From Tuwongella immobilis (GTDB taxonomy: Bacteria; Planctomycetota; Planctomycetia; Gemmatales; Gemmataceae), in assembly GCF_901538355.1 (NCBI RefSeq), contig NZ_LR593887.1:2332920-2396919 (forward strand): a stretch of 64,000 nucleotides of DNA, read 5' to 3'. Shown one piece after another: positions 1 to 64,000 of the stretch. The notes below the pieces were generated by a model, which was given only the letters and a program-made list of their open reading frames with translations, searched no databases and was not told where the DNA came from. How positions within the stretch are numbered: the first letter of the stretch is position 1; each line of letters opens with the position of its first letter. The position numbers and the translations under genes were made by a program.

Positions 1-2199
1 GTTCCGACGATTCCCAATGCCTCGCCCGATCGCCCGATTCGCACGCCGATTGACGCATTTTTGGCCGCGAAATTGGCTCAATTCGGGCACGGGTTTGCAC
101 CCGAGGCCGATCGCGTGACGTTGATCCGTCGGTTGACCTACGATTTGATTGGCCTCCCACCGACGCCTGAAGAGGTGCAGGCGTTCGTAACCGATGCAGC
201 GCCAAATGCTTACGAAAAAGTCGTCGATCGGCTGCTGGCATCGCCCCACTATGGCGAACGCTGGGCGCGGCACTGGCTGGATGTGGCCGGGTACGCGGAA
301 TCGGAAGGGGGCGTTGGCCTCGATCGGCTCCGACCGGTGGCCTACAAGTATCGGGACTACGTGATCCGATCCTTCAATGCCGACAAGCCTTACGATCAAT
401 TCGTGCGGGAGCAATTGGCGGGGGATGAGCTGAATCCCACTCCGAATTTGACGGATCCAAAGACGATCGATCAATTGACGGCGACTGGTTTTCTGCGAAT
501 GGCCCCGGATTTGACCGAAGGTTCCAATGTGCTGGCGGATCGCAATCAGGCGGTGGCGGAATCGCTGAAGGTGGTTGGAACGGCAATTTTGGGCCTAACC
601 GTTGGCTGTGCCCAATGCCACGACCATCGCTATGATCCCATTTCGATCGATGATTATTACCGATTTCGGGCGATTTTCGACCCGATGTACAACCTCAAGA
701 CGTGGAAGAAGCCGTCGCAGCGTCTGTTGGATGTGACCACGAAGGAAGCGCGGGCCAAAGCTGCCGAGATTGAAGCGGTCGCAAGTCAACGCACCAAAGC
801 GATTTACGACAAAGTCATGGCTCGCGCCAAGGAAATCCAGCAGGCGGAACTCGCCAAGTTGGAAGCCGTCGAACGCAAACGAGTCGAAGATGCCCTCGCT
901 TTGGAAGCGGCCAAACGCAGCAAAGAACAAGTGGCTCTGTTGGAGAAATATCCGAATATCAAAGAAGTGACGACAGTCGGCAACGCATTGGAGCTATACG
1001 ACCCGAAGACGCACCAGCAGTTGGAGAAAGAGCGAGCGGAGGTGGCCAAACTGCGAGAGACGAAGCCGCCCACCGAATATGTCATGATCCCCGCCGAGGC
1101 CGGTCAGCCGATCCCGGAAAGTGCGGTGATGTTCCGCGGTGATCCAGAGCAACCCAAGGCCAAAGTCGCGCCCGGCGAGTTGGAAGTGTTGGCGCAACAT
1201 GCTGCGGGATGGACACTTCCGGCGAAATCACCGAATCTGCCGACCTCGGGCCGTCGCTTGGCTTATGCCCAATATCTCACCAATGGCAAGCATCCGCTGA
1301 CCGCTCGAGTGATGGTCAATCGCATCTGGATGCATCATTTCGGGAAGGGGATTGTCGCCACGCCGAATGAATTTGGCATGAATGGCGATCGGCCCTCGCA
1401 TCCTGAATTGCTCGATTGGTTGGCCGACGACTTCGTTCGCAACGGCTGGCAGATCAAGCGGTTGCATCGGCTGATGGTTACCTCGACGGCGTATCGGCAG
1501 GTGGCGACTCGCACGCCGGAGTTGGATGCCATCGATCCTGATAATCGGCTGGTGGGGCGAATGTCCGTGCGGCGATTGGATGCCGAATCGGTGCGGGATT
1601 CGCTGCTGGCGACCACCGGCAAACTCGATCGCACCATGTTTGGAAAGTCGATGCCGGTGACCGAAGACCTGGATGGTCGCGGCGTATTCGGCATCCGCGA
1701 AGTCAATATCTTCGGCAAGCCGTATGGCCCGATGACGAAAGTGCCCGAGGCCGAGACGTGGCGACGCAGTATCTATGTGCAAGCGTCGCGGTCGATGGTG
1801 CTTTCGATGCTGGATACGTTCGATTTGCCCGTGATGTCGCCCAATTGCGATCAGCGGCGCACCACAAATGTTCCGCCGCAATCGCTGCTCATGCTGAATG
1901 ATGCGGATGTCGTCAAAGCGTCGGAATGGCTTGGCGAACGAGTGACGAAGGAACATCCGGGAAAGCTCGACCTTCAGATTGATCGGCTGGCGAAGTTGCT
2001 GTTTGGGGCCGCGCCAACGGCGGAAGAATCGCAATTGTATCGCAGCTTTGTCGAACAACAGACGGCCTATTTTTCGGCGAATGGAACGCCGCAGTGGCTG
2101 GCCAAAGTGAAGAAGTCGCCTGCGGTGGCCCGGAATCGCGCGTTGGCCCTGCTCGCACAGACGCTGATTTCGTCGAATCGATTTTTGTACGTGGACTAA
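1..2199 (+). CDS. DUF1549/DUF1553 planctomycete cytochrome-associated protein (5' partial)
   Basis: The frame is open from base 1, so the gene begins upstream of the window and its N-terminus, where this family normally carries a signal peptide and a c-type cytochrome domain, is not visible. Residues about 15-220 match DUF1549 (PSCyt2): the IDAFLAAKL start of the domain, an IRRLTYDLIGLPPTPEEV segment, and a CAQCH motif at residues 203-207 followed by DHRYDP. A charged, probably coiled linker (about 240-330) leads to DUF1553 (PSD1, about 400-690), with RMSVRRLDAESVRDSLL and QSLLMLND signatures. The next gene (DUF1501) follows after 23 bases, the usual partner. The family is envelope-located and of unproven function; a role in redox-linked polysaccharide breakdown is often proposed but is inference. 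Confidence 0.93.
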   Translation, partial: VPTIPNASPDRPIRTPIDAFLAAKLAQFGHGFAPEADRVTLIRRLTYDLIGLPPTPEEVQAFVTDAAPNAYEKVVDRLLASPHYGERWARHWLDVAGYAESEGGVGLDRLRPVAYKYRDYVIRSFNADKPYDQFVREQLAGDELNPTPNLTDPKTIDQLTATGFLRMAPDLTEGSNVLADRNQAVAESLKVVGTAILGLTVGCAQCHDHRYDPISIDDYYRFRAIFDPMYNLKTWKKPSQRLLDVTTKEARAKAAEIEAVASQRTKAIYDKVMARAKEIQQAELAKLEAVERKRVEDALALEAAKRSKEQVALLEKYPNIKEVTTVGNALELYDPKTHQQLEKERAEVAKLRETKPPTEYVMIPAEAGQPIPESAVMFRGDPEQPKAKVAPGELEVLAQHAAGWTLPAKSPNLPTSGRRLAYAQYLTNGKHPLTARVMVNRIWMHHFGKGIVATPNEFGMNGDRPSHPELLDWLADDFVRNGWQIKRLHRLMVTSTAYRQVATRTPELDAIDPDNRLVGRMSVRRLDAESVRDSLLATTGKLDRTMFGKSMPVTEDLDGRGVFGIREVNIFGKPYGPMTKVPEAETWRRSIYVQASRSMVLSMLDTFDLPVMSPNCDQRRTTNVPPQSLLMLNDADVVKASEWLGERVTKEHPGKLDLQIDRLAKLLFGAAPTAEESQLYRSFVEQQTAYFSANGTPQWLAKVKKSPAVARNRALALLAQTLISSNRFLYVD

Positions 2200-2222
2200 C
2201 CGACCCGAATGGAGGGGATGAG

Positions 2223-3656
2223 ATGATCTGCTCGCGTCGTCATTTTCTGCACGGGTCGGCATTTTCGCTCGGAAGCGTCGCGCTGCCGTGGTTGCTGCAA
2301 CAAGATGGGGTAATTGCGGCCCCTGCGAAGCCGGAGTTGGAACCGCAGCAGTTCGATTTGCTGCCCAAGCCGCCGCACCATCCGCCTCAAGCAAAGGCGA
2401 TGATCTCATTGTTCATGTTTGGTGGTCCATCGCATATCGATTTGTTCGATCCGAAGCCGGAATTGGACAAACGCGATGGTCAGACATATCCCGGAAAGTT
2501 GAAGTTCGACAACGTCGCGCAGGCCACCAGCAAAATCATGGCGGCGCCGTGGAAGTTCCGCAAGCATGGCGAATGCGGGATGGATTTGTCCGAATTGCTG
2601 CCGCATTTGGGGACGATCGCGGACAAAATCACCTTGATTCGATCAATGCACACGGGTGTGAATAATCACATCCCGTCGATGTATGCCCTGAATACCGGCG
2701 TTGGTGTGGCCGGGCGACCGTCGCTGGGGAGTTGGCTGTTGCATGCGCTGGGCAGCGAAACGCAGAATCTTCCAGCATATGTCGCTCTGACGCATCCGAG
2801 TGGGTTGCCGCTGGTGGGGGGCGAGAACTGGACCAACGGCTGGCTTCCGTCGATTTACCAGGGGACGATGGCCCGACCGACCGAGCCGCGGATTCTCAAT
2901 CTCGATCCGCCGCCGCATCTGCGGGGCACGCCGCAAGAACGCCAGCTCGATTTACTCAAGACATTGAATCAGAAGCACTTGCAGCAGCATCCCGGCGAAA
3001 ATGACCTGTCTGCCCGCATTGCCAATTATGAGTTGGCGGCGCGGATGCAACTGGCGGCCAAAGATGCCTTCGACATTAGCCGTGAATCGCGGGCCGTGCA
3101 GCGGCTCTATGGCATCGATAATCCCGTCACCAAAGACTACGGCACGCGCTGCCTGATTGCGCGTCGGTTGGTGGAACGCGGCGTGCGCTTCATTCAGATT
3201 TTCAATGTTGGCCAATCGTGGGATCAACACGGGGCGTTGTTCCAAGAATTGCCGCGACTCTGTCGGGAAGTCGATCAGCCGGCCGCCGCCTTGGTCAAGG
3301 ATCTCGAGGCACGCGGGCTGTTGGATTCCACGGTGGTGCATTGGGGCGGCGAAATGGGACGCTTGCCGGTGGTGCAGGGAACGCCCACGAAGGAGCAAGC
3401 GGGCCGCGACCACAACACCTACGGATTCTCGGTTTGGGCTGCGGGCGGTGGCTTCAAACGGGGGCACATCCACGGCGCAACCGACGAATTCGGCTCCGCC
3501 GCCGTCACCGACATCGTTACCCATCACGATTGGCTGGCGACGCTGTTGCATCTCTTCGGGGTTGATCCGAAGCGGTTGGTATTCAAACGCAATAACCGGG
3601 AATTGACTCTGATCGAGAACTCCAGCGCCAAGCCCGTGACTGGCCTGTTGGCCTGA
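2223..3656 (+). CDS. DUF1501 domain protein, Tat-exported
   Basis: A 477-residue protein starting at an ATG preceded by GGAGG 7 bases upstream. The N-terminus has a twin-arginine signal: RR at residues 5-6, then a hydrophobic stretch ending near residue 24. The body matches DUF1501, a family with an alkaline-phosphatase/sulfatase-like fold: SLFMFGGPSHIDLFDPKP near residue 65, GVRFIQIFNVGQSWDQHG, a WGGEMGR segment and RDHNTYGFSVWAAGGGFKRG near the C-terminus. An open frame extends upstream into the previous gene, but the ribosome-binding site and Tat signal decide for this start. It sits 23 bases after the DUF1549/DUF1553 gene, which is its standard partner in Planctomycetes, so the two are probably co-transcribed and act together in the periplasm. 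Substrate unknown. Confidence 0.92.
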   Translation: MICSRRHFLHGSAFSLGSVALPWLLQQDGVIAAPAKPELEPQQFDLLPKPPHHPPQAKAMISLFMFGGPSHIDLFDPKPELDKRDGQTYPGKLKFDNVAQATSKIMAAPWKFRKHGECGMDLSELLPHLGTIADKITLIRSMHTGVNNHIPSMYALNTGVGVAGRPSLGSWLLHALGSETQNLPAYVALTHPSGLPLVGGENWTNGWLPSIYQGTMARPTEPRILNLDPPPHLRGTPQERQLDLLKTLNQKHLQQHPGENDLSARIANYELAARMQLAAKDAFDISRESRAVQRLYGIDNPVTKDYGTRCLIARRLVERGVRFIQIFNVGQSWDQHGALFQELPRLCREVDQPAAALVKDLEARGLLDSTVVHWGGEMGRLPVVQGTPTKEQAGRDHNTYGFSVWAAGGGFKRGHIHGATDEFGSAAVTDIVTHHDWLATLLHLFGVDPKRLVFKRNNRELTLIENSSAKPVTGLLA

Positions 3657-3826
3657 GTGCTTCCCGATGATGAGACCGAGATCGAATTTTCACTATCCGG
3701 AATTGTGCTAACCTCTGATGGGTAAACAGTTTCGGATGGTGAAATGGTCTGCCATTTTTGCGAAAAAACTTCTCGAGTTGGGCGAAAATCCCAAGGGTTT
3801 CGCTAGCACGCATTCCGATCCGAACG

Positions 3827-3832
3827 TATAAT
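3827..3832 (+). promoter_or_regulatory. Candidate -10 box upstream of the DUF1592-family gene
   Basis: A perfect TATAAT lies 64 bases before the chosen ATG, in a 240-base intergenic region. No good -35 hexamer sits 16-18 bases upstream (TAGCAC or CTAGCA are poor), so it may be an extended or activator-dependent promoter. It suggests that the second cytochrome/Tat pair has its own promoter. The rest of the intergenic region shows nothing else I can interpret. Confidence 0.4.
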
Positions 3833-3896
3833 ACTGTTGCTGCCAATCGCTCTCCCCGATTCTGCCGAACGATTCCACTTTTTTGGAACGGTGTTT

Positions 3897-6218
3897 ATGC
3901 GTCGGATGATGCTATCCCTTGGCACGCTTCTCTTGAGCGTTCCGATCTGCAATGCGGCTGAAACCGCCGTGCCTGCGGATCTCGCACGCGACGGGCTGAA
4001 GTTTGTGCAACAGTATTGTATGAGTTGTCACAACGACAAAGCACGCAAGGCCGATCTGAGCCTCGAACCGGATCGAGATGAGGCAGCAATTCTGCGAAAT
4101 CGCAAAGTTTGGCAGAATGTTCTCGATCAAGTCCAGTCCGGGGCGATGCCCCCGAGTAATCGTCCACAACCGAAAATTCACGAAACCGAAGCGTTTGTGA
4201 AATCGATCCGAGGGGTGTTTGATCGCTACGATCGCAACGCACCACCCGATCCCGGTCGCGTGACGGTGCGTCGGCTCAATCGCACCGAATATCGCAACAC
4301 GGTCCGCGATCTGTTGGATGCGGATTTTGACCCCACCGAAAATTTCCCGGCCGACGATATCGGGCACGGCTTTGACAACATTGGCGATGTGCTGACGGTG
4401 TCGCCGGTGCTGATGGAGCGGTATCTGGCGGCGGCGGAATCGGTGCTGGATCGGGCCATTCTCGTCAATCCGCCCAAGCCCAGTCATCGGCAACAATGGG
4501 CACCCTATACCGAACCGGCGGGCGGCGGCGGGCCGAAGTTGGTCGATGGTTTCCGCGTGCTGACCGACCCGAAATCGCCGGTGAACACGCCGTTCTCCAG
4601 CGCGTTGCCCGGTGAATTCCTTTTCAAGGCAAGGGTTTACGGCGAATCATCCGATGCGACGCCGGTTCGAGTGGCAATGCTGATTAACGGCAAAGAATAC
4701 CGTCAATTGGATGTGAAGGCGACCAAAGCCAAACCAGAAGAAATCGAACTCAAAGCGGAACTCCCCGCCGGTGAATATCGCGTCGCCATTGGAATTTTGA
4801 ACCCCGGCGACGACAAAGTCAAACGCTCGGTCATGATTCAGTGGCTGAGTCTGACTGGTCCGATGGACATGCGACCGTTGGCGCAACGCAAACTCCTGGC
4901 GGTCACACCGGGGCGATCACAACGGGAACAGACCATCGACGTGATGACTCGCTTTCTGCGGAGGGCGTATCGTCGTCCACCGACCATCGAGGAAATCAAT
5001 CGCTCGGTGGAACTGGTGGAGGCGGTGGTTGCGGAGAAGGAACCATGGGTGGCTGGCATCAAACTGGCGATGCAGGCCGCGCTGGTTTCTCCCAAGTTCC
5101 TGTTCCGATTGGAGTTAGATGATCGGGCGGATTCCAAGACCCCATCGAAATTGGACGAATTCGCGCTGGCATCGCGGCTGTCGTATTTCCTCTGGGCGAG
5201 TATGCCAGATGACGAACTGCTGACGTTGGCCGAGAAGGGGCAGCTCTCGGCGAGTCTGGATGCGCAGGTGAATCGGATGCTGGCCGATCCCCGTTCGGAA
5301 TCGCTGGTCGAGAATTTCGCGCTGCAATGGCTGCAACTCCAACGGATTGCAACCTTTCAAGCCGACCAAAAGCTGTTCCCGCATTTTTCCGATGAACTGC
5401 GGAAGTCGATGCTGAAAGAGACGCAACTGTTTGTGCAGGCGATCTTTCGGGAAAATCGCAGTGTCTTGGAACTGATCGACAGCGACTTTACGTTCTTGAA
5501 CGAAAAACTGTCATATCATTATGGCATTGAAGATACGATGGGCAACCGATTCGGCCAAAAGGAGAAGAAGCCGGGTGGCCAACGGATCAAGGGGGAGGAA
5601 TTCGTTCGCGTGAAATTGCAGCCGGAAGCGAGTCGGGGCGGCCTGTTGACGATGGCCAGCGTGCTGAGCGTGACCTCGAATCCGACGCGAACCAGTCCGG
5701 TGAAGCGCGGTCGCTGGGTGCTGGAGCAAATCCTGGGGACACCGCCGCCACCCGCGCCGCCGGATGTACCGGAACTTCAAGAAGGGAAACAGCTTACGGG
5801 GACGCTGCGTCAGCGGATGGAACAACACCGGGCGAATCCGAGTTGTGCCGGTTGCCATGCCCGCATGGACCCGCTGGGATTTGCCTTCGAGAATTTCGAT
5901 GCGACGGGGAAATACCGTTGGCAAGATGAAGGGCAGAATATCGATTCGTCGGGAGTGCTGCCGGATGGCCGCAAGTTCCAGGGGCCAAACGAGTTGAAGA
6001 AGATTTTGCTGGCCCAGCGCGAGCTGATCGTTCGCAATCTCGTTAGCAAGATGTTGACCTATGCGTTGGGTCGCGGCGTGGAATATTACGACAAGCCTGC
6101 GATGGATCGAATTGTGGCGGCGATGGGCAAGGAACAGGATTCGGTTCACGCGATGATCCGCGCGATCGTGCAAAGTGAGCCATTTCGAATGCGTCGCGGA
6201 AGGGGGCAAGGCGAATGA
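3897..6218 (+). CDS. DUF1592/DUF1588-family cytochrome c-domain protein
   Basis: A 773-residue exported protein. Residues 1-22 form a Sec signal peptide (MRRMMLSLGTLLLSVPICNA). A c-type haem site CMSCH is at residues 41-45, typical of the PSCyt1-like domain. It is followed by DUF1587 (VTVRRLNRTEYRNTVRDLL, about 120-185), a beta-rich insert with a carbohydrate-binding-module look (about 230-320), DUF1595 (about 345-405), DUF1592 (about 415-545), DUF1588 (about 575-675, with a second CxxCH at residues 650-654 and RMDPLGFAFENFD), and DUF1585 (about 690-765). This is the full domain order usual for the family. The frame is open further upstream, but the signal peptide and GGAA ribosome site favour this ATG. 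The stop overlaps the start of the DUF1552 gene by four bases (ATGA). Confidence 0.93.
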   Translation: MRRMMLSLGTLLLSVPICNAAETAVPADLARDGLKFVQQYCMSCHNDKARKADLSLEPDRDEAAILRNRKVWQNVLDQVQSGAMPPSNRPQPKIHETEAFVKSIRGVFDRYDRNAPPDPGRVTVRRLNRTEYRNTVRDLLDADFDPTENFPADDIGHGFDNIGDVLTVSPVLMERYLAAAESVLDRAILVNPPKPSHRQQWAPYTEPAGGGGPKLVDGFRVLTDPKSPVNTPFSSALPGEFLFKARVYGESSDATPVRVAMLINGKEYRQLDVKATKAKPEEIELKAELPAGEYRVAIGILNPGDDKVKRSVMIQWLSLTGPMDMRPLAQRKLLAVTPGRSQREQTIDVMTRFLRRAYRRPPTIEEINRSVELVEAVVAEKEPWVAGIKLAMQAALVSPKFLFRLELDDRADSKTPSKLDEFALASRLSYFLWASMPDDELLTLAEKGQLSASLDAQVNRMLADPRSESLVENFALQWLQLQRIATFQADQKLFPHFSDELRKSMLKETQLFVQAIFRENRSVLELIDSDFTFLNEKLSYHYGIEDTMGNRFGQKEKKPGGQRIKGEEFVRVKLQPEASRGGLLTMASVLSVTSNPTRTSPVKRGRWVLEQILGTPPPPAPPDVPELQEGKQLTGTLRQRMEQHRANPSCAGCHARMDPLGFAFENFDATGKYRWQDEGQNIDSSGVLPDGRKFQGPNELKKILLAQRELIVRNLVSKMLTYALGRGVEYYDKPAMDRIVAAMGKEQDSVHAMIRAIVQSEPFRMRRGRGQGE

Positions 6219-7552
6219 GTGCAACCAATCTATCTCGTCGGACGGCACTGCGTGGGATGACCGCCGCGATTGCCTTGCCGTGGCTGGAAGCCATGGGGCC
6301 GCTCACGAGTTGGGCCGCCGATAGCAAACCCAGCTCGCAAGCACCGAATCGCATGGCGTTTTTGTATGTTCCCAACGGCGTCAATATGGCCGATTGGACG
6401 CCGAGCGCGGAAGGGAAACTCGGCGATCTGCCGGCGATTTTGCAGCCGTTGGCATCGATGAAAGACGATTTCTCCGTCCTGACCGGCCTGACGGCGGATA
6501 AAGCGCGGCCGCACGGCGATGGGGGCGGGGACCACGCACGGGCGTTGTCCGCGTTCTTGACCGGTGCCCAACCGCGAAAGACGGACGGCACCGATATTCG
6601 CGCCGGGATCTCCGTCGATCAAGTGGCCGCCGCCCAAATCGGCGACCGCACTCGGATGCCGTCGCTGGAAATCGGCACCGAAGCGGGGTCGATGGCTGGG
6701 AACTGCGATTCGGGCTACTCGTGCGTGTATAGCTCAACGATGTCGTGGCGGTCGGCGACTCAGCCGTTGCCGAAGGAAGTGAATCCCAAGCTCGTGTTTG
6801 AGCGGATGTTCGGCAGTGTGCCAGACACCGAGCGGGCCAAGCGCGACAAGCTCCGCAAGAGCGTGCTGGACTTCGTGCGAGCCGAATCCAAAGATCTTTC
6901 CGGCAAGCTGAGCAGCAACGATCAACGCAAACTGGATGAATACTTCACGGCGATCCGCGATATTGAAGTTCGCATCCAGAAATCGGCGACCCTGCCGCCG
7001 GTGAAGACGCCGACAAATGTGACGATCACCGGCATCCCCGCCGATTACGAGCAGCACATTCGCCTGATGGCCGACTTGATGGTGCTGGCATTCCAAGCCG
7101 ACATCACCCGCGTGATGACGTTCGTGTTGGCGAACGAAGGCAGCAACAAGGCGTATCCCTTCGCCGGCGTTCGGGAAGGGCACCATGACCTGTCCCACCA
7201 CGGCAACGATCCGGCGAAGAAGCAGAAGATCCGCGACATTAACATCTTCCACACCAAGCAGTTAGCGTATCTGCTGACAAAACTGAAATCGGTGAAGGAA
7301 GGCGACGGCACGCTGTTGGATCACTGCATGTTGGTCTACGGTAGCGGAAATTCGGACGGCAATGCCCACAACCACGAAGACCTGCCGATTCTGCTGGCGG
7401 GGCATGGCTGCGGGACGATTCGCCAGGGCCGACATGTTCGCTACGCCAAGGAAACGCCGCTGAATAATCTCTGGGTGAGCATGCTGGAACGAGTCGATGC
7501 CAAGGTTGCCCAGTTGGGTGATTCCACGGGTTCGCTCCCGAATTTGGCATAA
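6215..7552 (+). CDS. DUF1552 domain protein, Tat-exported
   Basis: A 445-residue protein with a twin-arginine signal (SRRTALRGM, arginines 8-9, then TAAIALPWLEAM). The body matches DUF1552: RMAFLYVPNGVNMADWTP at about residue 47, GDHARALSAFLTG, SLEIGTEAG, CDSGYSCVYSSTMSWRS, and the C-terminal HNHEDLPILLAGHGCGTIRQGRH. DUF1552 proteins are the fixed partner of DUF1592/DUF1588 cytochromes, and here translation is coupled by an ATGA overlap. Fold and role resemble those of DUF1501 (sulfatase/phosphatase-like), but no activity is proven. The gene ends 35 bases before a strong intrinsic terminator, which closes this unit. Confidence 0.93.
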   Translation: MSATNLSRRTALRGMTAAIALPWLEAMGPLTSWAADSKPSSQAPNRMAFLYVPNGVNMADWTPSAEGKLGDLPAILQPLASMKDDFSVLTGLTADKARPHGDGGGDHARALSAFLTGAQPRKTDGTDIRAGISVDQVAAAQIGDRTRMPSLEIGTEAGSMAGNCDSGYSCVYSSTMSWRSATQPLPKEVNPKLVFERMFGSVPDTERAKRDKLRKSVLDFVRAESKDLSGKLSSNDQRKLDEYFTAIRDIEVRIQKSATLPPVKTPTNVTITGIPADYEQHIRLMADLMVLAFQADITRVMTFVLANEGSNKAYPFAGVREGHHDLSHHGNDPAKKQKIRDINIFHTKQLAYLLTKLKSVKEGDGTLLDHCMLVYGSGNSDGNAHNHEDLPILLAGHGCGTIRQGRHVRYAKETPLNNLWVSMLERVDAKVAQLGDSTGSLPNLA

Positions 7553-7581
7553 TCGTCTGGGTTGCGGTACAATCGACAGCC

Positions 7582-7620
7582 CCAGGAGCCGATTCCATCC
7601 GGGATCGGCTTCTGGCATTT
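7582..7620 (+). terminator. Intrinsic terminator after the DUF1552 gene
   Basis: Two 12-base arms (7582-7593 and 7604-7615) pair fully if one G-U pair is allowed, with a 10-base loop, followed by CATTTTT. It sits just before the ribosome-binding site of the next gene, so the downstream amidohydrolase must have its own promoter or rely on readthrough. Confidence 0.8.
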
Positions 7621-7633
7621 TTGGAGAGATTCC

Positions 7634-8485
7634 ATGATCGTCGATGTCCACAGCCATTTCTGGGAATATCCACGCGATTTCACGGCGGACTTCCGTGAGC
7701 AAGCCAAGCGTGCCAAAGCGGGCAAAGAAGTGGATCTCACGGTGCGCTATCATCACTATTGCGATGAGGCACCGGAGGATGTGATTACCATTGTCTTTGG
7801 CGGCAAAGCGAAATTAAGCGGCATTTGGGTGGATGATGCCCATGTGGCCGGGTATGTGAAACGTGCCCCCAAGCGACTCATTGGATTTCTATCGTTAGAT
7901 CCCACGCAACCGGGGTGGGAAGATGAAATGCGAATGGGACATCAGGAATGGAAGCTCAAAGGCATTAAATTGATGCCCATGTATGCCGGATTCCGACCCG
8001 ATGAACCGCGTTTGGCCCCGTTATGGGAATATGCCCAGCAGCACCAATTGCCCGTGTTATTACATACCGGGACGACCTTTATTCGGCAAGCACCGTTGGA
8101 ATGCACGTTGCCACGCCATTTAGATGCGGTTGCCATTCAATACCCCGATGTGAAAATCGTGATGGCCCACTTGGGACATCCGTATGAGGGGGAATGTGTG
8201 GCGGTCATTCGCAAGCACCCGAATGTCTACGCGGATCTGTCGGCGCTGTATTATCGTCCATTTCAACTGTATCAGTCGTTGATGTTAGTGCAAGAATATG
8301 GTGTGTGGGATAAGGTGTTATTCGGGACCGATTATCCATTCACGACAGTGAATGATACGATTGCTGGGCTGAAGAATCTCAATAAATTCACGCTCGGGAC
8401 ATCTCTGCCGCGGTTGGACAAAGACGCCATCGAGCGTGTGATTTATCGGGAAAGCCTGCCATTGTTGGGGTTAAAGCTGGGATAA
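7634..8485 (+). CDS. Amidohydrolase family protein (amidohydrolase_2, TIM barrel)
   Basis: A 283-residue protein. The start ATG is preceded by GGAGAG 5 bases upstream. The N-terminal MIVDVHSHFWEYP carries the HxH metal-binding pair of strand 1. GIKLMPMYAGFRPDEPRLAPLWEYAQQHQLPVLLHTGTTF supplies the strand-5 histidine, VKIVMAHLGHPYEGE the next histidine, and VLFGTDYPF the final aspartate. This is the pattern of the amidohydrolase_2 family (aminocarboxymuconate-semialdehyde decarboxylase-like and uronate-like hydrolases or decarboxylases). The substrate cannot be told from sequence. The protein looks cytoplasmic, with no signal peptide. It stands alone between a terminator and a convergent gene. 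Confidence 0.85.
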   Translation: MIVDVHSHFWEYPRDFTADFREQAKRAKAGKEVDLTVRYHHYCDEAPEDVITIVFGGKAKLSGIWVDDAHVAGYVKRAPKRLIGFLSLDPTQPGWEDEMRMGHQEWKLKGIKLMPMYAGFRPDEPRLAPLWEYAQQHQLPVLLHTGTTFIRQAPLECTLPRHLDAVAIQYPDVKIVMAHLGHPYEGECVAVIRKHPNVYADLSALYYRPFQLYQSLMLVQEYGVWDKVLFGTDYPFTTVNDTIAGLKNLNKFTLGTSLPRLDKDAIERVIYRESLPLLGLKLG

Positions 8486-8495
8486 TCCCAACGGA

Positions 8496-9596
8496 TTAGG
8501 TCTGGATTTCATCAAAGAGAATGAACGCGGGTGGGCCAAATAATAACGCTGGCAGCCAAGCCGCAAGGGTGGGAGCAATCACATCGACTTCTCCCAGGTG
8601 GCGACTGGCAAACAGCAGGCCGTAAAATCCCGCTGCCATTCCCAAGCACATCCCGGCAGAAATAAACATATTCCGATTCTGATCCCGCAGAATCAGCCCC
8701 AAACCGAATAACACCATCACAAACCCGATAAGTGGCCGCACCAATCGCATATGAAATTGCACGGCCAACGCGGGGGTTCGTTGCAGATCCGACCGCTGAA
8801 GGAGTTCATACAATTTCGAAGTTGCTGCCAAGGTATACCAGTTCTTGTTGCGGGTGATCGCATCAAAATCGACATCATTGGTGTGGACAAAGAATTTCCC
8901 CGGTTCCAACACTTCTAACAATTCGGGGTTATTCCAGTTGTCCAATTCCAACGGTGTGGCATGATTGAGCAGCCAGCCACCGGATAATCGCTCACCATTG
9001 GGCGGAATATATGCGGCTTCAGCTGCGGTAATGTGAATCATGCCGTTGGAGACCGTTTCGGGAATGGTCACATACATATAGCGCACAGTATAATCGCGGC
9101 GGACCGCAGCCATGCCTTCGATGTGAATTCCGTTGGGGTCAAACGCGCCGCGCACGCCGATTTGCTTGTCCCCTTGCGGATCATCGCGTGGGGCCATGAG
9201 TTGCTCGGCAATGTTGGGCATCAGGAATTCCTGATTCAACGATCCCAGGGCAATCATAAACCCGCAACCGATGAGAATCGGCCGCAACACGCGATGCGTG
9301 GAGATCCCTGCCGCCAACATGGGCAATAATTCGTTATTCCGTTGCAGCCAGGTGATGGTGAACACGGCTGCAAGGAGCACGATGGCTTCACAAATTCGGT
9401 CGAAAATCTGAATACTTTGATACAAATAATATTGGCCGATGCGGATCATCATGGCCACAAATCCCTGGCCCGACTGTGCGAAGTCGTCCAAGTTTGTGAA
9501 CATATCAATGATGATATACAGGCTGAGCAGACTCACGAAGCAGATCGCGTAGGCTCGCAGGTATGCCGTGAATAACAGCCGATCCAGGAGTGTCAT
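8496..9596 (-). CDS. LptF/LptG family (YjgP/YjgQ) lipopolysaccharide export permease
   Basis: A 366-residue membrane protein with the typical layout of this family. There is a cytoplasmic start MTLLDRLLFTAYLRAY, hydrophobic helices at about 12-32, 60-80 and 100-118, a large hydrophilic periplasmic part (about 130-280), then three C-terminal helices (about 285-360). The motif ITWLQRNNELLPMLAAGIS corresponds to the conserved coupling region of LptF/LptG that contacts the LptB ATPase. LptF and LptG normally work as a pair; only one is present here, so the partner must lie elsewhere. The gene is the last of a minus-strand group with a phosphatase and a secreted protein upstream, and it converges with the amidohydrolase gene 10 bases away. 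Confidence 0.85.
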   Translation of the reverse strand: MTLLDRLLFTAYLRAYAICFVSLLSLYIIIDMFTNLDDFAQSGQGFVAMMIRIGQYYLYQSIQIFDRICEAIVLLAAVFTITWLQRNNELLPMLAAGISTHRVLRPILIGCGFMIALGSLNQEFLMPNIAEQLMAPRDDPQGDKQIGVRGAFDPNGIHIEGMAAVRRDYTVRYMYVTIPETVSNGMIHITAAEAAYIPPNGERLSGGWLLNHATPLELDNWNNPELLEVLEPGKFFVHTNDVDFDAITRNKNWYTLAATSKLYELLQRSDLQRTPALAVQFHMRLVRPLIGFVMVLFGLGLILRDQNRNMFISAGMCLGMAAGFYGLLFASRHLGEVDVIAPTLAAWLPALLFGPPAFILFDEIQT

Positions 9597-9625
9597 GGAA
9601 TTTCGTCCTTACCTGGGGGCGTGAA

Positions 9626-10270
9626 TTATCGTGTCCGGCTGACCGGAACCGCGGGAACCACCGGCTTGCTTTGGCTCCGGGGGCGATATTTTTGGAGATA
9701 CTGCACGATATAGGCGTTGGCTTCTGTCGCGGCATCATCCCCGAAGCCGTTCGCTTTCAATTCCCGAATCGATTCACCCAATGACCACTGTTCATATTCC
9801 ATGCGGTAAATCGCGGTCAACAATCCCGTGCGATGCAGACCCGCTTTGCAGTGAATTAACACGGGGTAGGCATTGGGATCGTCTAAAATTTTCAGATAAT
9901 CTTCAATCACTTTCGGGCGGCCATATGGGGCTTCTTCCGCGTTTAACAAGTCCGGCTCTAACAGAATATATTTCACACCCAACTGGGCGCAGACTTCGCT
10001 TTCCCGAATGCTGGGTTTCTGAAAATAACTTTCGCGGATGAACGGGTCCGGGGCTTCGTTTTGCAGATTGATAATCGTGCGGATTCCGAATTGTTGAATC
10101 ACATCGCGGAAGCCAGGGGCGGTGAGTTGGCCACAGCGGTAGAATCGGCCCGGTGTCACTTCGCGGAATCGCTTGCTGTAGGCGTAGGTTGACCGATAGA
10201 AAATCCACGGCACGGCCACCAGCATGGTGGAAATGAGTAACGCAAGAGTCCAGCGCATCCATGCCGGCAT
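9626..10270 (-). CDS. Membrane-anchored dual-specificity/tyrosine phosphatase-like protein
   Basis: A 214-residue protein. The chosen ATG is preceded by GGAGGGG 7 bases upstream; a frame 36 bases longer lacks a site. Residues about 6-25 form one transmembrane helix. The rest has the small cysteine-phosphatase fold: FYRCGQLTAPGFRDVIQQFGIRTIINLQNE (about 43-72) and the P-loop HCKAGLHRTG with catalytic C141 and R147 (CX5R). This resembles the DUF442/Siw14-like group of protein tyrosine/dual-specificity phosphatases. The general-acid loop may be around YILLEPDLLN. Membrane topology suggests the catalytic part faces the periplasm if the helix is an uncleaved signal, which is inference. It lies 29 bases upstream of the LptF/G-like gene. 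Confidence 0.85.
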   Translation of the reverse strand: MPAWMRWTLALLISTMLVAVPWIFYRSTYAYSKRFREVTPGRFYRCGQLTAPGFRDVIQQFGIRTIINLQNEAPDPFIRESYFQKPSIRESEVCAQLGVKYILLEPDLLNAEEAPYGRPKVIEDYLKILDDPNAYPVLIHCKAGLHRTGLLTAIYRMEYEQWSLGESIRELKANGFGDDAATEANAYIVQYLQKYRPRSQSKPVVPAVPVSRTR

Positions 10271-10380
10271 CGGTTGTCCCCTCCGTGGCGTTCCAGCGGA
10301 AACCAACCACCGCTGCGAGCCGATCCTTCCAGCCCGAGCGGTGTTGTGCCGAGATTCCGGGTTTTTCGCAAGAGCAATTT

Positions 10381-12003
10381 TTACTTGCTCTCGGATTCTT
10401 CCAAAGGCAGTTCGATCGCTTGGATGATTTCCTGCGAGGTATCATTTTGCAGGAATGCCACGATGCGCAGCCGCTTCAGTTCCATCGGCCGTTCCGAACG
10501 GACATAGTTGGCCCCATCCGCCGCCAGCTCCTTGGCGAAGGTGTCCAGATATTGATTGAGCGCGGGCTCGAGATCGGCCAGCTTGTAGGAAACCGATACG
10601 TCTTCCTTCGCTTTGGTGATCGGCTTCCCCGCGGCGCCACCCAGGAATGTGCGGACGAGGTTGTGATGGTATCGCACGCCGGATGCCCCTGCGGAGCGAA
10701 CGCGTTCTTCCACCAGTGCAAATCGCACGCTCATTTTATCTTTCGGGGCGGCATCCGACGAAACCTCCGCGGTGACTTTGATTTCGTCTCCGTTGCGGGT
10801 CAGGGTGGCCTTCAGTTGGCTGGCCGGTGCCTGCTCCAGCATTTCCGTAAACACTTCGCGGTAGGTGGTATACTTCGCCTTGGCTTGCGAGCGTGGGCCG
10901 CCATTTTCGCGAACCGGTGCTCCGTTCAGGAACAGGCCCGGCATCGCCGTCAGTTTGCCGCGATAGTATTGTTGGCGTTCCTCGGCATCTTTGTTCACCA
11001 GTGTGCTCGGTGCCGGAATGTGCAGATGGTATTGCAGCACAATCACTTCCGTCGGTTTGAACGCCTTGCGAATGCCTTCCAATGCGACAGTCGGAGCGGC
11101 CGCGCCTTGTGCTTCGGAATTCGTGAACAGTTCGACGAGTAACGTGCGATTGCTTTTGCCTTTGCGGCCCGCGAACGGCTCGACCGGGAACGGCAAGCTG
11201 CGGGTGTATTCGAGATAATCGCGGGCTTCCAATTTGGCGATGCGGGTTTCGAGTTCCTTCACATCGGCGTCTTGTTTCGCATCGCGGAAAATTCGCAACA
11301 TCGTTTCTAAGAAATCGATCTGGGTGCTGATCGCTTCCGATGCTGGGAGCAATCGTTCGGCCCGACGCGCTTGTTCCAGGCCGACCGGAATCAACGATTT
11401 CTGCTTGGTCAGAATCTCGGCCATGCTGATGGCCATGCGGCGTTCCCAACTCGAACCGTAATTGGCCGCCGTGGATGCGACTCGATCCACCACCGCGCGA
11501 ACGGCTTCCGGCGCTTGCTTCTTCGCTTCCATTTCGGAAAGCAGACCGAATGCCACATCGAAATATTCCAATCCCGGTTCCACTTGGGTGAATAGTTCCT
11601 GATTCAGGGCGAAGCTATCTTTGCAATCGCGCAGTTTCGATGGCGTCATTTCCATCAGCATGCTTTGCCCGTCGAGCGACCCGGAGCCGAGAATCTTCTT
11701 GCGATCTTTGGCGATTTTGCCATCGAATGGCACTTTGGCGGCACCCAAGGTCAGCGTGAAGCGCACCTGATCGTCTTGAATGATCAATTCGGTGACCTTC
11801 GGTTCAACCCGCAGATTGGCGGAGCAATCGAGATAGTCGCCGACCCATTTCCCCTCGGATTCGGTGAACGCCATCAGAAAATACAGCGATTGTCCCTGAA
11901 CCGGGACGCGGAGTTTCCAGTTGCCCGCGAGGGGGGAATCTGCGGCACGTAAGCCGGTGAGTGTGCCGAATAAGGCGAGACAGACGAGCCAAAACCGCAT
12001 CAT
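10381..12003 (-). CDS. Secreted protein with a DUF1223/thioredoxin-like domain lacking cysteines
   Basis: A 540-residue protein with a signal peptide (MMRFWLVCLALFGTLTGLRA, cut before ADSP), and AGGAAGG about 10 bases before the ATG. An open frame runs about 320 bases further upstream but enters the neighbouring gene. Residues about 25-150 form a beta-rich domain beginning LAGNWKLRVPVQGQ. A helical region follows (about 160-265). Residues about 285-410 look like DUF1223, a thioredoxin-fold family: LLVELFTNSEAQGAAAPTVALEGI, then VIVLQYHLHIPAP and MPGLFLNGAPV. In that family VELFTSQGCSSCPP carries a CxxC, but both cysteines are missing here. The C-terminal domain (about 425-535) is unassigned. 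Probably periplasmic; no enzymatic role can be given. Confidence 0.75.
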   Translation of the reverse strand: MMRFWLVCLALFGTLTGLRAADSPLAGNWKLRVPVQGQSLYFLMAFTESEGKWVGDYLDCSANLRVEPKVTELIIQDDQVRFTLTLGAAKVPFDGKIAKDRKKILGSGSLDGQSMLMEMTPSKLRDCKDSFALNQELFTQVEPGLEYFDVAFGLLSEMEAKKQAPEAVRAVVDRVASTAANYGSSWERRMAISMAEILTKQKSLIPVGLEQARRAERLLPASEAISTQIDFLETMLRIFRDAKQDADVKELETRIAKLEARDYLEYTRSLPFPVEPFAGRKGKSNRTLLVELFTNSEAQGAAAPTVALEGIRKAFKPTEVIVLQYHLHIPAPSTLVNKDAEERQQYYRGKLTAMPGLFLNGAPVRENGGPRSQAKAKYTTYREVFTEMLEQAPASQLKATLTRNGDEIKVTAEVSSDAAPKDKMSVRFALVEERVRSAGASGVRYHHNLVRTFLGGAAGKPITKAKEDVSVSYKLADLEPALNQYLDTFAKELAADGANYVRSERPMELKRLRIVAFLQNDTSQEIIQAIELPLEESESK

Positions 12004-12028
12004 CAATCCAATCCCTTCCTGTGAGGGG

Positions 12029-13222
12029 CTATCCGTGGCGAGTCGTCTCGGGATTCGCTTTCCCATCGGCGACATCTCGCAGTCGTTCGGCATGATACTC
12101 GAGTTTTCGCACCGCCGCCAGCATCTGATCCATCGCAGGAATTCCTTGCAACAAAATCGGATGATGCAACACCACCAGCGATTCGCCCCACATCGCCGCA
12201 GACTGCAATCCGCGACTTGCCCGAAATCGACTCGCGGAGCGCCCGACATGCAGTGCCCGAAATCCCGGATCAAGCGCGAATCCCTCCGCACGCATCGCTT
12301 GGCAGAATCGCTCCCGTGAGATGCCAAACTTCGAAGAATCGTATCGCAGTCCGAGTTTGTAATATCCTGGAGTCGCGTTCACGGGCACCGGCAACGGTTT
12401 CAGCGATTCGCACCCGGTGAGTCCGGCATGAAGATGCGCGACGGCCTCGAATCGAGCGGCGGTGTGTTCCGCGAGGGCATTCCATTGCGCAAGTACTGCA
12501 ATGGCTTGGAGTTCGCTCATCGGCGCAATCTTCTGAATGCCGCGTCGCAGTGCTAAACGCACGCGCTGGGCAGCGGCGGAATCGCGCACCAGAATCGCTC
12601 CGCCGCGTCCAGCGCTAATCAACTTCGAGCCGCCAAAGCTGAGAATGCTGAAATCGCCCATGCTGCCCAATTTCTGACCCGCTACCGATCCACCCAGGCA
12701 TTGGGCGGCGTCTTCGATGATGGTAATGCGTCGATTGTGCAAGCGTTCGATGATTTCGGGAATCGGGGCGATGCTGCCATGCAGATGGCTCACCACCACC
12801 GCGCGGGTCTGCGGAGTGATGGCTTCCGCGATGGCGTCGGCAGTCACAATCGGCGACTCGGGGTGCGGGTCGATCAGTACGGGCTTGGCCTGGAGCGCGT
12901 GAATCGATACGAAGGTCGGTTCATAGTCGTATGCGGAGAGGATCACCTCATCGCCCGGCCCCACTCCGGCGGCTTTCATCGCCACTTCAACTGCGCAGGT
13001 GCCGCTGGCGCAAAGAAACGCCGCAGATGACGCAAACCATTTGCACAACAGGGCTTCCAACTGTGCAGTATGCGGGCCATCGTACCATCCCCAGGTGCCA
13101 GCGCGCAGGGCATCGACAAGGGCCGATTGCAACTCCGTGTCCGCGATTGGCCAGGTCGGTGGGCCTTCGGGACGGATCGCTAGCCCGCCGAGAATTGCGG
13201 GCAATTCGGGAGCGGATTTCAT
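12029..13222 (-). CDS. DegT/DnrJ/EryC1/StrS family PLP-dependent aminotransferase
   Basis: A 397-residue protein from an ATG with GGAGA about 10 bases upstream. Longer frames start at codons without a ribosome site. Hallmarks of the DegT sugar aminotransferase family are present: WGWYDGPHTAQLEALL (about 44-59), FLCASGTCAVEVAMKAAGVGPGDEVI (about 69-94), IIEDAAQCLGG with the PLP-ring aspartate at about 171, and SFGGSKLISAGRGG, in which K200 is the expected Schiff-base lysine. Members usually aminate keto-sugars in nucleotide-sugar or surface-glycan pathways. No sugar genes adjoin it, so the substrate is open. It is divergent from the acyl-CoA synthetase gene, with a 116-base shared promoter region. 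Confidence 0.87.
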   Translation of the reverse strand: MKSAPELPAILGGLAIRPEGPPTWPIADTELQSALVDALRAGTWGWYDGPHTAQLEALLCKWFASSAAFLCASGTCAVEVAMKAAGVGPGDEVILSAYDYEPTFVSIHALQAKPVLIDPHPESPIVTADAIAEAITPQTRAVVVSHLHGSIAPIPEIIERLHNRRITIIEDAAQCLGGSVAGQKLGSMGDFSILSFGGSKLISAGRGGAILVRDSAAAQRVRLALRRGIQKIAPMSELQAIAVLAQWNALAEHTAARFEAVAHLHAGLTGCESLKPLPVPVNATPGYYKLGLRYDSSKFGISRERFCQAMRAEGFALDPGFRALHVGRSASRFRASRGLQSAAMWGESLVVLHHPILLQGIPAMDQMLAAVRKLEYHAERLRDVADGKANPETTRHG

Positions 13223-13338
13223 CGCGGGGGATTCTCCAACAAACCCGGAAATCTTCATGAAATCGTATTCTAGCGAAGCGCGGCAAAATCGATACAATGC
13301 GACCTGGGATGGCTGCCATCGGCACGAGGCTCGAACCC

Positions 13339-16092
13339 ATGTTCCACGACCATCCACTGGATCGCATCTTTCGCCCGCGCTCGGTTGCGGTCATTGGGGC
13401 TAGCGCGACGCCAAACAGCGTCGGTAATGTCTTGATGCGCAATCTGTTAGGGAATCCATTCGGTGGCGTCATCTACCCCGTGAATCCCAATCGCCGCGCC
13501 GTGCAAGGGGTGCGATGCTATTCCAACCTGGCCGAAATTCCGGATACCATCGATCTGGCGATTATCGCAGTCAAGGCGGAACTGGTTCCATCGGTAGTCG
13601 CCGATTGTGTCGACAAAGGCGTCGCGGGGGCGATTATTCTGTCGGCGGGGTTTAGCGAATTGGGGCAGGCTGGGCGGGAGTTGGAGCAGCGAATTCTGGC
13701 CATTGCCGCTGGTAAATTGCGAATCATCGGGCCGAATTGCTTGGGAGTGATGCATCCGCTCAATCGGCTGAATGCGAGTTTTGCGGCGGAAATGGCCAAG
13801 CCGGGCCGCGTTGCGCTGCTGAGTCAATCCGGGGCGGTTTGCACATCGATTTTAGATTGGGCCAACGGGAAGAATATCGGATTCTCGGCGTTCGTGAGTG
13901 TCGGGGCGATGATCGATGTCGATTGGGCTGACCTGATCGACTACTTCGGAGATGACCCCGAAACAACAAGCATTCTGTTGTACATGGAATCGATTGGCGA
14001 TGTGCGCGGGTTTATCTCCGCTGCGCGGGCGGTGGCCCGGCATAAGCCGATTATCGTCGTAAAGGCTGGTCGGAACGAGATTTCTGCTCGCGTGGCGGCC
14101 TCCCACACCGGGGCGATGCTGGGGAGCGATGCGGTATTCGAGTCTGCCTTTCGCCGGGCAGGTGTGCTGCGGGTGAGCAGCATTCGCGATCTGTTCCATA
14201 TGGCGGAAGTGCTGTCCATGCAACCACTTCCGGACGGATTCCGACTGGCGATTCTCACCAATGCCGGGGGGCCGGCGGTGATGGCGGTCGATGCCCTGAT
14301 CGCGGGTGGGGGACAACTCGCGCCATTGTCAGCCGAGACACTCGCCGCGTTGGATGCCGTCTGCCCGCCGTTCTGGAGCCACGCCAACCCGGTCGATTTG
14401 CTCGGCGATGCCTCTCCAGAATTGTATCGACAATCGTTTGAGATTTTGTCGCGTGATCCTGGTGTGGACGGCGTGCTGGTGTTGTTGACACCGCAAGCCA
14501 TGACGCAACCCGAGAACACCGCACGACTTCTGGCACCATTCGCACGTTCCGTTCGCAAGCCGGTGTTGGCGGGATTCATGGGCGGGCGGATGATTCACGC
14601 CAGCCGAGCGATTCTGAGCGCCGCGGGGATGCCCGCATTCGACACACCCGAAGCCGCCGTCCGTGCCTTTCTGTTACTCGCACAATATCGCGATAATTTG
14701 CGATTGTTGTACGAACGACCGGATGCACTCCCGGAAGGACCACCGCCGCGATTCGATGATGTGCAGCGCATGGTGGCGCGGGCACGCATGGAAGGGCGGA
14801 CGTTGCTGACCGAAGCGGAATCGAAGCAACTCCTGGCAGCGTATGACATTCCGATCGTGCCGACGCGACATTGCGGATCACCCGAAGAAGCGATTGCCGC
14901 CGCGGAGCAACTGGGTTACCCGGTCGTCTTAAAGCTGGAATCGCGGGTGATTTCCCACAAGACCGAGGCGGGGGGCGTTCGGCTGGATCTCCGCACTCCG
15001 GCTGCGGTTCGGGAAGCCTTTCATGCCATTCAGACAGCTGTGATTGCATATGCCGAGCAGCATTCGATTGTCGGCGATATTTTCACCGGCGTCACGGTTC
15101 AACCGATGATCCCGGCAGGCGGCTATGAGCTGATTCTCGGATCAGCATTAGATGAGCAGTTCGGCCCCGTGATCGTCTTTGGCACGGGCGGCATTCTGAC
15201 GGAAGTCTATCAGGATCGATCGTGGGCACTACCACCGTTGAATCGGACGTTGGTCAAGCGACTGATCGAACGCACTCGGATCTACCAAGCGTTAAAGGGC
15301 GTTCGTGGGCGCAAGTCCATTCCCATGGCCGACTTAGAGACGCTGCTGGTGCGATTCAGCCAATTGCTGGTCGATTTCCCCGATTTGGGCGAAGTCGAGA
15401 TTAACCCGCTGATCGCCACCGAGGAGCGATTGATCGCCGTCGATGCCCGTGTGATGCTGACCGCCCAAGATAGTCTGATTAGCCCGCGACGATTGGCGAT
15501 TCATCCGTATCCGAATCAATATACGAGTGTCTGGGAGCCAGATCTCAGCCGATTGCGGGCGACTGCGAATCGACTCCCGACCGGAACGACGCTGCTGATT
15601 CGGGCATTGCGGCCGGAAGATGAGCCGTTGCTGGAAAATCTATTTAAAACCTTGTCGGAACATACGATCCGAATGCGATTCTTTCGGCTGATCCGCCAAT
15701 TGACGAAAGACAATTTGATTCGGCTCTGCCACGTCGATTATGAGCGCGAGTTGGCCCTGGTGGCGATTGCCGAGCTTCCAGGGCAGGGAGCGCAAGCGGT
15801 TGGCATTGCGAGTTTTGCCCGCGATCCATCCAGCGATGAAGCCGAGTTCGCCGTCGTGGTTTCGGATGCTTGGCAGGGTATTGGATTGGGCCGCGAGTTG
15901 GTTTCTCGGTTGGTCTCGATTGCGCCGCAACGCGGGATTCTTCGGCTCACCGGAGCGACCTTTCGGGAAAATCTCGCCATGCGTAAACTCTGTACGAGTC
16001 TGGGGTTCACGCTGCACGACACTGATGATCCCCAAGTGCTGGAACTGCGTCGGGATTTGCTGTTGATGCCGCCCGGCTCGGCGTTCCTGTGA
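13339..16092 (+). CDS. Acyl-CoA synthetase (NDP-forming)/GNAT fusion, Pat-like protein acetyltransferase
   Basis: A 917-residue protein. ATG 13339 has GAGG 9 bases upstream. Residues about 8-460 match the CoA-binding and ligase parts of NDP-forming acyl-CoA synthetases (IFRPRSVAVIGASATPNSVGN, GPNCLGVMHP, LLSQSGAVC, and AASHTGAMLGSD with the conserved histidine). Residues about 480-700 are the ATP-grasp domain (YPVVLKLESRVISHKTEAGGV, FGPVIVFGTGGILTEVY). Residues about 750-905 are a GNAT domain (LIRALRPEDEPLLENLF, GIGLGRELVSRLVSIA). This is the architecture of Pat/PatZ lysine acetyltransferases, which modify metabolic enzymes such as acetyl-CoA synthetase. The ligase histidine is retained, unlike in E. 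coli PatZ as I recall it, so catalytic synthetase activity remains possible. The next gene follows after 29 bases. Confidence 0.88.
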   Translation: MFHDHPLDRIFRPRSVAVIGASATPNSVGNVLMRNLLGNPFGGVIYPVNPNRRAVQGVRCYSNLAEIPDTIDLAIIAVKAELVPSVVADCVDKGVAGAIILSAGFSELGQAGRELEQRILAIAAGKLRIIGPNCLGVMHPLNRLNASFAAEMAKPGRVALLSQSGAVCTSILDWANGKNIGFSAFVSVGAMIDVDWADLIDYFGDDPETTSILLYMESIGDVRGFISAARAVARHKPIIVVKAGRNEISARVAASHTGAMLGSDAVFESAFRRAGVLRVSSIRDLFHMAEVLSMQPLPDGFRLAILTNAGGPAVMAVDALIAGGGQLAPLSAETLAALDAVCPPFWSHANPVDLLGDASPELYRQSFEILSRDPGVDGVLVLLTPQAMTQPENTARLLAPFARSVRKPVLAGFMGGRMIHASRAILSAAGMPAFDTPEAAVRAFLLLAQYRDNLRLLYERPDALPEGPPPRFDDVQRMVARARMEGRTLLTEAESKQLLAAYDIPIVPTRHCGSPEEAIAAAEQLGYPVVLKLESRVISHKTEAGGVRLDLRTPAAVREAFHAIQTAVIAYAEQHSIVGDIFTGVTVQPMIPAGGYELILGSALDEQFGPVIVFGTGGILTEVYQDRSWALPPLNRTLVKRLIERTRIYQALKGVRGRKSIPMADLETLLVRFSQLLVDFPDLGEVEINPLIATEERLIAVDARVMLTAQDSLISPRRLAIHPYPNQYTSVWEPDLSRLRATANRLPTGTTLLIRALRPEDEPLLENLFKTLSEHTIRMRFFRLIRQLTKDNLIRLCHVDYERELALVAIAELPGQGAQAVGIASFARDPSSDEAEFAVVVSDAWQGIGLGRELVSRLVSIAPQRGILRLTGATFRENLAMRKLCTSLGFTLHDTDDPQVLELRRDLLLMPPGSAFL

Positions 16093-16121
16093 TGGTCCCC
16101 AATTGGAAAGAAAGGAATCCG

Positions 16122-18515
16122 ATGCGATTTCGATACCACTCACGATGCCTTCTGGGCGTCGGGATGGGGCTGCTGGTTCTGGCCGTCATCGGCCGTCCGA
16201 ATGAGCGGGCCTTCGCTCAAACTGCTCCAACGGTCGCCCCGATCGTCCTGGCACCGGAAACCACCCCGGCCATCCAAGCGCTGAGCACCTTCATTGAAGA
16301 ACAGCGCCAGGAGAAGGGAATCCCGGCTATTTCGATCGCTTTAGTCGACGATCAGCGCGTCGTTTGGAGCGCGGGCTTCGGGCTGATGCATCCGCGAGTC
16401 GGCCGCAAAGCGACTGCCGACACCGCGTATTGTGTCGGTTCGGTCTCGAAATTGTACACCGACATCGCCGTCATGCAGCTCGTGGAAAAGGGTGAGCTGT
16501 CGCTGGATGCCCCGATTCAGCAGGCGATCCGCCGCTTTACTCCACAAAATCTGTTTGAACAACCCATTACTCTGCGGCAACTGATGACGCATCGATCGGG
16601 ATTGGTCCGCGAGCCGCCGGTTGGGAATTACTTCGATTCCACGCAACCGTCGTTGGAACAAACGGTTCTGAGTCTCAATTCGACGACGCTGGTTTATCCC
16701 CCTGGCAAGCGAATCAAATACTCCAATGCCGGGATCGCCGCTGTGGGATACGCCGTCGAGTTCAGCCAACGCGAAGCCTTTGGCCGGTATATCCAACGGA
16801 CGTTACTCGATCCGATGGGCATGAAATCGACATCATTCCAATTGTCTGCCCGCAATACGCCGCAGTTCGCCGATTCGATCATGTGGACACACATTGGCAA
16901 AACTTTCCCGGCGCCGACCTTTGAAATGGGGTTGGGACCAGCGGGGTCGATGATTTCGACCGTCAACGATCAGACGCAATTGCTCAAGATGATCTTTGGC
17001 AATGGCATGGTCAACGGCGTTCGCATTCTCAAGCCGGAATCATTGCGAGAAATGCTGACGCCGCAATTCGTCCAAAAAGACGACACGGTCAAAATCGGTC
17101 TGGGATTCTTTCTGAGTGAATTCGAAGGCAAACTCCGAGCCGGTCACGGCGGCGCAGTCTACGGCTTTGCGACGGAATTCGCCGCGATCCCGAGCGAAAA
17201 GCTTGGTGTGGTCGTGGTTTGCAGCAAAGACATCGCCAATGCCGTCTCGACCCGAATTGCCGATGAAGCCCTGCGATTGATGCTGGCCACCAAGGCGGGC
17301 AAGCCGCTGCCGACGATCGCCCGCACCAGCGCACTCGACCCCGCTCGTTGCCGCGTGCTGGCGGGCCGCTACCAAAATGGCACCGAGTGGATCGATCTAC
17401 TCGAACGCGATGGCCGATTGTGGATGCTGCCGAGTCGGGGCGGGTATCGCGTCGAACTTAAGGGAATCGAGAACGATCTGATTGGCGATGATGTCCATAG
17501 CTACGGCACCCGTTTGAAGGTGGAGCCGGGCAAACTCATCATCCGCGATCGCGTCTTCACCCAGGTGAACGTGCCGCTGCCCAGCGAGATTCCCGACAAT
17601 TGGAAGGGACTCATCGGAGATTATGGCGAAAATCATAATGTGCTGACCATCTTGGAGAAAGATGGCAAACTCCACGCATTGATCGAATGGGCGTTCCTGT
17701 ATCCGCTGACGCAGGAAGCCGACGATGTGTTCGCGTTCCCATCCTATGGGTTGTACCAAGATGAGAAGCTGATTTTTACCCGCGATGCCAAAGGCCGAGC
17801 GGAGTCGGTGAAGGCGGCGGAAGTGACCTTCAATCGCCGTCGAATTGCCGGCGAAAATGGCGAGTTGTTCAAGATTCGGCCAACGAAAGCCATTCCGGCA
17901 CTTCGAGATGCGGCATTGAAGGCCCAACCGACCGTTCTGCCCGGCAAGTTCCGCGAGCCGGAATTGGTCGATCTGCAACGGCTCGATCCGTCGCTGAAGT
18001 TCGACATCCGTTACGCGACGGAGAATAATTTTCTGGGCACGCCCGTGTATACGTCCGCTCGTGCGTTTATGCAAAAGCCGGCGGCCGAGGCGTTGCTGCG
18101 GGTGCATCAGAAATTGGAGTCGCGCGGGCTGGGATTGGTCATCTTCGATGCCTATCGTCCCTGGCATGTCACGAAAATCTTCTGGGATGCGACCCCCGCG
18201 AATCAGAAGAATTTCGTTGCCGATCCATCCAAGGGATCGCGACATAATCGTGGCTGTGCGGTCGATTTGTCGTTGTATGATCGCAAGACGGGCCAAGTGG
18301 TGATGATGCCGAGCGGATTCGATGAGTTCTCGGATCGCGCGTACCCGGATTATCTCGGCGGCACCGCTCGCCAACGCTGGTTCCGCGATTTGTTGCGCGA
18401 GGCCATGCAGGAAGAGGGATTCACCGTCTATTCCGATGAATGGTGGCACTTCGATTTCCGCGATTGGCAGCAGTATAACCTGCTCAATGCGACATTCGAA
18501 GAATTGAAGCGATAA
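16122..18515 (+). CDS. Beta-lactamase-fold serine hydrolase fused to a VanX-type D-Ala-D-Ala dipeptidase
   Basis: A 797-residue exported protein (signal peptide about 1-33, ending RAFAQ; AAAGGAA ribosome site). Residues about 45-390 form a class C beta-lactamase/DD-peptidase domain: SVSK (catalytic S107, K110), KYSNAG (YxN) and GHGGAVYG (HxG, replacing KTG). Residues about 400-600 are beta-rich, resembling the lipocalin-like tails of such hydrolases. Residues about 610-797 match the VanX/DdpX dipeptidase (peptidase M15D): FDAYRPWHV, SRHNRGCAVDLSLYD with zinc ligands H708 and D715, and EWWHFDF with E773 and H776. All key residues of both enzymes are present. It should act on D-Ala-D-Ala peptides or peptidoglycan fragments in the periplasm. 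A hairpin terminator follows. Confidence 0.88.
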   Translation: MRFRYHSRCLLGVGMGLLVLAVIGRPNERAFAQTAPTVAPIVLAPETTPAIQALSTFIEEQRQEKGIPAISIALVDDQRVVWSAGFGLMHPRVGRKATADTAYCVGSVSKLYTDIAVMQLVEKGELSLDAPIQQAIRRFTPQNLFEQPITLRQLMTHRSGLVREPPVGNYFDSTQPSLEQTVLSLNSTTLVYPPGKRIKYSNAGIAAVGYAVEFSQREAFGRYIQRTLLDPMGMKSTSFQLSARNTPQFADSIMWTHIGKTFPAPTFEMGLGPAGSMISTVNDQTQLLKMIFGNGMVNGVRILKPESLREMLTPQFVQKDDTVKIGLGFFLSEFEGKLRAGHGGAVYGFATEFAAIPSEKLGVVVVCSKDIANAVSTRIADEALRLMLATKAGKPLPTIARTSALDPARCRVLAGRYQNGTEWIDLLERDGRLWMLPSRGGYRVELKGIENDLIGDDVHSYGTRLKVEPGKLIIRDRVFTQVNVPLPSEIPDNWKGLIGDYGENHNVLTILEKDGKLHALIEWAFLYPLTQEADDVFAFPSYGLYQDEKLIFTRDAKGRAESVKAAEVTFNRRRIAGENGELFKIRPTKAIPALRDAALKAQPTVLPGKFREPELVDLQRLDPSLKFDIRYATENNFLGTPVYTSARAFMQKPAAEALLRVHQKLESRGLGLVIFDAYRPWHVTKIFWDATPANQKNFVADPSKGSRHNRGCAVDLSLYDRKTGQVVMMPSGFDEFSDRAYPDYLGGTARQRWFRDLLREAMQEEGFTVYSDEWWHFDFRDWQQYNLLNATFEELKR

Positions 18516-18540
18516 TCACCTGCGGAAGCATCACGCGAAA

Positions 18541-18585
18541 CCCCATGCCGACTCGGTGAACTCCGGTGCGGCATGGGGTGGCTGT
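18541..18585. terminator. Intrinsic terminator between convergent genes
   Basis: A perfect 10-base stem (18541-18550 with 18569-18578) encloses an 18-base loop. It is followed on the plus strand by TGGCTGTTTCT. It lies between the stop of the VanX fusion and the stop of the convergent helicase gene and could serve both strands, though the T tract is better on the plus strand. Confidence 0.7.
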
Positions 18586-18606
18586 TTCTCCGGATGGCAT
18601 CAGCAC

Positions 18607-20886
18607 TTACGGCAATTTGCCGCGTTCGCCTTCAATCGCATCCGCGGCGTGTGCCCGAGTAATCGTCTCTTCGGTCGAAGTGGGATCCACTTCGCGACAG
18701 GTCGCGGTGAGGTGATTGACCAGATCCTCCAAATCGGTCTGCCAATCGAGCGGATCCCCTTCGCTGGGCGTCACTTGCAGAAATTCCTGAATCAGCAGAA
18801 TCATCCGCAACAGATGCCGGAAGATAATCCCTTCTTGCTTGATGAGATCGCGTGTTCGGACATACAAATTAAAGTTTCCGGCAAAGTCACTCATGAGCGA
18901 ACCCGCGGCCCAGACAGCGGTTGCGCTCACATCCGTCACCTCGGGCCGCAGTGCCTCGAAGTACATCCGCAGTTTCTCGGCAAAGTGCGGCGGACGATCT
19001 TCCCATGGGATGAACTCGTCTTCGCCGAAGGAGTCGTCGGTGTCATCGTCTGCCGATGGTTCAGGCTTGGTGGCCATCAGTCCGCGGGCGATCAATTCGG
19101 GATCGAGTCGATCGCGGGTGAGCGGTCCAGGGGCCATCTCCCAGGGAACCCGCACGAATTTCAGCAAGGGGCGGGGAAGTTCCAACACGCTTTCAAACGC
19201 TTGGATGCGTTCCATGCGGCTGGCGATGCCCAATTGGTCGGCCAAGAATGCCCCGTATAAGGGGTGGACGCTCCGAAAGACGAGTAGTCGATCGAGCGTT
19301 GGATTGGCATGCGCCAGCACCGACTCATACGGCGGCGGTGGCGATTTCGATTCGGGATCGATCACCGGTGGCGGCGGGTCGAGCGTGATGTAGCCCATCT
19401 CGTGCAGCGTCCGCAGCATCGACTCTAAGTTCTTCTGCGCAGCGATGATGCGCGGTTCATCCAACATCCGCTTGCGAATCACCCCGCGAACCACGCTGAC
19501 TTCCGGAGACAGCTTCAACAGATAGGCCAATAATCGCCAGGGGATTTGGCCTTTGCTGTAGAGTTTGCCGGGGGGCGCATTCTGGAGTTTGTCGAAATGC
19601 TGATCGGTCCAGTATTGCCGTTTCTCGTTGCGCGTCGGTTTCTTCCGCTTGAGTTCCTTCTTTTTCCGAATCAACATCGGGTCTTTGGTATCTTCGGGAA
19701 TCAATTCGTACTGGCGTTTCCAGCGCAGAATGCGAACATCGTCTTCATGGGCCAATGCGTAGACGAATCCTTGGGTATCGTACTGCGGACGACCGGCGCG
19801 ACCGAAAATCTGATGGGCGGTACTCGCATCGATGAGTTTCTCACCGCCAAACGGCCCCTTCATCAGGCTGGTCAGCACGACGGAGCGAGCGGGGAGATTG
19901 ATCCCGGCGGCGAGTGTCTCGGTACACACGGCGACGCTCAGCAGTTTCTGTTCGAACAATTCTTCGACTTTGCGACGATACACCGGCAGCAGCCCAGCAT
20001 GGTGGACGCCCACGCCGCGACGGAGCATTTGTTTGAGCTTTGGGCCAACTCCCTGCGTCCAATCCAATCCTTCGATGTGATCCAACAGCGGCTGACGCTG
20101 CGAAGGATGCAGAAGGTCTTTCCCCTTCAGCATTTCCGCCACAGACCAGCATTCATCGCGGTTGAAGCAGAACACCAGCGCAGGGGTATGTCGGATGGTC
20201 GGATCACCTTTGGTCATATCGAGCAGCAGCTCGTCCAAAAACTGATCGGGCACCCATCGGTAACTCAGTGGTACCTTGCGCTCGGTGCCTTCGACCAATT
20301 CGAGTTTGCGACCGTGAACCCGATCCAGCCAGTTGGTAAATTCGACGGAATTTCCGACCGTTGCGGAGAGCAACAGCAGGCGGATGTGCTTGGGCAGCAT
20401 CGACAGCGACAATTCCCAGACGATTCCGCGCTGCGGATCGGCGAAGCTGTGGAATTCGTCCATGACGACGGCGGAAACGCGGCCCCAGTCGAGGTCTTCC
20501 GGGTTCAACAGGCGATTGAGCAGAATTTCGGCGACAACCACCAGCACACGCGCGCCAGGATTGACGCGGCGGTTGCCGGTGATCAGGCCGACATCGTCGC
20601 GGCTGAATCCCCACAATTCCGCGGCGTCCTGCATTTCGGCGAATTTCTGTTCGGAGAGCGCGATCAGTGGCGTGGTGTAATAGGCCACGGTATCGGTCCG
20701 CAGTGCCTCGTAGAGCGCGGCTTGGGCAATCAGCGTCTTGCCGGTGCCGGTGGGGGCACAAACCAGCACACCGTTTTCTGCCGTAAACCAATTCAGGATC
20801 GCATCTTCCTGCAATGGATACGGCGTGTAGGGAATCATCCCCAGATATTCGGTCAACAATTGTTCGCGATCGGGAATCGGTGCCAT
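18607..20886 (-). CDS. Ski2-like superfamily 2 DEAD/DEAH-box helicase
   Basis: A 759-residue helicase. Motifs, counted from the chosen ATG: Q-motif-like YPLQEDAI (23-30), Walker A APTGTGKT (44-51), TTPLIAL, DEFH box (143-146), SAT motif LLLLSATVGN, and the C-terminal lobe with GVGVHHAGLLPVYRRKVEELF, CTETLAAGINLPARSVV and QIFGRAGRPQYD. This set is typical of Ski2/Mtr4/Hel308-like RNA or DNA helicases. Residues about 400-440 are very basic. An alternative GTG start at 20916 overlaps the upstream stop by four bases (GTGA) and would add ten residues; the ATG has GAG/GAGG 9-15 bases upstream. It is the last gene of a four-gene helicase operon. Confidence 0.88.
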   Translation of the reverse strand: MAPIPDREQLLTEYLGMIPYTPYPLQEDAILNWFTAENGVLVCAPTGTGKTLIAQAALYEALRTDTVAYYTTPLIALSEQKFAEMQDAAELWGFSRDDVGLITGNRRVNPGARVLVVVAEILLNRLLNPEDLDWGRVSAVVMDEFHSFADPQRGIVWELSLSMLPKHIRLLLLSATVGNSVEFTNWLDRVHGRKLELVEGTERKVPLSYRWVPDQFLDELLLDMTKGDPTIRHTPALVFCFNRDECWSVAEMLKGKDLLHPSQRQPLLDHIEGLDWTQGVGPKLKQMLRRGVGVHHAGLLPVYRRKVEELFEQKLLSVAVCTETLAAGINLPARSVVLTSLMKGPFGGEKLIDASTAHQIFGRAGRPQYDTQGFVYALAHEDDVRILRWKRQYELIPEDTKDPMLIRKKKELKRKKPTRNEKRQYWTDQHFDKLQNAPPGKLYSKGQIPWRLLAYLLKLSPEVSVVRGVIRKRMLDEPRIIAAQKNLESMLRTLHEMGYITLDPPPPVIDPESKSPPPPYESVLAHANPTLDRLLVFRSVHPLYGAFLADQLGIASRMERIQAFESVLELPRPLLKFVRVPWEMAPGPLTRDRLDPELIARGLMATKPEPSADDDTDDSFGEDEFIPWEDRPPHFAEKLRMYFEALRPEVTDVSATAVWAAGSLMSDFAGNFNLYVRTRDLIKQEGIIFRHLLRMILLIQEFLQVTPSEGDPLDWQTDLEDLVNHLTATCREVDPTSTEETITRAHAADAIEGERGKLP

Positions 20887-20912
20887 CGAACGGTTCTCAA
20901 CCTCAGAAAAGA

Positions 20913-23045
20913 TCACGATCGCAATTCAATCTGAACGACGGCCAATGCGGTTTGCAGGGCGGCAATCTGATCGGCGGCCACTGCGAAATGCACCGGGCCG
21001 AGGCGGGCCTGCAACAGTTCGCGGGTGGTGGGCCACTGCCAGATGCCGTCGGCGACTTCTTCGCTAATGACGCTAACCACGTGCATGGCCTCGATTTGGG
21101 CCGTTTGCGACGTGGTTTTCCGCATCAGGAGCTTGGCGGCGGCAGACAACGGTTTGCCCGATCGATCGATGGCCCACTGTTCCAGATCGCTCAATCGATA
21201 GCCGCTGGCGTCGGCGGCTTGCAGGGAACGGGTGGTAAGCCGATAGCGTCGGAATCCAACGGTCGGACTATCGAGCGTTTCCGCGAATCGCCCCAACTCC
21301 GCTTCCAACAGGAGATCCGCCTGGGCGACATCCACCGTGAATGACACACCATCATCGTCGAATGTGACACATTGCTGCGGACGATTTTCGTAATCGCGAT
21401 TGCCGATGAGGCGAAAATTCTTGTAATCGATTGAGCTTTCGCTGGTCACTAAACCAATGCGATCGGTGAGCTTGATTTCGACCAAGCCACGGGAGAACGC
21501 CGCGTCCAACTCGGCCGCAGAGGTAAATTCGATGAGCACTGCGCCGCCGTAAACCGTGATGCGGTCACGTTTATTGGCCCAGCGCTGAAGGGCATCTTGC
21601 ACCACCGGCGGCATCGGCTTCATGCCATGCTGCGACAATAATTGGATGATGTCCTTCAGCGAGAACCCGGATTCCAACCCGCGATACACCTGTTCGGCTT
21701 GCAGTTCGAGCATGCACGCCGAGGAGAGCGATTTCCACTTGGCGAAACGAGTCAACGATTGGATCAGCTTTGGATTTAGTCCCTGACGAAAGGCGATAAT
21801 CTCATTGTTGGGTTGCACCATCAGCGTTTGCCGAAACTCTGGCGCTGCAGCGGGTTCCGGTCCGCCGGCATAGAGATTTCGACCGAGTGGGGAGAGCCGC
21901 AATTGCAATTCATCGCCGATATTTCGGACTTCGATTAACTGCAATGGATACGCCAAGCCGAACAGGAAATGCTGGACCCAGGTTTCGGCTTGAGCGGCGG
22001 CGTTTTTGACTTTGCTGGGCCAACTCGGGTGGCGGGTTACGATCCATTCCGCGAGCAGTTGCGAGGTCGACCACCGCTCGGCGGGCAACCGACTGAGCAG
22101 AAACAGAATCAGAAAGCTAACCGATGGGAGCAGGGCTTCGGGATCGCTCTCCGGGAGTCCGCCCAGACAGGGGTCCCAATCTTCGATGCGCGAAATGCTC
22201 GATGCGAGCTGTTTCAGCACGGCGGAAAGCGATTCGTTCCACACCGCGGGGAACGGGCCGACGTGCAATTCCTGATCGCCCAGTTGAAGCAATCCCGAAG
22301 AGCGGGCCAGTGATAGCGCAAGCAGACCAAGATCCGGCACGGGGTCGTTGGAATCGATGAATGGTGCCTGCAAGGACTCATCGTTTTGCAGGCGGGTCAT
22401 GTCGCGCTTGAACAGGCTTTGCGATTGCGTCAGTCGGATGGGGTCGCCATCCAATTGTTGTCGAATGATTCCCAGCCGCAACAACCATTCCAGGCCGTCA
22501 CCTTGGCGGGCAGGTGGGCCGAGGGTGTCGTCGCTTTGCGGGGCATCGATGTCAATCTCATCGAACTTCGAGCGTGACGCCACGAAGGGATGAATCGAGA
22601 CATACGCTTGGGTGATGCCGTTGAGGCCGAGCCGCGATTCGAAGTCCTTGATGCTGCCGCCGTTGGGGAGCGGATCGGGGTAGAGTAGCGCACATTCCAG
22701 CAGGTTGAGAATCGGGGCCAGTCCATCGGTGTGGCCGAGTGTGGCGAGGATGCTGAGCAGGTGACCGATTCGCCAGCGGTGACAGCGACTGAGGCCGAAG
22801 ATGGCAAGGGTGTGCCGAGCGGCGACGGGGAGGTCTTTGAGTCGCCGGTCTAATACGGGGGCATTCTTCAGTGTGTCTTGGATGCGGTCGATGAGTTCTT
22901 CGACCGGCCATTGATTGCGCGGTTTGAACAGGCGCGACGCGACCGACCGAACGAGCGGTTCGGCATAACTTCGGAGGACGACCAGAATGCGTTCAATCGG
23001 GTCGTTCCCAGCAGAAGCCGCCGATTGAGGGGAAGGCATCGACAT
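20913..23045 (-). CDS. XPB/Ssl2 N-terminal-like (helicase_C_3) domain protein
   Basis: A 710-residue protein without Walker motifs. Residues about 400-520 resemble the helicase XPB/Ssl2 N-terminal domain family (PF13625): FRQTLMVQPNNEIIAFRQGLNPKLIQSLTRFAKWKS, then SGFSLKDIIQLLSQHGMKPMPPVVQDALQRWANKRDRITVY. The N-terminal half is helical with repeated LL-rich segments, possibly winged-helix modules. In mycobacteria a similar protein is encoded beside the XPB helicase, which fits the context here. It begins 6 bases after the small upstream gene and its stop overlaps the GTG of the Ski2-like gene (GTGA), so it is probably translated as part of one unit. It may act as a partner or clamp for one or both helicases; that is inference. 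Confidence 0.75.
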   Translation of the reverse strand: MSMPSPQSAASAGNDPIERILVVLRSYAEPLVRSVASRLFKPRNQWPVEELIDRIQDTLKNAPVLDRRLKDLPVAARHTLAIFGLSRCHRWRIGHLLSILATLGHTDGLAPILNLLECALLYPDPLPNGGSIKDFESRLGLNGITQAYVSIHPFVASRSKFDEIDIDAPQSDDTLGPPARQGDGLEWLLRLGIIRQQLDGDPIRLTQSQSLFKRDMTRLQNDESLQAPFIDSNDPVPDLGLLALSLARSSGLLQLGDQELHVGPFPAVWNESLSAVLKQLASSISRIEDWDPCLGGLPESDPEALLPSVSFLILFLLSRLPAERWSTSQLLAEWIVTRHPSWPSKVKNAAAQAETWVQHFLFGLAYPLQLIEVRNIGDELQLRLSPLGRNLYAGGPEPAAAPEFRQTLMVQPNNEIIAFRQGLNPKLIQSLTRFAKWKSLSSACMLELQAEQVYRGLESGFSLKDIIQLLSQHGMKPMPPVVQDALQRWANKRDRITVYGGAVLIEFTSAAELDAAFSRGLVEIKLTDRIGLVTSESSIDYKNFRLIGNRDYENRPQQCVTFDDDGVSFTVDVAQADLLLEAELGRFAETLDSPTVGFRRYRLTTRSLQAADASGYRLSDLEQWAIDRSGKPLSAAAKLLMRKTTSQTAQIEAMHVVSVISEEVADGIWQWPTTRELLQARLGPVHFAVAADQIAALQTALAVVQIELRS

Positions 23046-23051
23046 GGGGAG

Positions 23052-23303
23052 CTATTCCGCCACGGGAGTCGAGCCAACCACCTGCGGCGTGTGGCCCATT
23101 TTGCGAAGTTCTTCCAAGACCGATTCGACTCGACCGGGACGCACCAGCAGAACGCGTTCGGAGAGTCGACCGGCGACATCCTGCGCCAATTTCTTTCGGG
23201 ACAATAATTCTTCGGCCAGGATACCATCTTCGGTCACAACCAAGCAAACCCGCTTGTGTAATTTGACCGCAAAACGGCTATTCGGTTGTCGATCCGGGGT
23301 CAT
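23052..23303 (-). CDS. Small protein of unknown function in the helicase operon (83 aa)
   Basis: An 83-residue protein starting at an ATG inside the last 26 bases of the XPB-like gene, with GGAG 6 bases upstream, and ending 6 bases before the next gene. A longer frame reaches 23348 but has no better start. The sequence (RFAVKLHKRVCLVVTEDG..., then VAGRLSERVLLVRPGRVESVLEELRKMGHTPQVVG) reads as a compact alpha/beta domain. Tight overlap on both sides and its ribosome site make it a real gene. I do not recognise the family. It has no cysteine pair, signal or membrane segment. A partner or regulator of the flanking helicase proteins is the natural guess. Confidence 0.7.
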   Translation of the reverse strand: MTPDRQPNSRFAVKLHKRVCLVVTEDGILAEELLSRKKLAQDVAGRLSERVLLVRPGRVESVLEELRKMGHTPQVVGSTPVAE

Positions 23304-25053
23304 GGGCAACTCCATATTGTTGCGGAATCGACAGATATTCGCTCGCATCTTGGATATCGTAGCTGTATCCCTGTTCGGTCAGGAACATTTGCCGATGCTG
23401 GGCAAAGTCTTGCTCGCGGGTATCCCGACTGACCAGCGTGTAGAAGTTTGCCGCGGCATCGTTACTGCTCTTGGGCCGGAGAATCCGACCCAGTCGCTGC
23501 GCTTCTTCTTGCCGCGAGCCGAAGGTGCCGGAAATCTGAATCAGCACGTTGGCATCCGGCAAATCGATGGCGAAATTTCCCACTTTGGAAAGCACTAAAT
23601 GCCGGGTTTTTCCCGTACGGAATTCATTATATAAAACTTCGCGGTCGGCTTGACTGGTTTGACCGGTAATCAGCGGAATCTCGAACCGTTCGGAGACTCG
23701 CCGTAACTGCGTGAGATATTGGCCGATAATCAACACACGTTGATCGGAATATTGTTCGAGCAACTTTTCGATGACGTCGTCTTTGAGCGTATTCTCGCTG
23801 GCGATGCGGTACTTGTTCCGCAGTTCGGCCACGGCATATTCCCGACGTTGATCTTCTGGGAGCGGCAGTCGGATTTCGGTACAGGTCGCCGTCGCGATCC
23901 AGCCGCGATGCTCCAATTCCCGCCAGGGTACATCGTATTTCTTCGGGCCGATCAGCGTGAAGACATCGCTTTCGCGGCCATCTTCGCGCACCAGCGTTGC
24001 GGTAAGCCCCAATCGACGTCGGGCTTGAATTTCCGCCGTCACTCGGAAGACCGGAGCGGGGAGCAGGTGAACTTCGTCATACACAATCAGCCCCCAGTCT
24101 TGCTGTTCAAACAGCTTGAAGTGGGGGAACGATTCGGTTTTATCCGGCCGATAGGTGACAATCTGGTAGGTGGCGAGCGTCACGGGGGCAATGTCTTTGG
24201 TCTCGCCGGTGTATTCGGCGACCATATCATCGGCGAGATCGGTTTTGTCCAGGATTTCCCGTCGCCATTGCTTCACCGAGGTGACGCTGGTGGTGAGCAC
24301 CAAGGTGGAGCGTTTCAACAGCGTCATGGCAGTGATGCCGACGATGGTTTTGCCCGCGCCACACGGCAGCACAATCACGCCACTGCCGCCGCGAACATCG
24401 CCACCGGCGTAAAAGATATTCGCCGCTTCACGCTGATAATCGCGTGGGGCAAAGGTCATGCCACTGCGTGCGAGTGGACCACGCAGCAACATCGGGAGCG
24501 GTGCCCCGTCGGTGTACCCGGCCAAATCTTCCGCCGGATAGCCCACCACAATCAACGCTTGTTTCAACACTCCACGATACATCGCCGCGACGGTGTAACT
24601 TGTCTTGTCGATGCGTTCACCGAGATAGGCGACGACTTTCTTTTGGCGGGTGAGTTCATCCAGGAGCAGGGGATCTTCGCAAACCAGTTTCAGATTCGCT
24701 TCGTCGATCCGTTCCAGTCGGACCCGACCATACCGGCTGACGACTTCGGTCAGATCGGTTGCCAGATTCGCGGGAATCGGGAATTTCGTATAGCGGTGCA
24801 GCACTTCCAGCATCTGTTCGGCGGTAATGCCCGCAGCAGCGGCATTCCACAACGACAGGTTGCTAATTCGATAGGTATGGATGTGTTCGGGGGATTTCTC
24901 CAACTCCGCGAACGGAGCCAGGGCATCCCGAGCGGCTTCATAGCGCGGATTGTCCACCTCGACCAGGACGGAACGATCTCCCTGGACGATCAGCGGATTC
25001 GTCGGATCGTAGGTCGTGGGACTGGCCGCAACTGGCTTTCGGATAGGGGGCAT
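23278..25053 (-). CDS. XPB-like DNA repair helicase (SF2)
   Basis: A 591-residue protein from an ATG with GAGGA 5 bases upstream; longer frames run through the upstream intergenic region and are rejected. The N-terminal part (about 15-185) matches the XPB N-terminal and damage-recognition regions (NPLIVQGDRSVLVEVDNPRYEAARDALAPFAELEKSPEHIHTYRIS is split across these). Motifs: Walker A LPCGAGKT (229-236), DEVH box (326-329), LGLTATLVREDGRES with the XPB-specific RED motif (356-358), and C-terminal QRLGRILRPK. Known bacterial XPB proteins are 3'-5' DNA helicases thought to act in repair. It heads the helicase operon, overlapping the next small gene by 26 bases. Confidence 0.92.
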   Translation of the reverse strand: MPPIRKPVAASPTTYDPTNPLIVQGDRSVLVEVDNPRYEAARDALAPFAELEKSPEHIHTYRISNLSLWNAAAAGITAEQMLEVLHRYTKFPIPANLATDLTEVVSRYGRVRLERIDEANLKLVCEDPLLLDELTRQKKVVAYLGERIDKTSYTVAAMYRGVLKQALIVVGYPAEDLAGYTDGAPLPMLLRGPLARSGMTFAPRDYQREAANIFYAGGDVRGGSGVIVLPCGAGKTIVGITAMTLLKRSTLVLTTSVTSVKQWRREILDKTDLADDMVAEYTGETKDIAPVTLATYQIVTYRPDKTESFPHFKLFEQQDWGLIVYDEVHLLPAPVFRVTAEIQARRRLGLTATLVREDGRESDVFTLIGPKKYDVPWRELEHRGWIATATCTEIRLPLPEDQRREYAVAELRNKYRIASENTLKDDVIEKLLEQYSDQRVLIIGQYLTQLRRVSERFEIPLITGQTSQADREVLYNEFRTGKTRHLVLSKVGNFAIDLPDANVLIQISGTFGSRQEEAQRLGRILRPKSSNDAAANFYTLVSRDTREQDFAQHRQMFLTEQGYSYDIQDASEYLSIPQQYGVAHDPGSTTE

Positions 25054-25181
25054 AATTCCTCGAACCAATCTGGCGAGAATCAGCGTCTCGCCCGCCTTCC
25101 ATGCAGGGCTGCACCGATGCTTGATTGAAGTGTATTCCGTTCGGCACCCCATCGCAAGCCGAACTCGACGATCCAATCCGA

Positions 25182-25673
25182 TCAGTCGGCAGATTCGGTC
25201 GATTCGTTCGTCGCCGCAGAATCGCGCAATCGATAGCGAAAATCGCAATGCGATGCTCCGCCCAAGAGCGTTTGCGTGCGCTGGAATTCGATGGCGGGAT
25301 TGAATCCTTCGATCATCGCGGCATCTCGACTGCACGACAATAAATCCCCGAATTCGGATAATCCCAATCGTCGATACATCTCCGCGAACGCACAGCGCGT
25401 CACATTGAATTCGAGTCGATCTGGCGACGATTGCAGTACTTCCAACGACAAGGCATTGCCACCCCGCCAGCGTTCGATGGTGGCTTGCAAATGCGTCAGC
25501 GTGTTGCCCTGTGCCGATTCGGCGGCAGCGCATCCGGCATCGTGCGCCAGTTGACGAATGACTCCGGCCAGAATTTCGCGAGTGCGGGATTCTCCCAATT
25601 CGGCTGCAAATGCCCGCAAAATCGGTCCCAAAATCTTTGCTTCAATCTCGCGTTGTTCCAGTAATGTGACCAT
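25182..25673 (-). CDS. ATC hydrolase (L-2-amino-thiazoline-4-carboxylate hydrolase)-like protein
   Basis: A 163-residue protein with GGAG 9 bases before its ATG; a much longer open frame upstream is an antisense shadow of the next gene. The C-terminal half (about 85-145) carries the family pattern: FNVTRCAFAEMYRRLGLSEFGDLLSCSRDAAMIEGFNPAIEF, then RTQTLLGGASHCDFRYR, including the conserved cysteines. Members of PF14196 are small soluble proteins, one of which hydrolyses a cysteine precursor; most have no known activity. It ends 128 bases before the XPB-like gene on the same strand, so co-transcription is possible. It is divergent from the membrane coiled-coil gene. Confidence 0.65.
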   Translation of the reverse strand: MVTLLEQREIEAKILGPILRAFAAELGESRTREILAGVIRQLAHDAGCAAAESAQGNTLTHLQATIERWRGGNALSLEVLQSSPDRLEFNVTRCAFAEMYRRLGLSEFGDLLSCSRDAAMIEGFNPAIEFQRTQTLLGGASHCDFRYRLRDSAATNESTESAD

Positions 25674-25763
25674 CGCAAAATTCTCCGATTCGTGATTGTT
25701 TCTCGTCCCGGTTTTGCCAATAATACCACAAGCGGTGAACGAATTGGCACTGGGGATGCAATC

Positions 25764-27455
25764 ATGTCGCGGCAACCCAACTCGCAACTTTGGCGGTGCG
25801 TTCGACAAGCCCAACGACGGCTGTTGATGCAACGACTGCTCGACGCTGGACAATCGGCAGTGTTTTGCTCGCTCATGGCCAGCCTCGCGGCGCTGATTGC
25901 GCTTCGCTGCTTCCGCTCGATTCCCGACAGTTTCTGGTGGCAAATTCCGCTTGCGACCACGGCGATTGTGCTGACAACGGTCGCGGTCGCTGTGATTCGT
26001 CGTCGGCCCGATTCGCAACAAGCGGCGGCTGCGCTGGATCACCGCTTCCAACTTGCCGAGCGGGTCACCACCGCGGTCACGCTGGATCCCAGTCTGAAAA
26101 CGATCCCAGCCGGGATGGCGCTCATGGCGGATGCCGAGGCCAAGGTTGCGCCGCTGCCGATTGCATCGCAGTTTCCGCTGCGACTGAATTGGCGTTCGCT
26201 GGCGATTCCCGCGCAAGTTGCGCTCTTGATTGCGGTTGCGGCGAATATGCCTGCGTGGGCGCCCAACCAAACGATGGCGGCGGCTGACCCCGCGACGGCT
26301 CCCGCTCAACCGAATCCACCCGAAGCCAACAACCCCCGAACCGCCGCGATTGCGAAGAAGCCCGAGCCGCGACCGGAAAAGTCCGAGTTGCTCAAAAAGC
26401 TCGAAACGGACTTGGAACGTCAACTGTTCGAGGCCGAACGACAAGGCGTTTCCACCGAGCAAGCCCGTGAGAAAATCACCGCATTGGACAAAATTCAAAA
26501 GGAAATGCAGGATTTCCGCCGCGAGCAACTCGACAAGTTTCAGACACTCCAACAGCAGATGCAGCAATTGGATCGCACCGGAAAATCCGATGCATCCAAA
26601 GACGGCCCGGCCAAAGATGCCCGCGATGCCTTGGCACGGGGCGACGCCGAGAAAGCCAAAGATGAGATTGACCGACTCCGCAAGAAAGTCAAAAACAAAG
26701 AATTGACCGACAAGCAGAAAGACCAATTGGCGGAACAACTTGCGGAGATGAAATCCGATCTGGAACGACTCATGCGCGAATCGGAGCAGGAGAAAAAGCT
26801 CCAAGACGCGATTAATCAAGCCAAGGCGGAAGGCCGCGATGCCGAATCACTGGAACGCGAATTGCAGGAATTGAAGGATCAACGTGAGGGCGATTCGCAG
26901 CAAATGCAAGAGATGTCGAAAGCATTGGAGGAAGCCCTCGAAGCGATGAAGAAGGGCGATTCCGACGAGGACGCCGCCGAAGCTGCCGAGAAACTCGCTA
27001 AATTGGCGAAGCAATTGGAACAGATGGAAGGTGGATTGAAAGATCTGGAAGATGTCGAGGAGCACCTGCAGCGTCTCAAAGAAGCTCGCAAGAAGCTCTG
27101 TTCGCAGTGCGAAGGGAAGGAAGGCGGTCCGCGCGGCGATCGCAAAGACTTTGCCAAGGGTGCGGGCGTTGGCGCGGGCGAGCGACCGGACAATCCCAAT
27201 GCCCAAAGCAATAGCGAAGATCAGCGTGTGGACGGCAACTTCGACCCGACCGGACGAAAACGTGCGACCGGTTCCACCAAGGGGAACGCCTTCACCAAGC
27301 GGTCGCGGCACGAAATGGCTGGGGAGATTCAAGAAGCGGTCCAAGAAGCCCCCGAAGCTCGCGAGGTGCAGCGACTCCCGCGCGCCGCTCGGGAGATGGT
27401 CCGCGAATACTTCGAAAAGCTGGGCAATCCCGACGGCTCCACACCGCCCAAATAA
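25764..27455 (+). CDS. Membrane protein with a long coiled coil, unknown function
   Basis: A 563-residue protein (ATG with GGGGA 9 bases upstream). Two hydrophobic helices lie at about 32-50 and 58-78 and a third at about 155-175, followed by a Pro/Ala-rich linker. Residues about 205-450 are dominated by charged heptads rich in E, K, Q and L (KLETDLERQLFEAERQG, RREQLDKFQTLQQQMQQL, AEKLAKLAKQLEQMEGGL), a clear coiled coil. A CSQC pair follows near 457-460, then a low-complexity stretch. The C-terminus (about 520-555) is again helical. The layout resembles DUF4175-type proteins, but I cannot confirm this. Possibly envelope-spanning or scaffold-forming. Aconitase follows 131 bases downstream with its own ribosome site. 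Confidence 0.8.
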   Translation: MSRQPNSQLWRCVRQAQRRLLMQRLLDAGQSAVFCSLMASLAALIALRCFRSIPDSFWWQIPLATTAIVLTTVAVAVIRRRPDSQQAAAALDHRFQLAERVTTAVTLDPSLKTIPAGMALMADAEAKVAPLPIASQFPLRLNWRSLAIPAQVALLIAVAANMPAWAPNQTMAAADPATAPAQPNPPEANNPRTAAIAKKPEPRPEKSELLKKLETDLERQLFEAERQGVSTEQAREKITALDKIQKEMQDFRREQLDKFQTLQQQMQQLDRTGKSDASKDGPAKDARDALARGDAEKAKDEIDRLRKKVKNKELTDKQKDQLAEQLAEMKSDLERLMRESEQEKKLQDAINQAKAEGRDAESLERELQELKDQREGDSQQMQEMSKALEEALEAMKKGDSDEDAAEAAEKLAKLAKQLEQMEGGLKDLEDVEEHLQRLKEARKKLCSQCEGKEGGPRGDRKDFAKGAGVGAGERPDNPNAQSNSEDQRVDGNFDPTGRKRATGSTKGNAFTKRSRHEMAGEIQEAVQEAPEAREVQRLPRAAREMVREYFEKLGNPDGSTPPK

Positions 27456-27586
27456 TGCGCACACTGCGGGGGAGATCGTTACGATTCGTGCGACGGTTGC
27501 ATTGCCGATCGGCGATCGCTTCTCGACAATAGAGATATCTCACTCCGCGCCGCGCTGCCGGCATTGTTGTTGTGAAGGGATGAAAA

Positions 27587-30289
27587 ATGGCCAACAGTTT
27601 CGGTGCCAAAACGACGCTGACCGTCGGCGATCGTCAGTACACCATGTATTCGCTGTCGGCGGTGGAAAAGCAGTTCCCGCAAGCCGCGAAACTGCCGTTC
27701 TCGCTGAAGATTCTGCTGGAAAACCTGCTGCGAACTGAAAATGGCCTGTCCGTGCGTGCGGCGGATATCGAAGCCATCGCCAAATGGGATCCGAAGGCCG
27801 AGCCGGATCAAGAAATCGCCTTCACCCCCAGCCGCGTGCTGATGCAAGACTTCACCGGCGTGCCCGCAGTCGTGGATCTCGCCGCGATGCGCGACGCCAT
27901 GCAACGCATGGGCGGCGACCCCACCAAGATCAATCCGCTGCAACCCGCCGAACTCGTGATCGACCACTCTGTGCAAGTCGACGAATTCGGCACCCCGAGC
28001 GCGTTTGAGAATAACGCATCGCTCGAATTTTCACGAAATCAAGAACGCTATCAGTTCCTCCGCTGGGGCCAAAAGGCGTTCCGCAATTTTAAGGTCGTTC
28101 CGCCCGATACCGGCATCGTCCACCAAGTGAATCTCGAATACCTCGCTCGTGTGGTGTTCGTTGATGAGCAATCGACCGCCTACCCCGATACGCTCGTGGG
28201 CACCGATTCGCATACCACCATGATTAACGGTTTGGGCGTGCTCGGCTGGGGCGTTGGTGGCATCGAAGCCGAAGCCGCCATGCTCGGACAGCCAGTGTCG
28301 ATGCTGTTGCCGCAAGTCGTTGGCTTCAAACTGTTTGGCAAACTGAAGGAAGGCGCAACCGCCACCGATTTGGTGCTGACGGTCACGCAGATGCTCCGCA
28401 AGAAGGGCGTCGTTGGCAAGTTCGTCGAATTCTACGGCGATGGCTTGGCCGAACTGCCCTTGGCCGACCGTGCCACCATCGCCAACATGGCTCCCGAATA
28501 CGGCGCCACCTGCGGGATTTTCCCCGTCGATGCCGAAACGCTGCGCTATCTTCGCACGACCAACCGCCCCGAATCGCTGATCGCCTTGGTCGAAGCCTAC
28601 TACAAAGCCCAGGGGATGTTCTTTGCTCCGGGAGCCGCCGAAGCCAGCTACAGCGACACGCTCGAACTCGATCTTTCGACGGTTGTCCCGAGTTTGGCAG
28701 GTCCGTCGCGTCCGCAAGATCGCGTCCGCCTGGATGACGTGGCCAAATCATTTGTGGATGCTCTGCCGAATCTGATGGCAAAGTCCAAATCCACTGCTCT
28801 GCCCGTTACCGATCCCAACGCCGCGAATCCGCCCGCGCCGCAAAGCACCGGCGATCTGAAGAACGGCTCGGTGGTCATTGCCGCAATCACAAGCTGCACC
28901 AACACCTCAAACCCGTATGTGATGATGGCCGCCGGGCTGCTCGCTCGCAACGCCGTCGCCAAGGGGCTGAATGTCAAGCCATGGGTGAAGACCAGCTTGG
29001 CACCGGGGTCGAAGGTCGTTACCGAGTATCTGAAAGCCGCTGGCGTGTTGGGCGACCTGGAAACGCTCAAGTTCCACGTCGTGGGCTATGGCTGCACCAC
29101 CTGCATCGGCAATAGCGGTCCGCTGTCCGCGTCGATCTCGAAGGAAATCGAAGCGGGCAAACTGGTTGTGGCGTCGGTTCTCTCCGGCAACCGCAACTTT
29201 GAAGGCCGCGTCCACCCCGAAGTGCGAGCCAACTATTTGGCTTCGCCGCCGCTCGTGGTTGCTTATGCGCTTGCGGGTAAGATCGATATCGACTTCAACC
29301 AAGAGCCAATCGGCACCGGGAAAGATGGATCGCCGGTCTATCTGAAAGACATTTGGCCGACCTTTGCAGATATTTCCAATGCGGTCGATACCAGTGTTGT
29401 GCGAAGTCAGTACGAATCGATCTACGAAGATGTGTTCAAGGGCGATTCGGCCTGGCAATCGTTGGTCGTGCCGGAAGGCAATCTCTACGCCTGGGACGAT
29501 GATTCGACCTATGTCAAGAATCCTCCCTATTTCGATGGCATGACGTTGGAACCCGCACCGGTGACGGACATTACGTCCGCCCGCGCATTGGCTGTTCTTG
29601 GCGACAGCATCACGACCGACCACATTTCGCCGGCTGGTAACATCAAGGCCAGCGCCCCGGCTGGGCAGTACCTGCTCGCCAAGGGCGTCTCGAAGGAAGA
29701 CTTCAATTCCTATGGTGCCCGTCGTGGCAATCACGAAGTGATGATGCGAGGCACTTTCGCCAACGTGCGGCTGAAGAATTTGCTCGCCCCTGGCACGGAA
29801 GGCGGCGTGACCCGTCATTTGCCCGATGGCACGGAAATGTCGATCTACGATGCCTCGATGAAATATCAGGCCGATCATGTGCCGCTGATTATTCTCGCGG
29901 GCAAAGAATATGGCTCCGGTTCATCCCGTGACTGGGCCGCCAAGGGGACGCGGTTGCTGGGCGTGCGAGCGGTCATTGCCGAAAGCTACGAGCGGATTCA
30001 CCGCAGTAATCTCGTGGGGATGGGCGTGCTGCCGTTGCAGTACAAGCCCGGTCAATCGACCTCGACGCTGAATCTGACCGGTACGGAAGTCTTTACCATC
30101 GAGGGACTTGCGGCGGGAATCGCCAATGGATTCGCCGATGGCCGTGAACTGGCGATCAAGGCCAAGAAGGAAGATGGCACGGAAGTGGTCTTCCATGCGA
30201 TCGTCCGAATCGACACCCCGCAGGAAGTCCTGTATTATCAACACGGCGGGATTCTCCCCTATGTGTTGCGTCAACTGCTGAAAAGCTAA
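27587..30289 (+). CDS. acnA: Aconitate hydratase (AcnA type)
   Basis: A 900-residue enzyme, the usual AcnA/IRP1 length, starting at an ATG with GAAGGGA 6 bases upstream. It interconverts citrate and isocitrate in the TCA cycle. The 4Fe-4S cluster ligands are visible as C437 ([12 protein letters not shown]) and C503/C506 ([12 protein letters not shown]). Other signatures: [28 protein letters not shown], the swivel-domain [30 protein letters not shown], and [15 protein letters not shown]. Domain order 1-2-3-linker-4 is intact. It stands as its own unit between a 131-base upstream region and a strong terminator. Confidence 0.98.
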
Positions 30290-30319
30290 CGATTCCAAAT
30301 TTGGATTGTAATCGTTTAC

Positions 30320-30368
30320 GATCCCCTCGATTGGACCATTTCCGGTTCGGTCGAGGGGATCCGCTTTT
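30320..30368 (+). terminator. Intrinsic terminator after aconitase
   Basis: An 11-base perfect stem (30320-30330 with 30351-30361) and a 20-base loop are followed by CGCTTTTGG. It lies 31 bases after the acnA stop and 18 bases before the end of the convergent gene. Confidence 0.75.
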
Positions 30369-30385
30369 GGCGATGAATCCATTCG

Positions 30386-31114
30386 TTAATCGTGAATGGA
30401 ATCTTCAACGGCTTGCATGATTTCCGGAAGCTGTTTCCACTGCGTTAATTGAAACGGCATCCACGGATGTGGCCCCGAATCGCCATTTCGAGCCCGTTGA
30501 AAGAATAATTCATAAAAGGGATAGAGCGGTGTGATTAAGAATGCTGCCGGCCCCACCTCTCGAAAAAAGACAGCGGCCCGATTCGGTTCATATTCCAACC
30601 ACGAACTAAATTCGCGTTGGCCATCCATGAGTTGGCGTTGAAGTTCCAACGAAAGGGATTCGCCGAGATCGGTTCGTTCCCACCGCGAGCGTTGAAAGAA
30701 CCAAAATTGCCAATCGATCATACGGTGATAGAGGGGGGATTCCTCACGGATTTGATCCAAAATCGCTCGCAATTGTGAGTGATAATGCGTGAGAAGGTAT
30801 CGTGAATGATAGCGAAGATCCAACGCAGATTGTGAGATATACTGGATCTTTTCAACAAAAAAATCTCGAAACCAGGCAAGTCCGATGGGAAGCGGTAAGG
30901 CATAATTCGGACCAAGAATCCATTGAGAAAATGGAATCTCGTCACCCGAGGTTCGGAGCGGGGCAATGATCTCTCGAACGTAGCTTTCGATCCATAAAAA
31001 CCGGAGACAATCCGAAAGGTTCTCGGTAGTTTGTAAGAGGAGTAAATAGGCTTCCAGAGAGCACGAAAATTGGGGTGTCAATTCCAGGTTCGGTAGCTCG
31101 CTCATGGTACGCAT
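30386..31114 (-). CDS. Hypothetical protein (242 aa)
   Basis: I do not recognise this protein. It is 242 residues long, rich in aromatic residues (many F, W and Y) and leucine, without a signal peptide or clear transmembrane helix, and predicted largely helical (ENLSDCLRFLWIESYVREII, HYHSQLRAILDQIREES). An internal ATG nine bases downstream (MSELPN) is an equal candidate start, and neither has a strong ribosome site. It is the last gene of the minus-strand group holding kdsD, kdsC, the Lpt-like protein and the ABC transporter, but is separated from the permease by a 115-base gap, so membership of the operon is uncertain. Codon use is more AT-rich than in acnA. Confidence 0.65.
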   Translation of the reverse strand: MRTMSELPNLELTPQFSCSLEAYLLLLQTTENLSDCLRFLWIESYVREIIAPLRTSGDEIPFSQWILGPNYALPLPIGLAWFRDFFVEKIQYISQSALDLRYHSRYLLTHYHSQLRAILDQIREESPLYHRMIDWQFWFFQRSRWERTDLGESLSLELQRQLMDGQREFSSWLEYEPNRAAVFFREVGPAAFLITPLYPFYELFFQRARNGDSGPHPWMPFQLTQWKQLPEIMQAVEDSIHD

Positions 31115-31229
31115 CCATCACGAAATTCAGGCGACGAATGAATGGTAGATGCGTCTGCACGGATCTTCAAGACAATGGAATCGAAATCATCCAGAATTAT
31201 CGGGTTATTCTAAGAGTGAAAATTTCAGT

Positions 31230-32201
31230 TCACAGAGGAGCGGGGAGATCCCGATTCCGAAATCCCAGCCATGCAATCGTGTATGCACCGATGCTGACCC
31301 CGATCAAAACACCAACCATCGGCAGTGAGAACATCGGCTGGCCCGAATTCCACACACTGCCAAGATCAATCCACCATTGTCCAAAACTGACAATTCGTTG
31401 AGGCTGATAGAAGAAAAAGATGGTTCCGGGACGCAGCCACGCCACATCTTGCCAGAACTGGCCGATCACATTGACAAGAAATTGAATTAAGAAAAAGAGA
31501 ATCACAAGCCCTAACGTGCGATTTCGAGAGCGACCGAAGGCAGAGAAGGCTAACGTGATGGAGCTAATCGCAAGTAATAATCCGGCGACATTCGCTAGCG
31601 CGGGGAACAATTTCCAAGCACTCACCGCATAAATCACGGGATTTTCAGGCGGTGGCATTCGCAAGCGTGCCCAAGTTGCCGGATCAATTTCAAACGTGCC
31701 AACCAGCCAACAGCCGGTTAACGATCCAGCCCATATCGCCAGACAAAGCAGGGGAATGACACACAAGTCAACCAGAATATGTGTGAGGATGAGTTTGGAG
31801 CGAGAGATTGGCAGGGATAATAACAGTTCCATCGTGCCACGATCGAGTTCGCCCGCGATTGCACCTCCGGCACGACCAATGGCCCAAATTGCGAGAATTA
31901 CTTGCACAAAGGGATACAGGTATCCTGCGATTAACAGATCCTGTGGATTATCCAGTCGAGTATCTTCGCCACCTAAAATGGTCTGAAGCACTTTTCCCGG
32001 ACCACGAAGCAACTCTTCTTGAAAAAAGGTGACTGGGAGATTTTGCAGGCGAGCCACTGTTTGAAACATCGGCGTCAATTCGGTGGTAATCCGCTGGGTA
32101 ATCTTGACCCATAACGCTTGAAATAAAAATAACAGGACCATCGTTAATAACAATGGAATGCGAAGATCCCGAATCAGCTTCCACCAAAGTTGAACAATCA
32201 T
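31230..32201 (-). CDS. ABC-2 type transporter permease
   Basis: A 323-residue membrane protein. The chosen ATG overlaps the stop of the ATPase gene by four bases (ATGA). It has six hydrophobic segments: about 14-33, a block at about 98-120, 150-175, 205-235, 240-262 and 293-312. GELDRGTMELLLSLPISRSKLILTHI is the characteristic ABC-2 permease segment that couples to the ATPase. A soluble loop lies between the first and second helices. Together with the ATPase it forms a NatA/NatB- or CcmA-like transporter or exporter; the substrate is unknown. It lies downstream of kdsC and the LptA-like gene, which hints at an envelope-lipid or glycan cargo. Confidence 0.85.
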   Translation of the reverse strand: MIVQLWWKLIRDLRIPLLLTMVLLFLFQALWVKITQRITTELTPMFQTVARLQNLPVTFFQEELLRGPGKVLQTILGGEDTRLDNPQDLLIAGYLYPFVQVILAIWAIGRAGGAIAGELDRGTMELLLSLPISRSKLILTHILVDLCVIPLLCLAIWAGSLTGCWLVGTFEIDPATWARLRMPPPENPVIYAVSAWKLFPALANVAGLLLAISSITLAFSAFGRSRNRTLGLVILFFLIQFLVNVIGQFWQDVAWLRPGTIFFFYQPQRIVSFGQWWIDLGSVWNSGQPMFSLPMVGVLIGVSIGAYTIAWLGFRNRDLPAPL

Positions 32202-33088
32202 GCGTCCAATACCGATGCGGGATGAAATTGATGATAAATGCGTCGCAGCCCGACGGGGCGGATTTGCAAATCTGTGGTTGATTCTAATGCAAGATACGCA
32301 AATAGTTGACCAATCTCGCCGAGATATTCCCCGATATAGAGCCCCTGAGGTGTGACGGATTCCCAAGTTAATCCTGGAAGTTCTCGCTTTGGTGGGACCG
32401 CGAATTGGACTTCGATCCGGCGACGACTGCGGAGTACCTCCATTTGCTGCCGATGCATCAATCGACCCGATTTCAGGATCGCCACTTCATCACACAGAGT
32501 CTCGACTTCGGATAACACATGCGAACTAAATACAATCGTTTGCCCCCGTTTTTTGGCTTCTTGAAGCTGGTCGAGCAAAGCATCACGCATTGTGGGATCG
32601 AGTGTGTTGGTTGGCTCATCTAAGATAATGATGGGGACATCTGGCGAGAGCACAAGCAACAACGCGATTTTCCGTTTCATCCCGGATGATAGCTGTGTGA
32701 GTGGACGGTTGAGTTGGATATCGAATTGACGGGCAAGATGTTGCTCTCGGACGGGATTTCGGAGACCGCGAACATTGCCCAAAAAATCCAACAGTTGCTG
32801 CCCCGTCATGTTCTCATACAGTCGAAGTTCGCCAGGCAGATAGGAGACACGCCGACGAACTTCAACGCTTGATTTCCAACAATCGTACCCGGCAACTTGA
32901 GCAGAACCGGAACTTGGGCGAAGAAATCCTAACAGAATCCGAATCGCGGTCGATTTGCCTGCGCCGTTCGGCCCTAAAATCCCCATTACGGAACCGGCAG
33001 GCACATCAATTGAGAGTGAGTCTAACGCTTGAAACGCCCCGTATCGTTTGCTTAGGAACTGTGTCTGAATGATTGGTGAGTCTGACAT
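32198..33088 (-). CDS. ABC transporter ATP-binding protein (ABC-2 subtype)
   Basis: A 296-residue ATPase. Walker A GPNGAGKST (about 39-47), Q-loop region SYLPGELRLYENMTG, signature LSSGM (one substitution from LSGGQ), Walker B IIILDEPT, D-loop NTLDP, and switch histidine in VFSSHVLSE. The C-terminal about 75 residues (RRIEVQFAVPP...) form the extension usual in CcmA/NatA-like proteins, not in LptB. No strong ribosome site precedes the ATG. The stop overlaps the permease start (ATGA). It lies 134 bases downstream of the long LptA-like gene, with a hairpin between. Confidence 0.92.
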   Translation of the reverse strand: MSDSPIIQTQFLSKRYGAFQALDSLSIDVPAGSVMGILGPNGAGKSTAIRILLGFLRPSSGSAQVAGYDCWKSSVEVRRRVSYLPGELRLYENMTGQQLLDFLGNVRGLRNPVREQHLARQFDIQLNRPLTQLSSGMKRKIALLLVLSPDVPIIILDEPTNTLDPTMRDALLDQLQEAKKRGQTIVFSSHVLSEVETLCDEVAILKSGRLMHRQQMEVLRSRRRIEVQFAVPPKRELPGLTWESVTPQGLYIGEYLGEIGQLFAYLALESTTDLQIRPVGLRRIYHQFHPASVLDA

Positions 33089-33150
33089 CGGGGCGACTCG
33101 TCGAGAAACGAAGAAGATTTAAAGATGAGTTTATGGCATCGAATGAATGA

Positions 33151-33183
33151 GGACGATCCCAATCAACCGATTCGGGATCGTCC
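33151..33183. repeat. Inverted repeat between the LptA-like and ABC genes
   Basis: A perfect 10-base inverted repeat (33151-33160 with 33174-33183) with a 13-base spacer. Neither strand has a T run after it, so it is at best a weak or factor-assisted terminator, or an mRNA-stabilising hairpin within the operon. Confidence 0.5.
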
Positions 33184-33222
33184 AACCGAGTAATGATGCC
33201 GATTCTACCAGATGTAAGGGTT

Positions 33223-36200
33223 TTAGCGAATCGATCCGGTGACACCAGTCCCGCCATCGACGCTAAAGTTATTGGTCTTTCGATAGTAGGTGATTTTCCG
33301 CCCCTTAAATTTTTCTGGCTCCACGCCTCGCACACCATCTTTATACCGCACAAGTTCCGCGGGCAACTTCTCTCCTTCGAAGATGAGCGTATCCTTGGAT
33401 TCATCGTATTTCACGATTTCCGAGGTCGCATCAAATTCAAAGGTACGAATTCGACAATTCCCACGGGCAATCATTTCCATGGTCGTCTTGTCATCGCTAT
33501 GCTTATGCGAATAGACCTCAAGCGATTGACTGCAACGGAGATGCATTCCATCGGGATGAATTTTGGTAATGTCAATTACCTGTTGCGGATTCTCCGTTGG
33601 GAAGTGCATCACTTCAATGTCATCATAGAAAATCGCCATCCGGCGTTTGTTATCCGCTTTTAAGGCACCTTTATAGCCGACCCAGGTTAATTTCATAATC
33701 TGGTCGGTTTGTGAATTCGCTGCCATCGGACGATTCCCATTGCCGATCGGCGAGAAATTCGGCGAGACCGCTGCCGGGTTGGAACTATTCCCCGGCTGGA
33801 AAATTCGGACCGTGCCAGGTCCGGGTGCCTCAAGTTTACTGCTCAAATTGTCCAGGTTTAATTCACGGGAGCTAATGGATTGATATTTCGCAATTTTGCG
33901 CGTTTTCGGGTCGCGAATGAGATCGGTGTAAACGACCTGTTGAGATCGATCCACGACGGCTTTGGGATTCGTGGGTTGTCGATCGCAAATCACCCGATCG
34001 ATTTTCGGCGAATCTTTGCCCGATTGTCCGGTTTTCTGAGCTTGATTCAGCCAGACTTCGCGGTCTAGTGTCACTTGCATTGTCTCACAGAGAACCCGTG
34101 AATTCAATTGGACACCTTGAACCGATCCTTCAAATCGAGCCCATTTCTCGCCCCCGCGAAACTCCATGCCCTCTTTCCAGAAAACATCTACATATGTTGG
34201 GGTTTCGAGCTTTTGCCCCTCAAGATTCGTGCTGCTCAAGAGCCGCATGGTCCCCGAGCCTTTCACCGATGCCAGGTTATCTCGTTGGTCAATGAGGACA
34301 TCGGCTCCGATCAACGATAATTGATCGAGATGAACTTCCGCGTTGCTCTCTTCTGTCCCAATGACATGAAGGATATTCCCTTCCATGTAATGCCGCAACG
34401 TCATGGATTTTCCGGTAATATCGACCGGTCGTGCGTTGGGTTTCGCTGGGTCTTGATGGACGACCACATCGCCATCACACTGTAAGCGGTTCAGATCATT
34501 TCGTTTTTCCGTGCGATCAACCCACGCGATAATCCGTTGGGACTGTAAACGGATCGGCGGATTCTTCTCACGTTGACTTCCCGAGTCATTCGATCGTGAG
34601 CCAAACATTTCTCCGATTGGATCCCGATTCTTCTCACGGACAGGGGTTGCGTCGCGGCCAACGGGTTGTGCGACAACTGATGTTCCCCCGCTTTGTGCCG
34701 TTGCAAGTGGGGTTGCTCCAGTCGGTAAACCATTTGCTGGCAACAGGTTTGGGATATTCCCAGTTTGAGGCGGATTCACACCAGCGTTCGCAGGTATCGG
34801 TTGGATCGCCGATTTCGGAACCGGACGTTCTTGAAACCACACATTGAGATAATCCGATTTTGTGATTTCCAATTCCGGCGAGTGCAGCACCACTTGTTGG
34901 ACCGCCTCTAAGCGGTGTGGTTTCCGGCTATCATTCCCAGTACCAGCAGGAGCTGCCATTGCGGCCGAACCAACAGCCGATTGCTGCGGCAACAACCACA
35001 GTGTGAGTGTTCGTCCTTCAAGAGTCCGTTGTTCGGTCTTATCCGTGAATTTCGCTCCACCCGATAAAGCGAGTTTGTCGAGTTCGAGCTTCGTCTTCGG
35101 ATCAATCTCTTTAGTGAATGTGATCCATTCTTGCCAAACTGCTTGTTGTGCGTGACTTTTGGTGGTGGGATCTAAGAGACCCATTCCGATCTTTCCAGGC
35201 CCGCGCGCTTTGGCAGTCTGTTGATTCTTGACATTAAGATTTGAGAGAATCAGCTCAAATGCTTCAATCTGATTGCCGTCTTTCACCGCAATCATCTTAT
35301 CGCCTTCTAACGTCGTTTCGCTCTTTTCGGCGTCGTAGACGAGGCGATATCCCCACGCTTGGAGCTGTTCCGAGTCGCTGCTGACCGCGACCGATTTTCC
35401 GGTGGCAATCACCTTGCGAACTTGGATCGAAGGCTGATTCGTCGCAGTCGCTGGGGCGGCTGGCTCCGTTTTCGGAGAATTTCCACCGCGTTTGAAATGA
35501 ATAATGAGATCATCACACGCCATCATATCGCGCAGACTCGGTTTCACATGGCGAGTCACGAGAACGTGATTGGGCAAATGCGGATTTGACTGAGATGCGA
35601 TATGATATTGTGCAATATCTTTCTCAACATCATATTCAAATGGCCCATTTGTCTCAATCTGAATCAAGACACGATCCGATGAGGCAGGAGTTTTGTCGTT
35701 CGGTTTTGGCAGACCTTGTGCCGTCGGTTGAGGTTTTTCTGCGGGGTCACCGGCGAGAAAATTGGAAGAGCCATCAACCCAAAGATTCATCTGCACGTTG
35801 CCGTTCATTTCCACGCGGCGAACTTGCAACGGACTTGGACCGGCCGGTTTATTGGGGGCCGCTTTGTCCGAATTCGAACCAATATTCGGCAATTGTGAGA
35901 GATAAATCTTGAGACCTTCGGCTGTGATGGTTGGCAGCGGCGCGCGGCTCCCGTTCATCATCTCGGCGATGGTGTTCGGACGCCGCAGGTCATCCTTCAG
36001 AGTCGGGGGCAATCGGAGTGTGGCAGGCGTCGTTGGCTTGGGACCGATTTGACGATCGGTCAACTCAATCACGGCCGGCGTCCAGATGTTCGGTTGAGTC
36101 GAATCACGACCCGTGATCTGGCTTAAATCCCGATAATAGATGGGACCGGGAGTCCGGAGCATCATATCATCTTCGGGTTGGGGCGTATGTCGATTTTGGA

Positions 36201-36717
36201 CGAGATAAATCATCCCAACACGCGGATCACGGGAGCGCAACCCAGGATCGCTAATGAGCTCTGCGCCGAGAATTTTGCGGCTTCCCAGCTCGGCGACTGT
36301 TTTCACCGGGCTGTCCATCTCTAACAATGCAATATCAGCATGAACTGTGTGAATCTCGGAATGGCCATTCTTTGGCTTTCCGAACAACGCGACACTGACT
36401 TCGGTGAGACGCACACGTCCATCGGGATTAATTTCAAAATGATTGGCTGCGACTAACATTCCCCTCGCTCGGACATCGATTTTGATCGGATATTCAATTT
36501 CCGGGCAATTGGTACCGAATGCCTCACGAAGTCGCAGATCGGTTGCAGATACGGTTGGAACTGGCAGCGGCCCATCCGAGAGCATCTCCTCGGTGTAGGC
36601 TAACGGCAACGGGGGAAGGCCATCGAGATCACCCAACGCCTTGCTGTAGAGGGTGTAAATCGTTCCAGCAGAAACAATCGCCATGATATACAGTAACAAC
36701 CGACGCGTACTGCGCAT
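33223..36717 (-). CDS. Very long membrane-anchored LptA/LptC/OstA-like protein
   Basis: A 1164-residue protein. The ATG has GAGGGA 8 bases upstream. Residues about 8-25 form one transmembrane helix (LLLYIMAIVSAGTIYTLY) without a clear cleavage site, as in LptC. The rest is hydrophilic and beta-rich, with many repeated strand pairs of the kind EGDKMIAVKDGNQIEAFELILSN and MIARGNCRIRTFEF...VKYDESKDTLIFEG (about 1085-1130), which match the LptA/OstA jelly-roll pattern; Pro/Gly-rich linkers lie at about 660-730 and 990-1010. Gene order kdsD-kdsC-this gene-ABC ATPase parallels kdsD-kdsC-lptC-lptA-lptB. I infer an inner-membrane-anchored bridge for LPS or another lipid. No single-domain match is certain. 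Confidence 0.75.
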   Translation of the reverse strand: MRSTRRLLLYIMAIVSAGTIYTLYSKALGDLDGLPPLPLAYTEEMLSDGPLPVPTVSATDLRLREAFGTNCPEIEYPIKIDVRARGMLVAANHFEINPDGRVRLTEVSVALFGKPKNGHSEIHTVHADIALLEMDSPVKTVAELGSRKILGAELISDPGLRSRDPRVGMIYLVQNRHTPQPEDDMMLRTPGPIYYRDLSQITGRDSTQPNIWTPAVIELTDRQIGPKPTTPATLRLPPTLKDDLRRPNTIAEMMNGSRAPLPTITAEGLKIYLSQLPNIGSNSDKAAPNKPAGPSPLQVRRVEMNGNVQMNLWVDGSSNFLAGDPAEKPQPTAQGLPKPNDKTPASSDRVLIQIETNGPFEYDVEKDIAQYHIASQSNPHLPNHVLVTRHVKPSLRDMMACDDLIIHFKRGGNSPKTEPAAPATATNQPSIQVRKVIATGKSVAVSSDSEQLQAWGYRLVYDAEKSETTLEGDKMIAVKDGNQIEAFELILSNLNVKNQQTAKARGPGKIGMGLLDPTTKSHAQQAVWQEWITFTKEIDPKTKLELDKLALSGGAKFTDKTEQRTLEGRTLTLWLLPQQSAVGSAAMAAPAGTGNDSRKPHRLEAVQQVVLHSPELEITKSDYLNVWFQERPVPKSAIQPIPANAGVNPPQTGNIPNLLPANGLPTGATPLATAQSGGTSVVAQPVGRDATPVREKNRDPIGEMFGSRSNDSGSQREKNPPIRLQSQRIIAWVDRTEKRNDLNRLQCDGDVVVHQDPAKPNARPVDITGKSMTLRHYMEGNILHVIGTEESNAEVHLDQLSLIGADVLIDQRDNLASVKGSGTMRLLSSTNLEGQKLETPTYVDVFWKEGMEFRGGEKWARFEGSVQGVQLNSRVLCETMQVTLDREVWLNQAQKTGQSGKDSPKIDRVICDRQPTNPKAVVDRSQQVVYTDLIRDPKTRKIAKYQSISSRELNLDNLSSKLEAPGPGTVRIFQPGNSSNPAAVSPNFSPIGNGNRPMAANSQTDQIMKLTWVGYKGALKADNKRRMAIFYDDIEVMHFPTENPQQVIDITKIHPDGMHLRCSQSLEVYSHKHSDDKTTMEMIARGNCRIRTFEFDATSEIVKYDESKDTLIFEGEKLPAELVRYKDGVRGVEPEKFKGRKITYYRKTNNFSVDGGTGVTGSIR

Positions 36718-36761
36718 GGCCGTTTCCCTCTTCAACCTTGAGAGTGATCCGATTGCAGATG

Positions 36762-37322
36762 TTAACCCGCAATTGAATTCAATGAATCAATAACAGCCTG
36801 CCAACGCCCTTGTGCTTTCAAGAGCCACTCAATTGTTTCCCGAACTGCCCCACTTCCACCCGGTGCCTGGGTAGTATGGTCGGCCATTGCACGCAGCTCG
36901 CTACAGGCATCCGCGACGGCGACCGATACCCCGCACGCTCGCAGCACGGGAAGATCGGGAAGATCGTCCCCAATGGCACAGATTTGCGATGTCGGAACAC
37001 CTGTGCGTTGAACAATTTCCTGCAAAGCAGGCCCTTTGTTTCCTCGTCCCTGGAGCACGGGCGTGATCCCGAGCTCGTGAGCACGTCGATCCACGCTGGG
37101 GGAACTCCGCCCGGAAATCAGAGCGACTTTCTTGCCTTGATCACGCCAAATTTTCAAGCCCGATCCGTCCCGAACATGGAAACATTTGATTTCCAACTCC
37201 GGGTGGCCATAAATCACTTGACCGTTCGTGAGTACTCCATCGACATCTAAGACAATCAGCTCAATTCGTTGCATCCGAATCCATAAATCATTCCTTGAGT
37301 CGAGAGAATCGGCTTGGGTCAT
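36762..37322 (-). CDS. kdsC: 3-deoxy-D-manno-octulosonate 8-phosphate phosphatase (KdsC type, HAD family)
   Basis: A 186-residue HAD phosphatase without a cap domain, the usual KdsC size. LIVLDVDGVLTNG carries the nucleophile D26 and D28, ALISGRSS the motif II serine, and GNKGPALQEI with ICAIGDDLPDLPVL the motif III lysine and motif IV acidic pair. FHVRDGSGLKIW is the KdsC-specific substrate loop. It removes phosphate from Kdo-8-P in Kdo synthesis for LPS. Its start overlaps the kdsD stop by four bases (ATGA), and the long LptA-like gene follows after 44 bases. Confidence 0.93.
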   Translation of the reverse strand: MTQADSLDSRNDLWIRMQRIELIVLDVDGVLTNGQVIYGHPELEIKCFHVRDGSGLKIWRDQGKKVALISGRSSPSVDRRAHELGITPVLQGRGNKGPALQEIVQRTGVPTSQICAIGDDLPDLPVLRACGVSVAVADACSELRAMADHTTQAPGGSGAVRETIEWLLKAQGRWQAVIDSLNSIAG

Positions 37323-38353
37323 GATGCTAATTTCCGTTGGGCGGGTGTTGAGATTGCAGAATCCAAAGGCATGAGGCCGATTAAATCCGTAATATCGAGC
37401 AGTCCGATCGGTTTTCGTGCTTCATCGATCACCGGCAACTCACTAATTTTTAGCGTTCGCATTCGTTCAATTGCTTCCATCAGACGGGCGTCGGGTGAAA
37501 TGGTGATTGGATGCGCGGTCATGACCTCCCGAATGGGGCGATCCAATGCGCGGTCATCTCGACGCTCAAACAATCGAGCCAGATCACTGTCCGTGAAGAG
37601 GCCCGCAAGGCTTCCCGACTCGTCTGTCAGAATCAATGCTCCCGTTCGGCGACCTTGCGGAGACATGGCCGCGAATACCGAACGGACGGAGAGATTCATG
37701 GACGCAATGCGCAGGTCGTGCGGCCGCCGCATGAATTGGTCAACGCGAGCGAGGCGCTTCCCCAAACTGCCAGCGGGGTGATATCGGGCAAAGTCATCGG
37801 CGGTGAATCGACGCTGTTCGGCGAGCACAAAGGCGATCGCATCACCCAACGCAATCATGATTGTGGTACTGGTGCTGGGGGCGAGGGCGAGCGGACAGGA
37901 TTCCGTGATTGGGCCGTAAGTAATGGCTGCATCAACGGATCGGGCTAGGGTCGAACGTGGATTTCCCGTGATCGCGATGAGCTGACCGGCTTGATGGCGC
38001 ACCATCGGGAGCAGTCGGAGGAGTTCTTCGCTTTCACCGCTGTGAGATAGAAAGAGAACAACATCGTTTGGGTGGACCATCCCCAGGTCGCCATGCATCG
38101 CTTTCGTGACATCGAGCGTGTAGCTTCGCGTGCCCATCGAATTGAAGGTACCCGCGATCTTCTGGCCGACATCGGCAGATTTCCCGACACCGGTGATTCC
38201 GATCCGCTCGGGGCAATTTTGGAGAATCTCAATCAATTGGAGAAATGATTGGTCGAGACGATCTGCCACTGCCTCGAGCGCTTGTGCTTCTGTTTGAAGG
38301 ATTGAGCGAGCGTAGACGAGTCGTGGGTCGATCGAAGAGGTGGTGATTGCCAT
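37319..38353 (-). CDS. kdsD: D-arabinose 5-phosphate isomerase (KdsD type, SIS + CBS domains)
   Basis: A 344-residue protein. ATG 38353 has AAGGA 8 bases upstream; an ATG nine bases earlier has no workable spacing. Residues about 35-180 form the SIS domain: IGITGVGKSADVGQKIAGTFNSMG, FLSHSGESEELL, and APSTSTTIMIALGDAIA. DFARYHPAGSLGKRL is the signature after the SIS domain. Two CBS domains follow (about 205-325). The enzyme makes arabinose 5-phosphate from ribulose 5-phosphate, the first committed step towards Kdo. It is the first gene of the kdsD-kdsC-lpt-like block, starting just 25-30 bases after the upstream aldolase terminator. Confidence 0.94.
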   Translation of the reverse strand: MAITTSSIDPRLVYARSILQTEAQALEAVADRLDQSFLQLIEILQNCPERIGITGVGKSADVGQKIAGTFNSMGTRSYTLDVTKAMHGDLGMVHPNDVVLFLSHSGESEELLRLLPMVRHQAGQLIAITGNPRSTLARSVDAAITYGPITESCPLALAPSTSTTIMIALGDAIAFVLAEQRRFTADDFARYHPAGSLGKRLARVDQFMRRPHDLRIASMNLSVRSVFAAMSPQGRRTGALILTDESGSLAGLFTDSDLARLFERRDDRALDRPIREVMTAHPITISPDARLMEAIERMRTLKISELPVIDEARKPIGLLDITDLIGLMPLDSAISTPAQRKLAS

Positions 38354-38377
38354 CGTTCGCATCCTTGCGAAAAGCAG

Positions 38378-38433
38378 AAAACCCCGTCATGTGAGAAAAC
38401 CATACCCAGGGGAATGGAATCTCACAAGACGGG
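38378..38433 (-). terminator. Intrinsic terminator after the LacD-like aldolase
   Basis: Arms 38383-38395 and 38421-38433 pair over 12 of 13 positions, with one T-T mismatch. Read on the minus strand the stem is followed by GTTTTCT. It lies between the aldolase and kdsD, both on the minus strand, and separates the two units. Confidence 0.75.
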
Positions 38434-38501
38434 AATTCTCGATGAATGTCGATCACCGAACCATGATCCGAAGTGATTCAGAATGGTTCGGTGGGGTGCG
38501 A

Positions 38502-39608
38502 TCAATACACGGCGTCTTTGTCGGCCTTAGCCGGACCCGCGCCGATGGCGGTGCCATCGCCAAAGTATCGGAAGTGCCAGCCTTCGGCAACGCGGACCTT
38601 GCTGAGGTCGGTTTGGTTGAGTTCGTAGCGAGCGTACCAGGGGGTGGCATCGCGGGTCACAATGTCATGGATCTGCTTGACGCGATCGGCGCATTCGACC
38701 GTGGCGAACTGATGGCGTTGTTCCGGGGTATCGAAGGTGAAGTATTCTTTCCAGAACGCCCGGCCGCCGAGAACGCCGCTGGCGCCGCACTTCATGGCCA
38801 TTTCGACTTGTTTCTTGTAGGCGGGGAAGTCCACGCCGGCGCTGAGCAGCACCCAAGGACGTTCGCAAACGCGATCGAGTTCCTTGAGGTTTTGGATCAG
38901 TTGTTCATCGGTTTCGCGGCCAAAATAGCCGGGGAATTCGGCCTTGTAGATATCGCAGAAGCGGCTCAGATAGCGAGCGGATTCGATGACGACTTCGGCC
39001 TTGCGAGCCAGAGCGCTTTCGCTATCTTTCTTTTCACCACCGTACGGGAAAGCGACGGTTTCGAGCAGCAAGAGGATATCGTGCTTCTTGCAGTCTTCGT
39101 AAATCTTTTGGATGAATTCGTATTGGTGTTCGGCAGAGTGGAGTTCGCCTGGTTCAAACTGGGCGAGCAGTTTGACGGCATCCGCGCCGATTTGCTTGAT
39201 CTTTTCGACGCTCCAACCCGGTTCGATCGCGCCCAGCGGGGCACCATGCTTGTTCTTGCCGCCGCCTGATTTTTCGACGCGGACGAGCAATCCGGTTTGT
39301 GGAGGAATGGCAAAGCTGGCAACGCTGTTCCACACGCCGTAGTAGGCGTCCACCAGAATCGCGCTGGCGTGCGGCGACAAGGCGCCGGCCAGCATGATCT
39401 TGGCCTCAACGATTTCTTCGTAGGTAGGCTCGCGGTCCTCACCCTTTTTCTTCAGCGAATCCTTGATCATGTTGATCATGGAGCTGTTTTGGTCGGTGGC
39501 GACCATCGTGAGGGTGCCGTTCGGGTTGCTGATCCGCTGCAAGCCACGGAGTTTGCCCGGAGTCAAACCCAAACCGAGCAACCGCGTGACCGAGAGCTTC
39601 GAGGCCAT
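38502..39608 (-). CDS. Class I aldolase, tagatose-bisphosphate aldolase (LacD)-like
   Basis: A 368-residue TIM-barrel aldolase. ATG 39608 has GGAGA 8 bases upstream. Family signatures: GLTPGKLRGLQRISNPNGTLTMVATDQNSSM near the start, AILVDAYYGVW, GADAVKLLAQFEP (the probable Schiff-base lysine), LLLLETVAFPYG, DIYKAEFPG, PWVLLSAGVDFPAYKKQVEMAMKCGASGVLGGRAFWKE. LacD-family members cleave tagatose 1,6-bisphosphate or related ketose phosphates, including sulfofructose phosphate in YihT. The actual substrate here is open, since no lac/tagatose or sulfoquinovose genes adjoin it. It is a single-gene unit with its own terminator. Confidence 0.8.
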   Translation of the reverse strand: MASKLSVTRLLGLGLTPGKLRGLQRISNPNGTLTMVATDQNSSMINMIKDSLKKKGEDREPTYEEIVEAKIMLAGALSPHASAILVDAYYGVWNSVASFAIPPQTGLLVRVEKSGGGKNKHGAPLGAIEPGWSVEKIKQIGADAVKLLAQFEPGELHSAEHQYEFIQKIYEDCKKHDILLLLETVAFPYGGEKKDSESALARKAEVVIESARYLSRFCDIYKAEFPGYFGRETDEQLIQNLKELDRVCERPWVLLSAGVDFPAYKKQVEMAMKCGASGVLGGRAFWKEYFTFDTPEQRHQFATVECADRVKQIHDIVTRDATPWYARYELNQTDLSKVRVAEGWHFRYFGDGTAIGAGPAKADKDAVY

Positions 39609-39754
39609 GCCGATATTCTCCACATTCTGAACGAGGTGATCGAATCGTCGTGGAGAATCTTAGGACTGTGACCCGTACTGGCAACAGCGATTCCGCAGAG
39701 TGTCTCGACTTTGAAGAATTTCGACCCGTTTTTCTGAAAATCGAGAACTCTTGC

Positions 39755-39782
39755 TTGACTTCTTTTGTGCAATGTGCATGAT
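39755..39782 (+). promoter_or_regulatory. Candidate sigma-70 promoter of a small RNA
   Basis: TTGACT (39755-39760) and CATGAT (39777-39782) are spaced by 16 bases, matching the consensus at 5/6 and 4/6 positions. Transcription would start near 39789, directly before the first hairpin of the putative small RNA and away from the upstream aldolase gene. Confidence 0.45.
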
Positions 39783-39787
39783 AGAGC

Positions 39788-39863
39788 TTGTAAGGCCGCA
39801 CACCTTACACTGACCTCTATCCATTTATGACCGAATGACTCTCAACAAGTCATTCGGTTTTTT
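39788..39863 (+). ncRNA. Putative small RNA with two hairpins and an intrinsic terminator
   Basis: The region between the aldolase start and the end of the next gene has no protein-coding frame on the plus strand but holds, in order, a promoter-like pair, a 6-base hairpin (39790-39795 with 39803-39808), about 20 unpaired bases, and an 11-base perfect terminator stem (39830-39840 with 39848-39858) running into six Ts (39858-39863). The T run is on the plus strand only, so the terminator does not serve the minus-strand gene whose stop codon lies inside the stem. An approximately 75-nucleotide transcript is predicted. I do not recognise an RNA family. Confidence 0.5.
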
Positions 39864-40617
39864 CGTTTCTGCGACACTCCCATACGATTTGCTCGAACGC
39901 CAACCATTCAAACCAGCCCGAATGTTCGGTCATGTGCGCTTGAAATTCGATCAAGCTCTTGGCCTGGGCAGTTCCCGCCCATCCTTGCGTCAATCGCCAA
40001 TTGATTTGCGATCCGACATGGTCCGGTTGTTCTGCCCAGATTGCTTCTGCTGTCGAATGGTTGCCTTGTTCCCAGAGAATGACCGCTTCTTCGTTGCGGA
40101 CAATCGCCAGGAGTTCGCTTGGCAGCTCAGCCGTCGGAATCGCACGCAAGCCGATGAGGGCATCCTCATACGCACCCATCTCGCGAAGCAGACCACAAGA
40201 CAATAGTGTGTTCGCAAGATCCTTCGCGGAGAGTGCCACGTCACGCTGTTTGAGCAGTCGAGACCGCAACGATTCCTGCGAAACGAGATCCGATGGCGGG
40301 CTCAGGCGATTCTGGGAGAGCAGGACCGCCGGTTCGGCGAGCTGCTGGGGAGTGCTGCCAACCGCAAACCAAATCCGCAGTTTAGCCTGCGATTGATGCA
40401 ACATGCGGAGCCATTCGTCCGGTTGCTTGAGTTTTCCGGGAATCGGATGCATCGGGAACAATGCATCATTCCAGGCTTGTTTCGCATCGATTCGCAGCGC
40501 TGGCGACATTTGATACGGTTGAATCTCGCTGGCCGCCTCGGGATGTTCCACCGACGACGAACCGAGATATTCGGAAAAAAGTTCGTCCAAGCTTGGAATA
40601 ATGGTTGTGGTGGTCAT
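39850..40617 (-). CDS. Hypothetical protein (255 aa), TPR-like helical
   Basis: A 255-residue soluble protein with AAGGGA before its ATG. I do not recognise a family. The sequence is alanine-, leucine- and glutamine-rich; the middle (LAKDLANTLLSCGLLREMGAYEDALIGLRAIP..., about 140-200) reads like TPR-type helical pairs. There is no signal peptide or membrane segment. Its stop codon lies within the terminator stem of the putative small RNA on the opposite strand. It lies 113 bases downstream of the exported HEAT-repeat gene, with a hairpin in between. Confidence 0.75.
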   Translation of the reverse strand: MTTTTIIPSLDELFSEYLGSSSVEHPEAASEIQPYQMSPALRIDAKQAWNDALFPMHPIPGKLKQPDEWLRMLHQSQAKLRIWFAVGSTPQQLAEPAVLLSQNRLSPPSDLVSQESLRSRLLKQRDVALSAKDLANTLLSCGLLREMGAYEDALIGLRAIPTAELPSELLAIVRNEEAVILWEQGNHSTAEAIWAEQPDHVGSQINWRLTQGWAGTAQAKSLIEFQAHMTEHSGWFEWLAFEQIVWECRRNEKTE

Positions 40618-40651
40618 GGCGAATCCCTTGAGCGAAGAAGCAGCGATTTAC

Positions 40652-40702
40652 GAAAGAGACGCAGCCGAGCGGATTACTTGCGCTCGGCTGCGTCGAATTT
40701 TT
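40652..40702. terminator. Hairpin terminator after the HEAT-repeat protein gene
   Basis: A 13-base perfect stem (40658-40670 with 40682-40694) and an 11-base loop. The minus strand, in the direction of the upstream gene, continues TCTTTCG, and the plus strand GAATTTTT. Position suggests termination of the minus-strand HEAT gene before the 255-residue gene. Confidence 0.65.
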
Positions 40703-40730
40703 CAGATTCCGCGATCAACGATCAAATCGA

Positions 40731-43628
40731 TTATTGATCGTCTTTCATCATCGGTGCCGCCATCGGGGCCTTCGGCGCGGCAGCAGCCGCCGGAGCTGAT
40801 GGCGTATATGCTTGGAACGCACCCTGACTGACCTCGCGAGGGAGCGAGAGCTGACCAATCAGATTATTCATCAACGAGCGGAGGAGCGGTTCACGGGTCG
40901 CGGGGAGAATGGCTTGCAAGGCAACAACCTGAGCCGGGCTAATTTGTTTGCCAATCAGCGAAAGATGGCGCAACGTCGATTGAGCCGCCAACGTCCGCAG
41001 CGGGATTGGCAGATCTGTTCGAAGCACAACGTTCAGAAGGTCTTGCTGAGCTTCCTTCGTGGGGATCGTCACCACAATCTCAATCGCACGTTCGACTTGC
41101 GCCAAGTCGCTCGACTGGAGCTGGCTCCGAATCGCCGCTTCGATCGGACGAAGATCGTAACCCGGAAGCGCCCCATGCGACAGCAACTGCAGCCCGCTCA
41201 ATGCCAACGCCGATCGACGCTGGCGAACCGTGGTCGCTTGCTGACCTTGTTCTTGGATCGTCGCAACAATCTGATCCAATTGCAGAACTTCGCCATTCTT
41301 CACCAATTGAAGAATCTCAGGAGCAGCCGACAGATTCGCGATCAACGCCTGTTCGGAGAACGATTCGGGAATCACATGAACATTCCGATACGGTCGAGCA
41401 GTCTTGGCAAGATCACGTTCGAGATCTTCAGATCGAGCCGATGGGAGACGTCCAACCGCTCGCGTTCCACCGACTGCAAGACGATAGGCATTCAACTTGG
41501 CCAGTTTCTCATCACTCAATTCTTGTTCAATCCGTGAGACAAGTTGAACCATTCGATCGCGGTAGATTTTCTCGTCCTGGGTGGGATTCGGGACCGTTGA
41601 GAAAAAGTTGCTCAACTTCGTTAATTGATCTTTTTGAGTCGGCGGCAGATCAATATCCAACGAACCGACCAACAAGCAGAACATTCGAACCCGATCGCGG
41701 AGACGAGCATCAACCGGGATTTCCTGTGCGGCGATCAATCGCATGACCCGTTCCACGCGTTCATCTAACACATCAATAATGCGAGAATAACGATCCAGGT
41801 CAGGAACGATATTCTTGGATTCTCCATCCCGCGGGTCGTCAAATTGTTTTGGCTTAATCAAATCGGGCGCGATTTCATCCGTCACCGAAACCAACAACAC
41901 TAGTCGGAGCAGGAGGGCCGACAGATCCAGTTCGATCGCTTGATCGGTGGTGGCGATGATGAAAACTGGCAACGCTGAGCAACGTGGGTCCGAGCGAAGC
42001 GTCGGAAGCAGGTCGATCAGCGGCGGGGAGAACGTGTGCCGATCCACCAACACCAGACTCACATCATTTCGGAGTCGGAGTCGTTGGAGCAATTCACTAC
42101 CGGTGCGAACCACTTCAGAACGATACCCAATCCGATTGAGCAACATCGTCGTGGTTCGAATTCGCAACGGCTCATGATCTAACAGAATTGCCGTCGGTTT
42201 CGCGGCATCCGATTTGGGGTTGGGAACATCCAAATTGGAACGAAGGACATCGACGACCTTCGTGTGATGCGTATGAGCAGGAGGATTCGGAATCCGAGCA
42301 ATCGCCATTGCGGCCGCAAAGGCAACGCGAGGATCTTCCTTAAAGTATAACGCTTTGGTCAGTAATTCGAACGATTCGGCATTCTGATCCACACGGTCCG
42401 CCATAAATTGTGTGAACGCAAAGGCGATCCGAGGATTCTTGGATTCGAGAGACTTCCGAAAAACCGAAAGCAAAATCGGCGTTGGAGTCTTCGAAATCAA
42501 CTCATACAGAGCCGGATTCCCAATTGCGATGGGGGTATCCATGCCGTGACGCAAATAGGATTTGTCCGCAGCGAGCGACAGGAACAATTCTCGAGCCGGA
42601 ATGGATTCAGGCTTCAATTGCAAGGCCCATCGGAGATATTTCAGACCAAAAATCTCCTCAGCTTGCGATTGAGTGATTGGAGTTCCTGGCGGCAGCACCA
42701 TCCCAATCGTGGCGTCATAAGACCAAATCGCAACCGATTTGGGATCGGGATAGGTACCTTTCCCGTCCGCGAGGAGACTGGCCAACTGAATTAACTGATC
42801 GACCGGAGACTGTTTTTCAGAGTCGGAACCTAATAAGATCGACAGGAGTTCTCGGGCTGTGTTGCGAAGAATCGCGTTAGTTCCATCTGGAGTTCCAGCG
42901 AAATACCATAGCGTGGGTCGCGGGTCGGTATCGACTCGCGTCATTAATTGACGGAAATCGGTTCGATTGCGGAGAACCGAAAGCAACTGCACCCGATTGA
43001 GAGTGTCCGTGTTTCCGTCCAGAAATGCCAAAATCGCGGGGACCGAATCGATATCGAATGAGCGAAGCACATCCAACACTGCGGATCGCATTTCATCTGT
43101 TGGCTTCTGAGCCAAGGTCTGTAAGAGGTGAGGAACCGCATCACGGCCCGCCTTTAACAATTCATTCGCAGCAAACTCCGCTTCTTCGGGAGTGGCAACA
43201 AGATTGGCAATGAATCGTTGGATGCGTTTCACATCTCCATAATGTTTCTTCAGTGATGCGGTAACGAGTGTGATGACTTTCTCAACATTCGCCTTCGCCT
43301 CATCATCTTTTTTCCGGTCATCATACCAACGCGGAACATTTCGCAGTTGGATAAAGGGAATTAACCCTTTGCGATCTCCGCGGGGATCGAGGTTGCCTTT
43401 TTCAATGATGGCAATAATGTCAGCATCCGAAGGATTGGACGCCAAGAAACCTTGGAGATATTGAGCGGAAAGCTCAAGATTCCCAATCGACAATTCAAAT
43501 TGAGCAGCACGCCAAAACTGATCGGGAGTTTTGGGTCGCTCAAAAAAGGCTGGGTCGTTCTGAGCACCAGCAAAGGAGGTGAGACTCAAAACTGCTAGCA
43601 ATCCGAGTACATAACGGAACGGTTTCAC
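40731..43628 (-). CDS. Exported HEAT-repeat protein with an embedded receiver-like domain
   Basis: A 965-residue protein with a Sec signal peptide (MKPFRYVLGLLAVLSLTSFAGA). Residues about 130-450 contain HEAT-like helical pairs (AVPHLLQTLAQKPTDEMRSAVLDVLRSF, SVPAILAFLDGNTDTLNRVQLLSVLRNR). Residues about 478-600 resemble a response-regulator receiver: AILLDHEPLRIRTTTMLLNRIGY, then VSLVLVDRHTF and ALPVFIIATTD. D484 and D529 are 45 residues apart, as in true receivers, but the second acidic residue and a lysine-threonine pair are not clear. More HEAT-like repeats follow (about 800-930) and an Ala/Pro-rich tail. The export signal and receiver fold are at odds, so phosphorylation is doubtful. Cargo and partners unknown. 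Confidence 0.8.
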   Translation of the reverse strand: MKPFRYVLGLLAVLSLTSFAGAQNDPAFFERPKTPDQFWRAAQFELSIGNLELSAQYLQGFLASNPSDADIIAIIEKGNLDPRGDRKGLIPFIQLRNVPRWYDDRKKDDEAKANVEKVITLVTASLKKHYGDVKRIQRFIANLVATPEEAEFAANELLKAGRDAVPHLLQTLAQKPTDEMRSAVLDVLRSFDIDSVPAILAFLDGNTDTLNRVQLLSVLRNRTDFRQLMTRVDTDPRPTLWYFAGTPDGTNAILRNTARELLSILLGSDSEKQSPVDQLIQLASLLADGKGTYPDPKSVAIWSYDATIGMVLPPGTPITQSQAEEIFGLKYLRWALQLKPESIPARELFLSLAADKSYLRHGMDTPIAIGNPALYELISKTPTPILLSVFRKSLESKNPRIAFAFTQFMADRVDQNAESFELLTKALYFKEDPRVAFAAAMAIARIPNPPAHTHHTKVVDVLRSNLDVPNPKSDAAKPTAILLDHEPLRIRTTTMLLNRIGYRSEVVRTGSELLQRLRLRNDVSLVLVDRHTFSPPLIDLLPTLRSDPRCSALPVFIIATTDQAIELDLSALLLRLVLLVSVTDEIAPDLIKPKQFDDPRDGESKNIVPDLDRYSRIIDVLDERVERVMRLIAAQEIPVDARLRDRVRMFCLLVGSLDIDLPPTQKDQLTKLSNFFSTVPNPTQDEKIYRDRMVQLVSRIEQELSDEKLAKLNAYRLAVGGTRAVGRLPSARSEDLERDLAKTARPYRNVHVIPESFSEQALIANLSAAPEILQLVKNGEVLQLDQIVATIQEQGQQATTVRQRRSALALSGLQLLSHGALPGYDLRPIEAAIRSQLQSSDLAQVERAIEIVVTIPTKEAQQDLLNVVLRTDLPIPLRTLAAQSTLRHLSLIGKQISPAQVVALQAILPATREPLLRSLMNNLIGQLSLPREVSQGAFQAYTPSAPAAAAAPKAPMAAPMMKDDQ

Positions 43629-43732
43629 CGGAAAGCTCCACGAAAGTGCCGGGGGGCTTCCTCGCTCGACGATCCAAGCGAGGGCGCACCGCTCCCTAAC
43701 TGTTCACTTCTACTCTAGTGGAGCACATCTTT

Positions 43733-45022
43733 TCAAGAAAGGCAATCAACCTCAGGAGCAATTAAGTCATCAAACGTCTCACGCCGGCGAATCAAACGGG
43801 CTGTATCGCCTGTGACGAGCACTTCCGCAGCTCGAACCCGTGCATTGTAGTTGGATGCCATCGACATCCCATAGGCACCAGCGCTGAATGTGCAGATCAA
43901 ATCGCCGCGTTTGAGCAACGGCAATCGACGATCTTTCGCCAGAAAATCGCCCGATTCGCATACCGGACCGACCACATCTTGAGCGAACGTATCGGGAATC
44001 TCCGACTCAAAATCGATTGGCGGTGTCGGGAGCCCAGCTTGCGGCTGAACCGGCCAAATTCGATGGAATGAGTCGTACAATGTCGGACGAATGAGGTCAT
44101 TCATGCCGGCATCTTGAATAATAAACCGTTTTCCGCCGGATTCTTTTGTGAATACTACCCGACTAATCAGAACCCCTGCATTCCCCACAATAAACCGCCC
44201 AGGTTCTAACACCAACCGGCAGCCAGTTTGGTGCACTGCAGGCAGGATCACATCCGCAAAAGCCTTCGCAGGAAGCGCTTCCTGTTTGCGATAATGAATC
44301 CCGAATCCGCCGCCCATATTGAGATACTCGATCGGGTGGCCTTGTTTCCGAAGGGCATCAATTAACACGATTGCTTTGGCCGAACCTTCAGAATACGGCT
44401 GTGAACTGAGAATCGGAGATCCCAAATGCATGTGCAAGCCAACAACCGACAATCCAGGATGTCCAACGACCCCTTGCGCAACTTCCAGAACAGTATCAAT
44501 ATCAAAACCGAATTTCGTGCCCTTCACGCTGGTATCGGTTTTCACGTGCGTTTTCGGCGGCAATGCAGGATTCACTCGCAACGCCACGGGAGCGACTTTG
44601 CCGATTGATTTCGCAACTTCTCCCAGGACATGGAGTTCCGCTTCCGATTCCACATCGAAGAGGAGAACCCCAGCCTCGAGCGCCATGCGCATCTCATCGT
44701 CCGATTTGCCAACGCCGGCAAAAACAATTCGATTCCCAGGTGTACCAGCCTTCAACGCACGATACAACTCACCCCCTGATGTGACATCGCAGCCCGCGCC
44801 GTGATCAACCATCAGCTTCGCAATGGAAAGATTTCCATTACTCTTCACACTATAACAAATGACCGGATTAACCGCTGCAAATGCCGATTGAATTTCCTTC
44901 AAATGATGAAGGAGCGTCGCTTCACTATAAATGAACAATGGGGTTCCATACTTCGCCGCTAGCTCGGCAACTGGTATTTTCTCGCAATAGAGTTGCCCAT
45001 CACAATATTGAAAATGATCCAT
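43733..45022 (-). CDS. lysA: Diaminopimelate decarboxylase
   Basis: A 429-residue PLP enzyme from an ATG with GGAGA 6 bases upstream; the frame extends 54 bases further but without a site. It performs the last step of lysine synthesis, decarboxylating meso-diaminopimelate. VICYSVKSNGNLSIAKL holds the PLP lysine K60. GCDVTSGGELYRALKAG, LNMGGGFGIHY, LEPGRFIVGNAG, DAGMNDLIRPTLYDSFH and GPVCESGDFLAKDR are the family motifs; the last cysteine-glutamate pair contributes to the dimeric active site. It lies 32 bases after argH on the same strand, so the two are probably one unit for amino-acid synthesis. Confidence 0.96.
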   Translation of the reverse strand: MDHFQYCDGQLYCEKIPVAELAAKYGTPLFIYSEATLLHHLKEIQSAFAAVNPVICYSVKSNGNLSIAKLMVDHGAGCDVTSGGELYRALKAGTPGNRIVFAGVGKSDDEMRMALEAGVLLFDVESEAELHVLGEVAKSIGKVAPVALRVNPALPPKTHVKTDTSVKGTKFGFDIDTVLEVAQGVVGHPGLSVVGLHMHLGSPILSSQPYSEGSAKAIVLIDALRKQGHPIEYLNMGGGFGIHYRKQEALPAKAFADVILPAVHQTGCRLVLEPGRFIVGNAGVLISRVVFTKESGGKRFIIQDAGMNDLIRPTLYDSFHRIWPVQPQAGLPTPPIDFESEIPDTFAQDVVGPVCESGDFLAKDRRLPLLKRGDLICTFSAGAYGMSMASNYNARVRAAEVLVTGDTARLIRRRETFDDLIAPEVDCLS

Positions 45023-45054
45023 ATCAATTCTCCACACATGGAATTGGAATGAAA

Positions 45055-46428
45055 TTAGGCAAGTTGTTTTGACCATCGTTCAAGTTGTGACTCGACCTGA
45101 ACTGGGGCCGTCGAACCAACCGAACGAAATGCATTTAACGCAGCTTTCACGCCAAGAACCGACCGCACCGCGGATACATTCTCAACCAGCGATGCGTATT
45201 CCGAATCCGGCAGATCCATCAGCCGACATCGACGCTGCTCGCAGAGGCGGACGAGGTTTCCAACCGCTTCGTGAGCCGAGCGCATTGGAACCCCTTGCAG
45301 AATCAAGGCTTCCATCAACGTCGTGGCATCCAAGAAACCATCTTCCAATCGCGACTCGATCGATTCTCGTCGTAATTTTGATTGTTGAATCAGTGGTGCG
45401 GCCAGTTCGAGTGAGGCCGCGACCGTATCAAATGCAGAAAATAACGCTGCTTTATCTTCTTGAAGATCGCGATTATAGGCGAGTGGTAAACCTTTCACCA
45501 AGATTAACAATTGCTGGAGTGCAGCAATTACACCGCCTGTTTTTCCACGGATTAATTCGAGCACATCCGGATTCTTCTTATGTGGCATAATGCTCGAGCC
45601 GGTGCAAAATGCGTCCGGTAATTCAATAAACTGAAATTCGGTGGTGGTCCAAAGAATCCATTCCTCCGCCCAACCGCTGAGATGTACCGCGATCAATGAG
45701 AGATCAAACACGAATTCAATCAAGAAATCTCGATCGCTAGACACATCCAAACTGTTCATGGCAATGCTTGCAAAATCTAGCTGCTCACGAACCAGTTCAC
45801 GATTAATCGGCAAGGTCGTCCCTGCCAATGCCGCCGCACCTAGCGGGAGGATGTTCACCCGTTTCCGGGTATCTTGTAGTCGTTCTCGATCGCGTTGGAA
45901 TTTCTCAACGAACGCAAGAAAAACATGCGGTGCCAAAACCGGTTGTGCCCGTTGGAGATGCGTATATCCGGGGAGAATTGTATCTTTCTCAGCAATCGCG
46001 AGTTCTAAATAGGCACGTTGGACACCTAACAAGAGGCGATCGAGCTCATCGATTGCATCACGAACCCACAACTTTACATCGGTGATGACTTGATCATTTC
46101 GGCTGCGAGCGGTGTGGAGTTTGCGTCCCACATCCCCGAGCGTTTCGATGAGCGATCGCTCGATATGAGTGTGAATATCTTCTAATTCGATTCGAAACGC
46201 CATCTCACCCTTTTCGATTCGTTGACCGATCTCGGTGAGGGTCGTGACGATCGATTCCGCCTCGGAAGCGGTCAGCAAGCCCACCGCGGCAAGCATCCGA
46301 GCATGGGCTTGACTCGCACGAATGTCATGACGAAAGAGCCGTTGATCGATTGAAATCGATTCCGTAAATCGCTCAACTCGACGGTCGGTTTCACCACTGA
46401 ACCGACCACCCCAGGTTTTCTGACTCAT
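45055..46428 (-). CDS. argH: Argininosuccinate lyase
   Basis: A 457-residue enzyme of the fumarase/aspartase superfamily, the standard length. It splits argininosuccinate into arginine and fumarate. The start [21 protein letters not shown], the histidine-bearing [11 protein letters not shown], and the signature [12 protein letters not shown] (from about residue 277), which holds the catalytic serine loop, are all intact. lysA follows after 32 bases. The 138 bases upstream hold a small 7-base inverted repeat without a T run and no clear promoter. Confidence 0.97.
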
Positions 46429-46566
46429 CTCGTTTCAACCTTCAACGTCGTGTCATCTTCCCAAAGTGGGACGTAGTTGAAAGGTATTTTAGTGCGGATG
46501 GCTCGAACGGCAAAGCCATCTGGAAAAGAACCAGCGATGCCAGTCAAGTCATTTGCCAGGTCGATT

Positions 46567-48303
46567 CTAATACAGAAGCTGTGACAGGATATAAAACAGC
46601 GGAACACCGAGTATCACAAGTGTTGGAAAACTAATTCCTAGGCTTGTTGTGAAATAAATTCCAGGATTGGCTTGGGGAATCGCAATTCGCATGGCAGCTG
46701 GTGCCGCAATGTTCGAAGGGGCACTGGCAAGAATCGCAAACAAGATGGCACTGCCAACGCTGAGACCGATGAGTTTTGCAATTAGCAGTCCTAAAGCACC
46801 TGCAATCAGCGGAAAGCAAATACCGAATAATGCTAATTTCCAAATCCCATTTCGTAATGTCGAGAGTTGCGAGCCAGCCTTGAGCCCGTTCTCGAACAAG
46901 AACAAACACATCACTCCTTTAAACGGGTCGATGAAAAATGGTTCGGTCTTGATATATTCCGAGGGAACTGTGATGTACCCCACGATGATACCACCGAGAA
47001 GTAATAATACACCAGGTGAACGAAGTTCATGAAATAGAATCGTTCTCAGCGAATGATCCGATGAGTGATCGGTTGGTGTCGTCGATTTGGTCCAAATTCG
47101 AAAGAGGATAATTCCAACTAAGATACCGGGGAGTTCCATGACGGCAAGCATGGCAGACATGAAGCCTTCAACCGGGAGGTGAAAGCCGCGGACGAGTGAG
47201 AGTGCGACCGCAAAAAGTCCGGCCGAGTCTGAGCCGTACAACGCACCTAATGCGCACGAGTTAGCCGTATCAAATCGAAATAACTTATGAAGAATGAGAA
47301 TCGCCGAAAGACCAACCATAACATTCGTCATAAATCCGACGAAAAGTGGAAGAATCGATTGAGTAATGTTGCCGTCTGCTCGAAGCTGATGACCACCTTC
47401 ATAACCAATCGATAATAAGAGATAAATCACAATCAGCCGATATCCCATCTCGGGAAACTCGATTGGACTCCCAACAATTTTGGCGAAAAATCCGAGAAAA
47501 AAGAAGAGAACGAGCGGCCCTAAGAAGTTCTGAATTGCAGCAATTTTCACACGATGGATCAGAGCGTCTCGACCTGAATCAACCAGCGGAAGATGAATCG
47601 TGAGAACGGCTTCATCGTTGATTCTCGCATATTCGAGTTGATTGTATTGTCCGAGCTGTTCCACACTCCGTCTGAGAAAAATCGAAAACTCACCATCTCC
47701 AGGTGGAACCCAGGTTGCAGCTCCCGATTCGTCGGAGCGAATCCATGTTTCGAATGGACTTCCATGATCATCGAAATCACGATCAATAATCGTGAATTCA
47801 GATCGTCGAAGGAGAACACCATGTTCATATGCGGTAAGCCGAACGCTCCCATCATCTTCAAAGAATGGCACGATTTCGAGAGCTGCGATCGGGTTGGGAG
47901 AAATTCGGTTTAATTGTTCGGGCTCGCCGATCACGGATTTCGAGAAGAACCGTTTTAAATGTTCTTGTTCGACGCCAAAAATACTTTCCGCGTATGCCAC
48001 AACGGCAGCATTTTGATTTAATGACCCGACATTGATATCGGCTCGTAATTTGTTAACGGAGAGTGCAAGCTGAATTGGTTGTGGAGACTTCATCGAACCG
48101 GTGATGGCCCAGGCTTTCATATTCGCAAAATCGGCTATACGGGTTGGATCGTTTGCGAGGTCGCTCGGTTTCAGAATGACTTCTAATTCGCGAATGCCCT
48201 TGATTGCAGGCCCGACTTCCAGAAAAAACGGTTCCGCGTTTGCTCCTTGATGTCTCATGAAAATAGTTCCGACGACGAACAGATAAATCCAAACGGATTT
48301 CAT
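46567..48303 (-). CDS. SbtA-like sodium-dependent bicarbonate transporter with an N-terminal exported domain
   Basis: A 578-residue protein; the ATG has GAGG 9 bases upstream. Residues 1-23 are a signal peptide (ending GANA). Residues about 24-245 form a soluble domain with a DUF4198-like part (ALEIVPFFEDDGSVRLTAYEHGVLLRR, then AATWVPPGDGEFSIFLRR). From about 260 on there are some ten hydrophobic helices matching the SBT_1/DUF897 family: FLGPLVLFFFLGFFAKIVGSPIEFPE, VIYLLLSIGYEGGHQL, the GALYGSDSAG half-site, and a repeated second half with ILASAPSNIAAPAAMRIAIPQANPG. SbtA proteins import bicarbonate with sodium. The exported domain should sit in the periplasm as a sensor or capture domain. A two-component system lies directly upstream. 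Confidence 0.8.
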   Translation of the reverse strand: MKSVWIYLFVVGTIFMRHQGANAEPFFLEVGPAIKGIRELEVILKPSDLANDPTRIADFANMKAWAITGSMKSPQPIQLALSVNKLRADINVGSLNQNAAVVAYAESIFGVEQEHLKRFFSKSVIGEPEQLNRISPNPIAALEIVPFFEDDGSVRLTAYEHGVLLRRSEFTIIDRDFDDHGSPFETWIRSDESGAATWVPPGDGEFSIFLRRSVEQLGQYNQLEYARINDEAVLTIHLPLVDSGRDALIHRVKIAAIQNFLGPLVLFFFLGFFAKIVGSPIEFPEMGYRLIVIYLLLSIGYEGGHQLRADGNITQSILPLFVGFMTNVMVGLSAILILHKLFRFDTANSCALGALYGSDSAGLFAVALSLVRGFHLPVEGFMSAMLAVMELPGILVGIILFRIWTKSTTPTDHSSDHSLRTILFHELRSPGVLLLLGGIIVGYITVPSEYIKTEPFFIDPFKGVMCLFLFENGLKAGSQLSTLRNGIWKLALFGICFPLIAGALGLLIAKLIGLSVGSAILFAILASAPSNIAAPAAMRIAIPQANPGIYFTTSLGISFPTLVILGVPLFYILSQLLY

Positions 48304-48393
48304 GGAATCTAGCCTCACAAGTTGGCTCAACGAATATACGGAGCGACACGAAGATTCGAAGTGCGAATTCGATCTCCGGGAATGTGATTGACT

Positions 48394-48421
48394 AGGATAC
48401 CTCGAATGAATAAACGGCCAA
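48394..48421 (-). promoter_or_regulatory. Candidate promoter of the SbtA-like transporter gene
   Basis: Read on the minus strand, TTGGCC (48416-48421) and TATCCT (48394-48399) are spaced by 16 bases, each 4/6 to the sigma-70 consensus. A weak promoter with activator sites just upstream is the usual layout for OmpR-family control. The leader to the ATG would be about 85 bases. Confidence 0.4.
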
Positions 48422-48437
48422 GACCAGTCCGATTACA

Positions 48438-48486
48438 AATTGTTAAGCTTGATAAGGAATTGGAACGAAGCTTAAGAATTGTTAAG
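48438..48486. promoter_or_regulatory. Paired TTAAG-type direct repeats, probable response-regulator sites
   Basis: Two elements share AATTGTTAAG (48438-48447 and 48477-48486), 39 bases apart. Each is itself a tandem of TTAAG-like half-sites about 9-10 bases apart (GTTAAG-N4-ATAAGG at 48442-48457; CTTAAG-N4-GTTAAG at 48471-48486). This resembles OmpR/PmrA-family boxes. They lie just upstream of the candidate -35 of the transporter gene and next to the genes of an OmpR-type two-component system. Confidence 0.45.
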
Positions 48487-49882
48487 TATGATTCGCAAGT
48501 GGAAGTCGAAAGCGGAATTCTGTACCCGACGGCAAGCGATTACGTGCTTCGATCTGACCCTGATGAGCAAGTACGATGGCCTTACAGATACTAAGCCCTA
48601 AGCCGGTCCCTCCCTCTGCAGATCGGTTCCGCGATGATTCGAGTCGGTAGAACCGATCGAAAACGTTGCGGAGTTCATGTTCAGGGATTCCACAGCCTTC
48701 ATCCAAAATCTGAATTTGAACCTCGTTTGCAAATTGCGTGCAAACAATCGAGATCGTTGTTTTTTCAGCGCTGTAACGAATTGCATTATCGAGTAAATTA
48801 TGAATGACTTGTCTTAACTGATTTGAATTTCCGAGAAGATAACATGTTGGGATCGGTTCACAATAGATTTGAATCTCCCGACTTTCTGCGAGTCCATAGA
48901 ACATTTCGACTGATGGGAGAATGATTTCAGCCAATTGGAATTTCGTGAATGAGACTGCGGCACGCCCGGATTCACTTTCGGCAATTAATAAGAGCTGTCG
49001 AACTAATCTCGACAGTCTCTCACATTCCTGTGAAATCTGATCGAGTGTGTTTTGATAATCTTGGACGGAGCGTTCCTGAAGCAGTGAGACTTCGATTGTG
49101 GCTTGAAGAGCGGTGAGCGGAGAACGAAGTTCGTGTGAGACATCCGCGAGAAAGATTCGTTGTTGTGAGAGGTACGCCGCGATTCGATCGAGAAATCCAT
49201 TTACAGTTGTGCCTAATTGATCGAGTTCATCATTCGTGCCGCGGATGGGAAGTCGTTCGTCGAGTTGATGGGGCCGTAACTTTTTTGTCGTCTGGATCAT
49301 ATCAGAAAGTGGAGAAATGGCTCGGACTGCAAGCCACCAACCACCGCCGGGTGCAATCAGTAAAAGAAAAAGCCCAACGAAGTTGACACTCCTGGTGACT
49401 CGCTCGATATCTCGTTCCACGGAGTGCAGGGATTCGGCAACGCGCACAATTCGTTGCGTTTGATTCGGAAGAATCACGAGGTAATCGAAAAACCGCTGAT
49501 TATTGAGGGTTCGAAACTGACCAGGAGTCAACGGAAGAAAGAGTTGTTGCGATTGATTTTGGAATGAGCTATGGCAAATACTCGTTCCATCGGTTCTCAG
49601 AATTTCACCGTACCAATCGCGTTGGTAATGTCCCTCAGCTTTCCGGCGAAGTTCATCACCCAAAAAAGTGGGATCATCTGCATATTTTTGAAGAGATAAT
49701 GCGATCTCCGCTGCATCTTCTCTCAATAATTGATCAATTTCGTCGAGAAGCGTGAAGCGAAGCGATTCTCTCACACCGAATAAACAAAATAAAATGAGGA
49801 GTGAGATGATCGTGGTATTCCAGAGGGTAAGTCTCCAGCGGAATGACTTTGGTAAGTATCGAAAGAGCGATGAGCTATTCAT
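48482..49882 (-). CDS. Two-component sensor histidine kinase (membrane-bound, HAMP)
   Basis: A 466-residue kinase, with an ATG four codons earlier as an alternative start; either overlaps the end of the response-regulator gene. Helix 1 is at about 18-38, a periplasmic sensor domain at about 40-165 and helix 2 at about 168-188, then HAMP (VRAISPLSDMIQTTKKL, about 190-240). The HisKA box is LADVSHELRSPLTAL (phosphorylated histidine), with N box NQLRQVIHNLLDNAIRYS, G1 DEGCGIP, F box FDRFYR and G2 GGTGLGLSICKAI. All catalytic motifs are intact. The layout is that of CusS/heavy-metal-type sensors, but the periplasmic domain gives no signal identity. The adjacent transporter is the likely target. 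Confidence 0.93.
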   Translation of the reverse strand: MNSSSLFRYLPKSFRWRLTLWNTTIISLLILFCLFGVRESLRFTLLDEIDQLLREDAAEIALSLQKYADDPTFLGDELRRKAEGHYQRDWYGEILRTDGTSICHSSFQNQSQQLFLPLTPGQFRTLNNQRFFDYLVILPNQTQRIVRVAESLHSVERDIERVTRSVNFVGLFLLLIAPGGGWWLAVRAISPLSDMIQTTKKLRPHQLDERLPIRGTNDELDQLGTTVNGFLDRIAAYLSQQRIFLADVSHELRSPLTALQATIEVSLLQERSVQDYQNTLDQISQECERLSRLVRQLLLIAESESGRAAVSFTKFQLAEIILPSVEMFYGLAESREIQIYCEPIPTCYLLGNSNQLRQVIHNLLDNAIRYSAEKTTISIVCTQFANEVQIQILDEGCGIPEHELRNVFDRFYRLESSRNRSAEGGTGLGLSICKAIVLAHQGQIEARNRLPSGTEFRFRLPLANHT

Positions 49883-50546
49883 TCCCAAGGACATACCCTT
49901 TGCCTCGCACGGTCTGAATCGGGGCGCGTGAACCAGTGCGTTCTAATTTATTTCGCAGACGGTTCATATGCACTTCGATAACGTTTGTCTCGCCTTCCCA
50001 ATCGGTATTCCAGAGATGTTCACAGAGCATTTTTCGAGTTACGATTTGCCCAGCATGCCTCAATAACATTTCAAAAATACTAAATTCGGTTGGAGTTAAT
50101 TCGATTTCTACCGAGCCGCGATGAACCCGGCGATTTGTGAGATCCAATGACAAGTCTCCCCAGTTCATCTGAGGAGCTGGTCGATAGGAACTCCGTCGAG
50201 ATATCGCCTGCAGTCTCGCAAGTAACTCGGAGAACGCAAATGGTTTAACAAGATAATCATCGGCCCCAGAATTTAAGCCGACAACTCGTTCTTCGATCGT
50301 TCCAAGTGCGGTAAGCAGCAAAATGGGGCTGCGATCCCCGCGATTTCGAAGCTCCGAAATTAACTCCAGACCGGACTTCGATGGTAATAGAATATCGAAG
50401 AGATAAATATCGTATTGATGCGATTGGGCTAGCGCGAGAGCCTCAGCTCCGTCTTTCACCCAATCGCATCGGTGACCCTGTTCGAGTAATCCCTGGGTGA
50501 CCGCACTCCCAATCACCGGATCATCTTCGGCAAACAACAGGTTCAT
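49875..50546 (-). CDS. OmpR-family response regulator
   Basis: A 223-residue regulator. The ATG has GGAA 8 bases upstream, and a TTG further up is rejected. The receiver domain (1-115) carries the acidic pair D8-D9 within LLFAEDDP, phosphoacceptor D51 in LFDILLP, the threonine in LLLTALG and lysine in DDYLVKPF. A winged-helix DNA-binding domain follows (about 130-220: ELTPTEFSIFEMLLRHAGQIVTRKMLCEHLW, VIEVHMNRLRNKLE, IQTVRGKGYVL). Closest in layout to CusR/CopR/QseB types. The gene starts 22 bases after the aspS stop, so it may be read from the aspS promoter as well as its own. Confidence 0.94.
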   Translation of the reverse strand: MNLLFAEDDPVIGSAVTQGLLEQGHRCDWVKDGAEALALAQSHQYDIYLFDILLPSKSGLELISELRNRGDRSPILLLTALGTIEERVVGLNSGADDYLVKPFAFSELLARLQAISRRSSYRPAPQMNWGDLSLDLTNRRVHRGSVEIELTPTEFSIFEMLLRHAGQIVTRKMLCEHLWNTDWEGETNVIEVHMNRLRNKLERTGSRAPIQTVRGKGYVLGNE

Positions 50547-50568
50547 AAACGTGTTCCAGTTGGACGAA

Positions 50569-52350
50569 TCAGAGCCCAAGTTCTTTTAATTGTTTCCGAT
50601 CGACGGTCCCTGGAGCCCCAGTCATGAGATCGCGCGCACGTTGATTCTTTGGAAATGCGATCACATCACGGATATTTGTTGTTCCTGCCAACAACATAAT
50701 CCAACGGTCCAAACCGAGCGCAATTCCACCATGAGGCGGAGCGCCATGTTTGAGTGCGTCCAACAAGAATCCGAATCGTTTTTCAGCGTTTGCTTGATCC
50801 ATCCCGAGAACCTGAAAGACTCGCGACTGCACTTCGGGATTATGGATTCGGATACTTCCACCACCCACTTCATAGCCATTCATCACAAGATCATACGCTT
50901 TCGCGTGGACTCGGCCGGGATCGCTCTCCAAATAGGGCAGATCCTCATCCTTTGGAGCTGTGAATGGGTGGTGGTTTGCAACCCATCGTTTTTCTTCATC
51001 GTCCCAAAGGAAAGAGGGAAAATCAACCACCCAATGAATTTTGTAAATCGGCTTGGTCGGATCAACTAATCCCAGTCGATTTGCTAAATGGATTCTCAAG
51101 TTGCCAAGTGCGTTGCAAACGACATCTTCAGAATCGGCAACCATGAGGAGTAAATCGCCAGGTTCTGCATTCAATCGCTGGCGTAACTGAGTTTGTACTT
51201 CGGCAGAGAAGAATTTTTCGATCGAACCTGTGAATTTGTCAGATTCGACCTTTAGCCATGCGAGGCCTTTTGCACCGAATTGTTTGACTAATTCAGGCAG
51301 AGCGCCTTTCTCTTTTAATTCCGTGTTCGAGAAGACGGTTGCTGCACCTTTGGCATTGATCCCACGAACTTTTTTGCCAGCAGCGATGGTATCTTTGAAG
51401 ACTTTGAAATCACTTGATTCAACAATGTCACCAAGATCGACAATCTCAAGCCCATACCGGAGATCGGGTTTGTCCGAACCATATTTCGACATCGCTTCGG
51501 AATACGGCATTCGCGGGAACGGAGTTGGGATCGAGATACCGAGGCAGTTCTGGAAGATTTCAACCGTCAAGTTCTCAATCACTCGAAAAATGTCGTCCAT
51601 TTCGACGAACGACATTTCCATATCGAGCTGTGTAAATTCGGGTTGTCGATCGGCTCGAAGATCTTCGTCACGAAGACATCGTGCGATTTGATAATATTTG
51701 TCATAGCCACTCACCATTAACAGTTGTTTGTATAACTGTGGCGATTGTGGCAATGCATACCATTCCCCCGGAAAGACGCGGCTTGGAACGAGATAATCCC
51801 GTGCACCTTCCGGAGAGCTCTTTCCCAGAATTGGAGTTTCGACTTCGATAAAATCGGATGCATCCAAAACGTGATGAATCGTCTTGTTCAACGTGTGACG
51901 CATCCGGAGGATTCGCTGCAGGGTTTGACGCCGCAGGTCAAGAAACCGATATTTCAGACGAAGATCTTCGTTGGCGAGCTCTGTTCCAACAAATTCATTG
52001 ATTTCGAAGGGTGGAGTTGGGCATTTGTTCAGAACCTCTAAAGATTCGACTTTTAACTCAATTTTTCCAGTCGGGAGTTCCAGTTTTTCTTTGCCTGGGA
52101 GTCGATTCGCGACCGTTCCAGTGACCGAAAGCACCCATTCCGATCGAATCGACTGCGCGAGCGTGAACAACTCACTCCCGCGCTCGGGTTCAAATACAAT
52201 TTGCGTGAGCCCATAGCGATCACGAAGATCAATAAACACAAATGATCCGTGATCGCGATAGGTGTGAACCCAGCCATTGAGGGTTACGGTACTTCCGATA
52301 TGGGTTTCTCGAAGTTCACCGCAATTATGGGTACGTTGCCAGGATGACAT
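50569..52350 (-). CDS. aspS: Aspartyl-tRNA synthetase (bacterial type)
   Basis: A 593-residue class II synthetase of bacterial length. The N-terminal OB-fold anticodon domain (about 1-105) starts THNCGELRETHIGSTVTLNGWVHTYRDHGS. Motif 2 is visible in YYQIARCLRDEDLRADRQPEFTQLDMEMSF and motif 3 in GIALGLDRWIMLLAG. The GAD-type insertion domain (about 290-420) is present, marking the bacterial subtype. Whether it is discriminating or also charges tRNA-Asn cannot be settled by reading alone. It lies 194 bases downstream of the HTH/receiver gene, behind that gene's terminator, and 22 bases upstream of the response regulator. Confidence 0.97.
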   Translation of the reverse strand: MSSWQRTHNCGELRETHIGSTVTLNGWVHTYRDHGSFVFIDLRDRYGLTQIVFEPERGSELFTLAQSIRSEWVLSVTGTVANRLPGKEKLELPTGKIELKVESLEVLNKCPTPPFEINEFVGTELANEDLRLKYRFLDLRRQTLQRILRMRHTLNKTIHHVLDASDFIEVETPILGKSSPEGARDYLVPSRVFPGEWYALPQSPQLYKQLLMVSGYDKYYQIARCLRDEDLRADRQPEFTQLDMEMSFVEMDDIFRVIENLTVEIFQNCLGISIPTPFPRMPYSEAMSKYGSDKPDLRYGLEIVDLGDIVESSDFKVFKDTIAAGKKVRGINAKGAATVFSNTELKEKGALPELVKQFGAKGLAWLKVESDKFTGSIEKFFSAEVQTQLRQRLNAEPGDLLLMVADSEDVVCNALGNLRIHLANRLGLVDPTKPIYKIHWVVDFPSFLWDDEEKRWVANHHPFTAPKDEDLPYLESDPGRVHAKAYDLVMNGYEVGGGSIRIHNPEVQSRVFQVLGMDQANAEKRFGFLLDALKHGAPPHGGIALGLDRWIMLLAGTTNIRDVIAFPKNQRARDLMTGAPGTVDRKQLKELGL

Positions 52351-52465
52351 GAGGTCTGCCCTTCTTGAGTACGGATCGTATGGGGAGAATTATAGCAGTT
52401 TGGGCCGTTTCGGAAGGGGGTTCTGGCAAAAATGTGCCACCAGGCAGGAATCAAGAATCGAATGC

Positions 52466-52503
52466 GAAAACCCACGCTTCCAGGTCCATCCGGAAGTGTG
52501 GGT
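52466..52503 (-). terminator. Intrinsic terminator after the HTH/receiver-like gene
   Basis: Arms 52470-52481 and 52492-52503 pair over all 12 positions if one G-U pair is allowed; the loop is 10 bases. On the minus strand the stem runs into TTTTCGC. It separates the regulator from aspS. Confidence 0.75.
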
Positions 52504-52544
52504 CGCATGAAAGGAGATCATTTGCTTACGAATCTGATTGCGGA

Positions 52545-53123
52545 TCAGATATCTTCGCGTTTGGCATCCGCCAGAGTCCGGATTCGTTCGGCAAGCAACG
52601 CCACATCGAACGGTTTCTTAAAGATTTCCGTGAAACCGTACTCGATGAGCTTTTCCGGGTTGGCTTCGTCTTCACCTGCAAGCCCAATAATTAAGGTGAA
52701 TTCATAAGCCGGGTTCTTCCGGAGATTTGCGGTGATTTGCACCGCTTCGCTTCGCCCCAACGCCAGATCGATGATAATCGTGTCTGGGTGGAAGCTTTCC
52801 GCCATAATCCCAGCTTCAAAGCCGGATTGAGCGATTTCGTACTTGTACTCATCGCTTTCGGGGAGCAGTTCCTTGGTGCGATCGATAAAGAGTTTTTCGG
52901 CACCAATCACTAAGATTTTGTGCCATTCTTCTTCTTCCAATTCCCCAAGCGGCATTCCATGTTCTTTCAGGAATCGGATCAGCTGTTCACGCGGAATTCG
53001 ACGGTCTTGGCTGCCAGGAATTCGATAGCCACGTAACCGACCGGTATCAAACCACTTTGACACGGTGCGGGGAGCCACTTTACAAATTTTGGCGACTTGA
53101 CCAGTCGTGAACACCTTCTTCAT
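52545..53123 (-). CDS. Regulator with N-terminal excisionase/MerR-type HTH and degenerate receiver domain
   Basis: A 192-residue protein with an excellent ribosome site (AAAGGAG, 8 bases before ATG). Residues about 3-55 form a helix-turn-helix of the excisionase/MerR type: FTTGQVAKICKVAPRTVSKWFDTGRLRGYRIPGSQDRRIPREQLIRFL. Residues about 70-185 resemble a receiver: ILVIGAEKLFIDRTKELL, TIIIDLALGRSEA with a phosphoacceptor-like aspartate, and FTEIFKKPFD with the conserved lysine-proline. The acidic pair of a true receiver is replaced, so phosphorylation is doubtful. The domain order is the reverse of the usual receiver-HTH. A perfect 8-base inverted repeat lies 70-100 bases upstream of the start and may be its own operator. 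Confidence 0.82.
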   Translation of the reverse strand: MKKVFTTGQVAKICKVAPRTVSKWFDTGRLRGYRIPGSQDRRIPREQLIRFLKEHGMPLGELEEEEWHKILVIGAEKLFIDRTKELLPESDEYKYEIAQSGFEAGIMAESFHPDTIIIDLALGRSEAVQITANLRKNPAYEFTLIIGLAGEDEANPEKLIEYGFTEIFKKPFDVALLAERIRTLADAKREDI

Positions 53124-53193
53124 CTGGAAAACTCCTTTAGCATGCTCATGCAAATTCGTGAAACATCACACTCCCATGATGCCGAACTGCATG

Positions 53194-53223
53194 CGGATCA
53201 CGACCTCATTCCGATGTGATCCG
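53194..53223. promoter_or_regulatory. Inverted repeat upstream of the HTH/receiver gene
   Basis: CGGATCAC (53194-53201) and GTGATCCG (53216-53223) form a perfect 8-base inverted repeat with a 14-base spacer, centred about 85 bases upstream of the regulator start. Just beyond it the minus strand carries a TATAAC-like -10. The placement suits an operator. The rest of 53124-53429 (about 300 bases) shows no gene or other clear signal. Confidence 0.35.
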
Positions 53224-53429
53224 ATAATCCGTTATAAATGCCATCTTCGGAGCAAAGTCGTGGAGCCGAATCTCGGTAAGCACCCCAGCATTACGGTGAT
53301 ACCGGTTCAACACGCCGGGCAGCATCCGCTCAAGCACCTTCGCTCCGATTGGGCTTGACTCCGTTGCCGGTTACATCGGCACTTTAAGATCGACTGGATG
53401 AGTCAAACACGACAACCTGGAGGCTTCTG

Positions 53430-53597
53430 ATGGTATTGGGGCGATTCAGGCTGTTTTCGGATGCCCGACCCGTCCCGGAAATGCGGGCTACCTCGGTTGT
53501 ACTGTTAGTCTTGGTAAAATGGGCCATTTTTGCTCACCCGCGTGGATTCCTTCTCGGTCGATCCATTCAGTCAAGTGCAGTATCATCCATGCATTGA
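53430..53597 (+). CDS. Small putative membrane peptide (55 aa)
   Basis: A 55-codon frame in a region otherwise empty of genes. The ATG is preceded by GGAGG with 6 bases spacing, the best possible ribosome site. The product starts MVLGRFRLFSDARPVPEM and has one hydrophobic stretch (SVVLLVLVKWAIFA, about residues 22-35) and a short tail. This could be a single-pass membrane peptide or a leader peptide. There is no homology I can recall, and 175 bases separate it from the next gene on the same strand. The strong ribosome site is the main support. Confidence 0.4.
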   Translation: MVLGRFRLFSDARPVPEMRATSVVLLVLVKWAIFAHPRGFLLGRSIQSSAVSSMH

Positions 53598-53772
53598 ATC
53601 GGTTTATCATGGATGCGGGTTGTCGGAATCTTTCGGCCCGTGCCCATTCTAATGGTGCGGACAAGCCGCAAAGTTGGAATTCTAGATCAATTCCGCAGAT
53701 TCCGTCTCAAGTGACTGCAAAAGTAGGTAGATTCTAACGATTTCGTATCTTGGATGATTTGGAGTTGGAAAG

Positions 53773-55119
53773 ATGGATATCTTGTTCAAGTTGAGCCGGT
53801 TCGGTGAAGTGAGGTATTCCCAGCAGTTGAATCGTTTTTTTCAGTTTGTGTTCGTTTTTGGGATCTGGGTAAGTTTTGTTGGTCAGATGTTCGCTCAACC
53901 AATTCGGGGCGGAGCATCCATCATCGATATCACACCGCCCATCGGATACCCGATGTGGGGATACGCTGCTCGCCACGATACTCCGTCCACGGGTGTCCGC
54001 GACCGACTCTATGCCCGGATCGCAATTCTTGAGGTTGGTACCAGCCGCGTGGCGATTGTCGGGTTGGATCTGGGACGTGCTCCGATGCGAGATTCAATGG
54101 AGCGTATTCGAGAACAACTGAAACCAGTGGGGGTCGGGTGTGTTCTGCTGGTTGCCAGTCATACGCATCATGGGCCGATACTCGAATTGGATAGTTGGCC
54201 AAACCGAACAACACCATATGTGCGACAGTTGGAAAAATGGTTAGTCCAGGGGATTTCCGAGGCAGCTCAGAAATGCGAACCAATTCGAATCAAGTTTGCA
54301 GGGGAGAATATTCCAGGGAATCGAAATCGACAATCGAAACAACAAAATCCTCCAGTCGATCAACAATTGAATGTGATTGTTCTGGAATCGATTAAGACTG
54401 GCAAACCCGTTGCTCATCTCGTTAACTTCCCGGCACATCCAACCATGCTACCCGCGAAATTAAATGAATTCTCCCCCGACTTCCCGGGATTTATGGCAAA
54501 GAAAGTTCAGGATGCATCGGGCGGGGTATGCGTCTATTTGCAAGGCGCATCCGGAGATTTAAGCGTTAATCCTCAGCGAGGACGATCTCCGGAAGAATTT
54601 GGTGAGTTTCTAGCGAATGAGGTTCTCCGTGTTGAGAAGCAAGCACAGCCACTCCGATCCGAAAACGTCATGCTAAAGTGGAATCGAGATGAATTTCGTT
54701 TTCGTCCGCGAACTTCTGTGACAAATCCGATTTTTCAACTGCTCGTCGGCCGTGCATTCTTTCCGGAATTAGTCGGCGCGTTTGAGCGGGAATATCGAGA
54801 AGGGGTGCGACCGGAGATGACCACACTCCTGATCAATAAGCAAATCGGAATGGTGGCGGTTTCGGGCGAATTGTTCTCGGCTCATGCGATTCGATTGCGT
54901 GAACGGGCAAAAATACCAATGCTCATGGTTCTTGGATGCACTAACGGATATCAGCAATATTTCCCGACGATCGAGTCCGTTGCAGAAGGTGGGTACGGAA
55001 CCGAAGTTCCAGTGGCAATGGCTGAAGTGGGAGCTGGCGAAAGGATGATGGATCGAGCTCTCATGCGGATCCATCAGCTTCTCGGGAGACTTTCAGAATT
55101 GGATTTTCCTGAGAAATAA
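53773..55119 (+). CDS. Neutral/alkaline non-lysosomal ceramidase-like exported hydrolase
   Basis: A 448-residue protein. The ATG is close behind GGAGTTGGAAAG. A hydrophobic segment at about 22-40 ending MFAQ is a probable signal peptide with a long charged start. The family pattern is clear: GGASIIDITPPIGYPMWGYA (about 47-66), VAIVGLDLGR, ASHTHHGP with metal-binding histidines (about 135), VNFPAHPTM, and CVYLQGASGDLSVNPQRG. Ceramidases of this family are zinc amidases of sphingolipids; planctomycete members are many and their substrates are unknown. It is shorter than true ceramidases and lacks the C-terminal immunoglobulin-like domain. It ends directly next to the convergent MarR gene. Confidence 0.82.
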   Translation: MDILFKLSRFGEVRYSQQLNRFFQFVFVFGIWVSFVGQMFAQPIRGGASIIDITPPIGYPMWGYAARHDTPSTGVRDRLYARIAILEVGTSRVAIVGLDLGRAPMRDSMERIREQLKPVGVGCVLLVASHTHHGPILELDSWPNRTTPYVRQLEKWLVQGISEAAQKCEPIRIKFAGENIPGNRNRQSKQQNPPVDQQLNVIVLESIKTGKPVAHLVNFPAHPTMLPAKLNEFSPDFPGFMAKKVQDASGGVCVYLQGASGDLSVNPQRGRSPEEFGEFLANEVLRVEKQAQPLRSENVMLKWNRDEFRFRPRTSVTNPIFQLLVGRAFFPELVGAFEREYREGVRPEMTTLLINKQIGMVAVSGELFSAHAIRLRERAKIPMLMVLGCTNGYQQYFPTIESVAEGGYGTEVPVAMAEVGAGERMMDRALMRIHQLLGRLSELDFPEK

Positions 55120-55629
55120 TTAATGTTGTTGAATTCTCCAGGGGCTATCCGGCGGTTCGTGTGGCTCTCTTGCAATTTCCAAGAGTTGTGAGAGAGTTTT
55201 CAGTTGCTCCGAATCGAGATGGCCCAGTTGCCGAATATGACACTCGCGAAGTGGTGGGAGCACTTCACGAACCAGCGCCAGCCCGGCCTCGGTGATTCCA
55301 ATTCGCACCATTCGCCGATTGTGGCTCGGTCGGTCACGCAGAACGAAGCCCCTGGCTTCTAACTTGTCGATAATTCGCGTGATATCAGGTGCCCGAGTCA
55401 CCAACCGGGATGCCAACGCCAGCGTCGGGACGCTATTCGGATATTCCGCTTTCAAAAGCCTCAAGACGTTAAACTGCTGCGGGGTGAGATCGTATTTGCC
55501 AAACAATTCATCTTCCAGAGCGCGGAGCATATCATAGGTACGCCAAAGATTCAAAAACACACGTTGTTGTTCCGAATCAAAGCGGCGTGTGGTGTGATCT
55601 GTGGATGAGTTATGTGCAGAATCTGTCAT
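55120..55629 (-). CDS. MarR-family transcriptional regulator
   Basis: A 169-residue winged-helix regulator. The ATG lies within a longer frame that overlaps the upstream peptidase gene. Residues about 20-150 hold the domain: RVFLNLWRTYDMLRALEDELFGKYDLTPQQFNVLRLLKAEYP, recognition-helix region LALASRLVTRAPDITRIIDKLEARGFVLRDRPSHNRRMVRIGITEAG with the wing. MarR proteins are ligand-responsive repressors. It is the last gene of the sigma-anti-sigma-ceramidase-peptidase operon, 71 bases after the S9 peptidase, and may feed back on it; that is inference. Confidence 0.9.
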   Translation of the reverse strand: MTDSAHNSSTDHTTRRFDSEQQRVFLNLWRTYDMLRALEDELFGKYDLTPQQFNVLRLLKAEYPNSVPTLALASRLVTRAPDITRIIDKLEARGFVLRDRPSHNRRMVRIGITEAGLALVREVLPPLRECHIRQLGHLDSEQLKTLSQLLEIAREPHEPPDSPWRIQQH

Positions 55630-55700
55630 ACCGGAACTCAGTCGAAACCAGGAGACTAACGAATGGGCTGATCTTCTCAGATTCTGCACACTTTGGGTAG

Positions 55701-57572
55701 CTAATTCTTCGGATCGTTGGTGGTTTCTCGATTTTTGACAAAACGATCGAGGAATCGCACCATTTTCGGGTAGCAATCGAGCCGGTTTTTCAATTTGGCC
55801 AGACCATGCCCTTCGTCCTCGTAGCGAAGGTATTCGACTGGAATTTTGCGTTCTCGCAATGCCGCCACGATCTGTTCCGCTTCTCCCACTGGAACACGCG
55901 GATCGTTGGCTCCATGAATGACCATCATGGGGCAGCGAATTCGATCAACCTGGTGAATCGGGCTAATTTGGACGAGAAACTCTCGATCTGTCTCTAACGA
56001 ACCATATTCCCGTTCTCGGTGTGCTCGCCGGTATGCACCTGTTTTCTCAAGAAATGTCACAAAGTTTGCGATCCCAACAACATTTATTCCCGCAGCCCAG
56101 AGATCGGGATACCCAGTAACGGCAGCCAAAACCATGAATCCCCCGTAACTCCCGCCATAGACAGCGAGGCGTTTGGGATCCACTTCGCGTTGTTCGCGGA
56201 GCCAGTAGGCTGCATGTGCGAGATCCTTCACGGAATCCATCCGTTTGCGAACGTTATCCGCGTTCAGATATTCCGTTCCATATCCACTGGAGCCACGAAC
56301 ATTCGGAGCAAGGACACCATAACCGCTTTTTACAAAGAATTCAAAGAGTGCATTGAATTGTGGGCGAGTTTGGCTCTCTGGGCCTCCGTGAGGATAAACA
56401 ATGACAGGTCGAGGTTGATTCGGGCTCGCATCCGCGGCCGGATAGTACCAAGCTGGAATTTTTTTGCCGTCAAAGGATGGGTAATGAATTAATTTGGGCA
56501 CGGTAAATCGCGACGTCGAAAGCCCCGCCTGACCCGCGAATGTGAGTTGATGTAACGATGGATTGTCGTTCTGTCCGATTGAAAATCGATAAATGTTATT
56601 CGCATGCTGTGGCCCACTCAGACTCACCACAACTTGAGATTCGTCGGGTGAAATCTCTAGATTTGAAATAACACTGAGAGGAATCTTTGGGATCGGGATT
56701 TTCTTTCCCGACTCTCGATGCTGAAGTTGTAGTTCACTTTGTCCGTCTCGATTGAGGAGCAGTGCGGAAATCTTTCCAGACTTGGAAAGCGATAAACCGT
56801 CAACTTCGTGATCGAGATTCTGAAGGACAACGAGTTTTTTCGATTGGATAGCGATTGAGGCGATGGCCGGGAAGTCCCCACCTCCGCTCGTTGTTGTGCA
56901 GAGAATCGATTGCCCATCCGGCAGCCAAGTTGCATGCTCAAATTGGACATCACCGTCGTGAGGGGTGAGAAGTGTGAGCTTCGCAGTTGCAACGTCGAGC
57001 AAAAAGAGATTTTGGTTGAAATTGGATTCTAAATGCCGGAGCAAAAGATACCGATCATTCGGCGAAAACCCCAGAACGGAGAGATACCCTCCAGGACCTT
57101 CACAAAGTCGTTGTGGTTGGGCTTTTGGATTCCATTCTTGAACATAAACATCAAAACGACTGGGATTTTCACGAGTTGCCGTATATGCGATGCGTTTCCC
57201 ATCGTGTGAGAACGCACCGAATGTGTGAACTGCGTCTGGTCGCTTGGTTAAATCGGTAACCTCCCAACCATCGCCAATCCCATGATCGGTGTTTCCCGAA
57301 GTGCCGAACAATCGAAAGAGTTGAGTTTGTTCGTTCCCGCCTTGGTCAACCGAGAAAATGATCTCATGCTTCAATGGATGAAAATCAAAGCCTCGAACCG
57401 GCTCATTCAGAAAGGTGAGCTGTGTCGGCCAACTACCATTCTGATCAATCTGCCAGATTTGCGTCGTTCCTGTGATGTTCCACAAAAATGCGATCGAGCG
57501 TCCATCCGGAGAAAATCGGGGTGAACTTGTCGTTCGGATGTTGAGATATTGTTCAATATTTGGAGTAACCAT
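55701..57572 (-). CDS. S9-family (prolyl oligopeptidase-like) serine peptidase
   Basis: A 623-residue protein. The first 350 residues form a beta-propeller with TolB/WD-like repeats (SPRFSPDGRSIAFLW, GFSPNDRYLLLRH, THATWLPDGQS-type turns). The C-terminal alpha/beta-hydrolase domain carries YGGSYGGFMV with nucleophile S475, ANDPRVP with D557, and EDEGHGL with H589, the full catalytic triad at the usual spacing. No signal peptide is visible, so it is probably cytoplasmic, acting on oligopeptides or acylated peptides. It begins 19 bases after the ceramidase-LamG gene, within the same operon. Confidence 0.93.
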   Translation of the reverse strand: MVTPNIEQYLNIRTTSSPRFSPDGRSIAFLWNITGTTQIWQIDQNGSWPTQLTFLNEPVRGFDFHPLKHEIIFSVDQGGNEQTQLFRLFGTSGNTDHGIGDGWEVTDLTKRPDAVHTFGAFSHDGKRIAYTATRENPSRFDVYVQEWNPKAQPQRLCEGPGGYLSVLGFSPNDRYLLLRHLESNFNQNLFLLDVATAKLTLLTPHDGDVQFEHATWLPDGQSILCTTTSGGGDFPAIASIAIQSKKLVVLQNLDHEVDGLSLSKSGKISALLLNRDGQSELQLQHRESGKKIPIPKIPLSVISNLEISPDESQVVVSLSGPQHANNIYRFSIGQNDNPSLHQLTFAGQAGLSTSRFTVPKLIHYPSFDGKKIPAWYYPAADASPNQPRPVIVYPHGGPESQTRPQFNALFEFFVKSGYGVLAPNVRGSSGYGTEYLNADNVRKRMDSVKDLAHAAYWLREQREVDPKRLAVYGGSYGGFMVLAAVTGYPDLWAAGINVVGIANFVTFLEKTGAYRRAHREREYGSLETDREFLVQISPIHQVDRIRCPMMVIHGANDPRVPVGEAEQIVAALRERKIPVEYLRYEDEGHGLAKLKNRLDCYPKMVRFLDRFVKNRETTNDPKN

Positions 57573-57591
57573 AACTCATGATCTCAAAAGG

Positions 57592-59700
57592 TCACGGAAT
57601 CGATTTGGAGGTTGTCGAAAGTTTGTGAATCGTTTGCGGCGACAAGGCCTTGGGAAAGATCGATACTTCGTCCAATCGGCCTTCAAGTCCTGAAAACCCA
57701 TCGGATCGGCCGCCGAAAAACAGCGTGGGTGAAAAGTCGAGTGATGACGTCCACTGGTGTTGGAGTTCGAGTTCGCCATTCAGATAGAGTTGTGATTCCG
57801 ACCCACGTTGGACCCAAGCGAAATGGTACCATTTCTTGGGCATTAATGGGGTTTTTCCAAGTGCAGTTTCCTGATGCCGATTTCCATTGTACAGGAAGAG
57901 CACACCGGGGCGATTGAGTGCTTTTCCGCTGATCCCCAGGTGAACACCTTTGGCCTGCTGGTCCCCGTCTTGGCCACTTGAAATGAGGTAGCCGGTGATG
58001 GGTCGGTCTTCCGTGGGCATTCCATTCCAGACCCAACCAGAGATTGTAAATTCTGTCGTCGAAGAAATTTGTGAGCGAATTCGGCCACCTGCGAAGTGAA
58101 TACATCGATTCATTCGGTTCGATTCCAGTGCCGGGCCATCTAAACCAAATACCACACCGGGTTCACGAGTCGCATGATTCATCCCGATATGGGAATGCAG
58201 GATTTCACCGGATAATTCTTCAAAATGAAAATACTGATTCGGTTTGGATTCAATTGTTAATTTCGTAGCGTCATCTTGAATTGGCGGTGGTGTCTTTCTG
58301 GGACGGTTCGCGAGTTTTTCAAATGATTTGAGGAGTAATCCGGTGATTTGTGGCTCAGCATCAATGCTCAGCCCTGCGGTTCGAGCCGGCCATGTGGTGT
58401 ATCCACCTAACGTGTGTTGTTCGGGTGGGGGAATGTATCCCTCCGCGCCGTTGGCCAACTCAATGACACAAGTCGTTTGGAAGGGACTAAATCGCTTTAA
58501 TTTTAATCCCGTAATTGCAAAGACTTCATTTGGGATTGCTGCAATGGCGAATTCGTTCATCCGGATCGATTGGAGACGCAACTCTCGCCGTTGGTCTTGA
58601 TGAATGAGAAGTTGTTCTCGGGCATAGATTTCGGGCTGCGAGATGGGCAGGGGTGTTTGTTGCTTTTTGACGATCTCTTTCGCCCACCGGAGTTGTTCTT
58701 CAGAAGGAAGGCGTCGTGAAAATGTGACTTTTTGTTCGTCCATGTCCAAGTGGTTCACGACTTCATATTTGATCGTTTCAATTCCACGTTTTGCATGATT
58801 CACGAGATCCCGAACATAGGATTGCCGATCGGTCCATGGGCGGGACTGCGAGTAATCCATCCATTGAAGGTCGCCACTGGTTCCTTGCGACATCATCACG
58901 ACCGGATGCGCTTGATTCTTGGCTAATTCTTGGCTAAGGGTAGCGCAATACTCGCCAAAATAGTCTGCAGATACCCCACTTGAGCCAAAATAATGCATTG
59001 AGAAATTGGAGAGAACGGCAAGAAGGGGGCCATTTGGTTTCCGAAAACTAACGATGGTCAGATCGGGATCTTTCGGGCCGGAAGGGCCGATAAAATCCGG
59101 AGATTGATATCCGGGATGCATATTGGCGCGAACATTCGTTCGTCCAAATGGGTCGGCTCGCATTCGATCCGATCGAAGTATCCATCGTCGATTATGGGTA
59201 AATGACTCGGCATTGATGACAGTGTATCCCATTTCGGCTTGAGTTCGGGTGCTATCGGCCATTCGAGCGACCCGGACGAGGTGAGCCATCAAGAATTCCC
59301 GATATTTCGGATCGGGATCGCTCCCCAAACAGCCCATCACAGCCGGGGCGGTATGGGTATGAGTTGCAGAAATCAGTTGGCGTTCGATTGGAATTGAAAG
59401 TGATTCTTGAATTTGTTGCTTAACAAGGTCGAGAAACTCTCGGGGCATCATGCAATTATCAACGACCATCAACAAGATGCGAGTCGAGCCTTGTTGGAGA
59501 ATGAGGCAACGTGCGTGGAGTGGATCTGAAATCTTGGATTCAAGACGTTGTGTGAACGAGCAGTTAACGGCAACGGGAAATCGTTCGGGTGTTACATCGA
59601 TTATCGCAGCACCGACTTCAAATGGGGCTGCGAAAACAGAAGCAGTTGGCAAGAGGCAACAGACCAGGATCGAGACGAAACGGAATTGGACACCTGACAT
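57592..59700 (-). CDS. Ceramidase-like exported protein with a C-terminal LamG/concanavalin-like domain
   Basis: A 702-residue protein from an ATG with GAGGG 4 bases upstream; a longer frame adds 19 residues and has no signal. Residues about 1-25 are a signal peptide (FVSILVCCLLPTASVFAAP). Residues about 26-470 match the neutral ceramidase-like family: EVGAAIIDVTPERFPVAVN, ISATHTHTAPAVMG with metal-binding histidines, NFSMHYFGS, MMSQGTSGDLQWMD. Residues about 490-695 form a LamG/concanavalin A-like lectin domain (RCIHFAGGRI, FTISGWVWN, WYHFAWVQRGSESQLYLNGELE, GRLDEVSIFPKAL). The lectin domain may bind a glycan on the substrate. It follows an uncharacterised small gene in a sigma-factor operon. 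Confidence 0.85.
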   Translation of the reverse strand: MSGVQFRFVSILVCCLLPTASVFAAPFEVGAAIIDVTPERFPVAVNCSFTQRLESKISDPLHARCLILQQGSTRILLMVVDNCMMPREFLDLVKQQIQESLSIPIERQLISATHTHTAPAVMGCLGSDPDPKYREFLMAHLVRVARMADSTRTQAEMGYTVINAESFTHNRRWILRSDRMRADPFGRTNVRANMHPGYQSPDFIGPSGPKDPDLTIVSFRKPNGPLLAVLSNFSMHYFGSSGVSADYFGEYCATLSQELAKNQAHPVVMMSQGTSGDLQWMDYSQSRPWTDRQSYVRDLVNHAKRGIETIKYEVVNHLDMDEQKVTFSRRLPSEEQLRWAKEIVKKQQTPLPISQPEIYAREQLLIHQDQRRELRLQSIRMNEFAIAAIPNEVFAITGLKLKRFSPFQTTCVIELANGAEGYIPPPEQHTLGGYTTWPARTAGLSIDAEPQITGLLLKSFEKLANRPRKTPPPIQDDATKLTIESKPNQYFHFEELSGEILHSHIGMNHATREPGVVFGLDGPALESNRMNRCIHFAGGRIRSQISSTTEFTISGWVWNGMPTEDRPITGYLISSGQDGDQQAKGVHLGISGKALNRPGVLFLYNGNRHQETALGKTPLMPKKWYHFAWVQRGSESQLYLNGELELQHQWTSSLDFSPTLFFGGRSDGFSGLEGRLDEVSIFPKALSPQTIHKLSTTSKSIP

Positions 59701-59726
59701 ATTGCCCTCGATCGAATCGTTTGAAG

Positions 59727-60185
59727 TTACGGAGTTGGCTTCTGACCCTTGAGGCAAGGTTCGCCCATGATCCCGATGATGAGCCGTTCGCCTGATTCGG
59801 TTTGATGTCGTGTGAGGATGGGGAAGAATTTCCCGCAGCGACAGGTGTAGGTGATCGCCTTCATTTGGGGCGGGGTAATGCTCAGATTGACGCGACGGTC
59901 CTCGCTCACGGCTGCTTCCACCACGACGAGAAGTTCGGCCTTTTCGACCAATGGAAAAACGGATTGATCACCGATGGGAATCGATCGGGCCATCGTTTTT
60001 TCAATCCGGAAATTCGTTAATTCCGGATGTTTTTTTTGAACTTCCGTGGCGATCTGTTGGAGTTTTGGATCGATTCTTTTCCCTTCATTTGATGCGAGGA
60101 TCACGACAACCGTGACTCGGACTCGCTCCGAGGGGAGAGAAAAGTCGGTTCCGCAGAAGCTAAGGAGAGACCATAACAGAGCCAT
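59727..60185 (-). CDS. Hypothetical exported protein (152 aa)
   Basis: A 152-residue protein. ATG 60185 has GGGAG 8 bases upstream; a TTG 15 bases earlier is rejected. The N-terminus MALLWSLLSFCGTDFSLP is a probable short signal peptide. The rest is an alpha/beta domain (VRVTVVVILASNEGKRIDPKLQQIATEVQKKHPEL) with a cysteine-containing tail (YTCRCGKFFPILTRHQ, GEPC) that could bind metal. I do not recognise a family. It lies between the anti-sigma factor (23 bases upstream) and the ceramidase-LamG gene (26 bases downstream), so it is likely part of the same operon. Confidence 0.75.
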   Translation of the reverse strand: MALLWSLLSFCGTDFSLPSERVRVTVVVILASNEGKRIDPKLQQIATEVQKKHPELTNFRIEKTMARSIPIGDQSVFPLVEKAELLVVVEAAVSEDRRVNLSITPPQMKAITYTCRCGKFFPILTRHQTESGERLIIGIMGEPCLKGQKPTP

Positions 60186-60208
60186 CCAACAATCTCCCAA
60201 TCCAGACG

Positions 60209-60898
60209 TTAACGCGGTGTGGAACCGGAAAAGGGGATGAGAATCATCGGGCGATTGGCTTCAGGGGCCGCAACGAGAAAACTCGAGTCACGAACGGTTG
60301 AGGAATGATCGCGAGCAATCGAGAGATCTTCGGAGGTTGCCCAATCAAACGTTTCTCGGTGCGGGGAATCGCCGACGAGTAACCCTTCACAATCCGATTC
60401 ATGCAAACAAGTGATTTCGATATCGTCATGGAGTGCAATCGGCATTGCTGCCAATGTCGGGATTTCGAAGAAGTCGTTCGATTCGCGTTCGGAAATCGGT
60501 TCGAAAACGGGGGCTGGCTTCGGTTGCAGTGGACCGATCGCGATCAGCAACGCCAATGCGCAACTGGGAATGATTGCCCAGGTTATGGCGCGAAGTAAAC
60601 CAGACGTTGCGCGCGTCGGTTCGGCTGATTTTGGAACGGTTGGGCTGAGCGACTCGCGGATCGATTCCTGTACCGTGCGCCATTGCGACTCGGTCGGATC
60701 GATTGGTGTGGTTTGTTGCCAGAGATCGCATTGGGATGATGCGAGCCGCATCTGCGTTTCCAGGAGTTCCAGTTCCTCCGGGTGTTCGCGCAGCCAAGCA
60801 TCAATTCGATCGGCTAAGTCGGGTGGTAGTTCACCGTCGGCATAGCCCGCGAGGAGTTGAGGCCAGGGTAATGGAGGTTGCGACCCGGTATGACTCAT
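60209..60898 (-). CDS. Putative transmembrane anti-sigma factor
   Basis: A 229-residue protein whose ATG overlaps the sigma factor stop by four bases (ATGA). The cytoplasmic part (about 1-105) starts PWPQLLAGYADGELPPDLADRIDAWLREHPE, the common opening of anti-sigma factors (zf-HC2-like, here without the HxxxCxxC zinc motif). One transmembrane helix lies at about 105-125 (AITWAIIPSCALALLIAIG), followed by a Glu/Asp-rich outer domain. The coupled gene position and topology support a membrane-bound inhibitor of the adjacent ECF sigma factor. I infer signal sensing on the outside face. Confidence 0.8.
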   Translation of the reverse strand: MSHTGSQPPLPWPQLLAGYADGELPPDLADRIDAWLREHPEELELLETQMRLASSQCDLWQQTTPIDPTESQWRTVQESIRESLSPTVPKSAEPTRATSGLLRAITWAIIPSCALALLIAIGPLQPKPAPVFEPISERESNDFFEIPTLAAMPIALHDDIEITCLHESDCEGLLVGDSPHRETFDWATSEDLSIARDHSSTVRDSSFLVAAPEANRPMILIPFSGSTPR

Positions 60899-61491
60899 GA
60901 TTCCACACAAGGAGTTAACACGCATTTCAACCGTTGGCGTGCGTAAAATAATCGACTCATCACCGTACCAATCGAAATTTGCAGAAGCTCAGCAATTTCA
61001 CGATAACTCAACTCGCCTTCTAAATGCAAGACGAGCGTCTGACGTTGTGCTTCAGGGAGTGTCGCCAACGCAAGATCGAGTTGGCGTCGGAGATCTTGCT
61101 GCTCCATCCCAAATGACGGTTCCCGTCCGGGCATTGCTGGTTCGTCTTCGGCACCCAATGAACCGAGTGATTCACAACCATATGCTTCGCGGCGCGAGCG
61201 TTTTCGACCGAGATCCAATGCCGCGTTGCTCACCACTCGAAGCAACCAAGTTTTGAATGTACTGCGTCCTTGAAATCGTTGGATGTTTTTGAGTGCGTTG
61301 ATGAAACCTTCTTGTACGGCATCGAGCGCATCGGCTTCTTGACCGAGGAGTCGATACGCGACGCGATACGCGAGCGCACGGTATCGTGAAAATAGTAGGT
61401 CCAACGCGTGCGGATCTCCTTGTGCGAATCGTGCAAGCAGAACTTCGTCGGAGATCGAACTGGCATCGTGTGAGGTCGTAGAACATTCCAT
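60895..61491 (-). CDS. ECF-type RNA polymerase sigma factor
   Basis: A 198-residue sigma factor. The ATG at 61491 has GGGAG with 12 bases spacing; an ATG at 61503 abuts that sequence and is less likely. Region 2 (LLFSRYRALAYRVAYRLLGQEADALDAVQEGFINALKNIQRF, FKTWLLRVVSNAALDLGRKRSRR) and region 4 (LATLPEAQRQTLVLHLEGELSYREIAELLQISIGTVMSRLFYARQRLK) are both clear; no region 3, as usual for ECF types. The next gene is its anti-sigma factor. It heads a six-gene minus-strand operon with an exported ceramidase-like enzyme and a peptidase, so it is probably auto-regulated with these as targets. Confidence 0.93.
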   Translation of the reverse strand: MECSTTSHDASSISDEVLLARFAQGDPHALDLLFSRYRALAYRVAYRLLGQEADALDAVQEGFINALKNIQRFQGRSTFKTWLLRVVSNAALDLGRKRSRREAYGCESLGSLGAEDEPAMPGREPSFGMEQQDLRRQLDLALATLPEAQRQTLVLHLEGELSYREIAELLQISIGTVMSRLFYARQRLKCVLTPCVES

Positions 61492-61704
61492 ATCTGACGA
61501 CATCTCCCGAGGCTAGACGGTGGGTAGGCTTGAATTATTCGCCATTTTACCTGCGGTGACTCCGAAATGCGAATGATTCTTGCGAAATTCGGGGAACTCC
61601 GTGTCAGCATGAACGAGAGGCGATCTTGCCAGGCGTGCTAGGCATGTCGTATGGTAAGTGAATTGGCTTCGATGCGCCGAGAGGTGGCTTGCAGAGGTGG
61701 GACC

Positions 61705-62070
61705 ATGAGCAAACGTCGACGAACCATTAACCGCATCGAGAATCGCGCACCATCCGAAGATGATGGTTTGGAAGAACGCGAGGAAGAAGTTGAGGGAGAA
61801 GAGGACTCTTCCGAGAGTGAGGATGGCGAGGAGCGGGCCAAACCGAAAAAGGTTGTCAAAAAGAAGGCCGCCGCTCCTAAAAAATCCCGAACTCCCAAGG
61901 TCGTCCGCATGCGAGCGGTTTGGATCGTGTTTAGCAGCGACAGCAAGCCGATTCAAACCTTCCCGTACAACCAAAAGGCGGATGCGGAAGCATTAGTGGA
62001 AGAAAAGAACAAGGATAAGAAGGGTGGATGCTACCTTCAGCGGGGCAAAGAGCCGATTGAAGAAGCGTAA
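61705..62070 (+). CDS. Small charged protein with acidic and basic low-complexity blocks (121 aa)
   Basis: A 121-residue protein; ATG 61705 has GAGGTGG 5 bases upstream. A strongly acidic block (about 20-42, EEREEEVEGEEDSSESEDGEE) is followed by a basic lysine/alanine block (KPKKVVKKKAAAPKKSR), then a compact domain (about 70-121: VWIVFSSDSKPIQTFPYNQKADAEALVEEKNKDKKGG) that looks folded. I do not recognise a family. Charge blocks like these occur in nucleic-acid-associated proteins. It stands alone between divergent and convergent genes and ends before a terminator. Confidence 0.7.
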   Translation: MSKRRRTINRIENRAPSEDDGLEEREEEVEGEEDSSESEDGEERAKPKKVVKKKAAAPKKSRTPKVVRMRAVWIVFSSDSKPIQTFPYNQKADAEALVEEKNKDKKGGCYLQRGKEPIEEA

Positions 62071-62102
62071 TCGATTAGTTGAATTGTGATGGAAGGTGAC
62101 GC

Positions 62103-62144
62103 GACCCCGATCAATCCGTTCTGATGGATCGGGGCAGCGATTTT
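62103..62144. terminator. Intrinsic terminator between convergent genes
   Basis: An 8-base perfect stem (62105-62112 with 62127-62134) and a 14-base loop. The plus strand continues CAGCGATTTTC. It lies between the small charged protein and the convergent membrane-protein gene. Confidence 0.65.
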
Positions 62145-62158
62145 CAACCGAAATTGAA

Positions 62159-63037
62159 TCAGCTCGAAGAAACTTTCGCCTGACCTGCTCGCAACATTGC
62201 TTCAATCTTGGGCAGGCGCCAGCCGATCCCCAACACGTTTTGCATCACGATTTCGTGGCGATCCGCACCCGAGGTGCGAACGGTCAAGTCGCCCGAACCG
62301 AATCCCAGAATCCAGTGACGGAACAAATCATCTCGATGTTTTTCGAGTGTCATGCCGATCGTATCATACGATTTTTCACGTCCACCGATTTCTTCACACA
62401 CGCGAATCTGTCCCGGAGTGAATGCGATATAGGTTCGCTTGTCAAAAATATTGACCGCTACGAACCAGATCACAAACAGTACCGCGCTGACAAATAAATA
62501 GCCAGACATGTTGATGTAGATATGCAATGCTGAGAGATTCTTGACGATATCGTCTGCCCAACCCATCAGGGCAATAATTAACCCCAACATGGCGGCTGTG
62601 ATAATCACAATGAGCGACCACAAACCGCGTAACGGGATGTTCGTAATCACAATCACCAGCAACAGAATCAGCAAGTATGCGGGACCCATCCACGCTCGTT
62701 GCGAAACTCGGGGGCGCGGGGTGACCGTGGTCTCGGTGATATCATAATCCCGATTCTTCGTGGGCCATTTGCTCAGGTCTTCTTTGCCTTCGCTATCTTT
62801 CGGCAACGTCAGCGTGTAAACGCCTTCGCCGGCCCGTTCGAGCTTGATCGAACCCGGCACAACCGCCATCCGCGAGCCTTCCACATAGGTCCAAAGTGCG
62901 AAGAAAAAGCCGAAAAACCAAACTGGCCACCAATAGAATAAGCTGGAATGGGCGACGATAATCACCTCTTTGGAAGGTTCTTCTGAAGGCTTCATCGCCG
63001 ATACATCGCCACTGTTGGGTGTGTTTGCTGTAGACAT
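62159..63037 (-). CDS. Hypothetical inner-membrane protein (292 aa)
   Basis: A 292-residue protein with four predicted transmembrane helices: about 33-52 (LFYWWPVWFFGFFFALW), 118-135 (YLLILLLVIVITNI), 138-160 (WSLIVIITAAMLGLIIALMG) and 177-197 (YLFVSAVLFVIWFVAVNIF). The loop between helices 1 and 2 and the C-terminal domain (about 200-285, FTPGQIRVCEEIGGREKSYDTIGMTLEKHRDD) are soluble; the latter has a PH-like feel. I do not recognise a family. The ATG has no good ribosome site. A 9-base inverted repeat (63069-63077 with 63108-63116) lies just upstream. It is 142 bases downstream of the cytochrome c'-like gene. Confidence 0.8.
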   Translation of the reverse strand: MSTANTPNSGDVSAMKPSEEPSKEVIIVAHSSLFYWWPVWFFGFFFALWTYVEGSRMAVVPGSIKLERAGEGVYTLTLPKDSEGKEDLSKWPTKNRDYDITETTVTPRPRVSQRAWMGPAYLLILLLVIVITNIPLRGLWSLIVIITAAMLGLIIALMGWADDIVKNLSALHIYINMSGYLFVSAVLFVIWFVAVNIFDKRTYIAFTPGQIRVCEEIGGREKSYDTIGMTLEKHRDDLFRHWILGFGSGDLTVRTSGADRHEIVMQNVLGIGWRLPKIEAMLRAGQAKVSSS

Positions 63038-63068
63038 CCGTAGGGTGCCCCGTTTACGTAGAGGTAGA

Positions 63069-63116
63069 GAATGAACGTTCGTTGAGCTTACGCCTCAGTC
63101 CGGTATTCGTTCATTC
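63069..63116. repeat. Inverted repeat upstream of the membrane-protein gene
   Basis: GAATGAACG (63069-63077) and CGTTCATTC (63108-63116) are perfectly inverted, 30 bases apart, about 30-80 bases upstream of the membrane protein start. It could be an operator or a 5' leader hairpin; no T run makes it a terminator. Confidence 0.4.
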
Positions 63117-63179
63117 GGGTCAAATCTTGCCTCACGATCGCACTCAGGCTACGCGTTCTGATTCCTCTCGTCAAGCAAG

Positions 63180-63659
63180 TCACTCATCTCGCCAGGGATT
63201 GATCTGGCGAGGAATGCGAAAATCTCGATGACAGCGATTGCATGCGTTGGCAATCTCCACAAGCCCATTCCGTGAACGGGGATAATCCCGCGCCGCAATC
63301 AGGCGAGCAACTCGAGTCGCTGTCTCCCGCAATTCCGTCGCACGCGTCATCCAAAGCGTATACCCGGTATTCCGAGGCGGGCGAATCATCAACAGATTCC
63401 CGGCCTCGGCGATCAACAATGCTTGACCTCGTGCGAATGTCCAAGTTTCCGCATCGTTCGGTTCGACTTTCAAGAATTGATTGAGACCTCGATAGTTCGA
63501 TGCGAGCAAGCCATCCATCAGCAAACCCGTTTCGGCGACCGCTTCCAACCGAGGGCGAGCCGGTTGGGCGGCATTCTGCGAATAGAGCAACCCCGGTATC
63601 ACGATGCAGCCGATCAATCCGAAGATGATCCCCATCGTTCTCCATCGAATGTCCGTCAT
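63180..63659 (-). CDS. Cytochrome c'-like (class II) haem protein
   Basis: A 159-residue protein with an N-terminal signal or anchor helix (about 9-26). The haem-binding site is near the C-terminus, ANACNRCHRDFR, with C140, C143 and ligand H144; that position and four helical stretches (about 40-58, 72-92, 103-124, 129-142) are typical of the cytochrome c'/c556 four-helix bundle. It should be periplasmic. The start overlaps the Rieske gene stop by four bases (ATGA), so the two are made together and may exchange electrons. Confidence 0.78.
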   Translation of the reverse strand: MTDIRWRTMGIIFGLIGCIVIPGLLYSQNAAQPARPRLEAVAETGLLMDGLLASNYRGLNQFLKVEPNDAETWTFARGQALLIAEAGNLLMIRPPRNTGYTLWMTRATELRETATRVARLIAARDYPRSRNGLVEIANACNRCHRDFRIPRQINPWRDE

Positions 63660-63994
63660 TGCCGTGGCTCCGTCAGTGGTGGATCATCAGGTATTTCGAC
63701 TTGGACAAGATCGTCAACAATTCGCGTGGCATAACAGCCGATGGAAAGCGTTGGATTGTCCGCCCAGGCTCCGTCGGAAAGACGGAATCGCCAATAATGC
63801 AGCGGACAGCTAACCGTTCCGTTTTCGATGTAACCTCGACTCAACGCTGCACCTGCATGAGGACAGCTATCCTCGATCGCGTAAATCGTTCCCTCGACAA
63901 GGAATACAGCGATTCGGTGACCAGCAATTCGAATCGAACGTCCTTCATTTTCGACCAGTTGATCTTTGCGAATCGCGACTTGCCAGCTTCCCAT
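63656..63994 (-). CDS. Rieske 2Fe-2S domain protein
   Basis: A 112-residue small Rieske ferredoxin. The cluster ligands are C44-x-H46 (SCPHAGAAL) and C63-xx-H66 (CPLHYWRFRL), in the NirD/ring-hydroxylating-dioxygenase ferredoxin arrangement. There is no signal peptide, so it is probably cytoplasmic. Only six bases precede the ATG in the window, so the start cannot be checked for a ribosome site. It overlaps the cytochrome c'-like gene (ATGA). An electron-transfer role is inferred; the oxygenase or reductase partner is not in the window. Confidence 0.9.
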   Translation of the reverse strand: MGSWQVAIRKDQLVENEGRSIRIAGHRIAVFLVEGTIYAIEDSCPHAGAALSRGYIENGTVSCPLHYWRFRLSDGAWADNPTLSIGCYATRIVDDLVQVEIPDDPPLTEPRQ

Positions 63995-64000
63995 CCGATT

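Follow-up and report, generated by a model that had tools for sequence, protein, structure and literature searches.

A probable bacterial counterpart of the TFIIH XPB-p52-p8 motor module in Tuwongella immobilis

Three adjacent genes on the minus strand of a 64,000-nucleotide stretch of the Tuwongella immobilis genome (contig NZ_LR593887.1, positions 2,332,920 to 2,396,919; hereafter the window) quite probably encode a bacterial version of the TFIIH motor module XPB-p52-p8. In TFIIH, XPB is the DNA-opening motor, and p52 and the tiny p8, the trichothiodystrophy-A protein, are its human partner proteins. The bacterial unit is best described as an XPB translocase of three subunits that resembles TFIIH and probably serves in repair, and the key part of the locus is these first three genes rather than the Ski2-like helicase gene that follows them. 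This reading draws on the conservation of the genes, their order and co-occurrence, the similarity of their domains and the conservation of individual sites. According to a published study, p52 relatives were not found in bacteria. Later papers describe archaea as being without a TFIIH-like assembly and call it elusive what XPB does in archaea and bacteria (PMC13024598, PMC7672443). Among the open-licence papers listed by literature searches, none announces a bacterial p52 or p8 in its title or the start of its abstract.

Layout and conservation of the locus

The four open reading frames of the locus are real, all lie on the minus strand, and agree in their coordinates, overlaps and 6-base gap with the compact arrangement given in a preliminary description of the window. 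The first encodes an XPB/Ssl2-type SF2 DNA helicase of 591 amino acids (23278..25053; ATG at 25053, stop ending at 23278) that matches PF13625, PF16203 and the NCBIfam model 'DNA repair helicase XPB' (NF045503; 861.8 bits, cut-off 610) and has the TFIIH-type XPB architecture of an N-terminal clutch-type domain, a DRD-like domain and two RecA domains. Its gene overlaps by 26 bp that of a p8/Tfb5-like small protein of 83 amino acids (23052..23303; ATG at 23303), which is followed after 6 bases by the gene for a p52/Tfb2-like protein of 710 amino acids (20913..23045). The stop of the latter overlaps by 4 bp the start of a gene for a Ski2/Hel308-like helicase of 769 amino acids (18607..20916; GTG at 20916; PF00270, with DUF3516 just at cut-off). 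Pfam/NCBIfam-type family searches placed no nuclease family above cut-off in any of the four proteins, in keeping with the earlier remark that no nuclease or Bax1 gene is present. The gene upstream of the unit is ATC_hydrolase (25672-25182), for which no relative was found in 34 loci of related genomes at E<=0.1.

Thirty relatives of the 83-residue protein could be aligned at 39-75% identity, and in 29 of these 30 the same partner gene adjoins the small-protein gene; the small reading frame is therefore a true gene and not a chance occurrence. The order XPB-p8-p52 occurs in 24 of 34 class-level loci, in 7 of the 8 loci from distant planctomycetes and in all three Deinococcus plasmid records with XPB. 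Among ten Acidobacteriota loci examined (L182 and those from 9 of the 20 other matching genomes), one has the order XPB-p8-p52 and two have XPB-p52-p8. The unit, small protein included, thus recurs among relatives, as had been proposed, and is common to Planctomycetota, Deinococcota and a third phylum, inferred to be Acidobacteriota. In a set of 41 genomes, of which T. immobilis is the sole member of its genus, p8 and p52 are both present in the identical 34 genomes, including those in which the genes are scattered. In a phylum-wide sample of 199 genomes, 93 have a partner protein, and 40 extra planctomycete loci were drawn mainly from the top of these 93. In the loci of family f30, two frames lie at the same place beside the unit.

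Resemblance of the partner and small proteins to p52 and p8

The preliminary description had labelled the 710-residue product an "XPB-N-domain protein", a label borne out by its Helicase_C_3 match (PF13625, E 8e-13) but one that missed a resemblance, by predicted structure and profile comparison, to TFIIH p52/Tfb2. In a Foldseek search with its AF2 model (pLDDT 88.7), ranks 1-19 were TFIIH chains read as p52/Tfb2 (best E 9e-10). The p52 alignment spans 544 columns including the N-terminal half, but winged helices are common folds, and full-chain TM-scores are low (0.2), so that the alignment is one of domains only. Profile A2 retrieved p52 from the PDB at 8e-4, with no XPB chain among its 7 matches, and the cross-phylum profile A3, which includes a Deinococcus row, retrieved Tfb2 at 2.3e-5 and fungal p52 at 1.7e-3 over 187 columns, as against 7e-3 at best for XPB chains. 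NCBIfam tfb2 matched the T. immobilis protein at E 0.007, far below its cut-off. Counting against the assignment, Pfam Tfb2 (PF03849, gathering 34.5 bits) exceeded its cut-off in none of the 41 genomes, and of the 10 places where it matched weakly only 5 fall on p52-like genes.

The small protein, described earlier as new, resembles TFIIH p8/Tfb5 at the profile level. A profile of 31 small-protein sequences (A1), searched against 177,635 distinct PDB sequences, gave 16 matches at E<=10, of which the top five were all yeast Tfb5 (E 0.009-0.015) and the next best a MarR-type regulator (E 0.095); a search of the PDB with the single sequence gave no matches. With a wider profile of 25 proteins from three phyla (A6), the best single stretch was again Tfb5 (E 0.015), but a ribosomal protein came first by whole-sequence E (0.0005), which counts against the p8 identity. 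The predicted model has the elements E-H-H-E-E-H-E, the order seen in p8, and Tfb5 chains are 28-31% identical to the small protein in the structure comparison. In Foldseek, however, common ferredoxin-like folds dominate, with Tfb5 at rank 8, and the VIA Z of Tfb5 is within the range of many unrelated folds. Pfam Tfb5 (PF06331) has no match in the T. immobilis genome at E<=10 and matches two of the 31 A1 and two of the 25 A6 members, all below its gathering cut-off of 23.5 bits (best 0.064).

Within the two larger proteins, the analysis delimits modules, through some of which the three subunits would interact. In XPB, an N-terminal clutch-type (Helicase_C_3) domain covers about residues 19-112 (24718..24999, minus strand; PF13625, E 1e-38 over 21-149) and is followed by a DRD region at about residues 120-172 (24538..24696, minus strand), which resembles p8 at the profile level. 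The p52-like protein carries, all on the minus strand, clutch1 (residues 404-491; 21573..21836), a first p8-like module, p8a (492-546; 21408..21572), a second Helicase_C_3-like module, clutch2 (556-645; 21111..21380; hhalign 95.9% to clutch1), and a C-terminal p8-like module, p8ct (648-706; 20928..21104; hhalign 96.4% to the p8 profile). The limits of clutch1 and of the XPB N-terminal domain were set by the analyst. These two are related to one another, as p52 clutch and XPB N-terminal domain are expected to be (hhalign 96.7%), and clutch1 in the model gives VIA Z of 12-15 to XPB N-terminal domain and p52 chains. A clutch of the p52-like protein, expected to be clutch1, would pair with the clutch-type domain of XPB, and the small protein with p8a around R495, such that the XPB-p52-p8 unit may form a physical complex with control of the ATPase and a role in repair. 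Against this, Phe99 of XPB, which is important for p52 binding in humans, is reported not to be conserved in bacteria (PMC3353954).

Human p52 R400 contacts p8 D13 (PMC9557730), and R495 of the p52-like protein (21561-21563, minus strand) aligns with R400, which makes p8a the counterpart of the p52 dimerization domain with its p8-contact arginine. At the place of D13, E24 of the small protein is aligned opposite and D25 is one position off, the placement being ambiguous; D25 is present in 29 of 31 A1 rows, and an acidic residue (D or E) in 23 of the 25 A6 rows. Of the 49 partners with p8, 45 have arginine at the R495 place, as do 3 of the 41 without it (Arthrobacter L162, Paenibacillus L163 and planctomycete L127), compared with 47 of 49 and 38 of 41 for the neighboring W489. 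Of 48 partners with p8 (from 50 rows, without L058 and L059, the two pieces of a broken locus), 46 have two clutch modules, and all 41 partners without p8 have one. Here "without p8" refers to the examined stretch, mostly about 10 kb; whole genomes were scanned with the narrower A1. On the XPB tree (77 rows), p8 presence changes only twice, and the correlation of arginine with p8 is thus a clade difference unsuited to repeated-events statistics. The human p52 R348-E397 pair is not retained here, with K at the E397 place, which counts against the p52 assignment.

Alternative readings and evolutionary implications

An unlikely but substantial alternative is that both the partner and the small protein arose within bacteria by duplication of the N-terminal half of XPB (clutch plus DRD), in which case their likeness to p52 and p8 would come from the same building modules and they might work similarly without being orthologous. 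Most of the modules are indeed mutually similar: the XPB DRD gives hhalign 94.6% to the p8 profile and 96.6% to the p52-like C-terminus, albeit 2.0% to p8a. With hhalign, a small eukaryotic p8 profile of three sequences gives the free bacterial p8 a score of 21.2, above the maximum for 200 shuffles of that protein (15.6), but it reaches 22.8 on the p52-like C-terminus and 19.0 on the XPB DRD and so does not single out the free protein. Several other p52-like proteins match XPB models rather than tfb2 in NCBIfam. The partner type without p8 lies nearest to XPB: its profile A7 (14 planctomycete rows) prefers XPB, matched at 6e-8, over Tfb2, matched at 0.05. The same result serves as a discriminating control, however, in that three PDB comparisons rank p52/Tfb2 ahead of XPB for the p8-associated type. 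The p8 profiles, moreover, retrieve Tfb5 and not the XPB DRD, p8-associated partners and human p52 have a W...R-[DE]-R motif in common, and the three-part gene set is the same.

It is improbable that the unit instead opens DNA in connection with transcription, as a factor working at bacterial RNA polymerase. TFIIH itself acts in both transcription and repair, and the N-terminal region of the p52-like protein matches winged-helix regulators, but a partner confined to 93 of the 199 sampled genomes would not be a general factor. A role in anti-phage defense, also raised in the preliminary description, is very improbable: PADLOC helicase models match XPB (best 1.7e-20) and the Ski2-like protein (best 7e-30), possibly through generic SF2 similarity, and the unit sits on plasmids in Deinococcus, whereas PADLOC gives no match at E<=0.01 for the p52-like and p8-like proteins, 30 of the 32 genomes from the same family and order retain p52 and p8, and every other neighbor cluster, grouped without annotation, is limited to 7 or fewer of the 42 loci.

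The four-part machine first proposed, which included the Ski2-like helicase, is hardly credible despite the 4-bp overlap in T. immobilis, and was rejected on gene order. Among p52-bearing relatives a Ski2-like gene was found in none of the 34 loci (33 genomes), of which 30 extend 1 kb or more past the partner gene and four end at a contig end, and it was likewise found in none of the full 88 loci scanned. A Ski2-like gene occurs away from the unit in 26 of 40 other related genomes and is judged a lineage-specific local neighbor outside the unit. In genome G002 it stands alone on a short contig and the unit locus ends at a contig end, so that a link in that genome is conceivable.

If the TFIIH-like reading is true, TFIIH would have bacterial roots, bacterial XPB would gain named partners and a testable way of working, and a three-protein bacterial system would offer a simple model for p8 and p52. 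It is tentatively suggested, at somewhat less than even chances, that the XPB-p52-p8 motor predates eukaryotes, having arisen in bacteria by repeated duplication of the XPB 'clutch + p8-like' unit, with eukaryotic TFIIH built around a bacterial repair motor (or both derived from one ancestor); on that view p8, the C-terminal domain of p52 and the damage-recognition domain of XPB would be copies of one fold.

Comparison with known XPB systems

Bacterial XPB also occurs with a 'helicase-associated domain' protein in Actinomycetota, Paenibacillus and many planctomycetes. In that type, too, the neighbor of XPB is a Helicase_C_3 protein carrying a clutch, and a p8-like module was detected in 31 of 41 of these partners, but it differs in its single clutch, in that no p8 was found at the locus and in the rarity of the arginine, and its planctomycete rows are nearer to XPB than to p52. 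Archaeal XPB-Bax1 similarly consists of an XPB motor and a partner protein, whereas the bacterial operon partners are without a nuclease domain above cut-off; two haloarchaeal plasmid XPB loci that were examined have no p52-like or p8-like gene alongside. A complete TFIIH is not indicated in T. immobilis, where p44/Ssl1 (PF04056) has no match in the genome at E<=0.01 and a DEAD_2 (DinG/XPD-type) gene is present, unlinked to the unit. Relative to the eukaryotic XPB-p52-p8 module (Ssl2-Tfb2-Tfb5), the unit described here is bacterial, its partner holds two clutch plus p8-like units, and its sequences fall below Pfam cut-offs; the same in both are an XPB with a clutch-type N-terminal domain, a partner with a clutch and a p8-like module, a small p8-like protein and the p8-contact arginine.

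Gene content and order of the cluster

Four tightly packed ORFs occupy the minus strand of the window between 25053 and 18607, as the preliminary description had stated. These are an XPB helicase (23278-25053, 591 aa), a small ORF of 83 aa (23052-23303) that overlaps the XPB gene by 26 bp, a Helicase_C_3 protein of 710 aa (20913-23045; hereafter, the partner), and a Ski2/Hel308-like helicase (18607-20916, 769 aa) that overlaps the partner gene by 4 bp. The source genome is a single contig of 6.69 Mb. An ATC_hydrolase (PF14196) gene (25182-25672, minus strand) lies directly upstream of XPB, and no relatives of it were found in 34 related loci. The plus strand encodes an 808-aa protein (16089-18515) comprising a serine beta-lactamase/DD-peptidase domain (PF00144) and a VanX-type D-Ala-D-Ala dipeptidase domain (PF01427), and a GNAT acetyltransferase domain fused to a CoA-binding/ATP-grasp acyl-CoA ligase (13297-16092).

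In a set of 41 genomes (the source genome and 40 relatives), XPB was detected in 35 at E < 1e-100 and the partner in 34. The small protein, searched with a profile of 25 rows from three phyla (A6), was present in exactly the same 34 genomes as the partner; two genomes (G005 and G017) encode XPB but neither of the other two. The other 33 partner-bearing genomes provided 34 loci: 24 have the order XPB-small-partner, 5 have small-partner, 1 has the two genes apart on opposite strands, and 4 have the partner alone, including half of a broken locus (L058) and a short contig (L051). In G027 and G030 the genes are scattered over three different contigs each, yet all three are kept, and in G001 XPB lies 2 Mb from the small-partner pair on one chromosome. 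G031, a genome that is 87% complete, encodes p52-like and p8-like genes ~7 kb apart on opposite strands (L060), and no XPB was found in it. One partner of 998 aa (L064, from G037) has its p8-like module p8a seemingly split by an insert of ~40 residues. Once neighbouring genes were clustered, no further cluster was seen at over 7 of 42 loci. The proposal that the Ski2-like helicase is a conserved fourth member was not supported: its gene was found at none of the relatives' 34 partner loci, 30 of which extend 1 kb or more beyond the partner gene, nor in a scan of 88 loci, although 26 of the 40 other genomes encode it.

A search with a partner profile of 199 genomes spanning Planctomycetota detected relatives in 93. 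Of 40 such loci that were fetched, mainly better-scoring ones, 36 have XPB followed by the partner and two more include the small gene; the last two are a short contig with a lone partner and a frame-overlap artefact. Eight distant planctomycete loci recovered with the small-protein profile show XPB-small-partner (7) or small-partner (1), and one named complete genome, that of Planctomycetes bacterium Pan216 (CP036279.1), carries the unit. In Deinococcus, the order XPB-small-partner was seen in each of the three plasmid records that contain XPB (D. taeanensis, D. sp. QL22, and D. aquaticus). A Blastocatellia MAG (Acidobacteriota by title) has XPB-partner-small. A survey of 199 genomes from the phylum of this MAG returned small-protein matches in 20: 3 free genes of 85-97 aa, 15 inside frames of 637-828 aa, and 2 inside frames of 397-434 aa. 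Ten loci from that phylum (the MAG and nine others) comprise XPB-partner-small in two, XPB-small-partner in one, only a partner-like frame in four, and nothing at the thresholds used in three. A p8-p52 pair also occurs in a record titled 'Bacteroidales bacterium' (L172), a title that is probably a mislabel.

Likeness to p52/Tfb2 and p8/Tfb5

The partner looks like p52/Tfb2. As a single sequence it yielded only seven PDB matches at E<=10, all p52/Tfb2 chains (0.46-1.4). A profile of 30 relatives (A2) matched no XPB chain but did match human p52 (8e-4) and Tfb2 (0.003). For a cross-phylum profile of 13 rows (A3), the E-values were 2.3e-5 to Tfb2, 6e-4 to human p52, and 1.7e-3 to fungal p52 (187 columns), with XPB at 7e-3 or worse. 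In a Foldseek search with the partner model (pLDDT 88.7), ranks 1-19 were TFIIH chains (best 8.7e-10 over 544 columns) and ranks from 20 onward included XPB. We take these 19 chains to be p52/Tfb2, although the Foldseek table gives only entry titles and the sequence searches name just some of the chains. VIA Z-values were 12-15 for both the clutch and p52. Whole-chain TM-scores to p52/Tfb2 were ~0.2, indicating that the domains match and that their arrangement differs or is unsettled. Pfam Tfb2 was above its cut-off in none of the 41 genomes and was reached weakly by 4 of 30 family members (best 2.7e-4). A discriminating control came from profile A7, built from 14 planctomycete partners at whose loci no free p8 was found: its match to the XPB NTD and DRD (6e-8) was far better than that to Tfb2 (0.05). 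Resemblance to p52 thus accompanies the presence of p8.

The small protein resembles p8/Tfb5. Searched against all PDB sequences, profile A1, built from 31 relatives, gave 16 matches at E<=10; yeast Tfb5 took the top five places (0.009-0.015), followed by a MarR-type regulator in sixth (0.095). With A6, Tfb5 was matched at 0.012-0.020 and was outranked by a ribosomal protein whose whole-sequence E (0.0005) came from two short pieces; by best single piece, Tfb5 scored 0.015 versus 0.058 for the ribosomal protein. The AlphaFold model (pLDDT 74) has the element order E-H-H-E-E-H-E, and Foldseek placed Tfb5 chains from rank 8 downward at 28-31% identity, compared with 11-26% (nearly all <=21%) for the other matches listed. 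VIA Z-values were 6.0 for Tfb5 and 5.3 for a chain of human TFIIH taken to be p8; many unrelated folds score in the same range. Pfam Tfb5 found nothing in the source genome and matched just 2 of 31 and 2 of 25 family members (best E 0.064). A eukaryotic p8 profile showed no preference for free bacterial p8 over other p8-like modules.

Module architecture and the putative p8-contact site

In hhalign comparisons, which are single pairwise values without library calibration, the p8 profile matched the partner C-terminus (96.4%), partner residues 498-545 (95.3%), and the XPB DRD (94.6%), and the partner C-terminus matched the DRD (96.6%). The two partner clutches matched each other (95.9%) and the XPB NTD (96.7% and 95.0% for the first and second), while p8 versus clutch domains gave ~1%. 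Residues 498-545 versus the DRD gave only 2.0%, and the link between them thus rests on p8 as a bridge. From these similarities, XPB reads as clutch, p8-like module, and motor, and the partner as an N-terminal half, clutch1, p8a, clutch2, and p8ct, with a free p8 besides. Two clutches, some second ones weak, occur in 46 of 48 partners with p8 (one exception is a truncated frame), versus a single clutch in 41 of 41 without; in 36 of the latter, the protein ends 65-97 residues past the clutch. In a Paenibacillus cellulosilyticus plasmid (L163) and two Actinomycetota (L162 and L164), a partner with a single clutch, a p8-like module, and ~130-150 further residues adjoins XPB. Arginine occupies the R495 place in L162 and L163, whose loci have no p8 gene; the XPB and partner genes of Actinomyces oris (L164) are divergent.

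In TFIIH, human p52 R400 contacts p8 D13 (PMC9557730). In the A2-profile alignment, R400 falls on partner R495, a place at which arginine is kept by 45 of the 49 partners that have p8 and by 3 of the 41 that do not; an acidic residue at 494 is similarly distributed (44 of 49 versus 3 of 41), whereas W489, six places before R495, is kept in both (47 of 49 and 38 of 41). Small-protein D25 (29 of 31 A1 rows; D or E in 23 of 25 A6 rows) adjoins the aligned place of human p8 D13, an equivalence that is unsure. The human p52 R348-E397 pair is not kept, as all 30 A2 rows have K, Q, or R at the E397 place. Mapped onto a 77-row XPB tree, the distribution of p8 takes just two changes. The simplest scenario is a single origin and a loss in Gloeocapsopsis, a cyanobacterium that is also without the arginine and the second clutch. 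The arginine contrast therefore separates clades, has persisted across several phyla, and does not represent many independent events.

Comparison with TFIIH

No Ssl1/p44 was found in the source genome and its DEAD_2 helicase gene is unlinked; the Tuwongella unit is thus not a whole TFIIH. One XPB of bacterial origin acts as a 3'-5' helicase in vitro (PMC3353954), and from the XPB family we infer a repair role for the unit. For TFIIH, PMC6422496, PMC7708078, and PMC9557730 describe a pseudo-symmetric dimer of the p52 clutch and the XPB NTD, p8 on the p52 C-terminal domain touching the second RecA domain, and stimulation of the XPB ATPase by p52 and p8. By analogy, a partner clutch would most likely pair with the XPB NTD and the p8-like protein with the partner; the presence of the same parts as in TFIIH suggests that they exert the same control over a bacterial XPB translocase.
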